The notes beneath the pieces were generated by a model. It saw nothing but the letters and a program-made list of their open reading frames with translations, had not been told where the DNA came from and did not search any database. Positions 1 through 36,056 of a stretch of DNA of 36,056 nt are shown here, piece after piece; positions within the stretch are counted from its first letter, which is position 1; each line of letters starts with the position of its first letter. A program made the position numbers and the translations under genes. The stretch is from IMG/VR virus record IMGVR_UViG_3300021579_000394, positions 1 to 36,056 of that record. One strand, 5' to 3'. This DNA is from a virus.

Positions 1-2291
1 GTGCTCGCTGCACTGGCCGAACTTGCAGCGCCAGTTGCAGAGCCACTGGCTTCTGTCGCTTTGGTTGTGGCTGTTGCCGCAGACGTTGCTGCGTCAGATG
101 CTTTGGTAGTTGCCGTGGCAGCAGAGCCAGCGGAGGCAGTGGCAGAAGTTGCTGACGCAGATGCAGACGACGCGGCATTTGTCGCCGACGCTAATGCTTC
201 GCTTGCTTTGGTAGTGGCGGTCGTTGCAGAACTCGCTGCAGCACTGGCAAAACCTGAAGCGTCAGACGCCTTGGTCGTGGCAGTCGTGGCGGAAGCTGCG
301 GCAGACGACGCAGACCCAGAAGCATCGGTTGCCTTCTGGGTCGCAACAGCACTACTCGCAGCCGCTGCACCTGCGTGGTACTTGGCGGAGTATTCCGTCG
401 AACCCGAAACTGGGCCTGTCGTCTTCGTCGCCCACTCTTGTGCGGCAGCTGCACCCGACTGCGCCTCTTTGTCCAGATACCGAACACTGATGAGAACGCC
501 ATTGCCCGGCGCTGAGCTGAATCGAAGCGTGGTCGTCGTGGGCGTGGTGTACGCATCCACTGGTGCTTGCTGCACACCTGCAACCGTGACCAACAAAGCA
601 CCGGGGTAAGACACGCCACGGCTGATCGTGAAATCAGTCGCGACACCATTGCCTGTGAATGTTTCCGCAGGAATGATGGTGTTGGTCGTTACCGCAGCAG
701 CAGAACCCGCCGCTTGTGCCGCCCAGTACTTAGCTGAGTAACCCGTCCCATCCACCGTGGTGGCTGTTTTTTCTGCCCAGTCAGCTGCTTTGGTTGCTTG
801 CGTTTGCGCAGATGACAAAGAACTCGCTGCACTTGTCGCACTGGCTGAAGCAGCACTGGCAGACGAAGCGGATGCGTTTGCACTCGCCAAAGCCTCTGAA
901 GCCTTGGTCGTCGCTGTAGTCGCAGACCCAGCTGCAGCACTCGCGGATGAGGCGGCACTCGTTGCGCTCGTTCCAGCATTGGTTGCTGAGGTAGCAGCAG
1001 CCGTCGCACTCGTAGCCGCATCACTTGCTTTGGTATTGGCGGTGCTTGCAGAGCCAGCAGCCGCACTTGCAGATGCGCTTGCGTTGGTGGCAGATGTCGC
1101 AGATGCAGTGGCCTGTGTTGTTGCCGTTGTCGCTGACGATGCAGCGCTAGTGGCAGAAGCAGAACTTTCCGAGGCTTTGGTCGTAGCCGTCGTGGCCGAC
1201 CCAGCCGAAGCCGTGGCACTCGCCGCCGCATCACTTGCTTTTTGACTTGCCGTCGCGGCAGATCCTGTGATGGACTGGGCGTAATACTTCGCCGAGTAAT
1301 CGGAGCCACTGACAGGTGCACTGGTTTTGGTTGCCCAGTCTTGCGCAGTATTGGCACTCGTTGCTGCAGCTCCCGCTGAACCAGAGGCACTGGATGCACT
1401 GCTCGATGCATCAGTCGCTTTAGAAGATGCAGTACTGGCGGAAATCGCAGCGGCAGTCACCGATGCAGCCGCCCCACTGGCAGAGCCGGAAGCCGCACTG
1501 GCTTGAGTCGTCGCAGTTGCCGCAGATGCCGCCGCATTGCTTGCAGATGTTGCAGCGTCACTGGCCTTGGTGCTGGATGTGGAAGCAGAAGATGCGGAAG
1601 CCGCAGCACTCGTTGCAGCCGCTGAAGCTGAAGCACTGGACGCGCTCGCACTGCTGGCTGCTGCCTGCGCTTGGTATTTCGCCGAATACTCAGTGCCCTG
1701 CACAGGCCCCGTGGTTTTGGTTGCCCAATCCATTGCAGCGGCTGCACCCGTCTGGCTCTCTTTGTCCAGCATCCGCGCAGTGATGCTCACGCCATTGAAG
1801 GGAGCCGTCACAAACCTCAGGGTTCTGGAGTCAAACAGCGAATAGGCATCCACGGGCGTTTGCAACACACTCGCGACCGTGACCTGTAATGCACCGGGAT
1901 GGCCCACCGCATAGTCAAGCGCAAAATCTGTCTGTATGCCGTTTCCCACCCATGTCTTGGTAGGAATCACCACTGCGCTGGTTGCAGCGTCCGCTCTAGC
2001 CTTGACCTCTGCCAGCGTTGCCGCTGCATCTGCGGCTTTGGAGGTCGAGAGGTTGGCACTGCTTGTGGAGATGCCCGCTTGCCTTGTGGCCTCCCCCACC
2101 TGAGCTGTGAGCTCTGTGCGTGAGGCAGCCAAGTCAAGTTCAACCTGATGGATGGCCTTGGCCACCGTTTTGACAGGTCCACCTTCGGTGACCACATCGG
2201 TCTGATTGTTTCCGTGCACCACTTGGTGCAACAAGGACACATCGACCTCTGCCTTGTTGACTGTCGCTTCTAACCGTTCTTGCAGGTTCAT
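1..2291 (-). CDS. Alanine-rich tail fibre protein, partial
   Basis: The reading frame begins at the ATG at 2291 and stays open to the left edge, so at least 763 residues are present and the C-terminus is missing. It is very rich in Ala, Ser and Thr. It carries four copies of a phage fibre motif of the form W-A-T-K-T...G-x-x-Y-S-A-K-Y, near 1730-1660, 1340-1270, 785-715 and 445-370. A domain of about 75 residues (TGNG...FT/FA...PGAL.VTV....PVDAY) occurs twice, near 1960-1735 and 665-445. The composition and motif are typical of trimeric host-binding side or tail fibres. The ribosome binding site is weak. It follows a terminator-like hairpin, so its expression may be set separately from the upstream tail genes. 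Confidence 0.85.
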   Translation of the reverse strand, partial: MNLQERLEATVNKAEVDVSLLHQVVHGNNQTDVVTEGGPVKTVAKAIHQVELDLAASRTELTAQVGEATRQAGISTSSANLSTSKAADAAATLAEVKARADAATSAVVIPTKTWVGNGIQTDFALDYAVGHPGALQVTVASVLQTPVDAYSLFDSRTLRFVTAPFNGVSITARMLDKESQTGAAAAMDWATKTTGPVQGTEYSAKYQAQAAASSASASSASASAAATSAAASASSASTSSTKASDAATSASNAAASAATATTQASAASGSASGAAASVTAAAISASTASSKATDASSSASSASGSAGAAATSANTAQDWATKTSAPVSGSDYSAKYYAQSITGSAATASQKASDAAASATASAGSATTATTKASESSASATSAASSATTATTQATASATSATNASASASAAAGSASTANTKASDAATSATAAATSATNAGTSATSAASSASAAAGSATTATTKASEALASANASASSASAASASATSAASSLSSAQTQATKAADWAEKTATTVDGTGYSAKYWAAQAAGSAAAVTTNTIIPAETFTGNGVATDFTISRGVSYPGALLVTVAGVQQAPVDAYTTPTTTTLRFSSAPGNGVLISVRYLDKEAQSGAAAAQEWATKTTGPVSGSTEYSAKYHAGAAAASSAVATQKATDASGSASSAAASATTATTKASDASGFASAAASSATTATTKASEALASATNAASSASASATSATASAGSAATATTKASDAATSAATATTKATEASGSATGAASSASAAS

Positions 2292-2300
2292 GGGAGCTCA

Positions 2301-2340
2301 AAAGAAAGCCCCCAGACCTGAGTTACCAGGGTTCTGAGGG
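2301..2340 (-). terminator. Intrinsic-terminator-like hairpin before the tail fibre gene
   Basis: On the minus strand CCCTCAGA (2340-2333) pairs with TCTGGGGG (2316-2309) with one mismatch. Inside it CCTG (2330-2327) pairs with CAGG (2320-2317). The stem is followed by CTTTCTTTT. The left arm lies in the end of the preceding gene and the T-rich tail ends about 10 bases before the fibre ATG. It could reduce transcription into the fibre gene. Confidence 0.5.
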
Positions 2341-2811
2341 CAGTTGGTGTTGGACGAGGTATTCGAGCGAGTCGATAGAAAGCTCCAAGGCTTCAAAGTC
2401 GGAGTTCACAAGAACTTCCAGCGCATCACGGGTAAGAACAGGTCGGTTTCGAATCTCCAGCTCACCGCTGACTTCCCATTGGTTGCGCCGCACCAGCTTG
2501 GCTTGATAAGCCTTGGTGAAACGCGCTTGTGTGGTGGCCATGCCGATGCCCGCAAGCAAGGGCAACTCGAACCACTCAGCGCCATCGAGGATTTCGTGTT
2601 TGAACCAAGATTCAAAAATCGCATAGGTCAGCGGGCGCAAGTTCCAGCGAACACTCACCCGTGCAGGCGTTTGACTGAACCGTCGCCGCGATCTGGCCGC
2701 ACCCGACTCCATGTCCGTTCGAATCACAGCTTCACCAGGCGAGATGGTGTAACCATCCACCGAAGGAAGCGGGATCCGTTCAATCGGAAACTGTGGATAA
2801 CTACTCGTCAT
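2323..2811 (-). CDS. Phage minor tail protein, unrecognised family
   Basis: This 162-residue protein lies directly downstream of the tape measure gene, and its ATG overlaps the tape measure stop (ATGA at 2808-2811), so the two are translationally coupled. It has no signal peptide or membrane segment. Position between tape measure and fibre matches that of lambda gpM-like or distal tail proteins. The sequence (for example a central WFKHEILDGAEWFELPLL stretch) looks like a compact beta-rich tail component, but I do not recognise a named family. In lambda several tip genes (M, L, K, I, J) follow the tape measure; here only this gene intervenes before the fibre. Confidence 0.7.
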   Translation of the reverse strand: MTSSYPQFPIERIPLPSVDGYTISPGEAVIRTDMESGAARSRRRFSQTPARVSVRWNLRPLTYAIFESWFKHEILDGAEWFELPLLAGIGMATTQARFTKAYQAKLVRRNQWEVSGELEIRNRPVLTRDALEVLVNSDFEALELSIDSLEYLVQHQLPSEPW

Positions 2812-5429
2812 CGCATGGCTCCTGCGGCGGGGTTCAACCCATAGCGACGCTCAAGGGTTGGTGCAATCCCCGTGCCCTGACCAATCGATCGGGACATGCG
2901 CGCTTCAATCTGCTCCACGATGATGTCTAGACGCATGGAGCCATCCGCTTGTTGAGAAGACTGCACACGCGCATCCACGCCTGAAGCGTTGTTGATCACG
3001 TTCACAGCCACACGCACTTGAGGTTGGTTCTTAGAAGAAAGCGCCCCACCCAATGCGCGCATCTGACCGGGCGTGAACACCGCCTCACCCGGCTGCGCGA
3101 TGATGGGCACCTCCCCTTCGACCAAACCACCCGTGTGATAACGAGTAGCACCTGCGAAGTTGTGAAGCCCCACAGATCGGGAGGCCAAACTGTCCGATCC
3201 AATCAGCCCGCCCGTGTGCGCCACAGCGACCAAGGGATTCACGAGATCGGTTGCTCCTATCGGAACGATGCTGCCGCCTGGCGTAGGCGTGGGTGTTGAA
3301 CCCAAGCCTCCTAGCCATCCAGCCAATGGCAAAGTGACCATGCGCTGAATCTGAATGCGCACCAGATCAGCAATGATAGAGTTGGCCAAGCTGCTGAAGT
3401 CGAGCTTGCCCGTAGTCACGAACTGAACGAGCGCATCCTCCATGCCTTTGAAAGCAGAAGTCACCGCCCGTTCAGCTTGTTTGGCAGCGTTGGTGGAATC
3501 CTCCACATAGCTGCGAACCGATGAGCGCATGCCGTAATCAAAGCTACGTTGGTACTCCGCATTGGCACGAGCCAAGTCAACAATCACAGGCAACTGACGT
3601 GACAACGCATGATTGATGAGCTCGATGGCTTCAGCCTTTAGCCCGGGGTCTGTGATTTGATCCGCTTGCCTTCGCGCAGCGTAGGCAGCTTTCTCCAGAT
3701 CAAAGCGAACTTGCATGCCTGCACGTTCGACATCCCCCACATCGAGCATCTCTCGCTTGAGCACCAGCTCCTCTTGTTTGAGTCGGTTGTTGCCGATGTA
3801 GCCTTCGGTGATCTGATGGACCTTTTGGAGCTCTTTCTCGTACTCATCGAACTTCTTGTCAGAGACCTTTTGCTTCTCCATGGCCTCAATGACCTGGATG
3901 TACTTCTCAGCCTCCGCCCGAACACCCGCGTAGCCCTTTTTCTCCAAATCCAGCGCTTTGGCTCTGAGCTCAGCGGCTTCGCCACCGGTCACACGCATTG
4001 AGCGTTGCTCGAGTTGTTTTAAGAACTGCAGACCTTCATTGTTCTTGTCGAAGCCTGAGAGGTCCATCCCGGTGGGAGCCTTTCTGGGCATCTTGGGCAA
4101 GAACTCGTCATAGATCTTTTGAACTTGTGCAGCTTGCTCAGCTGTATCAAGCACAAACTTCTGGCCCATCACCCGAACGGTTCGACGTTGCTCATCGAAG
4201 AACTTCTCAATCGAGTTCACATAACCGGGGTTGTCATTGATGCGCGCCAGTCTCTCGTTAGCTGATTCAACAAACTTGTCACGTGCGCCTTGAAGCTTGG
4301 CAATCTCCGCATCAATCTGCTGTTCGTTGTAGCCCATGGACTTCATCGAGCGCAGCATGTCGCTTTTCATCCATGTTTCGACGTCCTTGCTCACCACAGA
4401 CAAACTGTCAAACGGCTGAGAGATCACCCGCTTGGCCAGCACAGCCGACTCAGCAATGAAACCAAGCCCCTTGGCCACATCCTCAAGGTAATTGAGCACT
4501 TGCTGGCGGTTGTTGCTGATTGCAATCAGCTCACTGCTAAAACCACCAGTCTCTGTTTTGGCAAGAAAGATGTGCTCAGTCAAATCGGCCAAGATCGGAA
4601 TGAAGGCCGAGCCAATTTGACGCTGCACACCTTCGTTGACCGCGTGCAGTCGCTTCAGGTTGTCATTGAACTCTTCCGATGCCCGTGCAGCATCTGCAGA
4701 CATCACCAAGCCTAAGCGCTTGGCTTCTTCCATCATGGCCGTGATCCCGTCCCGCCCTTGGTTGAGCATCGGGATCATGTCCAGACCATTCTTGCCAAAT
4801 AGCTTCACCGCAAGGGCAGCTTTTTCGGCGCTGTCTGGCATGGCCGAAAACTTGTCGGCAAGATCGAGCAAAACCTCTTCGGTCGGGCGAATTTGGTTAT
4901 TCGCATCCAATGCCGAAATACCAAACGCGCGCAACGCAGCGCTGCCCTCACCGCCTTTTACTTTTGCGTCAAACATGGCGGTCGACAAGAACTTCAAAGC
5001 CTTGGTCAAACTCTCCGTGCTGACATCAGACAACTCAGACACATACAGGAGTGCAGACAACGCCTCCACTGACACCGCTGTTTTTTGAGAGAGCTTGTTC
5101 AGTTCTTCACCAACTTCGGCCACTGGCACGATCAGCTGGTGCATGCCGTAGCCAGCTGCAGCGATAGAGGCTCCGGCAATCAAACCTGCGGGGCCGAGTT
5201 TTCCGAGCACCGACCCAAGGAGCCCAAGACGCGAGGTCGCATCTTCCATTTGCGCGAATGCATCGTTGGCCGCTTTGGAGACGATCTGCAATCCTGCTGA
5301 GGCAGGTTGCGATGCGGCCTCAATGCGCTTGAGAGACTTCTCTCCCGCCTCTCCAACATCGGAGAGCTCAGCCTTGACCTTGCCGCCATCCACGACCGAG
5401 AGTCGAATTGCGAGATTGCGTTCAGCCAT
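2808..5429 (-). CDS. Tail tape measure protein
   Basis: About 873 residues from the ATG at 5429, chosen because AGGTG lies six bases upstream; an in-frame GTG three codons earlier (5438) is the alternative. The N-terminus (ERNLAIRLSVVDGGKVKAEL) and the following helical region fit prophage tail-length tape measure proteins, with a small hydrophobic stretch LGKLGPAGLIAGASIAAAGYG near residues 80-100. The C-terminal part (ALVQFVTTGKLDFSSLANSI) is the signature of the lambda tape measure C-terminal domain. This protein sets tail length and is usually threaded inside the tail tube. Its predicted length of roughly 870 residues is similar to lambda gpH. Its start overlaps the end of the frameshifted chaperone frame, as in lambda G/GT/H. 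Confidence 0.92.
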   Translation of the reverse strand: MAERNLAIRLSVVDGGKVKAELSDVGEAGEKSLKRIEAASQPASAGLQIVSKAANDAFAQMEDATSRLGLLGSVLGKLGPAGLIAGASIAAAGYGMHQLIVPVAEVGEELNKLSQKTAVSVEALSALLYVSELSDVSTESLTKALKFLSTAMFDAKVKGGEGSAALRAFGISALDANNQIRPTEEVLLDLADKFSAMPDSAEKAALAVKLFGKNGLDMIPMLNQGRDGITAMMEEAKRLGLVMSADAARASEEFNDNLKRLHAVNEGVQRQIGSAFIPILADLTEHIFLAKTETGGFSSELIAISNNRQQVLNYLEDVAKGLGFIAESAVLAKRVISQPFDSLSVVSKDVETWMKSDMLRSMKSMGYNEQQIDAEIAKLQGARDKFVESANERLARINDNPGYVNSIEKFFDEQRRTVRVMGQKFVLDTAEQAAQVQKIYDEFLPKMPRKAPTGMDLSGFDKNNEGLQFLKQLEQRSMRVTGGEAAELRAKALDLEKKGYAGVRAEAEKYIQVIEAMEKQKVSDKKFDEYEKELQKVHQITEGYIGNNRLKQEELVLKREMLDVGDVERAGMQVRFDLEKAAYAARRQADQITDPGLKAEAIELINHALSRQLPVIVDLARANAEYQRSFDYGMRSSVRSYVEDSTNAAKQAERAVTSAFKGMEDALVQFVTTGKLDFSSLANSIIADLVRIQIQRMVTLPLAGWLGGLGSTPTPTPGGSIVPIGATDLVNPLVAVAHTGGLIGSDSLASRSVGLHNFAGATRYHTGGLVEGEVPIIAQPGEAVFTPGQMRALGGALSSKNQPQVRVAVNVINNASGVDARVQSSQQADGSMRLDIIVEQIEARMSRSIGQGTGIAPTLERRYGLNPAAGAMR

Positions 5430-6098
5430 GGCTGTCACCTGTTGTTGCGTTGCTTGAAGAGTTCATGGCAGCAGTGACCCCCGCCTCAATTGCAGGGAAT
5501 ATGTGCGTCATCGCACAGACATCTGCATCTAAAGATTCACTGGCTTGGCTCCAAGCGTTGAAGTCCAAACCAATCACTGTGTTTTGAGCCATACGCAACT
5601 GCGCCGCACAGACCTCAAGCACCGAGAGTGCTTCCCACCCCTCTTGGGTTTTGGGCGCATTCACTTGGTACGGACATTCAGGACATGTTGTTGCGCAAGC
5701 TTCGCAGTACGCTGGCCCGCCACCGAAGTGCCATTCGGTACGAGCCTTTAGGCGTTTTTTTCGGCATCCAGCAAATACAGAGCCGCCAGATACTCGCGCT
5801 CGAAGGCATCGGCAACCGGCCACAACTCCATCAGGGCTTCAATGCCTTCTGGGCTCACCGGTGTGGCCTTGCCCTTTTCATCGCCCACCCCCTCCCAAGC
5901 CAACACAGCCAGCTTGGCAAGTTCGGTGATCAAAGTAGCGGTGCGTTGCCCTGCTGCTGCATGGTCTTTGCCGTCAATGACCGACGCCGCATGGCGTGCT
6001 GCCATGACCAGAGCAGTGGTGGCAGGTTTGACCTTGACGCGCACGCCATGGTTCAAGTCGAGCCAATACGGCTCACGTTTCAAGTTAAGTTTGAGCAT
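5422..6098 (-). CDS. Tail assembly chaperone, -1 frameshift fusion product (GT-like)
   Basis: The upstream chaperone frame (6098-5748) ends GAA AAA AAC GCC TAA. Slipping back one base on A-AAA-AAC continues into CGC CTA AAG and stays open to a stop at 5422-5424, giving a predicted 225-residue fusion: about 115 residues of the short form plus about 110 new ones. The extension has no convincing start of its own. It contains a Cys-rich stretch (YCEACATTCPECPYQ) that could bind a metal. Lambda and most long-tailed phages make such a fusion just before the tape measure gene; it binds the tape measure and the tube protein during assembly. The fusion is inferred from the sequence and not shown directly. 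Confidence 0.8.
5748..6098 (-). CDS. Tail assembly chaperone, short form (gpG-like)
   Basis: A 116-residue protein from the ATG at 6098, between the tail tube and tape measure genes, the usual place for a tail assembly chaperone. It opens with a small beta-rich segment (LKREPYWLDLNHGVRVKVKP) followed by mostly helical sequence ending LLDAEKNA. It has no membrane segment. It is not expected in the finished virion; members of this class keep the tape measure soluble during tail assembly. Its last codons contain a canonical slippery heptamer, which gives a longer product in the -1 frame. Confidence 0.8.
   Translation of the reverse strand: MLKLNLKREPYWLDLNHGVRVKVKPATTALVMAARHAASVIDGKDHAAAGQRTATLITELAKLAVLAWEGVGDEKGKATPVSPEGIEALMELWPVADAFEREYLAALYLLDAEKNA
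5754..5760 (-). promoter_or_regulatory. Programmed -1 ribosomal frameshift site A-AAA-AAC
   Basis: The minus strand reads GAA AAA AAC GCC TAA in the chaperone frame, so the heptamer A AAA AAC is in the correct X-XXY-YYZ phase. The zero-frame stop lies one codon later. A hairpin ACCGAA-TGGCAC-TTCGGT (5739-5722) begins about 14 bases after the heptamer and may stimulate slipping. Confidence 0.82.
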
Positions 6099-6133
6099 GG
6101 AAATACCTGTGCATGTGACTGAATATGTGCGTC

Positions 6134-7078
6134 TTAGTAGCTGGCCACATCGTTGTGAAGAATGACCGTGAACATCCGACCAGCGGCTGTGTTCTTGGCG
6201 GCCTGCCAGTTGAAGGTGGCTTGAATTCCACCCGGGCCAGAGATCGAGAGCTTGGGTTTGGGCAGATACACCTCATGCGCCACAAAGGTCAAACTCTTGG
6301 TGGCATCAATCACGTAGCTGAACGTGAGCTCGAGTGGCGTGTTGTTAGTGGCAGCATCAATGAGCTCTGTATCTGCAAACCGCACCTCCAAGTTGCCCGT
6401 CAAACTCGCGACGGTTGGATCTGCACCTTCGATTTTTCCGTCAGAGCGGATGGTCTCAATGCGAGCTAGGTTGTTGGAATAGGTCAGCTGCGCCGCCACC
6501 ACGTTGCCCAATGCCTGTCCGTTTTTCTTGATCGAACCTTGGAATTGGTTAAATCGTGTGATCGACAAAGCTTGTGGCGTTGCATCGACAGATCCGAGTT
6601 GCTTGACTTCCCCTTGTGCGATCAAACCCAAGGTTGCATCTGCAGCACCAGAGCGCGCGAACTTGATTTGGACGGAGTTAACCATCACACCCGACGATTC
6701 AAAGTAAGCGGGGATATCAGGCAATCCAGTCTCAAGCGCGAGACTTGGCAATACAGGCTGCCCGGAACCAAAGGTGTGTTGATGGTCTACGTCGCCCACA
6801 GAGGTGGGAGCTCCCAACAAAGCTTTGAGCCACAAGCCAAAGTTACGCAAGTCGATCGGGACCACCATATCGCCCTCAACCTTCATCACATCGCGGATGG
6901 GGGCGCTTGGGTCTCGACCCAGTCCGATCAGGTCATTGGCAATGAGGCCTTGCTCAGAGCCCAATGAGGTAGAGACAAATGGGAGCTTCCAATAGTGAGT
7001 GCTGCCACTTGGGTTTGCACCGTAGGAAGGTTCGAATGCAGCCAGCAAGCTGGCATTTGCGCCATAGGCACGGGCCAT
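6134..7078 (-). CDS. Major tail tube protein
   Basis: A 314-residue protein with GGAG eight bases before its ATG. Residues 1-60 (ARAYGANASLLAAFEPSYG and following) and the mid-protein segments VQIKFARSGAADATLGLIAQG and FQGSIKKNGQALGNVVAAQL fit the phage tail tube family found in many siphoviruses of proteobacteria. Such subunits polymerise around the tape measure to form the tail tube. It lies between the tail terminator-like gene and the chaperone, as in lambda (U-V-G). It is longer than lambda gpV (246 residues). Confidence 0.82.
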   Translation of the reverse strand: MARAYGANASLLAAFEPSYGANPSGSTHYWKLPFVSTSLGSEQGLIANDLIGLGRDPSAPIRDVMKVEGDMVVPIDLRNFGLWLKALLGAPTSVGDVDHQHTFGSGQPVLPSLALETGLPDIPAYFESSGVMVNSVQIKFARSGAADATLGLIAQGEVKQLGSVDATPQALSITRFNQFQGSIKKNGQALGNVVAAQLTYSNNLARIETIRSDGKIEGADPTVASLTGNLEVRFADTELIDAATNNTPLELTFSYVIDATKSLTFVAHEVYLPKPKLSISGPGGIQATFNWQAAKNTAAGRMFTVILHNDVASY

Positions 7079-7103
7079 AGTTTTTCTCCAGTTTTAAATT
7101 GAA

Positions 7104-7538
7104 TCAAGACAGCGGATCACTGCTTGCGTAATGCATCACCACATCCAAGGTGCAAGCCTTGATGCCCACAGCGCCATCGGGCGCAACCTCTTCAAACTTC
7201 GGGGGATGGATTTGTGTGAACTCCACAACGCCACCCAAAGTTCGGTCTGCTGTCACGAGTTCTGAAAACCGTTTGAGCAGTACATCCATGCGAGCGTCTC
7301 GCTCAGCACCATCTGGGTGACTCACGTACACCTCCAAATTGGCCGAGTGCTCCCACTGATAAGTCAGTGGCGAGAGCATCACATCGACTTCATTCATGTC
7401 ACCATCGCGCAGCACCACCATGGAGTGCTCTGTCATGCGTTCAGGCAGCGCACTATTTCGCTTGGGCACATTGCCACCAAGGGGTAACCGCCCCAGCAAC
7501 TGAAACAAAGCGCCGACGGCTTCTTCACGCTTAGACAT
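7104..7538 (-). CDS. Probable tail terminator / minor tail protein
   Basis: A 144-residue protein just upstream of the tube gene. The pattern MSKREEAVGALFQLLGRL...RN...PERM...DGD, then a conserved-looking Y-Q-W-E-H segment and DVVMHYASSDP at the end, resembles phage proteins sometimes mislabelled acyl-CoA transferase and thought to be gpU-like tail terminators. Assignment rests mainly on position and general resemblance. The start is odd: seven T residues of an intrinsic-terminator-like hairpin touch the ATG and the only good Shine-Dalgarno (GGAG) lies on the other side of the hairpin. Confidence 0.6.
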   Translation of the reverse strand: MSKREEAVGALFQLLGRLPLGGNVPKRNSALPERMTEHSMVVLRDGDMNEVDVMLSPLTYQWEHSANLEVYVSHPDGAERDARMDVLLKRFSELVTADRTLGGVVEFTQIHPPKFEEVAPDGAVGIKACTLDVVMHYASSDPLS

Positions 7539-7560
7539 AAAAAAACAGGCCTGTGGCCTG
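7539..7560 (-). terminator. Hairpin plus T7 touching the ATG of the next gene
   Basis: On the minus strand CAGGCC (7560-7555), loop ACA, GGCCTG (7551-7546), then seven T (7545-7539) and ATG at 7538. GGAG (7564-7561) lies immediately before the stem. This is a textbook intrinsic terminator shape inside the late operon. If folded, it would place GGAG about seven bases from the ATG. Confidence 0.65.
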
Positions 7561-7583
7561 CTCCGGTTAATCGCCCGCTGCCC

Positions 7584-8231
7584 TTATTCATCAGGCCAGT
7601 TGGAGATGACGTTTTGAATCAGTTGTGATTCCCAGTGCTGAACTGCGGAATCAATATCGAACTTTTTCTTAAGCTGCGCCTGTGACACCAGCAAAAAGAT
7701 GGGCACACTCACCAGCCCCTTACCGGACTGCTGTGCCGAGGCAGAAGCGTTTGTGAAACCACCCCGCTTGCCAGCTCTTGCACGTTGGTTGTCTGCCACG
7801 AGAAGTGACGGCTTACCTGCTCGGTAAACGAATCGAAGTCTCTGGCCGCGCATGCGCTCCCAAAGCCCCGGTGTGATGCGTTTGCCGCGTGGGCCTGTTC
7901 CTGCAGCCGGCAATGGAATGGAGAGCCAAAAACCGTTCTTCGAACGAATCAACGCACCCTCGTCATGTGCCGCCACAACCACAGGGGCTCGGCTGTAAAC
8001 CAACCCTGCAGCGCCTAGGCTTTCTCGCCCCTTGGGATAAACCTCACCGCGCCAGGTATTGGCAAGACGCGCACCCAACCCAGCCGAGGTGATCTGACCT
8101 CGCAGCTCACCTTTGAGGCCATTGGTGGCATCACGCACACCAGTGGTGACTGCGTGTCTGGCAGCTTTGAGTTCAGCCGCCATGAGTTCTTGCAAATTGC
8201 CACTCAACGCTGCGATAAGCCGTGAAGACAT
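7584..8231 (-). CDS. Phage tail-completion/morphogenesis protein, DUF6441-like
   Basis: A 215-residue protein starting at the ATG at 8231, where GGAGGG lies eight bases upstream; it begins MSSRLIAALSGNLQELMAAE. An in-frame start 13 codons earlier lies inside the previous gene and is less likely. The N-terminal AELKAARHAVTTGVRDATNG followed by GLGARLANTWRGEVYP is the pattern I associate with DUF6441, a phage protein found between head-tail joining and tail genes. Its likely role is neck or tail completion. The family name is from memory, so moderate confidence. Confidence 0.65.
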   Translation of the reverse strand: MSSRLIAALSGNLQELMAAELKAARHAVTTGVRDATNGLKGELRGQITSAGLGARLANTWRGEVYPKGRESLGAAGLVYSRAPVVVAAHDEGALIRSKNGFWLSIPLPAAGTGPRGKRITPGLWERMRGQRLRFVYRAGKPSLLVADNQRARAGKRGGFTNASASAQQSGKGLVSVPIFLLVSQAQLKKKFDIDSAVQHWESQLIQNVISNWPDE

Positions 8232-8233
8232 GA

Positions 8234-8554
8234 TTAACCCTCCGGCCAGATCGAGGCATTCACCGTCCAAACGAGTCCGTCACGGTCAATGAGTGCCTCA
8301 CCGTGAAGCACGTAGCGCACGCCCCCAAGAACCAATCGATCGCCATCTCTTGGCTGTTTGACCTCTGATGCCATCAACTCAAAACGCTGGGTATCGACCA
8401 CCAGATGGGTTTGACCGAAGTCTTGGACCGTATCTGGCGCTTTGGTGATCACCCGCACATTGAGGGATACCCCCGCTTGTGTGGTGTACACAGCGGGAGT
8501 CCCCAAGCGAAGAAACAACCGAGAGATGAGCTGAACGAAAGGATCTCGACTCAT
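8234..8554 (-). CDS. Head-tail joining/attachment protein (gpFII-like)
   Basis: A 106-residue protein between the major capsid and the DUF6441-like protein. Small size, beta-rich sequence (VSLNVRVITKAP, DRLVLGGVRYVLHGEALIDR) and position fit the phage attachment/head-tail joining family of lambda gpFII. Such proteins form the ring that links the filled head to the tail. Its stop is two bases from the next ATG, so the two are coupled. Assignment is by position and size more than by a diagnostic motif. Confidence 0.65.
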   Translation of the reverse strand: MSRDPFVQLISRLFLRLGTPAVYTTQAGVSLNVRVITKAPDTVQDFGQTHLVVDTQRFELMASEVKQPRDGDRLVLGGVRYVLHGEALIDRDGLVWTVNASIWPEG

Positions 8555-8565
8555 CGGCTACCCCC

Positions 8566-9570
8566 TCAGCTTGCGACGACTTTGACCAACAAGCTCGGAC
8601 GGTGGCACATGGGCAGCGGATTGCTTTGCGTGTGCAAGTCTGTACCGCGACCAAAGTCACGGGGTTCCTGCTTGGCATACAAGGGCTGGCCCAGGGTGTT
8701 GACCGTCTCGTTGAAGTCTGCAGGTGCAAAGTACGTGGCAAACGTATCGAGCGTGCCCTCAGGGAACGCTTGACCTTCACCGGGTTCAATGAAGCGGCGC
8801 AGATTGCCAGCCATATCCGTGGCTTGGCCCAAGTACTCTTCAAAGGTCACACCAGCAAAGGTGAAGCCTGAGCGTTGGTCTGTGCGCAACATCGCGCTTT
8901 CTTGCGTGAGCTGGTAAGCACGGATGACGTTGGGATGGCTGGTCAGCGCATCGAAGAAGTCCGAAGACACCAGCACACGAACATTGGTCATGTACTCGCC
9001 TTTAAGGTTGAGCTCAAAGTAGCGCTTCAAGTCCAAGCACTTCTTCTTAACGTCCGTGTCCTTCTTGTTGAGCTCGAAATTGAACACGGCAGGCGTGATC
9101 TGAAACTCTTCAAACAAGTCATACAGCACGGAGCCATCTGCATCCAAGATCACACCTTTGAGAGCACCCATACGCAAGTGCTCCAAAGTGATCGCATGCT
9201 TGTTGCGCATGGACTGCAAGTGATCAGTCATCACGTTGGCCACGGTCTCGGTGTCTGTCTCAGAGCCAAAAGCGCGAAGACCTTGAATCTCCTCGGGCAA
9301 CACCACATCGTCGTGTGGGATGTGAGGAATCATGAACGAGCGCAACTTGCGACGGCTGCGCTGTCCGACAGTGCCGGGGGCTCCCACAGGCAATGTGGGC
9401 AAGAGGTTCAACACACCATCACGCTCTTCAATGGCAATCTGGCGAAAACGCACAGGCTTGGCAGGCATGAGGTTGATCTGTTCAATCTTGCCAAACTGGT
9501 TAGGCAAGATGTTGATCGCGGCGGTCAATGCGGTCATCGAGAACGCGGGGGACTGGAAAGGATTGTTCAT
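8566..9570 (-). CDS. Major capsid protein, lambda gpE family
   Basis: A 334-residue protein close to the 341 residues of lambda gpE. The opening NPFQSPAFSMTALTAAIN and segments MPAKPVRFRQIAIEERDG and RSFMIPHIPHDDVVLPEEIQ are typical of the phage capsid E family (HK97 fold). A central block reads RMGALKGVILDADGSVLYDL, and the later part QRSGFTFAGVTFEEYLG also fits. It builds the icosahedral shell. It follows the decoration protein by three bases in the usual lambda order D-E-FII. Confidence 0.93.
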   Translation of the reverse strand: MNNPFQSPAFSMTALTAAINILPNQFGKIEQINLMPAKPVRFRQIAIEERDGVLNLLPTLPVGAPGTVGQRSRRKLRSFMIPHIPHDDVVLPEEIQGLRAFGSETDTETVANVMTDHLQSMRNKHAITLEHLRMGALKGVILDADGSVLYDLFEEFQITPAVFNFELNKKDTDVKKKCLDLKRYFELNLKGEYMTNVRVLVSSDFFDALTSHPNVIRAYQLTQESAMLRTDQRSGFTFAGVTFEEYLGQATDMAGNLRRFIEPGEGQAFPEGTLDTFATYFAPADFNETVNTLGQPLYAKQEPRDFGRGTDLHTQSNPLPMCHRPSLLVKVVAS

Positions 9571-9573
9571 TGC

Positions 9574-9951
9574 TTAGACTCCATGACGAACGAGAATGCC
9601 GACGGCTTCGAGCTGCGCAGTGGCAGTCGCTTTTTCTTCGGCGGTGATGGCTGCGGGCCACACAAGAGCGTGGTGCGCGACGATGGACTGACGGGTTACC
9701 GCGATACCGCTGGATTTGTCACCCGTTGTGGCCTCTACGGACTGCAACAAAACTGCTGTGGCGATTTGGGTGCCATCGGTTGCAGCGGGATCGAGCGCTT
9801 TGACTTTGCCATTGGCATCCACACGGCCAAGGACCGTACCGATGGGCAAGTTTTGACCTGCAGCGACTGTGACTTGGTCGCGGGAATAGAGGGACTCTTC
9901 CTCATACTTGAGCAAATCGCCCAAGGTCAACTCATTGACGAGAACTGACAT
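9574..9951 (-). CDS. Head decoration protein (gpD-like)
   Basis: A 125-residue protein between protease/scaffold and major capsid, where lambda encodes gpD (110 residues). It has the family layout: a start near LLKYEEESLYSRDQVTVAAG, PIGTVLGRV, a middle with TAVLLQSVEATTG, and an end LEAVGILVRHGV, all typical of head decoration proteins. Such trimers cap the three-fold sites of the expanded capsid and stabilise it against DNA pressure. Confidence 0.9.
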   Translation of the reverse strand: MSVLVNELTLGDLLKYEEESLYSRDQVTVAAGQNLPIGTVLGRVDANGKVKALDPAATDGTQIATAVLLQSVEATTGDKSSGIAVTRQSIVAHHALVWPAAITAEEKATATAQLEAVGILVRHGV

Positions 9952-9960
9952 TTAAAACTC

Positions 9961-10479
9961 CTAGTTGGATTTGTAAGAAGGACGATTGGCTGCGATCTTT
10001 TGAGCGCGCTGTTGTGCCGCAAGCACCACAGGACTCACTTCTGGCCTGGCCGTAGCTTGGGTACCGGCCTGCGGCAAGATGTGCGAGCTGATCTCTGGGC
10101 TCGCATCAGCTTTGGCGGCCAGCAATTCATTTCGCACTTGCTCCACACTCAAACCGCGCTCGAGTGCAGAAAGCGTCATGTCTGATTTGCCAGCCAGCAA
10201 ACACATCTCAGCTACAGCGAGCACGTTGGCACTGGCTTTACGGATGTCATGACTGGCAGCCGCTGCAGATACGGATGCAGCAGCGGGCTGAGCCACTTCA
10301 GGGGGCTCTTCATTTGATTCACCAGCGCCAGCAGGTGGCACCACCTCTTGATGCGGGCTTTGATGAGCATCTTGGGGATTCGCATCATCAGGAACCACAA
10401 CAGTGGAAGTGACAGGGACAGCTTCTGTCGAAGCGGTGGTTGCAGGCGGGCCAGATGGCTGCGTCGATGTTTGCGACAT
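9961..10479 (-). CDS. Nested capsid scaffold protein (Nu3-like), internal start
   Basis: Inside the protease gene, in the same frame, AAGGAG (10491-10486) stands six bases before an ATG at 10479, beginning MSQTSTQPSGPPATTASTEA. The product would be 172 residues: a Pro/Thr/Glu-rich linker, then a helical C-terminus. Lambda makes scaffold Nu3 from exactly this kind of in-frame internal start in gene C. The strong Shine-Dalgarno inside coding sequence is the direct evidence; production of the protein is inferred. Confidence 0.7.
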   Translation of the reverse strand: MSQTSTQPSGPPATTASTEAVPVTSTVVVPDDANPQDAHQSPHQEVVPPAGAGESNEEPPEVAQPAAASVSAAAASHDIRKASANVLAVAEMCLLAGKSDMTLSALERGLSVEQVRNELLAAKADASPEISSHILPQAGTQATARPEVSPVVLAAQQRAQKIAANRPSYKSN

Positions 10480-11421
10480 CAATTTCTCCTTAGAAAGAAC
10501 TGGATCGGGTTGTGAGACTTCCATCTCGCGCCCCGATCCAAACGATCGCGCGATGGCAGATTTGCGTTGTTGAACTTCCATAGCCAGCGCGCGCAAGGCG
10601 TCGTCTGCAGTGCCAATGGCATCTGCAAACCCTGCCTCAATGGCGTCACCCGCGTAAAAAAGTCCCGCCTGCGTATCTCTTACGGCTTGCGCATCCAACC
10701 CTCGATTGGTAGCCACCGTTGAGACAAACATTTCGTAGAGCCGATCCACCTCTGTTTGAAGTGCGGTCGATGCTTCGTTTGAGAGCGGTAGATGTGGTGA
10801 CAAGTCGTTTTTTCGGTCACCTGCGTAAATGGCCGTGTATCGATAACCATCGAGCGCATCGCGCTGGGTCTGATCCACGTGAAGCGCAATCACACCAATT
10901 GAGCCCACACCACCTGTGCGCGTCAGGTAGATGCGCTCCGCACTACAGGCAATCGCGTAGGCGGCAGAAAACGCATCGTCGTTGGCCACCGCCCAGATGG
11001 GCTTGGCGCTTCGAGCACTCACGATCTCGTCTGCCAGATCAAAAGCCCCACCCGCTTCACCACCCGGAGAATCGATATCGAGCAACACAGCATCCACGGT
11101 GGGGTCGTTGATCGCTGCATCGATTTGTGCGCTGATGGAGGCATAGCTGGTCAAACCTGATGCAGCGTCCATGGCACCGGTGCGCCGCACCAGCGTCCCA
11201 AGGATGCTGATGACTGCAATATTGGGGGTTTGCAGATCTGAGCGCATCACGCGCTCAGGTGGAGTAATTTGCGCCAGCTGGTGCGCTGAGGTTTCTGGAA
11301 CGACCATGCCCATACGTGGCCCCACCACCGAGAGGATGACCTCAAGCTTGCGGGGATGAATGAGCAAAGGCGTGCCAAAAACCCGCGAAGCCAGATACGG
11401 CATCGTCGGAAGATTTGTCAT
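9961..11421 (-). CDS. S49-family head maturation protease with C-terminal scaffold (gpC-like)
   Basis: A 486-residue protein. Residues about 65-260 form a SppA/ClpP-like S49 peptidase: strand and turn LLDIDSPGGEAGGAFDLADE (114-133), probable nucleophile Ser152 in DDAFSAAYAIACSA, TRTGGVGSIGVIALH (167-181), and probable general base Lys204 in YAGDRKND. The 52-residue Ser-Lys spacing agrees with the Ser-Lys dyad of the lambda gpC group. The last 170 residues are Pro/Ala-rich and low in complexity, then helical, like a scaffold. It would process the prohead and be degraded. An internal start at 10479 probably makes the scaffold alone. Confidence 0.9.
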   Translation of the reverse strand: MTNLPTMPYLASRVFGTPLLIHPRKLEVILSVVGPRMGMVVPETSAHQLAQITPPERVMRSDLQTPNIAVISILGTLVRRTGAMDAASGLTSYASISAQIDAAINDPTVDAVLLDIDSPGGEAGGAFDLADEIVSARSAKPIWAVANDDAFSAAYAIACSAERIYLTRTGGVGSIGVIALHVDQTQRDALDGYRYTAIYAGDRKNDLSPHLPLSNEASTALQTEVDRLYEMFVSTVATNRGLDAQAVRDTQAGLFYAGDAIEAGFADAIGTADDALRALAMEVQQRKSAIARSFGSGREMEVSQPDPVLSKEKLMSQTSTQPSGPPATTASTEAVPVTSTVVVPDDANPQDAHQSPHQEVVPPAGAGESNEEPPEVAQPAAASVSAAAASHDIRKASANVLAVAEMCLLAGKSDMTLSALERGLSVEQVRNELLAAKADASPEISSHILPQAGTQATARPEVSPVVLAAQQRAQKIAANRPSYKSN

Positions 11422-11452
11422 AGGACCTCTGAGTTAAGAGATAAAACCGTGT

Positions 11453-12970
11453 CTAGGTTTCTTGATCCACCAGCGGCGGGTCTGCCACGTCCGGTGGATG
11501 TGAGGGAGCCGCTTGGTTTGTGGCTCCATTGCGTGCGACCAAGCGCGGGTCTGTGTCGAGCACCAGACCTAACGAATCGGCGCGTGCGTTGTCTGCGGCG
11601 ATCTCCCGATCGATGGATTCCGCGTCGTAGCCGTAGGATGAAATAGCTTCTGAGCGACTCATCAAGCCAGAGCGAATAGCCAATTGCATGGCCTTGAACT
11701 CTTTCTCAGGATCTACCCATTGCCAACCCTGAGGGATCCACTTGGCTGCTTGGTACTCCCGCGCTTTGGTGCGGTAGTTCGGCAAATCAAGCTTGCCCTC
11801 GATCACGGCTTGCTGCATCCATGCGCGCCAGATTGGGCGACACAACTGATGCACGATCACACCATGCTGCAAGGTCTCACACCGTCGTCGAAACTCCAGC
11901 AAGCCTGCTCGGATGGATGAATAGTTCACTTGGGTCAAATCGCCTGTGAGCATCTCAAACGTGATGCCCATGGCAGCGGCCACCGCTCTGAACTGCTGAC
12001 GCATGAACTCGGCATAACTCGACCCCACATCGGCAGGTGCAGAGAACTTGATGTCCTCACCAGGCTCCAAGATCTGCAATGTCCCGGGTTCCATACCTGC
12101 CAATGCCACGCCGCTCTCATCGGCATCACCTTCGCCCATGAGGTTGTCCTCAGGAGCCATGCGGGTGATGAAGCCAGCAAACATCGCGGCTGTCTTCTTT
12201 CGCACCAACTCGGCATCGTCATACTGGTCTAGCTCATTGAGCTTGACCAACGCTCTAGCCAGCCATGGCTCACCGCGAATCTGTCCCGGTCGAAGTGGTC
12301 GGTACAGATGAACGATTTCATTCGCGTCAACTCGAACCAGATCCAGGCTTCCAGCCCCAGATACGCCAGACATAGGCGCCAGCATCCCGTCATTGGGATG
12401 AGTGCGGTACAGGTGGTACGCCACACGCCTGCCTAAAAGATCAAACTCAATCCCCGCTCGAACCACATTGCCGTTTGGCAAGTCCTGATTCAAGCTGATG
12501 GGCAAGTGCTCTGCTTCAAGCACTTGGAGCTGAAACGCCACAGACAAGTTGTCTTCTGCCCTTCGGTAGCGCATGCGTACAAACGATTCGCCACCTTCGA
12601 GCATGGCCCGGGTGGCTAAGCCCTGAATGCCATAGAAGTCTGTGAGCCCCGCCGCATCGGCGTCCTCACACCAACTCCACCACAAGGCATGGACCGCCTC
12701 CCGTTGGGGTTGGTCTTGGATCATGCTTTGCGGCTTGATGCCTGTGCCAATGGCATTCGCCACAAAGGCATCAATGCCTGCAGCGGCCCATGCGTTGCGA
12801 CGCACTAGATCACGGCTCTTAGTTCGCAGCTGATCTTGGGTCAGCGCCAGCGCTGAAACGGCACCCGGATTGCCCGGATTCCATTTCAGCGCGCGCCGCC
12901 CCATCCCCGCTCCGTCATAAACCGGCGTGTTGCCAAACATCCGGCGTTTGATTGTGTTGATCCACCCCAT
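11453..12970 (-). CDS. Portal protein, lambda gpB family
   Basis: A 505-residue protein from the ATG at 12970, which overlaps the gpW stop as TGATG; a GTG one codon earlier is possible. Segments DQLRTKSRDLVRRNAWAAAG (residues about 45-65), then VANAIGTGIKP and RAMLEGGESFVRMRYR, are hallmarks of the lambda portal family, as is QVNYSSIRAGLLEFRRRCE in the C-terminal half. Twelve copies form the ring through which terminase pumps DNA. Its gene order, gpW then portal then protease, is the lambda order. Confidence 0.93.
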   Translation of the reverse strand: MGWINTIKRRMFGNTPVYDGAGMGRRALKWNPGNPGAVSALALTQDQLRTKSRDLVRRNAWAAAGIDAFVANAIGTGIKPQSMIQDQPQREAVHALWWSWCEDADAAGLTDFYGIQGLATRAMLEGGESFVRMRYRRAEDNLSVAFQLQVLEAEHLPISLNQDLPNGNVVRAGIEFDLLGRRVAYHLYRTHPNDGMLAPMSGVSGAGSLDLVRVDANEIVHLYRPLRPGQIRGEPWLARALVKLNELDQYDDAELVRKKTAAMFAGFITRMAPEDNLMGEGDADESGVALAGMEPGTLQILEPGEDIKFSAPADVGSSYAEFMRQQFRAVAAAMGITFEMLTGDLTQVNYSSIRAGLLEFRRRCETLQHGVIVHQLCRPIWRAWMQQAVIEGKLDLPNYRTKAREYQAAKWIPQGWQWVDPEKEFKAMQLAIRSGLMSRSEAISSYGYDAESIDREIAADNARADSLGLVLDTDPRLVARNGATNQAAPSHPPDVADPPLVDQET

Positions 12971-13179
12971 CACAACCCCTTGGACGTTGAGATGCGAATT
13001 TGGCGAGACTTGCGTCTACCTGCCGCACGGGCGATCTGAGACTCCACTTCAGCAATAGCAGCTTTGAGATCCACCACGCTTCGGTACTCGACACTCTTGC
13101 CGTCATACGTCACGCGGTGCTCACCACTGGCCAAGGCCTCTCGCAAAGCCTGAAGGTGTTGTTCGGTATAGCTCGTCAT
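12970..13179 (-). CDS. gpW-like head-tail connector
   Basis: A 69-residue protein that fits the size of lambda gpW (68 residues). The start is taken at ATG 13179, overlapping the terminase stop as TGATG; a GTG immediately before it also exists. The family pattern is clear: LQALREALASGEHRVTYDGK, then VEYRSVVDLKAAIAEVESQI, then a basic tail with RRKSRQIRI. The protein binds the portal after packaging so that the joining protein and tail can attach. Both ends overlap neighbouring genes. Confidence 0.92.
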   Translation of the reverse strand: MTSYTEQHLQALREALASGEHRVTYDGKSVEYRSVVDLKAAIAEVESQIARAAGRRKSRQIRISTSKGL

Positions 13180-15323
13180 CACTTCATCCAGTTACTGCGA
13201 ATGACCCTCCTGCCACGCTGGGGGACTTTGTTCATAAAAAAGCCACCCGATGGGGTGGCTGGAAGGGCTTGGACGCTTGGAGGGTTTGGCAAGACAGTCG
13301 GACTGCGCCACGACACATCCTCTGGCGGGTCATCCGCCTCGTCATGCATTTCGACCTTGGGCTCTGCTTCCACAAAGTCCACATCTAAGTCATCGTTGGG
13401 CGGACGCACGCCTTGAACACCTTGCAAGAACTCCGGGGTTTCAAAGCCTGGTCGTACAGGGAACAACCCGTCCATGCGCAACTCAGGAGGCTCTGCACTG
13501 AGCGGGATGCCCAGTTGGCGTTCCAGCTCTAGCCAGTGGCGCTCCTCAAAACGATCTAAGCCTGCAAGGCTTGCTGCTGCACGCGCGTACACGTAACAGT
13601 CCAAGGCCTCGTTGCGCTCACGCACCTTTTGCCATTCCCGAAACGAGAAGCCGTTTCGGTCACGCCGTGTGACGAGTTGCTCGGAGCACAGCTGCTGGAC
13701 ATACTCCGCATCGACCTGCGGCAAATGGACATAGCCGTTGGGAAAGATGATCTCGCCGTCTTCGGTGATGTCGATCGTTTTGCGCAGGTTGTTGAAAAAC
13801 TCTAACTTGGCAATACCGCCCACCACCGCATAGACCCGCAGGCCTCGTCGCAGTCGTTTGCCGTTGGTGGTCATGTCCACGGCTGTGGGCAAACCGACCA
13901 ACGCAGCACCGCGCGCGACGCCTTTCATCGGCAAGAGCCGTGGGTCGTGCTGTCGGCGCACAAAGGCATAAGCCTCTTGCGTGGCATAGCCCGTGTCCAG
14001 TCCCATGCGCACCAAGCGCATCGGCACACCACTGATATGGGTCCAGCTCTCTTGCAGCATGAGCCCCAAGCGCAGCCACACATCGTCTCGTGATGTATCG
14101 CCCTCCAACACCCGGTGCTCAACCAGCCACGAACGCTTCTCGCGTCCAAATGCCCAGATCGAGACTTCGATACGATCTTTTTGAATGTCCACACCAGCGG
14201 CAAGCAGCAAACCACCATGCGGCACAGTGCCTATGCGATAAGACTCACGACGTTCAAGCAAACGCTCCCACTCAGGGGTTTCGCCTTGCTCGACCCAAGT
14301 CTCACCCAGCTCGGTGTTTTTAAAAGCTTTGAGTGCCGTGGCTGAGCCTTGCGCCAGCTCCCACGCTTGAGCAATCTCCACCCAACTGCGCCAGCCCACT
14401 GGGCTGTACAGACTAGACAGATGAAAACCCGCCGTGCGCCCATTGCCCGGTACCGTTGCCACCCAACGGCCCAGCTCGAGCATCTGGGTCTTGGCGTGCT
14501 CATAGATGGGCTCCTCACATCCTGTGCAGAGGTAACGCACCGACTCTGGTTGGCCCTTCTCCCAAATCAACCGTTCAAACTGCAAGCGTTGCTCATGCCC
14601 ACAGTGGGGGCACGGCACCATGAAGTGACGCTGGTCGGATTGCTCAAACTCCCGCTCGATGCGCGAAGCACCTGAGATGGTCGGGGTCGACACAATCAAA
14701 ATCTTGCGTCGGGCAAACGTACGGGTACGAGCTTCCGCCAGCGAGATGGCGTCACCCTCACCTTCCACGTCCCCCGGATAGCCATCCACCTCGTCCAAGA
14801 AGAGGTAACGCACAGGCATGGAGCGCAGGCCTACCGCGCTGTTGGCACCCGTGAGAACCAACACACCACCCCGAAACTCTTTGGTGAGGATCGTGTTGCC
14901 CGAATCACGAGCACGTGCAGGCGAGATCAACGTCGAGAGCGTCTCACTCTCTTCAATGAGCGGGTCAATACGCTGCTTAGAGTTTCGCTTGGCCATCTCC
15001 ACTGTGGGGGTCACGGCCATCATGGGCCCAGGTGCCATGTGAATCACATAGCCAATCCAGTTGTTACCGCACTCGGTACCGCCCACTTGGGCGCCTTTCA
15101 TGAACACCACGCGCTCAACTGGCGAGCTGGGTGAAAGGCAATCCATGATCTCCTTGAGATACGGCGTGCGACTTGTGCGCCAGCGACCAGGCTCAGAGGC
15201 AGATTTACCCGATAAGAAGCGGTACTGATCCGCCCATTCAGAAACGCTTAAGAGTGGATCAGGGGTGAGCCCCTCGCGCCACGCCTCAGCGATCGCGTCA
15301 ATTCCGTCGTAATGGTCAAACAC
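13179..15323 (-). CDS. Terminase large subunit (gpA family)
   Basis: The frame extends to a TTG at 15338, but GAGGAG (15336-15331) lies seven bases before a GTG at 15323, so I take GTG 15323, giving 714 residues. Residues 77-84 (GAQVGGTE) form the Walker A-like motor motif, 174-180 (LFLDEVD) the Walker B/catalytic Glu, and Cys238/241/266/269 a zinc ribbon (CPHCG ... CTGCE). AAGVDIQKDRIEVS begins the nuclease domain. It is the ATPase/nuclease that packages DNA and cuts it, probably at cos because this family is lambda gpA-like. An intrinsic-terminator-like hairpin sits in its last 80 bases. Confidence 0.93.
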   Translation of the reverse strand: MFDHYDGIDAIAEAWREGLTPDPLLSVSEWADQYRFLSGKSASEPGRWRTSRTPYLKEIMDCLSPSSPVERVVFMKGAQVGGTECGNNWIGYVIHMAPGPMMAVTPTVEMAKRNSKQRIDPLIEESETLSTLISPARARDSGNTILTKEFRGGVLVLTGANSAVGLRSMPVRYLFLDEVDGYPGDVEGEGDAISLAEARTRTFARRKILIVSTPTISGASRIEREFEQSDQRHFMVPCPHCGHEQRLQFERLIWEKGQPESVRYLCTGCEEPIYEHAKTQMLELGRWVATVPGNGRTAGFHLSSLYSPVGWRSWVEIAQAWELAQGSATALKAFKNTELGETWVEQGETPEWERLLERRESYRIGTVPHGGLLLAAGVDIQKDRIEVSIWAFGREKRSWLVEHRVLEGDTSRDDVWLRLGLMLQESWTHISGVPMRLVRMGLDTGYATQEAYAFVRRQHDPRLLPMKGVARGAALVGLPTAVDMTTNGKRLRRGLRVYAVVGGIAKLEFFNNLRKTIDITEDGEIIFPNGYVHLPQVDAEYVQQLCSEQLVTRRDRNGFSFREWQKVRERNEALDCYVYARAAASLAGLDRFEERHWLELERQLGIPLSAEPPELRMDGLFPVRPGFETPEFLQGVQGVRPPNDDLDVDFVEAEPKVEMHDEADDPPEDVSWRSPTVLPNPPSVQALPATPSGGFFMNKVPQRGRRVIRSNWMK
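13236..13260 (-). terminator. Intrinsic-terminator-like hairpin inside the terminase 3' end
   Basis: On the minus strand AGCCACCC (13260-13253), loop CATC, GGGTGGCT (13248-13241), with the final T and five more giving six T in a row, then ATG. The eight-base-pair GC-rich stem and U-tract make a canonical terminator shape, within coding sequence (PATPSGGFFMNK). It would reduce transcription of the head and tail genes unless translation or antitermination prevents folding. Confidence 0.6.
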
Positions 15324-15334
15324 ATTGGTGCTCC

Positions 15335-15886
15335 TCAATCGATTCGCACCGCCATCTCTCCCAGATCCTGCAAATGCTCACGCACCGCCTTTTCCAAGAT
15401 CTGGTGCATTTGGTGAGCATCGACGTTCAAGTCAGACGCTAGCTGTGCAGAGACACGAGCGGGCCAGTTAAGCCACGCATCGCGCTGTGTGCGCGCTAAT
15501 TTGTAGACATGGGCCACCGCCTGCGCTCGGTCCACCAAGTCGCCTTTAAGGCGCGCTAAGCGCACCTTGTTGGTTTGCGCTTTAAGCACCTCATTGGCTG
15601 TTCTCGCTTGGAGCAAGGTGGTGCCGCCCACTGAGGGGGCCTGTGCCCCTGACGAGTCACCTAGCGTTTCTCGAACGCTGGCAATCGCCTCATTGGGCAC
15701 GGGACGGTGTTCACCACGTTGCTGCGAGGCATCGGTGTTCAGACGCCACTGCTCGTTGGCCTTGTCTACATCAATGGATCCATCGGGATTAGCAGTGATG
15801 CGCCCGGTATGGATGGCTTTGCGCACAGCGCCATCAGAAATTCCACGGTAGCGCGCATAAGCGCGCATGGACATGTTTTGGCTCAT
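15335..15886 (-). CDS. Terminase small subunit-like protein
   Basis: A 183-residue protein immediately upstream of the large terminase, its stop overlapping the ribosome binding site of that gene. The N-terminus (MRAYARYRGISDGAVRKAIHTGRI) is a helix-turn-helix that would recognise the packaging site. The middle (LLQARTANEVLKAQTNKVRL) and the C-terminal helices (RTQRDAWLNWPARVSAQLAS) resemble Nu1-like small terminases of proteobacterial phages. It binds DNA near cos and recruits the large subunit. An AGGA lies upstream of the ATG. As the first gene of the late operon it should follow a late promoter in 15887-16047. Confidence 0.85.
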   Translation of the reverse strand: MSQNMSMRAYARYRGISDGAVRKAIHTGRITANPDGSIDVDKANEQWRLNTDASQQRGEHRPVPNEAIASVRETLGDSSGAQAPSVGGTTLLQARTANEVLKAQTNKVRLARLKGDLVDRAQAVAHVYKLARTQRDAWLNWPARVSAQLASDLNVDAHQMHQILEKAVREHLQDLGEMAVRID

Positions 15887-16047
15887 GAATGAGGTCCTGT
15901 GAGTGCGTGCGCGCGAATAAGCGTACTAAAGCGCACTCATGTCCAAGTGATTCAGTCTGACTCAAAGAACAACTTGATCTTGTTCACGAATGGAGCGTTC
16001 ATACGTACATGCGCTAACGCATTTGATTAATTTTTTTGGAGCGATTG
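15887..16047. promoter_or_regulatory. Divergent intergenic region: late-operon control, possible cos
   Basis: This region separates the minus-strand late operon from the plus-strand small-gene operon, so it must hold both promoters. I found no convincing -35/-10 pair. It contains an inverted repeat ATGCG-CTAA-CGCAT (16009-16022) followed by a T-rich run, and alternating GCGC-rich sequence near 15905-15935. Lambda-type phages keep cos just upstream of the small terminase, so cos may be here, but I cannot identify cohesive-end sequence. Confidence 0.4.
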
Positions 16048-16287
16048 ATGAACCACCACACCACAGCCAACGCGATCACCGCGCCCTCTTCGCTTTTGGA
16101 GGAGATCGCTTTGAAGCACTTTTTTGTGCAGACCTTGAAGACCCAGAACTCTGACCGCTTGGACTTCCACGACGTTTCGGTTTGGGCGATTGAGTCGGCT
16201 CTGAAGGCTGCATTTGAGGCAGGGGTTCAGGCTGGATCTCAGGCTGAGGTTGAGGTGGCTTTGAAGAAGAAAACAAAGAAGGCTTAA
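16048..16287 (+). CDS. Small conserved phage protein (DUF6900-like)
   Basis: A 79-residue protein from ATG 16048, with GGAG six bases upstream; an in-frame TTG at 16036 would place the ribosome binding site inside the gene and is rejected. The core LLEEIALKHFFVQTLKTQNS DRLDFHDVSVW, followed by an Ala-rich helix AIESALKAAFEAGVQAG and a Lys-rich tail, reminds me of DUF6900 proteins of phages and mobile elements. No enzymatic function is known to me. It opens a plus-strand set of four small genes. Confidence 0.65.
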   Translation: MNHHTTANAITAPSSLLEEIALKHFFVQTLKTQNSDRLDFHDVSVWAIESALKAAFEAGVQAGSQAEVEVALKKKTKKA

Positions 16288-16423
16288 GGACAACAAGGAG
16301 TTGCAGCAAGAGATTCACCACTCGCTTGACTCGATCGGAAATAGAAGCGTTCATCACGCACCTCACAAAGAAATATTTGGAAAAGACATGCAAACCATCA
16401 ACAACCCTAAGGAGCTTGAAACG

Positions 16424-16627
16424 ATGACTTACACAACAAACGGCCTCACCCTCGATGAGGTGGGCTTTATCCAGATCGCTGGCATCAAAGCCTTATCGGC
16501 GGCAGCCAAGGGTGAGCTGGACTTAAACCGCTTAGCTCGGGAAGAGCTGGCCTCACGCGGTTTGGACAAAGAAGGCCACTGGGTTGGCTTTGATCGCGCC
16601 AGCCAGATTCACAACATCAAGAAGTAA
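16424..16627 (+). CDS. Small conserved phage protein, unknown function
   Basis: A 67-residue protein. The ATG at 16424 follows AAGGAG by nine bases; an earlier in-frame ATG at 16388 lacks a good site. The sequence is GLTLDEVGFIQIAGIKALSA followed by KGELDLNRLAREELASRG and DKEGHWVGFDRA. Short proteins of this type occur next to DUF3489 genes in phages and islands. No motif suggests an activity. It is probably co-transcribed with the DUF3489 gene 27 bases downstream. Confidence 0.7.
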   Translation: MTYTTNGLTLDEVGFIQIAGIKALSAAAKGELDLNRLAREELASRGLDKEGHWVGFDRASQIHNIKK

Positions 16628-16654
16628 ACCCAACCACCTCAATCGGAGAAACAC

Positions 16655-17152
16655 ATGACCACCACACTCACAGCCACCCAACAAGCCATCCTTGCCCACG
16701 CCCATCAACACACCGACGGAAAGATTGAATGGTTCCCCGAGAACATCAAAGGCGGCGCACGACAAAAGGTGCTCGACGGTTTGTTGAACCGCGCACTCAT
16801 CACCAAGAGCGCCAGCAACTGGTTCATTGCAGCCGAGGGCTACGACGCGCTTGGTGTCCCACGCAAAGGCGCTGAAAAAGCATCAGTGCCAGATTTGACT
16901 GATGCGCCAGCCATCACCAAAACACCGCGCGCTCGAGAAAAAAGCAAGCAAGCGCAAATGATTGAGTTGCTCAAGCGCCCCGACGGTGCAACCTTGAATC
17001 AATTGGTTGAAGCCACTGGCTGGCAATCACACACGGTGCGGGGTGCGATGGCTGGATCCCTTAAGAAGAAACTGGGACTCACCATCACCTCAGAAAAGAT
17101 CACAGGCCAAGAACGCACATACCGCATTTACAGCGAAGGAGTTGCAGCATGA
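16655..17152 (+). CDS. DUF3489-containing protein
   Basis: A 165-residue protein with GGAG before its ATG. The C-terminal half (SKQAQMIELLKRPDGATLNQ, then LVEATGWQSHTVRGAMAGSL and KKKLGLTITSEK) is the DUF3489 domain, a winged-helix-like fold. The N-terminal half (TATQQAILAHAHQHTDGKIE, then GGARQKVLDGLLNRALI) also looks like a helical DNA-binding module. The family is common in phages and mobile elements, often near DUF2924 and serine recombinases; here those lie 17 kb away. A regulatory role is an inference. Its stop overlaps the next start (ATGA). Confidence 0.85.
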   Translation: MTTTLTATQQAILAHAHQHTDGKIEWFPENIKGGARQKVLDGLLNRALITKSASNWFIAAEGYDALGVPRKGAEKASVPDLTDAPAITKTPRAREKSKQAQMIELLKRPDGATLNQLVEATGWQSHTVRGAMAGSLKKKLGLTITSEKITGQERTYRIYSEGVAA

Positions 17153-17508
17153 GCACCATGACCATCACGATCGAGCGCACACCCCGCACCTTGAACTTCG
17201 ATGGAAAACCAATCGAAGTTGAAGAGCTCAGCGTCGAGCTCCCCTTTGCACGCAAACCCTGCAGCCTCGATGAGGTAGGTGGCTACGGCAACTACAAAGT
17301 GCTCGTCACAGAAACCCGCGAGATGAGCCCCGAAGAGTTCGATGCTTTTGGTAGAACCCTTTTGAAGTCACGTGATTGGCTCGCAGGCAAAGGCGGCGGT
17401 ACTGGAGACGGATTCTTGTGCATTGAGATCAAAGCACCAGGTCGTCCCTATCTCTACGTCAACCCCGAAGGCGGGGACTATGCGCGCTACGTTGCGCGCT
17501 TGGGCTAA
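17149..17508 (+). CDS. Hypothetical phage protein
   Basis: A 119-residue protein, coupled to the DUF3489 gene by an ATGA overlap and preceded by AAGGAG eight bases upstream. It is mixed alpha/beta with conserved-looking Gly and Asp residues (DEVGGYGNYKVLVTETREMS; GKGGGTGDGFLCIEIKAPGR; PEGGDYARYVARLG). It has no signal peptide or membrane segment. I do not recognise the family. It ends the plus-strand operon and faces the HU gene, with a shared hairpin between them. Confidence 0.75.
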   Translation: MSTMTITIERTPRTLNFDGKPIEVEELSVELPFARKPCSLDEVGGYGNYKVLVTETREMSPEEFDAFGRTLLKSRDWLAGKGGGTGDGFLCIEIKAPGRPYLYVNPEGGDYARYVARLG

Positions 17509-17542
17509 AAGAAAAGGCGGCAAGGTCTAAACCTTTGCCGCC
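17505..17542 (-). terminator. Intrinsic terminator of the HU gene
   Basis: On the minus strand GGCGGCAA(A)GGT (17542-17531), loop TTAG, ACCTTGCCGCC (17526-17516), then TTTTCTTTTAG. The stem is about 11 base pairs with one bulged base, and the T-rich tail is on the minus strand only, so it mainly ends HU transcripts; the hairpin may also stop the convergent plus-strand operon. Confidence 0.75.
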
Positions 17543-17566
17543 CTGTGCGATGCACAAGCGAAGTGA

Positions 17567-17848
17567 TTACTTCTTCTTGTTCAATGCTGCTTTGAAAGCT
17601 GCACCAGGTGTGAACTTAGGCACATTGGCAGCAGCAATCTTCAAAGCTTCGCCAGTACGTGGGTTACGACCCGTACGTGCAGCACGCTTGGTAGCCTTGA
17701 AAGTACCAAAGCCAATCAACTGGACATCTTGCTTCTTGGCAACAGACTTGGTGATGATTTCAAGCAATGCATCGATTGCGCGGCCAGCAGCGGCTTTTGA
17801 CATTTCAGTTTCGTGGGCCAATGCCTCGATCAATTCGGTCTTGTTCAA
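17567..17848 (-). CDS. HU-type DNA-bending protein
   Basis: A 93-residue protein with the full HU pattern: MNKTELIEALAHETEMSKAA at the N-terminus, then VQLIGFGTFKATKRAARTGR NPRTGE (the DNA-contacting arm) and a basic C-terminus ending ALNKKK. Length agrees with HupB (90 residues) plus a short Lys tail. The start is a TTG at 17848 with AAGGAG upstream. HU bends DNA non-specifically and helps replication, recombination and phage packaging. It lies between the convergent small-gene operon and the methyltransferase gene, and has its own terminator. It may serve the phage or be a host-derived cargo gene. Confidence 0.93.
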   Translation of the reverse strand: MNKTELIEALAHETEMSKAAAGRAIDALLEIITKSVAKKQDVQLIGFGTFKATKRAARTGRNPRTGEALKIAAANVPKFTPGAAFKAALNKKK

Positions 17849-17895
17849 CGTTATCTCCTTTTAATGAACGGGCGTGATTCTGACACGGTTGTATG

Positions 17896-19167
17896 TCAAT
17901 TCGCTAAAGGGTTTACTTCTAGAACTTGAGGGGTATCAAGGTCCGCCGAATCACTCCTATCAGGCTCAGCACGTTCAAGCACCGCCTTCTTGCCCGTGAA
18001 GTCTTCCCAGCGTTTGACGATGACATCGACAAACTTAGGATCCAACTCCATGAGTCGGGCATGTCGGTTCGTTTTTTCACAAGCAATTGCTGTGGTGCCT
18101 GAGCCACCGAACAAGTCGAGCACGATGTCTCGGCTCTTGGATGAGTTCTTCACTGCGCGTTCAACCAGCTCCACGGGCTTCATCGTGGGATGTAGGTCAT
18201 TGACACGAGGCTTGTTGTAAAACCAAACATCGGCTTGATCACGGTCGCCGCACCAGAAGTGATCTGAGCCCTGCTTCCAGCCGTAGAGGATGGGTTCGTA
18301 CTGGCGCTGATAGTCAGCGCGACCTAAAGTGAACGAGTTCTTCGCCCAAATCACAAAGGTCGACCATTTGCCGCCAGCATCGAGCCAAGCTTTTTGCAGG
18401 GTGTGCAACTCAGAAGAGCTCATACACACGTAGCAAGCCCCCTTGGTCATGATGAGTAAGTTCAGACAAGCGTCGTACAAGAACTTGTAGAACCCATCAC
18501 CCAATGCATCGTTAAGGATGCGGCGGTCTTTGCCGCGCATCTTGTCTTTGGCACTGTTGCCGTAGTCCACGTTGTAGGGCGGGTCTGTGAAAGCCATGTC
18601 GGCCAGTTGGCCATCCATGAGACGCTCTACATCCGAGAGCACCGTGGAATCACCACAAAGGAGGCGGTGGTTGCCGAGAATCCACAAGTCCCCAGGTCTG
18701 GAAACAGGATCTACTGGTGGTTCTGGGATTGCATCATCCTCGGTTAAACCACCGCCTTCATCTTCTGGACTGAGCAAGTCATCAATCTCTTCATCCGTGA
18801 ACCCCATGAGCGAGAGGTCGTAGTCAGCAGCTTGGAGCTCAGCCAACTCAAGCTTCAAAAGCTCTTGGTCCCAGCCAGCGTTTTCCGCAATACGGTTGTC
18901 GGCCAAGATGTAGGCCTTCTTTTGCTCTGGGGTCAGGTGCGCCAACTCGATAACAGGCACCTCTTTGAGGTCGAGTTTTCTGGCTGCCATCAAGCGGCCA
19001 TGGCCTGCAATGACGCCCCGCTCACCGTCTGTGAGGATGGGATTGGTCCAGCCATATTCGGCAATGGAAGCTGCAATCTGAGCGACTTGAGAATCGTTGT
19101 GCGTGCGGGCATTGCGGGCGTACGGGATGAGCGTATCAACCGCGACCATTCGGATCTCGGGTGTCAT
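17896..19167 (-). CDS. ParB-like/DNA N6-adenine or N4-cytosine methyltransferase fusion
   Basis: A 423-residue protein. Residues 5-90 form a ParB/sulfiredoxin-like domain (TLIPYARNARTHNDSQVAQI; GVIAGHGRLMAARKL), often fused to phage methyltransferases. The methylase has the catalytic motif DPPYN (195-199) before the S-adenosylmethionine motif FGGSGTT (353-359), the beta-class order; TDPPYN is commonest in adenine N6 enzymes. HPTMKPVELVERAVKNS precedes the SAM motif. No restriction endonuclease partner is adjacent, so it is an orphan methylase that may protect phage DNA or regulate genes. The start ATG has AAGG upstream. Target sequence cannot be predicted. Confidence 0.92.
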   Translation of the reverse strand: MTPEIRMVAVDTLIPYARNARTHNDSQVAQIAASIAEYGWTNPILTDGERGVIAGHGRLMAARKLDLKEVPVIELAHLTPEQKKAYILADNRIAENAGWDQELLKLELAELQAADYDLSLMGFTDEEIDDLLSPEDEGGGLTEDDAIPEPPVDPVSRPGDLWILGNHRLLCGDSTVLSDVERLMDGQLADMAFTDPPYNVDYGNSAKDKMRGKDRRILNDALGDGFYKFLYDACLNLLIMTKGACYVCMSSSELHTLQKAWLDAGGKWSTFVIWAKNSFTLGRADYQRQYEPILYGWKQGSDHFWCGDRDQADVWFYNKPRVNDLHPTMKPVELVERAVKNSSKSRDIVLDLFGGSGTTAIACEKTNRHARLMELDPKFVDVIVKRWEDFTGKKAVLERAEPDRSDSADLDTPQVLEVNPLAN

Positions 19168-19211
19168 GAGGGGCCTTAGTAAAATTTCGCAAACAACAAC
19201 GAAAAGCTGAA

Positions 19212-19427
19212 GTGCGGATAACAGTCATTAACGGGGTCTTAGCCCGTCAACATCACAAAGACGGGAGCGATGCAGGGTTTGCACCGCTAACCGTAGGGAC
19301 CTATGAGGTCGTGGGTCCAGAGCAAAACGGATGTCTGGAAGTTCGCAAAGAAGACGGCAGCAGTTTGTTTTTGCCAATCGACAAACTCGACACCTACGTC
19401 AAACGCGGAGACGTTCTGCTGTCCTGA
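19212..19427 (+). CDS. Small hypothetical phage protein
   Basis: A 71-residue protein from a GTG at 19212, divergent from the methyltransferase gene and separated from it by 44 bases. Sequence MRITVINGVLARQHHKDGSD then FAPLTVGTYEVVG and a C-terminal LPIDKLDTYVKRGDVLLS suggests a compact beta-rich fold. The Shine-Dalgarno is weak, so the start is uncertain. Good codon-like composition and a small conserved-looking core support a real gene; I do not recognise the family. Structured hairpins follow its stop. Confidence 0.55.
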   Translation: MRITVINGVLARQHHKDGSDAGFAPLTVGTYEVVGPEQNGCLEVRKEDGSSLFLPIDKLDTYVKRGDVLLS

Positions 19428-19790
19428 GAATTAGGTTGGGTGCGTACCCGGTGCGTACTGCGCACCCGGATTTCGGGGCTATCGGTATCGAAATCTCGCA
19501 CCTTTGCCCCCCGCATAGAGTTTTAGCCCGGAAGGACCCGTGAATTCAGGAAGTCAGGGGTGACTTCGTTGAATTGAAGCCACTGCTCGGGCACTTTATG
19601 CCTGAGATGCGGCTCAGTTGCGTGAAGTCTCACTCTGAGTGAATCAATCAACTCACAACTGTCGCGACCATAGACAGAAATGTAGCTTCAAAACGCTGAA
19701 ATGTTGCAGCGTGATTTGGGCTCAAAAACCGCGCATTACCTCTCCCTCTTTAACTGCGCCGCTTACTCACTTCAAATCACGCCAGAACAC
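19428..19790. other. Gene-poor region with alternative hairpins
   Basis: No convincing gene is seen. At 19438-19467 the plus strand holds GGGTGCG (19438-19444), GGTGCG (19450-19455) and CGCACCC (19461-19467): the last can pair with either of the first two, so two mutually exclusive hairpins are possible, just after the small gene stop. No T-run follows. The rest (19470-19790) has only short inverted repeats and lies downstream of the minus-strand replication operon; its terminator may be here but I cannot identify one. Confidence 0.4.
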
Positions 19791-20189
19791 TCACAAACGT
19801 TTCGGTTTGGTTTTGTCGTTGAGCTTATCGGTCACCACTTGCATGTCCCGCTTCCATCGTCGCCATGCTGTGGTGCGATCACACCCGAAACGTTTACCGA
19901 TGTCTCGCCAGTCGTATCGCTTCGCGCGCATCCAGACCAAGTGCCGCTCATCCAACTCCAGAACTTGCACCCATTGCATGACCTCAAGCATCAGGTCCAC
20001 ATCCTTGGGACTTGGTGGCGGCAATCGATAAAGCCTCTCTCGGTCTGGATAGGCCTCGAGTTCACTTTGCGCGACCACTGGCCAAGTGCTCACATAGCCT
20101 TGCACCGTCACGCGAGGCAAACGCCTCGCAGTGCGTGCCGCTTCCGTGAAACGATCGGCTACAACATCAATCGTCCAAAGCTCATCCAT
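19791..20189 (-). CDS. DUF6362 HTH protein, possible late regulator
   Basis: A 132-residue protein from the ATG at 20189, chosen for the AGGGAGG just upstream. The order RLPRVTVQGYVSTWPVVAQ, then PPPSPKDVDLMLEVMQWV and LVWMRAKRYDWRDIGKRFG, then CDRTTAWRRWKRDMQVV is that of DUF6362 proteins. The last third is a clear helix-turn-helix like sigma factor region 4. It is the last gene of the replication operon. Its place before the late genes suggests a transcription regulator; this is an inference. It overlaps the upstream gene by eight bases. Confidence 0.8.
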   Translation of the reverse strand: MDELWTIDVVADRFTEAARTARRLPRVTVQGYVSTWPVVAQSELEAYPDRERLYRLPPPSPKDVDLMLEVMQWVQVLELDERHLVWMRAKRYDWRDIGKRFGCDRTTAWRRWKRDMQVVTDKLNDKTKPKRL

Positions 20190-20409
20190 GCTGCCCTCCC
20201 TTTGGTGGGACATGGTTGATTTGCCCGTAGAGCCTCTCACCAATGCTGCGAATGAGTTGACGCTCCAAGAAGTTCAGACGCGTGTCTTGCTCAGAGATGA
20301 CCAAGATGTGTTGCTCTCGCCAACCTTGGCGCTTGGTAGCTTCAACATCCATGGGGTTAGCTTGCATGCGCCCAAGGGGGGATCGATAGTGCGGTTGGGG
20401 AATGTTCAT
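20182..20409 (-). CDS. Hypothetical phage protein
   Basis: A 75-residue protein with a strong ribosome binding site (GGAGGTG, six bases before the ATG). It overlaps the DUF6362 gene at its end and a doubtful small gene at its start. It contains KRQGWREQHILVISEQDTRL and NFLERQLIRSIGERLYGQ. No membrane segment or known motif is seen. It occurs between primase and DUF6362 in this operon. I do not recognise it; translation is well supported by the ribosome binding site and tight packing. Confidence 0.7.
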   Translation of the reverse strand: MNIPQPHYRSPLGRMQANPMDVEATKRQGWREQHILVISEQDTRLNFLERQLIRSIGERLYGQINHVPPKGGQHG

Positions 20410-20588
20410 TGAACACCTCCAATCGTCAAATATCCATGTGCCGATGGGAAATCAAATGCGTCGAATGACGCATTTGACGTTTTAAAACACTCCTTCTCTA
20501 TATGCGCGTATGCGCGTACGCGTAGAGAACTACTGTTATGGAATGTCGGAAATGTCAGAACACCAATATTTGAATTCCTTAGTTTCAT
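20406..20588 (-). CDS. Doubtful small ORF between primase and next gene
   Basis: Possible 60-residue protein with TAGGAG nine bases before the ATG and an ATGA-type overlap with the next gene, which argue for translation. Against it, most of the frame is made of structured DNA: a perfect 11-base inverted repeat, a 26-base alternating purine-pyrimidine tract, and a near-repeat of GAATGTC. Its composition (Ser, Phe, Arg-rich) looks unlike a folded protein. It may be a leader peptide or only an accident over a regulatory or origin element. Confidence 0.35.
   Translation of the reverse strand: MKLRNSNIGVLTFPTFHNSSSLRVRAYAHIEKECFKTSNASFDAFDFPSAHGYLTIGGVQ
20452..20550. repeat. Palindrome plus alternating purine-pyrimidine tract, possible origin
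   Basis: TCAAATGCGTC (20452-20462), loop GAAT, GACGCATTTGA (20467-20477) is a perfect 11-base inverted repeat. From 20499 to 20524 purines and pyrimidines alternate without a break (TATATGCGCG then TATGCGCGTACGCGTA), a Z-DNA-prone sequence. Two near-copies of GGAATGTC/GGAAATGTC follow (about 20540-20556). The block lies right after the primase-helicase gene, where an origin or control site would be reasonable. Confidence 0.5.
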
Positions 20589-20598
20589 TTTTTAACTC

Positions 20599-22917
20599 CT
20601 AGTTGTCGTTGTAGGGATAGCTGCGGACAGGGAAATTCGTAGCCTGTTTGAGGTCAATTCCAGAAAAGCCACGTACCCCACTGGAGTTACGCCACTTGTC
20701 GAAACGACGCGTGATGAGCGCATCAGAAAAACGACGTTGAGTGCCAACAAACTCACCGCTCATCTCGGCCCATTGCTTCCAATCGTTAAAGAGCGTGACC
20801 GTGAGGGCTTTGTCGTTCGCTCCAAGCTTGCAGCGCTCATCGAGCCAACGTCCCATGGCGTCTTCTGCCTCGAAATACTCATCCGTGGCACTAGTCACTG
20901 AAAGCGGTTGTTTCAACCCTTGTTGTTGCCAAAGCAGACAGCCATGAAGCGCCCAAGCCAAGATGCCATCTCGCTCTGAAAGCAACTTCTCCGTGAGCAA
21001 GGGATCACGCTTCTCAGGTGGCACCGTGATCGTGAAAGGAATCAAGTGCATGCGACGCCGCATCGCCTCATCGATGTTGCGAATGGCTGGCTTATGGTTG
21101 CCTGCAATCAGGAGCTTGAACTGGGGCGGGTAAGTGAAGAAGTCTTGGTGCATCAGACGAGCTGTCACCAAGTCACCGCCTGTGATGGCTTTGATCTTGG
21201 ATTCGTTCCAACGCCTGCCCTGCTCGGTTTCTGTGGCCGATACAAAGCGTGCACCGCGCAAACCTGCAAGATCTGTTGGGTGACGGTCAGAGCGCGTTTC
21301 CATGAACGTGTCCATGGGTGCGTTGGCCGCGTAGTCACCCAAGATGGTTGAGATGACGTTGACGAACACGGACTTGCCGTTTGCGCCAGTGCCGTATAAG
21401 AAGAACAAGGCGTGCGTGCTGATATCTCCCGTGAGGCAGTAACCCACCACACGTTGCAAGTACAGCTGCAACTCTTTGTCACCACCCGTGACGTTCTCAA
21501 GAAAAGTAGCCCACACCGGGCTTTCACCCTTTGGTGATGCGGTGGTGACCTTAGTCATGCGGCGATCGCGCCTGTGTGGCCCCATGCCGCCTCTTTTGAG
21601 GTCAATGATTCCACCCGGGGTATTGAGCAACCAAGGATCGGCATCCCACTCTTCAACGGTTGCACTGTGGCGTGGGTCTGAACGCACGATGCGTTCAATT
21701 GCGGACATGGTTCCCGAGCTTGCCAACCTAGCTTTGAGCTTAGGCGTATCGGCTTTGTAGGAGGCCGCACGACAAACCGTGCGACTGAGATGCTGCACGT
21801 AGAGCGACTTGTCAACATTCCAACGCACGCCGTTCCAAACTAACCACTTGCCCCATGGTGAGCAATACCGCCAATCCTCGCCAAACTGGCGCGTAAAAGC
21901 CATGGCAAGACCATCCTCGGTGGTGTAGTCCAGCCCATCCACGATGTCAGAGGCTGTGTTCTCTTCAGCCTGACGCACGACAGGCATGCGGTCACCTGCA
22001 GCCAGAAAACCTGCGACATCAAATCCTTCGATACGCGCATCGGCCACATCCCAACCATCAGGTTTGTCTTCTGGAGGCTGGAGGATTGCGCAACTGATAG
22101 CACCTGCGAGCAAGATGGCCTGTGACGCACGGTCCGCATAGTCCCAGCCCGGTTTGTCGCGGTCTGGCCAGATGAGCACGTGCTTACCAGCCAGAGGTGT
22201 CCAGTCGGTTTTATCCACGGGCGCGTTGGCACCGTGCATGGCCGTGGTGGCGCACACACCCAACTCAATGAGCGCTTGTGCACACTTCTCCCCCTCGACC
22301 AGCACAATTCGCTCGGCGTACGAAATTCCGGGTTGATTGAACAGAGGTCTGGGATCAGGAGGAGCCATCTTGCGCCGCTTCACATCCCATGGGCGAAACT
22401 CTTTCTTGCCGGGCTCTGGGTCGTAGCGGTAGACCACTGCTATCAATTTTCCAGAAGCATCTTGATAGTCCCACTTAGCAGTGGCTGGCCCCAGCTCATC
22501 GACAGCTGGTGTCTTGGTTTTTTCTCTTGTCGAAGTGCCCTGCGGCAGTGAATCGACACGCCCAAGCAAGTCCTTGGCGCGCTTGAGTACGTCAGGAAAA
22601 TGCGTCTGGATGTTGAGTTGGTAGTGACGCGCGATCAAGTCGAAGATGTCACCACCCTCGCCAGTTGCACGATCGGTCCACAGTCCAGCCTTGGAGCCTG
22701 AGAGCACCAACTCCAAACTGTCACCCGGACCACCCATCACATCACCCACCAGATACTTGGTGTTGCGGCGTTTACCGGCTGGCCATATCTCAGCGATGAG
22801 AGTGCTTAGCCGTTCAAGCAGGGCTTGTCGAATTTCATCTTTTTCTCGCGCGCTGTCTGTTTTAGCTGCGTTGAATTTGCGAAATGCTTCTTGCGCAGGA
22901 TCGTTGAAGTCAAGCAT
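20599..22917 (-). CDS. Toprim-containing primase-helicase, P4/D5 family
   Basis: A 772-residue protein from the ATG at 22917 (GAGGTG upstream). The frame runs a further 73 codons upstream, but that part overlaps the preceding gene and is not protein-like. Residues near 195-290 form a toprim-like domain (IVLVEGEKCAQALIELG ... HVLIWPDRDKPGWDYA). After a D5_N-type linker, a superfamily 3 helicase follows: Walker A GTGANGKS near residue 507, FVSATETEQGRRWNE, and LLIAGNHKPAIRNIDEAMRR (sensor and arginine-finger region). It would prime and unwind phage DNA. The order toprim plus D5 helicase is that of phage/plasmid primases. Confidence 0.9.
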   Translation of the reverse strand: MLDFNDPAQEAFRKFNAAKTDSAREKDEIRQALLERLSTLIAEIWPAGKRRNTKYLVGDVMGGPGDSLELVLSGSKAGLWTDRATGEGGDIFDLIARHYQLNIQTHFPDVLKRAKDLLGRVDSLPQGTSTREKTKTPAVDELGPATAKWDYQDASGKLIAVVYRYDPEPGKKEFRPWDVKRRKMAPPDPRPLFNQPGISYAERIVLVEGEKCAQALIELGVCATTAMHGANAPVDKTDWTPLAGKHVLIWPDRDKPGWDYADRASQAILLAGAISCAILQPPEDKPDGWDVADARIEGFDVAGFLAAGDRMPVVRQAEENTASDIVDGLDYTTEDGLAMAFTRQFGEDWRYCSPWGKWLVWNGVRWNVDKSLYVQHLSRTVCRAASYKADTPKLKARLASSGTMSAIERIVRSDPRHSATVEEWDADPWLLNTPGGIIDLKRGGMGPHRRDRRMTKVTTASPKGESPVWATFLENVTGGDKELQLYLQRVVGYCLTGDISTHALFFLYGTGANGKSVFVNVISTILGDYAANAPMDTFMETRSDRHPTDLAGLRGARFVSATETEQGRRWNESKIKAITGGDLVTARLMHQDFFTYPPQFKLLIAGNHKPAIRNIDEAMRRRMHLIPFTITVPPEKRDPLLTEKLLSERDGILAWALHGCLLWQQQGLKQPLSVTSATDEYFEAEDAMGRWLDERCKLGANDKALTVTLFNDWKQWAEMSGEFVGTQRRFSDALITRRFDKWRNSSGVRGFSGIDLKQATNFPVRSYPYNDN

Positions 22918-23215
22918 GTGCCACCTCACTTCCCTGAGCTTGTCGTGAGGCCTGCGATGCAATTTGGTCTTGAGCTTCTTTTGCTTGTGCCGCCAACAAC
23001 TCACCGAGTTGTGCGTGCCAGACACGTAATTCGGCCAAGCGATAGCGCACCAACTTGTTGATGTAGTAATGCGGGATCTGGAGCTTCTTACGCTTGTAGG
23101 GATTGCGGAAAAAGTAGAACGGCAGGTTGAACGCAACTGCAGCTTGCTCGGACGAGAGCATGGTCTCGAAAGTGTTTGTGTTGCCCTGTGGATTTCGGTT
23201 TGTTTGATTTGTCAT
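22910..23215 (-). CDS. Hypothetical phage protein, possible DNA-binding
   Basis: A 101-residue protein overlapping the primase start by eight bases. After a Thr/Asn-rich start it reads LSSEQAAVAFNLPFYFFRNP, then YKRKKLQIPHYYINKLVRYR and a long helix LAELRVWHAQLGELLAAQAK. The first half resembles a helix-turn-helix of excisionase-like type with basic and aromatic residues; the second half is a coiled-coil-like helix. GGGAGAA lies nine bases upstream of the ATG, directly after a strong hairpin. Partner of the primase is possible, but unproven. Confidence 0.7.
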   Translation of the reverse strand: MTNQTNRNPQGNTNTFETMLSSEQAAVAFNLPFYFFRNPYKRKKLQIPHYYINKLVRYRLAELRVWHAQLGELLAAQAKEAQDQIASQASRQAQGSEVAHA

Positions 23216-23231
23216 GGCAAGAGTTCTCCCT

Positions 23232-23298
23232 GCTGACCATTCGCATGGTCAGCATCAGGTTTGAAAAATTGAATAAGACGCAGCAGCTAGTGCTGCGT
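23232..23298. repeat. Two tandem perfect hairpins in the operon leader
   Basis: GCTGACCAT (23232-23240), TCGC, ATGGTCAGC (23245-23253) is a perfect nine-base-pair hairpin. ACGCAGCA (23278-23285), GCTAG, TGCTGCGT (23291-23298) is a perfect eight-base-pair hairpin. Both lie in the 96-base gap between the DUF6511 gene and the next gene. No long T-run follows on the minus strand, so they look more like processing or control elements than simple terminators. Confidence 0.6.
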
Positions 23299-23311
23299 TT
23301 GGATGGCTTGT

Positions 23312-23743
23312 CTAGCCATAGGCCCCTTGGCCAAGCATTCGCAAAGGTGGGTACTTGCCTGCCTCATGCGCTTGGACCATCGCCTCAACATAGGTGGTGA
23401 CCACCGCGTTGATCAAGAGCAGCGCTTCCTCTTGCGAGTAAGTACTTAGCGCGCGGTCCATGCCCACTTCGTTCGCCGCCTCACCCAAGGGTTTGAGACA
23501 ACGATGCATGGCTGCCATCTCGGCTTCGGAAGGATCAATCACTTCGCCCTCCTTTACCGTGATGCGGGCATCTCCACGGTTGAGTAAACGCACGCCTGCT
23601 TCGTAGAGTTTGTGAAAACACCGCTGGCAGCGCTGCGAACAAAACACCCAGTCGACGGGATAACGACGAGCCCTCCCGACCTGAAAGCGAGTGTCCGCAT
23701 GACCGAAGCCTCTGGCCTCTCTGGCACAAACCCAACATTTCAT
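23312..23743 (-). CDS. DUF6511-like zinc-binding protein
   Basis: A 143-residue protein from ATG 23743 (an in-frame ATG lies seven codons earlier). It begins MKCWVCAREARGFGHADTRF and continues RRYPVDWVFCSQRCQRCFHK, giving CxxC...CxxRC zinc-ribbon pairs. Further on, VIDPSEAEMAAMHRCLKPLG, then the C-terminal INAVVTTYVEAMVQAHEAGK and YPPLR fit DUF6511. Such proteins accompany phage replication modules. The exact activity is unknown. Its start lies 36 bases after the previous gene stop. Confidence 0.78.
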   Translation of the reverse strand: MKCWVCAREARGFGHADTRFQVGRARRYPVDWVFCSQRCQRCFHKLYEAGVRLLNRGDARITVKEGEVIDPSEAEMAAMHRCLKPLGEAANEVGMDRALSTYSQEEALLLINAVVTTYVEAMVQAHEAGKYPPLRMLGQGAYG

Positions 23744-23779
23744 GGCCGCGCGTTTTCTCACCATGCTTCAGAGCTTTAC

Positions 23780-24487
23780 TCACTGCGCCCATGAGGGACG
23801 TCCTTGCGTGCTGGGCACACGCGTTTGCGTTGAGTAACCCGTAGGTGGGTAGTTCGATGGCGGCAAGTTAGCTGGTGGCACGTGCGACACAGGGACAGCC
23901 GCAGCGGGGGCACCACCATTTGAGCCACCTTGCCCTGCTACTTGCGCCTTGGCCAAGATCAGATCGGCATAGTCTTTGTGATCAGGCTCAATGACCATTC
24001 GGATGATGTTGCGCAACTCACCTTTGCCGTCTTTTTCGACTCCGATGCGCGAGGGAAACTCCACACCGTCCAAGTCTGCAAAACTGCGGATTTGACGAGC
24101 GTGCGCGGCCTCAGGCGAGTTGTCGTCTGGGTGGATGTTGCGAGAGCTGTTGAGCACCGCTTTGATAAAGCTGCGCCCCATCTGCCCCCAAGTCGGCCCC
24201 TTGTTGGAGTGCAAGCCCACATTGCTCCAGATCTTGCGCTTGGCGAACTGACCGTGCAACACGACAAATTCACAGGACAGGAAAACCGCACCTGTTTCAT
24301 GTGAAGCAGTTGCATAGCCTGCCGTCCATCCGCGATCGGGTTCGTCATAGCCACCGGGCTTGATGGTCATGCGCACCACGGCTTGGGTTCCTTTGGGGAT
24401 CAGGTCAAAGCCACTTTGTTGGGCTTCGGCATCGTTGAAATCGTTCCAGCTGCTGGGAGCGTTTGAGGCGTGTTGTTCTTGGTACAT
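23780..24487 (-). CDS. Conserved phage protein of the replication operon, possible ssDNA-binding
   Basis: A 235-residue protein from ATG 24487; a TTG four codons upstream is the alternative. The N-terminal two thirds are beta-rich: SWNDFNDAEAQQSGFDLIPK, GTQAVVRMTIKPGGYDEPDR, then CEFVVLHGQFAKRKIWSNVG and MGRSFIKAVLNSSRNIHPDD. The C-terminal 55 residues are Gly/Pro/Ser-rich and disordered, ending in RPSWAQ. A beta-rich core plus a disordered tail is typical of single-strand-binding proteins and the DUF669 group; this function is an inference. Position near the primase agrees. Confidence 0.68.
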   Translation of the reverse strand: MYQEQHASNAPSSWNDFNDAEAQQSGFDLIPKGTQAVVRMTIKPGGYDEPDRGWTAGYATASHETGAVFLSCEFVVLHGQFAKRKIWSNVGLHSNKGPTWGQMGRSFIKAVLNSSRNIHPDDNSPEAAHARQIRSFADLDGVEFPSRIGVEKDGKGELRNIIRMVIEPDHKDYADLILAKAQVAGQGGSNGGAPAAAVPVSHVPPANLPPSNYPPTGYSTQTRVPSTQGRPSWAQ

Positions 24488-24523
24488 GTGTAAATCCAAT
24501 CAATGTGTGAATGAAGGGCTGAT

Positions 24524-25009
24524 TCAGAGCTGGACTTCGCCGACCCAACGAATCTTGAATTGAGGCTCGGTGACAAGCTCTTGGCGCGCGGGCTGAAAAG
24601 CAGCGCGCAGCAATGGGTGCCACTTGGCGTAGTCCTGTTCAGACACTGACAAGTGAACTTCCATGAAGTCCTGCACGCGGTCCCCGGCTGCAACCATGCG
24701 GTCGGCAATTTGTGTGAGGTGCTCTTGATCCCATATGACCTCTTTGGCTTGTGAGACATCGATCTGCAAGTCACCGTCGTCAATCCGAAAACGCGCCGAC
24801 TCTTCCTCACCGAAGCTATTGGCTTGTCGGATTTGTTCGTCGTAGCGTTGTTCCAGGCCATGGTTGATACGTCCGCGCATCTGGATGGTCCAGTCATGAA
24901 GCTCCTGCACGGCGTGGCTGAACTGAGCCAGTTGGTCTTTAGGGAGTCGGCTGATTTGATTGGCCGAGAGATCAGGCAACGCGGCCTGGTGAAGTTGGAG
25001 GTGATTCAT
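24524..25009 (-). CDS. Hypothetical phage protein
   Basis: A 161-residue protein from ATG 25009, with AAGGGG six bases upstream; a GTG at 25033 would overlap the previous gene by 14 bases and is less likely. It is acidic and mostly helical: LHQAALPDLSANQISRLPKD, HAVQELHDWTIQMRGRINHG, QIADRMVAAGDRVQDFMEVH. The C-terminal part (FKIRWVGEVQL) is beta-like. I do not recognise it. Its place in the early operon suggests a role in replication or recombination, nothing more can be said. Confidence 0.7.
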   Translation of the reverse strand: MNHLQLHQAALPDLSANQISRLPKDQLAQFSHAVQELHDWTIQMRGRINHGLEQRYDEQIRQANSFGEEESARFRIDDGDLQIDVSQAKEVIWDQEHLTQIADRMVAAGDRVQDFMEVHLSVSEQDYAKWHPLLRAAFQPARQELVTEPQFKIRWVGEVQL

Positions 25010-25019
25010 CTCTGGCCCC

Positions 25020-25292
25020 TTAGCTTGCGACACGTTGCGAAGTCGAGATGTGCTGCACGAAGTTCTCGTACGCCTCGATGGCGTTGACGGTGTACGTCAC
25101 GCGTTTGCCAAGCTTGAGGTAGTGAGGACCACGACCTTCGGTTCGCCAACGCTGCAGGGTCTTAGGGCTCATGCCCCAACGGGAGGCTAAATCGGCTTCC
25201 GTGAAAACCATGCGCTCGGCTGGAAGGGATTCATGAGCTGGGGAGCCCAGAGGGGAAGTGCGCCCGATTCGGGCTGGTGTTGTAGACCGCAT
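25020..25292 (-). CDS. Small HTH DNA-binding protein, MerR/excisionase-like
   Basis: A 90-residue protein, AAAGGAG six bases before the ATG. Residues 28-65 (MVFTEADLASRWGMSPKTLQ RWRTEGRGPHYLKLGKRVTY) are a clear HTH_17/AlpA-type winged helix; the end IEAYENFVQHISTS is the expected C-terminal helix. Such proteins act as excisionases, transcription factors or replication initiators of phages. It is the first gene of the early operon, next to the putative promoter at 25434-25462, so it may regulate that operon or excision. Confidence 0.82.
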   Translation of the reverse strand: MRSTTPARIGRTSPLGSPAHESLPAERMVFTEADLASRWGMSPKTLQRWRTEGRGPHYLKLGKRVTYTVNAIEAYENFVQHISTSQRVAS

Positions 25293-25433
25293 ATTTACTC
25301 CTTTGATTCAGTAGAGGGACAACGGCTCTATTTCAGGAAATCAATGGAGAACTGATAAGGAACTGATTGGTGAACTTGTGCGATATCTCTAGTTCGCCAT
25401 TCATACCCTGATACTGGATGCAAACACATATAA

Positions 25434-25462
25434 ATTAACACTTAGATCTAATATTTAGTCAA
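25434..25462 (-). promoter_or_regulatory. Probable promoter of the early/replication operon
   Basis: On the minus strand TTGACT (25462-25457), a 17-base spacer, then GTTAAT (25439-25434), in an AT-rich stretch. The start would lie about 130 bases before the ATG at 25292. Downstream are the direct repeats GAACTGAT (25349-25356 and 25360-25367, 11 bases apart) and an imperfect inverted repeat GGTGAACT/AGTTCGCC (25369-25398), possible operators. Confidence 0.5.
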
Positions 25463-25534
25463 ATAAAACCGCTTTTAAGCATTAATTAATCGTAAAAATT
25501 AGTCTCACTTAGAGGATTTATCCCTTTTAATTCG

Positions 25535-25582
25535 TTGCACCTTGTCCGAAATGTGTATATACTTTTCGGACAAGGAATGACT
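25535..25582 (+). promoter_or_regulatory. Promoter with 12-base palindrome of the AbiE operon
   Basis: CCTTGTCCGAAA (25540-25551), 12 bases, then TTTCGGACAAGG (25564-25575) is a perfect inverted repeat. A -10-like TATACT (25558-25563) lies in the spacer and a weak -35 TTGCAC (25535-25540) lies 17 bases upstream, so the repeat covers the promoter. AAGGA in its right arm also serves as the ribosome binding site for ATG 25583. AbiEi antitoxins are known to repress their own operon by binding inverted repeats. Confidence 0.7.
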
Positions 25583-26257
25583 ATGTTCATCTCAACGAAC
25601 GCCCTTAACTCACAGGTGATGGACCGAATCACACAAGCACCGGACACAAAAGTGTGGACTCCGGGGGACTTCCTCGACCTAGGGAAACGGGATGCTGTGG
25701 ACAAAGCTTTGCAAAGACTCGTAGGAAGTGACGCTCTTCGCCGGGTTGATCGCGGCCTCTATGACAGACCAAGAATCAACTCACTAACGCGTCGCCCCAC
25801 TCCCCCAGACTATCGAAGCGTCATCGATGCAGTCGGCAGGCGTGATCAAGTCCGTTTACTCATTGATGGAATGACTGCGGCCAATGATCTCGGGCTAACT
25901 AATGCTGTACCCGGACAGGTAATCGTGCACACCGACGGTCGTCTGAGGTCAATCAAACTAGACAACCTAACAGTTCAATTCAAAGTAACTGCCCCAAGTA
26001 AGCTCTACTGGGCAGGACGTCCAGCAATGAAGGTCGTTCAATCTCTCTATTGGCTCAAAGATGCAATAAGAACAAGCTCGTCAGCAGATCAGGACATCAT
26101 CCAAATCAAACTATCACGCGTGCTTCAAGATCCTCAATCCAAAGCGATCAAAGATGATTTGGCGAAGGGTATGTACACCGTCCCCGTGTGGATGCAGAAG
26201 TGGCTTAGTAAGCTACTAACTCAGTCGCAACACGACTCCACCGGAGTGACCGTATGA
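25583..26257 (+). CDS. abiEi: AbiEi-type antitoxin/repressor (DUF6088-like)
   Basis: A 224-residue protein from ATG 25583, six bases after AAGGA. In-frame ATGs at 25577 and 25535 fall within the palindrome or before the promoter. The N-terminal winged helix (VWTPGDFLDLGKRDAVDKAL, then QRLVGSDALRRVDRGLYDRP) is typical of DUF6088/AbiEi antitoxins; YWAGRPAMKVVQSLYWLKDA follows in the second domain. In type IV AbiE systems it represses the operon and counteracts the toxin without direct binding. It overlaps the toxin start by four bases (ATGA). Its base content is more AT-rich than the late genes. Confidence 0.88.
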   Translation: MFISTNALNSQVMDRITQAPDTKVWTPGDFLDLGKRDAVDKALQRLVGSDALRRVDRGLYDRPRINSLTRRPTPPDYRSVIDAVGRRDQVRLLIDGMTAANDLGLTNAVPGQVIVHTDGRLRSIKLDNLTVQFKVTAPSKLYWAGRPAMKVVQSLYWLKDAIRTSSSADQDIIQIKLSRVLQDPQSKAIKDDLAKGMYTVPVWMQKWLSKLLTQSQHDSTGVTV

Positions 26258-27303
26258 ATCCCGATTTCCTGAAAATCATCAGCGCCTCCGAACAAGATCG
26301 ACAAGACCTTTTTCTAGCAACAGCCAATCGACTGGGTACGCCAATTCAAAACGTTGAAAAGGACTTCTGGGTCACTTGGACACTAGACCTCCTATTCAAT
26401 GGTCGTCAAGCAGCAGAACCTCGGCTTTTGTTCAAAGGGGGAACCTCGCTGTCAAAAGCCTACGGATTGATTTCCAGATTTTCAGAGGACATCGATATCA
26501 CGGTCTTCAGAGAAGACATCGGGCAACACATTGAAGTCGAAAATTTAGAAGGCTTGTCTGGGAAAAAGCAACGACAGATTCTTGACGAAATCAAAGAAGC
26601 TTGCCAAAGCTACATTCAAGGTCCACTACTAAGCCGTCTTAACGGGCAGATTCAGGAAGTTTTTGAAGAAGCAGGGATTTCCATCACAGAACCCATTGTC
26701 GTTAGTGATCCTGATGACCCCGATCAGCAGACATTGCTTGTTCGTTACCCAACTGTCAACACAGACCACAACGGCTATATCAAACCAACAGTCAAGATTG
26801 AAGCAGGGGCGAAGTCTGCCCTAGATCCTCACAAAGAGGTGACGATCAAACCATACCTTTCCGATGATTTGCCGGATACTGATTTGGTTGTCGCCAACGT
26901 TGTAACGATTGATGCTGAACGAACTTTTTGGGACAAAGTCGTCATTCTTCACGGCCTTCGCAAATGGCATGACAACCGTGGAGAAGTTCGACAACAGGGA
27001 AATCGTGTCTCGCGACACTACTACGACCTCTATAGACTACTCGACTCAGAGGCAGGTTTAAATGCCATACAAAACCCAGCATTAGGCATTGACTGCGTTC
27101 GTCATGCGTTGATGTTTTTCAATCGTCCAGACTACGATTTACAAAGTGCGCGAAAAGGGTCGTTTGTCATCATCCCCACAGGTGGGATGGTTGAAGAGCT
27201 CAAACGAGACTATCAAGCGATGATTGGAATGATCTTCGGCGAAGTGCCAGATTTTTCGACTGTACTGGGTGCAATTGAAGAACTTGAGAAACGAATCAAT
27301 TAA
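26254..27303 (+). CDS. abiEii: AbiEii/AbiGii nucleotidyltransferase toxin
   Basis: A 349-residue protein. The nucleotidyltransferase motif is present: GGTSLSKAYGL (62-72) and then SEDIDI with Asp79 and Asp81, the metal-binding pair. KDFWVTWTLDLLF (36-48) and ERTFWDKVVILHGLRKWHD (near 220-240) are typical of the AbiEii family, as is RHYYDLYRLL further on. AbiEii toxins transfer nucleotides to tRNA or related targets and block growth, giving abortive phage infection. It is coupled to the antitoxin by an ATGA overlap. As prophage cargo it would protect the lysogen from other phages or stabilise the element. Confidence 0.9.
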   Translation: MNPDFLKIISASEQDRQDLFLATANRLGTPIQNVEKDFWVTWTLDLLFNGRQAAEPRLLFKGGTSLSKAYGLISRFSEDIDITVFREDIGQHIEVENLEGLSGKKQRQILDEIKEACQSYIQGPLLSRLNGQIQEVFEEAGISITEPIVVSDPDDPDQQTLLVRYPTVNTDHNGYIKPTVKIEAGAKSALDPHKEVTIKPYLSDDLPDTDLVVANVVTIDAERTFWDKVVILHGLRKWHDNRGEVRQQGNRVSRHYYDLYRLLDSEAGLNAIQNPALGIDCVRHALMFFNRPDYDLQSARKGSFVIIPTGGMVEELKRDYQAMIGMIFGEVPDFSTVLGAIEELEKRIN

Positions 27304-27659
27304 ATAGTCACTAAGCGAAGACACAGGCCCCATCGCATCGATTCGTCAACTGGAAGAACAAGCACCAGGATTCGAGCTGTAACCCCAAGAATCCAAAAAA
27401 GTTATAGCCAAGGTGATTCAAGTGGTGACGAAACGGAAGGGTGGGCGCCATTCACAAACCGCAGTCGACCGACAGCAGCTGAGCATGAGTGACCTCCAGA
27501 CTCAAGAGCCACGACGTCATTCAAGACATGAGTGAGCAAAGGTCATCGAGCCCGTGAGCTACCTACCCATGGGGCTAAAAATTTTGAATTGCCAATTTAG
27601 TCCGTAAACGCCAGATATGGCCTGCGGTTTGCGCGGCCTACATTACATTAGGCATTTCT
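27304..27659. other. Gap between AbiE and the HEPN gene
   Basis: No intact gene. A plus-strand piece at 27308-27382 reads SLSEDTGPIASIRQLEEQAP GFEL then stop, preceded by a stop, which could be the worn end of a lost gene. No terminator hairpin with T-run is evident after the toxin gene. The last bases hold GGCAT-TTCT-ATGCC (27651-27664), a short inverted repeat over the start of the next gene. Confidence 0.35.
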
Positions 27660-28616
27660 ATGCCGCATAAATCTATTAAAACCGAAATTCGTTGCGAACT
27701 ATCTAGACGTTTTCCAATAGCACAGGGTGACGTCGACCTTTATCGCTACAAGTTGAAACCCCTGCCGTCCAAATACAGTGGTCAACAAGAAGCCATTTTG
27801 ATCTTCGAAGATGACATGAAAAAGGGCCACTCAAACGCTGAACATGAGGGCGAGATTGTTCTTTCATTCATGTCGCTTCTTTTTGACTGCCATGTCCAAA
27901 AAACTGGCTACCGTGTCAATGGATTAGATATCAGTGGGGAGCGCCCCTCAAAGGCGCATCTTTCTGGGTTATTCGAGGGATCAATTGTTCCAGGAGATTC
28001 AGCGGCGATGGTTCGTCATCTCTTCACTCTTGGCGACCAACTCACGAAACAATTTGTAAGAGCCTGCAATGCTTACGCACTTGCTATTGCCTCTGTTGAG
28101 CTTGACCGATCTTTGTCTTTTCTTCTGCTCGTCACCGCACTTGAGTGCCTATCTACACAAGAAGAATTCTGCCCGAATGCGGAGCTAGATAAATCTAAAA
28201 AGAGTACCGAGCGCTATTGCCGATTAGTATCTGAGTATTGTAGTGACGTGCAAAAACTTTATCCAAATGACTGTGAGGTAGCTTTCTTAAGGGACCTCAA
28301 AACAGTTTATTACTCACACCGATCGGGTTTTGTTCATGGGGGAAAGGAGGTATCTATAGCCTCCGAAATCGCAGATCGGGCAAACTCTAATAACATCGGT
28401 CATTTCGTCGAAGGAAAAGAAGTCTTTACGCCCGGTCTGAAATGGTTTTTCCAAATAACCCGCGGCACGCTTATTGGGTTTCTTCTCAACTTCCCCCGAA
28501 GCAATGGCTCACCAAATCAAGAGGTTCTTGCAGACATAGCGCGGAGTCGCGCGGTACTCACCATTCGCGTGGGGGAGCCCAATCCGGACGAGCCCCCACC
28601 CGCACCAACTAGCTAG
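27660..28616 (+). CDS. HEPN-domain protein (ApeA-like HEPN)
   Basis: A 318-residue protein. The C-terminal half has a long helical block FLLLVTALECLSTQEEF (154-170) and then YYSHRSGFVHGG (217-228), giving Arg221-x4-His226, the HEPN ribonuclease motif in the form seen in the ApeA-like HEPN family. The N-terminal half is unassigned. HEPN proteins are often RNA-cutting effectors in phage defence. It is AT-rich compared with the structural genes. No ribosome binding site of quality is visible. It stands alone, with 306 bases before the next gene, so cooperation with neighbours is unproven. Confidence 0.75.
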   Translation: MPHKSIKTEIRCELSRRFPIAQGDVDLYRYKLKPLPSKYSGQQEAILIFEDDMKKGHSNAEHEGEIVLSFMSLLFDCHVQKTGYRVNGLDISGERPSKAHLSGLFEGSIVPGDSAAMVRHLFTLGDQLTKQFVRACNAYALAIASVELDRSLSFLLLVTALECLSTQEEFCPNAELDKSKKSTERYCRLVSEYCSDVQKLYPNDCEVAFLRDLKTVYYSHRSGFVHGGKEVSIASEIADRANSNNIGHFVEGKEVFTPGLKWFFQITRGTLIGFLLNFPRSNGSPNQEVLADIARSRAVLTIRVGEPNPDEPPPAPTS

Positions 28617-28922
28617 CATGTAATCGTCTGCTTTCATCTACACCCACGGTTGCTTATGGTCGAAGATCAAAGCACAGCTTAGACTCTTTAGAAGACAGGT
28701 CTCGATAGCTGACAATGAGCGAAGCAGAATTACGCCGGAGAGAGTGACTTCGAGGGGAATGCTTTAACTTAAGACCTGCCCCTGCCGTTATGTGTAGAGT
28801 GAGATTCTTGTCGATTCCGTTAATGCTGTTCATGCATCCAATGTGATTGCGTAGAGCCAGCATCTGCTGTTCAGCGTTTTAGAACTTGGCCGCCACTGAA
28901 TTCCGATTATTTTGGTTTTTGT
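28617..28922. other. Gap between HEPN and nuclease-like genes
   Basis: I see no convincing gene. A 69-codon minus-strand frame (28654-28863) exists but lacks a ribosome binding site and recognisable content. The sequence around 28767-28795 (TTTAAC TTAAGACCTG then CCGTTATG) recalls the end of an integron attC site, but no matching partner box was found. Confidence 0.3.
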
Positions 28923-30308
28923 ATGCAAAAAAAATTCTTGAGGAAACGTCCTGCGCAAAAGCGTTTAACAAATGCCGAAAAGAAAGAGCGCGCAGACTTC
29001 GCCGAGCGAGAAGAACATGCTCGGGAGATGCTGAAAGACCAGATAGGTCGTGCTATCGCACTTCGCTCGAAGGAGCGTGAATTCCACGGTCTAGATCGAG
29101 AGTTCTTGTTTTACCAGGAAGACATGCTTCGCCTGTACGACAGGGCAAAAGACTCAAAGCATCCACGAGATATCGGATTGGCTCGTGAGCAGATCGTCCG
29201 GCGATTTCTGGTCGATACGGGACTGTTACCGGCACGCTATGCTGCATCGGACAGGAGTGTTCGTGTCGCATCAACGACGGGGCACGTCAGTGGAGAACTG
29301 GACATCCTCTTCTACGACCCATTGGACTCGGTCTCGTTGATGTGTCGTGAAAATACCTTTCAGGTTCTTCCGGTCGAAAGCACATACGGCACCATACAGG
29401 TCAAATCGAAAGCGACCCGACAGGACATCCGTGATGGATTGGAGAACATCGCCAGCTATAAAAAGCTTCATCGAATTTCAACGGGGGGCTGGACTGTATT
29501 TTCAGGAAAACCCAAGAGCCAGCAAGGCTTTGGAATACTATTCGCATTCGATACTGACCTGGACTGGATTGATCTAGTCAATGAGGTCAAAGCTTTCGCT
29601 CAAGACAACCCCAAGCATCTATGGTGCAACGCTGTTTTTGTGCTGACCAAGGGCTTCGTTCTGTACGGAACTGAGAATCGCGCAGCCTTCCTGAATGACG
29701 ACATTAGTGCGATCACCAATCTTCAAATGCAAGGACGCCCAGACCGAACGGGTCTCTGCTTCTACGATCTGTATTCTGTATTGCTTAACCTATTGAAGAA
29801 CACAGACGTTCTGCCCCCACCGGTAGAGAGTTATTTTCAACTCCCGCTTGTTGCAGGAGAGCACTCTTACAAGTATTCGATGGGGCAGTTCGCCGAATTC
29901 GGAACATGCGAAACTCACGGCGACTTTCCACGAAAAATGACCGAAGAAAAACTGGTTGAAGTCATAGAGTGGTGCCAAACGGCAGAACCGATAAATTGGA
30001 TCAGAGCCACGGATATCGCATATGGAAGGTCTGGTGATAACACTGAGGCATACAAAAGGCAGCCTGGTGATGTTCGGATATACAACCCAGATGCCCTACC
30101 CTTTTCCGACATCCTTGTGATGGACCGTCCGTTTATGCGCGAGGGAGAACAGATCATCACCAAAGCACTCTCCTTCGACTCGATCGAAACCGCAGGAATT
30201 ACCATCTGGATACCATACGTCTATGAAGTCACCCGTGGCATCATAAATTCCTGCCCAAAATGTAAGCAAAAGAAGCAGCAAGCCCCTGTCCCTGCTGGTG
30301 CTGCATGA
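28923..30308 (+). CDS. DUF6602-like PD-(D/E)xK-type nuclease
   Basis: A 461-residue protein. After a highly charged helical start (NAEKKERADFAEREEHAREM), residues 88-170 hold REQIVRRFLVDTGLLP, SGELDILFYDP with Asp127, and VESTYGTIQVKS with Gln159-Val-Lys161. This is a PD-(D/E)xK-type arrangement with a QxK variant and is the pattern of DUF6602 proteins often seen in defence islands. A long C-terminal domain follows, ending with CPKC (Zn-like). No good ribosome binding site is visible before the ATG, so the start is uncertain. Nuclease activity is inferred from motif only. Confidence 0.65.
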   Translation: MQKKFLRKRPAQKRLTNAEKKERADFAEREEHAREMLKDQIGRAIALRSKEREFHGLDREFLFYQEDMLRLYDRAKDSKHPRDIGLAREQIVRRFLVDTGLLPARYAASDRSVRVASTTGHVSGELDILFYDPLDSVSLMCRENTFQVLPVESTYGTIQVKSKATRQDIRDGLENIASYKKLHRISTGGWTVFSGKPKSQQGFGILFAFDTDLDWIDLVNEVKAFAQDNPKHLWCNAVFVLTKGFVLYGTENRAAFLNDDISAITNLQMQGRPDRTGLCFYDLYSVLLNLLKNTDVLPPPVESYFQLPLVAGEHSYKYSMGQFAEFGTCETHGDFPRKMTEEKLVEVIEWCQTAEPINWIRATDIAYGRSGDNTEAYKRQPGDVRIYNPDALPFSDILVMDRPFMREGEQIITKALSFDSIETAGITIWIPYVYEVTRGIINSCPKCKQKKQQAPVPAGAA

Positions 30309-30357
30309 ATTTGAACCGAGTGACCTAACTTCTGTCTGCAGATCCGGTTACCTATGC

Positions 30358-30379
30358 ATGTTGGTAACATTACCAACAT
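30358..30379. repeat. Perfect palindrome between convergent genes
   Basis: ATGTTGGTAA (30358-30367), CA, TTACCAACAT (30370-30379) is a perfect 10-base inverted repeat with a two-base centre. It sits between the ends of two convergent genes, without a T-run on either strand, so it is not a typical terminator; it looks more like a binding site of a dimeric protein. Confidence 0.55.
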
Positions 30380-30402
30380 AAAGGGAGTGGATACTTACTT
30401 TA

Positions 30403-30813
30403 TTAGACCTCAATTGCTAGGTCACCAATCTGCACACCAACGAAGGGTTTGCAGACAGGATCTGCTGGCTTGATTGACTCGGTAACAGTTTCTTGCGGGC
30501 CAAACATTTGTGCAATTCCTCCGCCTCTTCCACCTGTACTGACCTTCTTTATCTCCTTGATATCGGGCTGTTTCTCGTATTCGGCAGTTTCTAACGTAGA
30601 CATTCGCTCTTGTACGTGGGTAACACGGCCCTTGCCACGAACAACCTCTAATTCGCCGAGCGCCTCGTGAGTCTCTGGATCGATGATGACCTCACCTAGG
30701 CCAAGGATTAGAAATTGTTTACCAACACGAACATCCCTGTCCAAGCCCGCGTTGATCACGACAGTGTATTTGTCTATAACCTTAACGATTTTCGCAAAGT
30801 ATTTTTGAGCCAT
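30403..30813 (-). CDS. Unknown protein, last gene of a four-gene operon
   Basis: A 136-residue protein whose ATG is one base after the stop of the upstream gene. The first 70 residues are beta-rich: FAKIVKVIDKYTVVINAGLD, RDVRVGKQFLILGLG, DPETHEALGELEVVRGKGRV. This resembles the small barrel domain at the end of FlgT/CsgG-type and secretion-related proteins (VVIN.G...GV.VG..F....G), though this is only a fold-level impression. The remainder is Gly-rich (STGGRGGGIAQMFG). It has no signal peptide. I cannot name the family. Coupling implies joint action with the membrane protein. Confidence 0.6.
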   Translation of the reverse strand: MAQKYFAKIVKVIDKYTVVINAGLDRDVRVGKQFLILGLGEVIIDPETHEALGELEVVRGKGRVTHVQERMSTLETAEYEKQPDIKEIKKVSTGGRGGGIAQMFGPQETVTESIKPADPVCKPFVGVQIGDLAIEV

Positions 30814-30814
30814 T

Positions 30815-31534
30815 TCAATTACCTGTGTTCGAAATATTAGTCAGCGCGTCAATCGGTACGACTGGTCTAATGACAAGACTTGTCAAAAAATCAGACGAGG
30901 TCGAAGGCGAGTTTTGGCCAAGGAAGTTGCCCTGAATTTTGATTTGTATGAACTTTTCTTGAACGATATGGACATAGCCAATCCACGCAAGAGTGTCCAC
31001 CTCATCCTGTTTAATGTAGCAACCTACAACAATGTTGTTCAGGAAATTGTCATTTCGACGTATGACCAATATCTGCTTCTCAGGCAGATACTTTATTGGA
31101 ACTTCAAACGGCGGAGCGGGGCGTTTTTCGTGGTGCAGGTCATAGACAACCTTGAGCAGTACGAGTACCAAAGAGAGTGCTAGCCAGACAGTCAAGAGAA
31201 GCCACTTGACTGATATTTGACTTGAGGTATCGACAAACAGTTGTACAAAACCAGACAGAAAGCCTAGTGCACCAACGGCCAAAGATAGCCCATTGAAACT
31301 GAACGTGGCATCAGACAATCTTGTTTTCATGCTACGAGGATACTCGACGAACGTTCGTATTGAATCATCGCCAGTGTGACGAAAAGATTCTACAGTCCAC
31401 CGAAAGCCGCTTCCACAGAATATTAGCCTATATTGAGCGAATACTCGCAACAGATAGAAGGCTAGAGAACCTAATAGAGAACTAGATGGGGATGTAACAA
31501 TATATGAACCAATCAAAACGATTGAAAATAGCAC
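30815..31534 (-). CDS. Unknown membrane protein, third gene of the operon
   Basis: A 239-residue protein. Hydrophobic segments at residues 1-40 (LFSIVLIGSYIVTS ... LLGSLAFYLLRVFAQ), 80-102 (LSLAVGALGFLSGFVQLFVD) and 109-130 (WLLLTVWLALSLVLVLLKVV) suggest three or so membrane spans, followed by a soluble beta-rich domain of about 100 residues (EVPIKYLPEKQILVIRRNDN and on). The start is a GTG at 31534, overlapping the upstream gene by 22 bases, with no clear ribosome binding site, so translation may be by reinitiation. Family not recognised. It could be a membrane effector in the operon; this is an inference. Confidence 0.55.
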   Translation of the reverse strand: MLFSIVLIGSYIVTSPSSSLLGSLAFYLLRVFAQYRLIFCGSGFRWTVESFRHTGDDSIRTFVEYPRSMKTRLSDATFSFNGLSLAVGALGFLSGFVQLFVDTSSQISVKWLLLTVWLALSLVLVLLKVVYDLHHEKRPAPPFEVPIKYLPEKQILVIRRNDNFLNNIVVGCYIKQDEVDTLAWIGYVHIVQEKFIQIKIQGNFLGQNSPSTSSDFLTSLVIRPVVPIDALTNISNTGN

Positions 31535-32469
31535 AAGGAGTACAAGCCTAATCGTCGATTTCGAGCAACTAGCGTTTCGTAGGCGTGCATGGGGCCTTCA
31601 TATATTGGATCACCTTTGTTCACAGCCTTGACCTTAAACACATCAATCAGCTTGTCGCTGGAAAGATGCGCCTTACTCATGATCGTTTCAGCTGACTGCG
31701 GCTGCCCCTGATATCCCCAGAGCACCGCAAAGATTGCTGCCTGCGCCGCAGTCAACCGAATAGGATCAGTTGACCACTCCGGCATATGAACCCATTCAAA
31801 AGTCTCAGAGAACGGTCCATGCACAGCTATCGATTTTGGCTTAACCGCAAGATTGAGTTCAACGCCCCCCTCACCCACGAACCTCAGTCCACTGCCGTGG
31901 ATCGCAAAGCGATCTTCAAGGTGCCACCAAGTAGCGGTGCCAGAAAGCGGATCAGAGGAGATTCGACCTAACGGTCGTGGCGTGATCACCCAACTGTCTG
32001 GACGAGGTGTTGTTCCGTGAAATAAATGCAACGCGTTGACCAAAACAAGCTCAATGCGTTGAGCTAACAAGACTGCTCGTTTTTTATAGATCCCAATCTG
32101 CCAGACCCCCTCGTAAAGTTTTTCGACAGCAATGTGTGCAGGAATGTTCAATGCCGCACGAAGTTTTCTGATCATCCATTCGGTGTCTATGGCCCATTTG
32201 CGCTGCTCGGACGGGTCCATTTTGTATGGCCCGCAGTCTGGACACTGAACATACATCTCACCATCGCATCGAAACACAGGCCCCCGGTGCAAGCCACAAA
32301 ATGAGCAACTTGCGTAGCGTGAATCGAATGGCCCCGGCACCACCACTTTGAGCTCACTCAAGAGCCTCAGTTCATTGACTTGCGTTTTAGGTAAAGAACG
32401 CTCGTAGGAATATCCACCTCGGGTCAGAAGCAAGGAAGCCAAAGCCATCGCTTTTCTATTCGCAGGCAT
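31513..32469 (-). CDS. Unknown zinc-ribbon protein with C-terminal HTH-like region
   Basis: A 318-residue protein, AAGGA before its ATG. Cys55/58 and Cys76/79 (CSFC ... CPDC) form a probable zinc ribbon in the N-terminal third. The central part is helical then beta-rich with no known motif. The C-terminal 80 residues (LTAAQAAIFAVLWGYQGQPQ, SAETIMSKAHLSSDKLID, LVARNRRLGLYSLCY) look like a winged helix-turn-helix. It follows the 413-residue gene by 11 bases. Zinc ribbon plus HTH suggests DNA binding or regulation. No named family is recognised. Confidence 0.65.
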   Translation of the reverse strand: MPANRKAMALASLLLTRGGYSYERSLPKTQVNELRLLSELKVVVPGPFDSRYASCSFCGLHRGPVFRCDGEMYVQCPDCGPYKMDPSEQRKWAIDTEWMIRKLRAALNIPAHIAVEKLYEGVWQIGIYKKRAVLLAQRIELVLVNALHLFHGTTPRPDSWVITPRPLGRISSDPLSGTATWWHLEDRFAIHGSGLRFVGEGGVELNLAVKPKSIAVHGPFSETFEWVHMPEWSTDPIRLTAAQAAIFAVLWGYQGQPQSAETIMSKAHLSSDKLIDVFKVKAVNKGDPIYEGPMHAYETLVARNRRLGLYSLCYFQSF

Positions 32470-32479
32470 ATGAGATCCT

Positions 32480-33721
32480 TCACTCGAACAAGCTCATTGA
32501 CTGGCTACCCCCCGTTGTCGCTGCGTCATAGAAGTTCAACGCCTGCTTAGGCTCAAGAATTCCAAGATGCACAAGATAGCCTTCGAGCTGGGTACGCAAC
32601 TTTTCATCGAACTTGTGTAAGTTCAAACGTCCCTTGCTCGTCACCTCTACGCTCACGAGTGGGCATCGTGACTTCCCCTGTGCAGGAGCCATAAAGAGAT
32701 TCAGCGTTGCAGCGTGAATTTCCCAACCACGACTGAGTGGGTTTTCAATCTGAAAGTACGCACCGATCAAATCCGTCACACATTGACGATCCGTCGAGCC
32801 ACTGGCTGTGCATTCAATTTTCAGCCGCTCACATGGGCTTAGTAAATGCAAGCTCTTCACTTGCAGCCCCACAAAGCCATCCTCGAATGCCTGTGGAATT
32901 TGCAAGCCCAGACGAAGTTTTGAGAGATCAAGCACCGGGCGTTGAATCCGCTGCGCCTCTGCACTGACGCCCAACATATGGGTGGCAAATGCCTCGCACA
33001 GCATGCTGTGATATTTCGCACCACCCCTGATGATGGTTCGTGCAACACCTTTGATCTGCGAATACTCCAGCACCATGTGAATGTTTGGACTTCCCACGCG
33101 ACGCTGCAACTGAGTCCCCTCGAACTCCAGACGTGCAGTCGCAAGGTCTTTGGCGTGAATCGTGATCAACTGCGTACCCTGCGAACGATCCAGCACGTTG
33201 ACTACGCACACCTCACCACATCCCAGCTCACGTTGGTAGAAACCTTTGATGGCATCGCAAAAATTCGCGATTGATCTCTCATCACGATTAACTTCACGAC
33301 GTAGTCCTAGGTCATGTTGTTGAGCCTGCTGACTATGCTGATCCAGATATTCAATCTCTGCAGCAGCTTCGAATAAAGCAGGATGGTTGACATAGAGCCA
33401 GAAGGACCGATGCAAATCGCTCTTACAGGCAATGAGTCCCACCAGTTCATTGGGTTTGTCATGCGTTGCCTGAAACATGGCTTGTTTGCCCAAGGGATGC
33501 GCAAGTGTTGAACTTGCATGCAACCCTGCAATGATTCGATCACGCTTGATCGTGTTTTGGTAGTTCTGAATTAACTTGACCAGCGCACGAGATGTGTGAG
33601 TGTCGTCTTGCCACGCCCACCCTTCTGGCAGGGGTAGTTCATGACGAACCATGAATGATTTGAGCGTCTCATCAACGGGTAAACAGAGCAAGATGTCTGC
33701 ATATGTTTGGGGCTTACTCAC
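32480..33721 (-). CDS. Unknown protein, first gene of SOS-box-linked operon
   Basis: A 413-residue protein from a GTG at 33721 with AAGGAG five bases upstream. I see no signal peptide, membrane segment or standard enzyme motif. Features: RALVKLIQNYQNTIKRDRII (helical, basic) near residues 45-65, an acidic helical region YLDQHSQQAQQHDLGLRREV, and a beta-rich C-terminal domain, ending with CPLVSVEVTSKGRLNLHKFD and KLRTQLEGYLVHLG. It is the first gene of the operon, reading away from the LexA-box region, which points to damage-inducible expression. Family not recognised, function unknown. Confidence 0.65.
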   Translation of the reverse strand: MSKPQTYADILLCLPVDETLKSFMVRHELPLPEGWAWQDDTHTSRALVKLIQNYQNTIKRDRIIAGLHASSTLAHPLGKQAMFQATHDKPNELVGLIACKSDLHRSFWLYVNHPALFEAAAEIEYLDQHSQQAQQHDLGLRREVNRDERSIANFCDAIKGFYQRELGCGEVCVVNVLDRSQGTQLITIHAKDLATARLEFEGTQLQRRVGSPNIHMVLEYSQIKGVARTIIRGGAKYHSMLCEAFATHMLGVSAEAQRIQRPVLDLSKLRLGLQIPQAFEDGFVGLQVKSLHLLSPCERLKIECTASGSTDRQCVTDLIGAYFQIENPLSRGWEIHAATLNLFMAPAQGKSRCPLVSVEVTSKGRLNLHKFDEKLRTQLEGYLVHLGILEPKQALNFYDAATTGGSQSMSLFE

Positions 33722-33814
33722 GCTGTCTCCTTCTTCTTTTTATTAGGGGAAATCGCCCCCCCCCAATCGGTCACCTTGCGAGTGGTGTCAATTTTGGTTC
33801 TAGTTGCGATTAGA

Positions 33815-33830
33815 CTGGATAAATATACAG
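33815..33830. promoter_or_regulatory. LexA/SOS box
   Basis: CTG (33815-33817), ten bases rich in A and T (GATAAATATA), then CAG (33828-33830). Over 20 bases (33813-33832) it matches 17 positions of the E. coli LexA operator. Beta-proteobacterial LexA uses a similar CTG-N10-CAG site. It overlaps the -10 of the minus-strand promoter and lies 183 bases before the plus-strand small gene, so it can control both divergent units. Confidence 0.75.
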
Positions 33831-33849
33831 TATTTAGTGAATGCATCAA
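33822..33849 (-). promoter_or_regulatory. Probable promoter of the four-gene operon
   Basis: On the minus strand TTGATG (33849-33844), a 16-base spacer, then TATATT (33827-33822). The -10 lies within the LexA box. The start would be near 33815, about 95 bases before the GTG at 33721. The leader includes nine C residues on the plus strand (33756-33764), hence nine G in the transcript. Confidence 0.5.
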
Positions 33850-34012
33850 AACCACATCCAAAAGCTCCGAAATTACGATAGGTTCGTGTTCACAGCCCAT
33901 GTTTACCGGCCTTTCAAGCCCATTGACCCTCCTATCCCCGTTATCTAGAGTTACGCGTTAAGGGGAGCAGCCCTACGATTTCAGGTCAGTTTTAGCTAAC
34001 CACAACCTAGCC

Positions 34013-34267
34013 ATGAAATCACCACAACTTCCCGCCTCTGCCATCGTTTATCGCCCTCGATCAAACGGACAGCCGGAAAAGAGCAAGCACATCACTTTGG
34101 ACAAGGTCACGGAACTCATCGCGCACGCCGCGGTCATGACCAAAGATGATCTAGTACAAGCCTCAAAGAGTCAGATTTATGCCACTGATAGAGATGAGTT
34201 TGTGGACTTATGTGCCCACCAGAGCGTCAATACGAATTCCTCAACAGATATAGGAGTTCGCTCGTGA
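34013..34267 (+). CDS. Small hypothetical protein upstream of DUF2924
   Basis: An 84-residue protein, its stop overlapping the start of the DUF2924 gene (GTGA). It has a basic start (SAIVYRPRSNGQPEKSKHIT) and a helical centre LDKVTELIAHAAVMTKDDLV, ending in Ser/Asn-rich sequence. No ribosome binding site of quality is visible, but the coupling and placement in the recombinase unit support it. I do not recognise the family. It might help control the recombinase. Confidence 0.55.
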   Translation: MKSPQLPASAIVYRPRSNGQPEKSKHITLDKVTELIAHAAVMTKDDLVQASKSQIYATDRDEFVDLCAHQSVNTNSSTDIGVRS

Positions 34268-34737
34268 CTGACGACATCGCAACAGAAGATGCCTTGCCTT
34301 TGACCACCAAGGTTGGCAAGCAACTGCATTCACTTTCAAGTCTGCCAATACAAGAGTTCTGGACGCTGTGGGACAAGCACTTCAAAGATCGCCCTAAACA
34401 CCCCCATCGCAAACAACTGGAATCGCGCCTAGCGTATCGGCTTCAGGAAATTGCCGATGGTGGTCTCCCCCCAAAGACCCGCAACCTACTCGAAGACATC
34501 GGAGAGCGACGTTCCAAGATCAAAACCAGTAAAAGCCTCACCATTACCCTATTGCCGGGAACCGTTTTGATCCGAGAGTTTGACGGAATCGACTACCGCG
34601 TCACAGTCGCGATGGATGGTCGTTTTGAATTCGATGGCCACAAATACAAATCGCTATCCGCTATTGCAAAACAAATCACAGGGACCCAATGGTCAGGCCC
34701 TGTTTTTTTCGGCTTAAAACAAGGTAACTCCAAATGA
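34264..34737 (+). CDS. DUF2924-containing protein
   Basis: A 157-residue protein from a GTG at 34264 with TAGGAG eight bases upstream. The typical DUF2924 pattern is visible: LHSLSSLPIQEFWTLWDKHF, RKQLESRLAYRLQEIADGGL, then TLLPGTVLIREFDGIDYRVT and KSLSAIAKQITGTQWSGPVF. DUF2924 genes regularly sit directly upstream of serine recombinases in proteobacterial mobile elements, as here, where its end overlaps the recombinase start by four bases. It may be an accessory factor of recombination; the mechanism is unknown. Confidence 0.88.
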   Translation: MTDDIATEDALPLTTKVGKQLHSLSSLPIQEFWTLWDKHFKDRPKHPHRKQLESRLAYRLQEIADGGLPPKTRNLLEDIGERRSKIKTSKSLTITLLPGTVLIREFDGIDYRVTVAMDGRFEFDGHKYKSLSAIAKQITGTQWSGPVFFGLKQGNSK

Positions 34738-36056
34738 ACACCATCACACGCAAACGCTGCGCGGTCTATTGCCGCGTATCTTCCGACGAGCGCCTAGATC
34801 AGTCGTTCAACTCCATCGATGCCCAACGTGAGGCAGGGATTGCCTACGTGGTCAGCCAAAAAACAGAAGGCTGGGAACTTGTGCCTGACTTTTACGAAGA
34901 CCCGGGATTTTCTGGCGGCAACATGGAACGCCCCGGTTTAAAACGCCTGATAAAAGACATTCAAGCTGGAAAGATAGACATCGTAGTGGTCTACAAAATT
35001 GACCGACTCTCACGCTCATTAGCTGACTTTGCCAAGATGGTGGAAGTCTTTGACAACCACACCGTGAGTTTTAGTTCGGTGACACAGCAAATTAACTCAG
35101 CCACGTCAATGGGACGCCTGATGCTCAACGTCTTGTTGTCGTTTGCTCAGTTTGAACGGGAGGTTACGGGAGAGCGCATCCGCGACAAGATTGCTGCATC
35201 CAAGCGCAAAGGTATGTGGATGGGTGGATCCGTGCCACTCGGTTATCGCGTCGAGAACCGTGCGCTCCAGATTGAGCCACGCGAGGCTGAACTGGTGCAA
35301 CGCATCTTCGAGCAATTCATTACGGAACAATCCACGACCAAGATTGTCAAAGATCTCAACGAACAAGGCATTCAGACTAAGCGTAAAAAGGCTTTTTGCA
35401 AGCAGAGCATTTACAAGATCCTGCACAACCGGACCTACATCGGCGAGATCTCCCACAAGGGAGAAAATTTCCCCGCTCAGCACGAGGGATTAATTGACCA
35501 AACCATATGGAAGCAAACTCATACCATCTTGTCGCAGAACAACCGCGAACGTTGCAGGAACACATGGGAGAAAAAAAACCGCAACGACTTCCTGCTAAGG
35601 GGCATTGCGTACACGCACGATGGTGACTTGTTGATACCGATGGCAACAAAAAAAACCAACGGTAAGGTTTACCGCTACTACGTCATCAACAAAAAGATGC
35701 ACAAGGGCGCAGAGGCCGCTCAGTCGTGGAACTACCAAGCTGCGATGCTTGAAGATGCGGTGACAGAAAAACTTATGGAATACCTTCGCAGCGAGCGTAT
35801 GGTGGACAAGTACTGGTCTGAAATTCAGAAAATCAACCCGAGCATTGATGAGCCTCAGGCCGTGGTTTTGATTCTGAGACATACGGCAAGCATCTGGGAT
35901 CAGTTTTTTACAAAGATGAAAACAGAGATCATTCACGCGTTGATCAAACGGGTGGTGATTAAGCCCAACGGAGTTGAGGTCCAGATGCGGTTTGAAGGGC
36001 TGGGATCGGTTGTGAAAGCGATGCGATCACAAGTCCAGCACCTCGAACTAGCCTAA
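34734..36056 (+). CDS. Serine recombinase, probable integrase
   Basis: A complete 440-residue protein. The resolvase N-terminal domain is clear: YCRVSSDERLDQSFNSIDAQ with catalytic Ser16, YEDPGFSGGNMERPGLKRLI, VVYKIDRLSRSLADFAKMV, and FAQFEREVTGERIRDKIAAS. A recombinase domain follows (NRTYIGEISHKG and around) and then a zinc-ribbon-like region LLRGIAYTHDGDLLIPMATK whose usual cysteines are absent. This fits large serine recombinases. It is coupled to DUF2924, and the att site is expected close by, probably just beyond the window edge after the stop. It would integrate and excise the prophage. Confidence 0.93.
   Translation: MNTITRKRCAVYCRVSSDERLDQSFNSIDAQREAGIAYVVSQKTEGWELVPDFYEDPGFSGGNMERPGLKRLIKDIQAGKIDIVVVYKIDRLSRSLADFAKMVEVFDNHTVSFSSVTQQINSATSMGRLMLNVLLSFAQFEREVTGERIRDKIAASKRKGMWMGGSVPLGYRVENRALQIEPREAELVQRIFEQFITEQSTTKIVKDLNEQGIQTKRKKAFCKQSIYKILHNRTYIGEISHKGENFPAQHEGLIDQTIWKQTHTILSQNNRERCRNTWEKKNRNDFLLRGIAYTHDGDLLIPMATKKTNGKVYRYYVINKKMHKGAEAAQSWNYQAAMLEDAVTEKLMEYLRSERMVDKYWSEIQKINPSIDEPQAVVLILRHTASIWDQFFTKMKTEIIHALIKRVVIKPNGVEVQMRFEGLGSVVKAMRSQVQHLELA

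Follow-up and report, generated by a model that had tools for sequence, protein, structure and literature searches.

The DNA analysed here (the window, 36,056 nucleotides in full) comes from a temperate tailed phage that resides as a prophage in Limnohabitans-type Comamonadaceae, and is recorded as a virus sequence that ends at the stop codon of a recombinase gene. Close to that end, two gene units diverge from a single intergenic region (Table 1). One runs from the small protein h1 through a DUF2924 protein to the recombinase, and the other begins with g1 and g2. The intergenic region contains a predicted LexA (SOS) operator, a promoter directed at g1 and a second conserved stretch nearer to h1.

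Table 1. Genes and sites at the switch locus and in the early region of the window
Feature	Position	Strand	Remark
D5-type primase/helicase	20599..23136	-	downstream part of early region
Excisionase-like HTH_17 protein (xis)	25020..25292	-	directly after g2 in cargo-free relatives
g3 + g4	30403..31534	-	window-specific cargo downstream of g2
g2	31513..32469	-	318 aa; two CxxC pairs; conserved in both clades
g1	32480..33721	-	413 aa, phrog_37634; first gene of predicted LexA-controlled early operon
LexA (SOS) operator, predicted	33813..33832	.	host-matrix score and conservation
g1 early promoter, predicted	33822..33849	-	-35 TTGATG, 16 bp spacer, -10 TATATT within operator
Second conserved intergenic stretch near h1	33936..33981	.	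AAAACACGTTAC...TACGATTT in relatives
h1, small protein	34013..34267	+	recombinase side
DUF2924 protein	34210..34737	+	domain match
Large serine recombinase, phage integrase	34734..36056	+	Resolvase + Recombinase domains

The 20-mer that makes up the predicted operator, GACTGGATAAATATACAGTA, agrees with the E. coli consensus TACTGTATATATATACAGTA at 17 of 20 positions, and its 16-bp core (33815-33830) reads CTGTATATTTATCCAG on the strand of g1 (minus). The CTG-N10-CAG frame by itself occurs at chance level, with 16 instances in the window against 14.9 expected. When the A/T core is included and up to three mismatches to CTGTATATATATACAG are allowed, the window contains one match against 0.01 expected, and it is thus the A/T-rich core rather than the frame that makes this box unusual. 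A LexA matrix was trained on chromosomal SOS sites of Limnohabitans-type hosts, located upstream of lexA, umuDC, Y-family polymerases and one radical-SAM gene, with phage sites excluded. On this host-only matrix the box scores 25.7 bits and the second-best site in the window 10.4, and 4 Mb of simulated Markov sequence contained no site scoring at least 23.7 bits. An earlier note on this DNA had described a LexA/SOS box with CTG-N10-CAG at 33815-33830 and 17 of 20 operator-like positions; coordinates and count were both reproduced, and scoring the site against the host motif, a check that the note had proposed, places it far above background. The identity of the box is borne out by this score, by its conservation in relatives and by its match to a host umuD box.

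The comparison with host sites, in which the genome-wide ranking is based on pattern searches and selected stretches, points the same way. In 367 kb of sequence from hosts and prophages, the sites within 4 bits are exclusively boxes of the phage family or the umuD box. The umuD gene of Limnohabitans sp. JirII-31 is preceded by TACTGTATATTTATCCAGCA, which is also the box of the JirII-31 prophage and of several contigs closest to the window. Boxes such as AACTGTATTTTTAACCAGCT, often paired, are found in the host lexA promoters of the relatives, and other near-consensus host sites are located upstream of genes for UmuD-type S24 proteins and Y-family polymerases and of the radical-SAM gene; a loose host pattern, CTGT-N9-CAG, was uninformative. 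A LexA DNA-binding domain and RecA are encoded in 10 of 10 host genomes of relatives, the S24 domain of LexA is present in the four host genomes searched for it, and visual inspection of the host LexA proteins shows that the Ala-Gly cleavage site and the Ser/Lys pair are retained. Judged by its sequence, the site at 33813-33832 is almost certainly an operator for host LexA. In JirII-31, umuDC resides about 0.5 kb past the prophage recombinase (L124:9854-11562, G001:C42:89854-91562), with a LexA box that is the same as that of the prophage.

The box contains the -10 hexamer of the minus-strand promoter TTGATG-N16-TATATT (33849-33822). In relatives the g1 promoter has the form TTGACA-N16-TATATT, with the -35 TTGACA in nearly all, and TATATT lies inside the box in window and relatives alike, so that the overlap claimed in the earlier note is seen in both. 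The box also occupies the sole intergenic region separating the divergent units, which agrees with the proposal of a single control region common to both. The further suggestion that both units are coupled to DNA damage fares well for the operon, whose promoter carries the box, and less well for the recombinase side, where no conserved promoter overlapping the box was found in that orientation. Some 180 bp separate the box from the nearest gene of the recombinase unit, and the sole promoter-like match in that direction (33923-33951, plus strand) lies about 90 bp past the box. The second conserved stretch, near h1, may control the recombinase side or be related to an att site. Control by LexA in both directions, tying the recombinase to the SOS response, would be an addition to the explanation favoured below rather than its opposite; this second stretch and the shared intergenic region speak for it, the missing overlapping promoter and the distance of the candidate speak against it, and on balance it appears unlikely.

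Relatives of g1 number 33 in viral contigs and 19 in bacterial genomes, to which a profile search added more, and the bacterial ones are mostly in Limnohabitans and other Comamonadaceae/Burkholderiales. The g1 protein has no match among 50,697 phage and 72,556 plasmid records, and DNA searches of the phage and plasmid collections returned matches to the recombinase side only. Within the clade of the window (clade A), the LexA box is present at 19 bits or more in 36 of the 38 loci with upstream sequence, 105-127 bp before g1. The two exceptions are L046, in which CTG has become TTG and the recombinase is broken too, and L011, in which one arm is lost. In the conservation profile computed from the 20 sequences left after 90% dereplication, the box is the best-conserved 16-column stretch of the intergenic region (0.97 versus a mean of 0.70). 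All six bases of the CTG and CAG arms are invariant in this set, and only the middle of the box is needed for the -10. There is one LexA operator per prophage region.

The order of the genes gives an indication of what this promoter serves. Clade A loci are arranged as recombinase, DUF2924 and h1 and, divergently, g1, g2, variable cargo, an excisionase-like gene and primase. In L019 the genes g1, g2 and xis are consecutive and primase lies further on; since g2 adjoins xis there, g1 opens the early operon, and because in relatives excisionase-like and primase genes come after g1-g2, the g1 promoter is predicted to be the early lytic promoter. What the earlier note called an unknown operon forms, on gene order, the first part of the early lytic operon. 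Its description as a four-gene operon stands for g1 and g2, which are conserved, and not for g3 and g4, for which the 52 related loci gave no match. The window carries an oppositely oriented cargo block between g1-g4 and xis/primase. The cargo includes, at 25535-27303, a toxin-antitoxin pair of AbiEi-like (DUF6088) and AbiEii proteins, with a DUF6602 gene nearby (28923-30308); cargo content varies among relatives. Elsewhere, counter-oriented small genes at 16655-17508 (a DUF3489 protein and its partner) are kept within the phage family, and a DNA methylase at 17896-19167 (N6_N4_Mtase, with a weak ParB-like N-terminus) is conserved in all four of the host prophage regions that were compared (85-95% identity).

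The first Foldseek match in the PDB to an AlphaFold2 model of g1 (pLDDT 74) is E. coli RdgC (E 1.9e-5), at TM scores of only 0.25-0.38, followed by kinetochore proteins of the CENP-N/Iml3 type, and some viral matches carry the annotation RdgC or recombination-associated. Membership of the RdgC family is unsupported by sequence (no Pfam match; hhalign probability 0.4%), so that the fold match alone remains. The lambda RexA structure paper describes homology between RexA and RdgC and the same fold in Iml3/Chl4, and states that RexA pushes the lambda switch towards the lytic state and that RdgC reduces RecA-dependent LexA cleavage (PMC11077077). Judging from its model, g1 may resemble RdgC/RexA-fold DNA-binding proteins: RdgC comes first among its PDB matches, together with kinetochore relatives of that fold, but g1 has no sequence-profile match, its model is of moderate quality, and it stands in a predicted LexA-controlled early operon. 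Because the TM scores are low and the sequence profiles gave no match, a feedback of g1 on RecA and LexA is only a lead. In g2, the two CxxC pairs probably form a zinc finger; its model returned weak winged-helix matches only (best E 0.057), and a C-terminal winged helix is possible.

A sister clade (clade B), whose g1 proteins are 51-62% identical, has the LexA box in none of its 19 loci. In 18 of these 19, an XRE repressor gene (HTH_3) followed by a gene for a Peptidase_M78 protein diverges from g1 at the very place that the box occupies in clade A, and no such pair was found beside g1 in clade A loci. In the clade B locus L144, an S24 peptidase-domain protein (4218-4949) is encoded immediately upstream of g1 in the same orientation. 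The XRE and M78 genes recall the ImmR/ImmA switch of ICEBs1-like elements, in which an XRE repressor is combined with an M78 protease; the window and clade A are without these genes at the switch and have the LexA operator instead, in line with the view of the earlier note that the box replaces a phage repressor switch. A single branch of the g1 tree, with support of 100/100, separates the box and repressor states; since this tree was rooted at its midpoint, the direction of the change (loss or gain of the repressor) is not proven. Searches of the window for HTH_3 and S24 gave no match, and neither domain was found within the JirII-31 and L. parvus prophage regions; in the regions of L. lacus and L. 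radicicola, HTH_3 genes occur some 40 kb from g1, close to the far prophage ends, which are unmapped. The DUF3489 protein (16655-17152) was rejected as a substitute repressor because both clades have it: clade B contigs carry it as well. It is doubtful that h1 is a LexA co-repressor specific to clade A, since a protein whose C-terminal motif is similar adjoins DUF2924 in the clade B locus L024, and no small co-repressor like the gp7 protein discussed below was recognised.

The reading that we favour, with a probability of roughly three in four, is that an operator for host LexA covers the -10 of the early lytic promoter, and that lysogeny is held by LexA and is SOS-induced, with no CI-type repressor at the switch. 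In a lysogen, LexA bound to the box would hide the -10 and keep g1-g2 silent, along with the genes for excision and replication further downstream (xis, primase). DNA damage would activate RecA and lead LexA to cleave itself, whereupon the g1 promoter would open and the prophage be induced. On entering an undamaged cell, the phage would meet resident LexA and be repressed immediately, and the lysogen would have no phage-specific immunity. From the sequence we infer binding of LexA, the strength of its repression, induction and the standing of LexA as the main lysogeny repressor. Several points weigh against a switch run by LexA only: there is a single box, whereas the tectivirus GIL01 needs the co-repressor gp7 for efficient repression by LexA (PMC4551915); a divergent or non-XRE repressor is conceivable, given the possible winged helix of g2 and the HTH_17 domain of xis; and there are the distant HTH_3 genes of L. 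lacus and L. radicicola and the damaged boxes of L011 and L046.

It could be that two locks operate, as in CTXphi, with lysogeny held by an unrecognised phage repressor (for instance g2, xis or a cargo gene) and LexA adding the timing by SOS. LexA is indeed paired with RstR in CTXphi (PMC3323433) and with gp7 in GIL01 (PMC4551915), and the weakly matched winged helix of g2 and the HTH_17 domain of xis offer candidates. However, g2 and xis occur as well in the clade with an XRE repressor of its own and are therefore not substitutes for it, XRE and S24 genes are absent from the window, and there is one operator per prophage region, with no other stretch as conserved beside the early promoter; this arrangement is distinctly less probable than control by LexA. 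Even less probable is that g1-g2 form an SOS-inducible accessory unit for DNA repair or the control of RecA, the lytic programme being started elsewhere. The RdgC/RexA-like model of g1 would suit such a role, as would the opposite-strand cargo block that parts g1-g4 from xis and primase in the window, but relatives of the L019 type have g1, g2 and xis in succession and then primase, and the sister clade has its repressor module at this very promoter. A chance A/T-rich palindrome around the -10, with no role for LexA, is scarcely credible: the CTG-N10-CAG frame is as frequent as expected and the -10 accounts for part of the conservation, but the CTG and CAG arms, which lie outside the -10, do not vary among the dereplicated sequences, the score far exceeds background, and the 20-mer of the nearest relatives is found upstream of umuD. 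This explanation was rejected on the three-mismatch count, the matrix score and the conservation of the arms.

Control of phage promoters by LexA has precedents. In GIL01, a tectivirus of Bacillus thuringiensis, host LexA and gp7 repress the phage promoter (PMC4551915, PMC6182141). That phage has in common with the family described here the action of host LexA on an early, lysogenic promoter and induction by SOS (PMC4551915, PMC6182141), both predicted in the present case, but it is linear and non-integrating, with several LexA boxes and gp7, whereas these are tailed, integrating phages with one operator and no recognised co-repressor. At the rstA/rstR promoter of CTXphi in Vibrio cholerae, LexA acts together with RstR (PMC3323433). 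There too a conserved host LexA site lies in a divergent phage promoter region and induction is by SOS, as predicted here; CTXphi, however, is filamentous and retains its own repressor beside LexA. SOS boxes in promoters have also been used by PSOSP to class prophages as SOS-dependent (PMC12527982), a prediction that likewise looks in prophage promoters for SOS boxes resembling those of the host but scores single prophages, whereas here module and operator are mutually exclusive across one phage family. In view of these precedents, a phage promoter run by LexA is itself already known. What is new is that a predicted LexA switch occurs in freshwater Comamonadaceae phages that are tailed and integrate, and that the exchange of one switch module for another can be seen.

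Two related copies per host are found in C1_MAG_00046 (L044, L045) and in HRSG-E13-bin-26 (L039, L043), for which MAG binning is a caveat, and L. lacus has one copy together with a remnant that retains the box; there is no comparison set for hosts with two copies. The double copies in the two MAGs and the case of L. lacus are consistent with absent phage-specific immunity. The L. lacus remnant (L131, G005:C27:10001-30000) is a decayed second prophage of the family with an intact LexA box and a broken g1. The MAG that holds L039 and L043 is labelled Akkermansia muciniphila and has Limnohabitans-type prophages; the label is probably wrong. A clade-wide picture, in which these phages would have no immunity repressor of their own, one LexA operator, no classical superinfection immunity and an RdgC/RexA-fold g1 that feeds back on RecA and LexA cleavage, can be put forward only tentatively and is, as a whole, somewhat doubtful.

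At one locus of one phage family, the lysogeny switch takes three forms: a repressor with a protease, an S24 protein and an operator for host LexA. This locus constitutes a natural experiment on temperate phages that outsource a key decision to the host. For Limnohabitans and its relatives, which are common freshwater bacteria, it predicts prophage induction that depends on the SOS response and weak superinfection immunity. If classical superinfection immunity is indeed missing, related copies could accumulate in one host.
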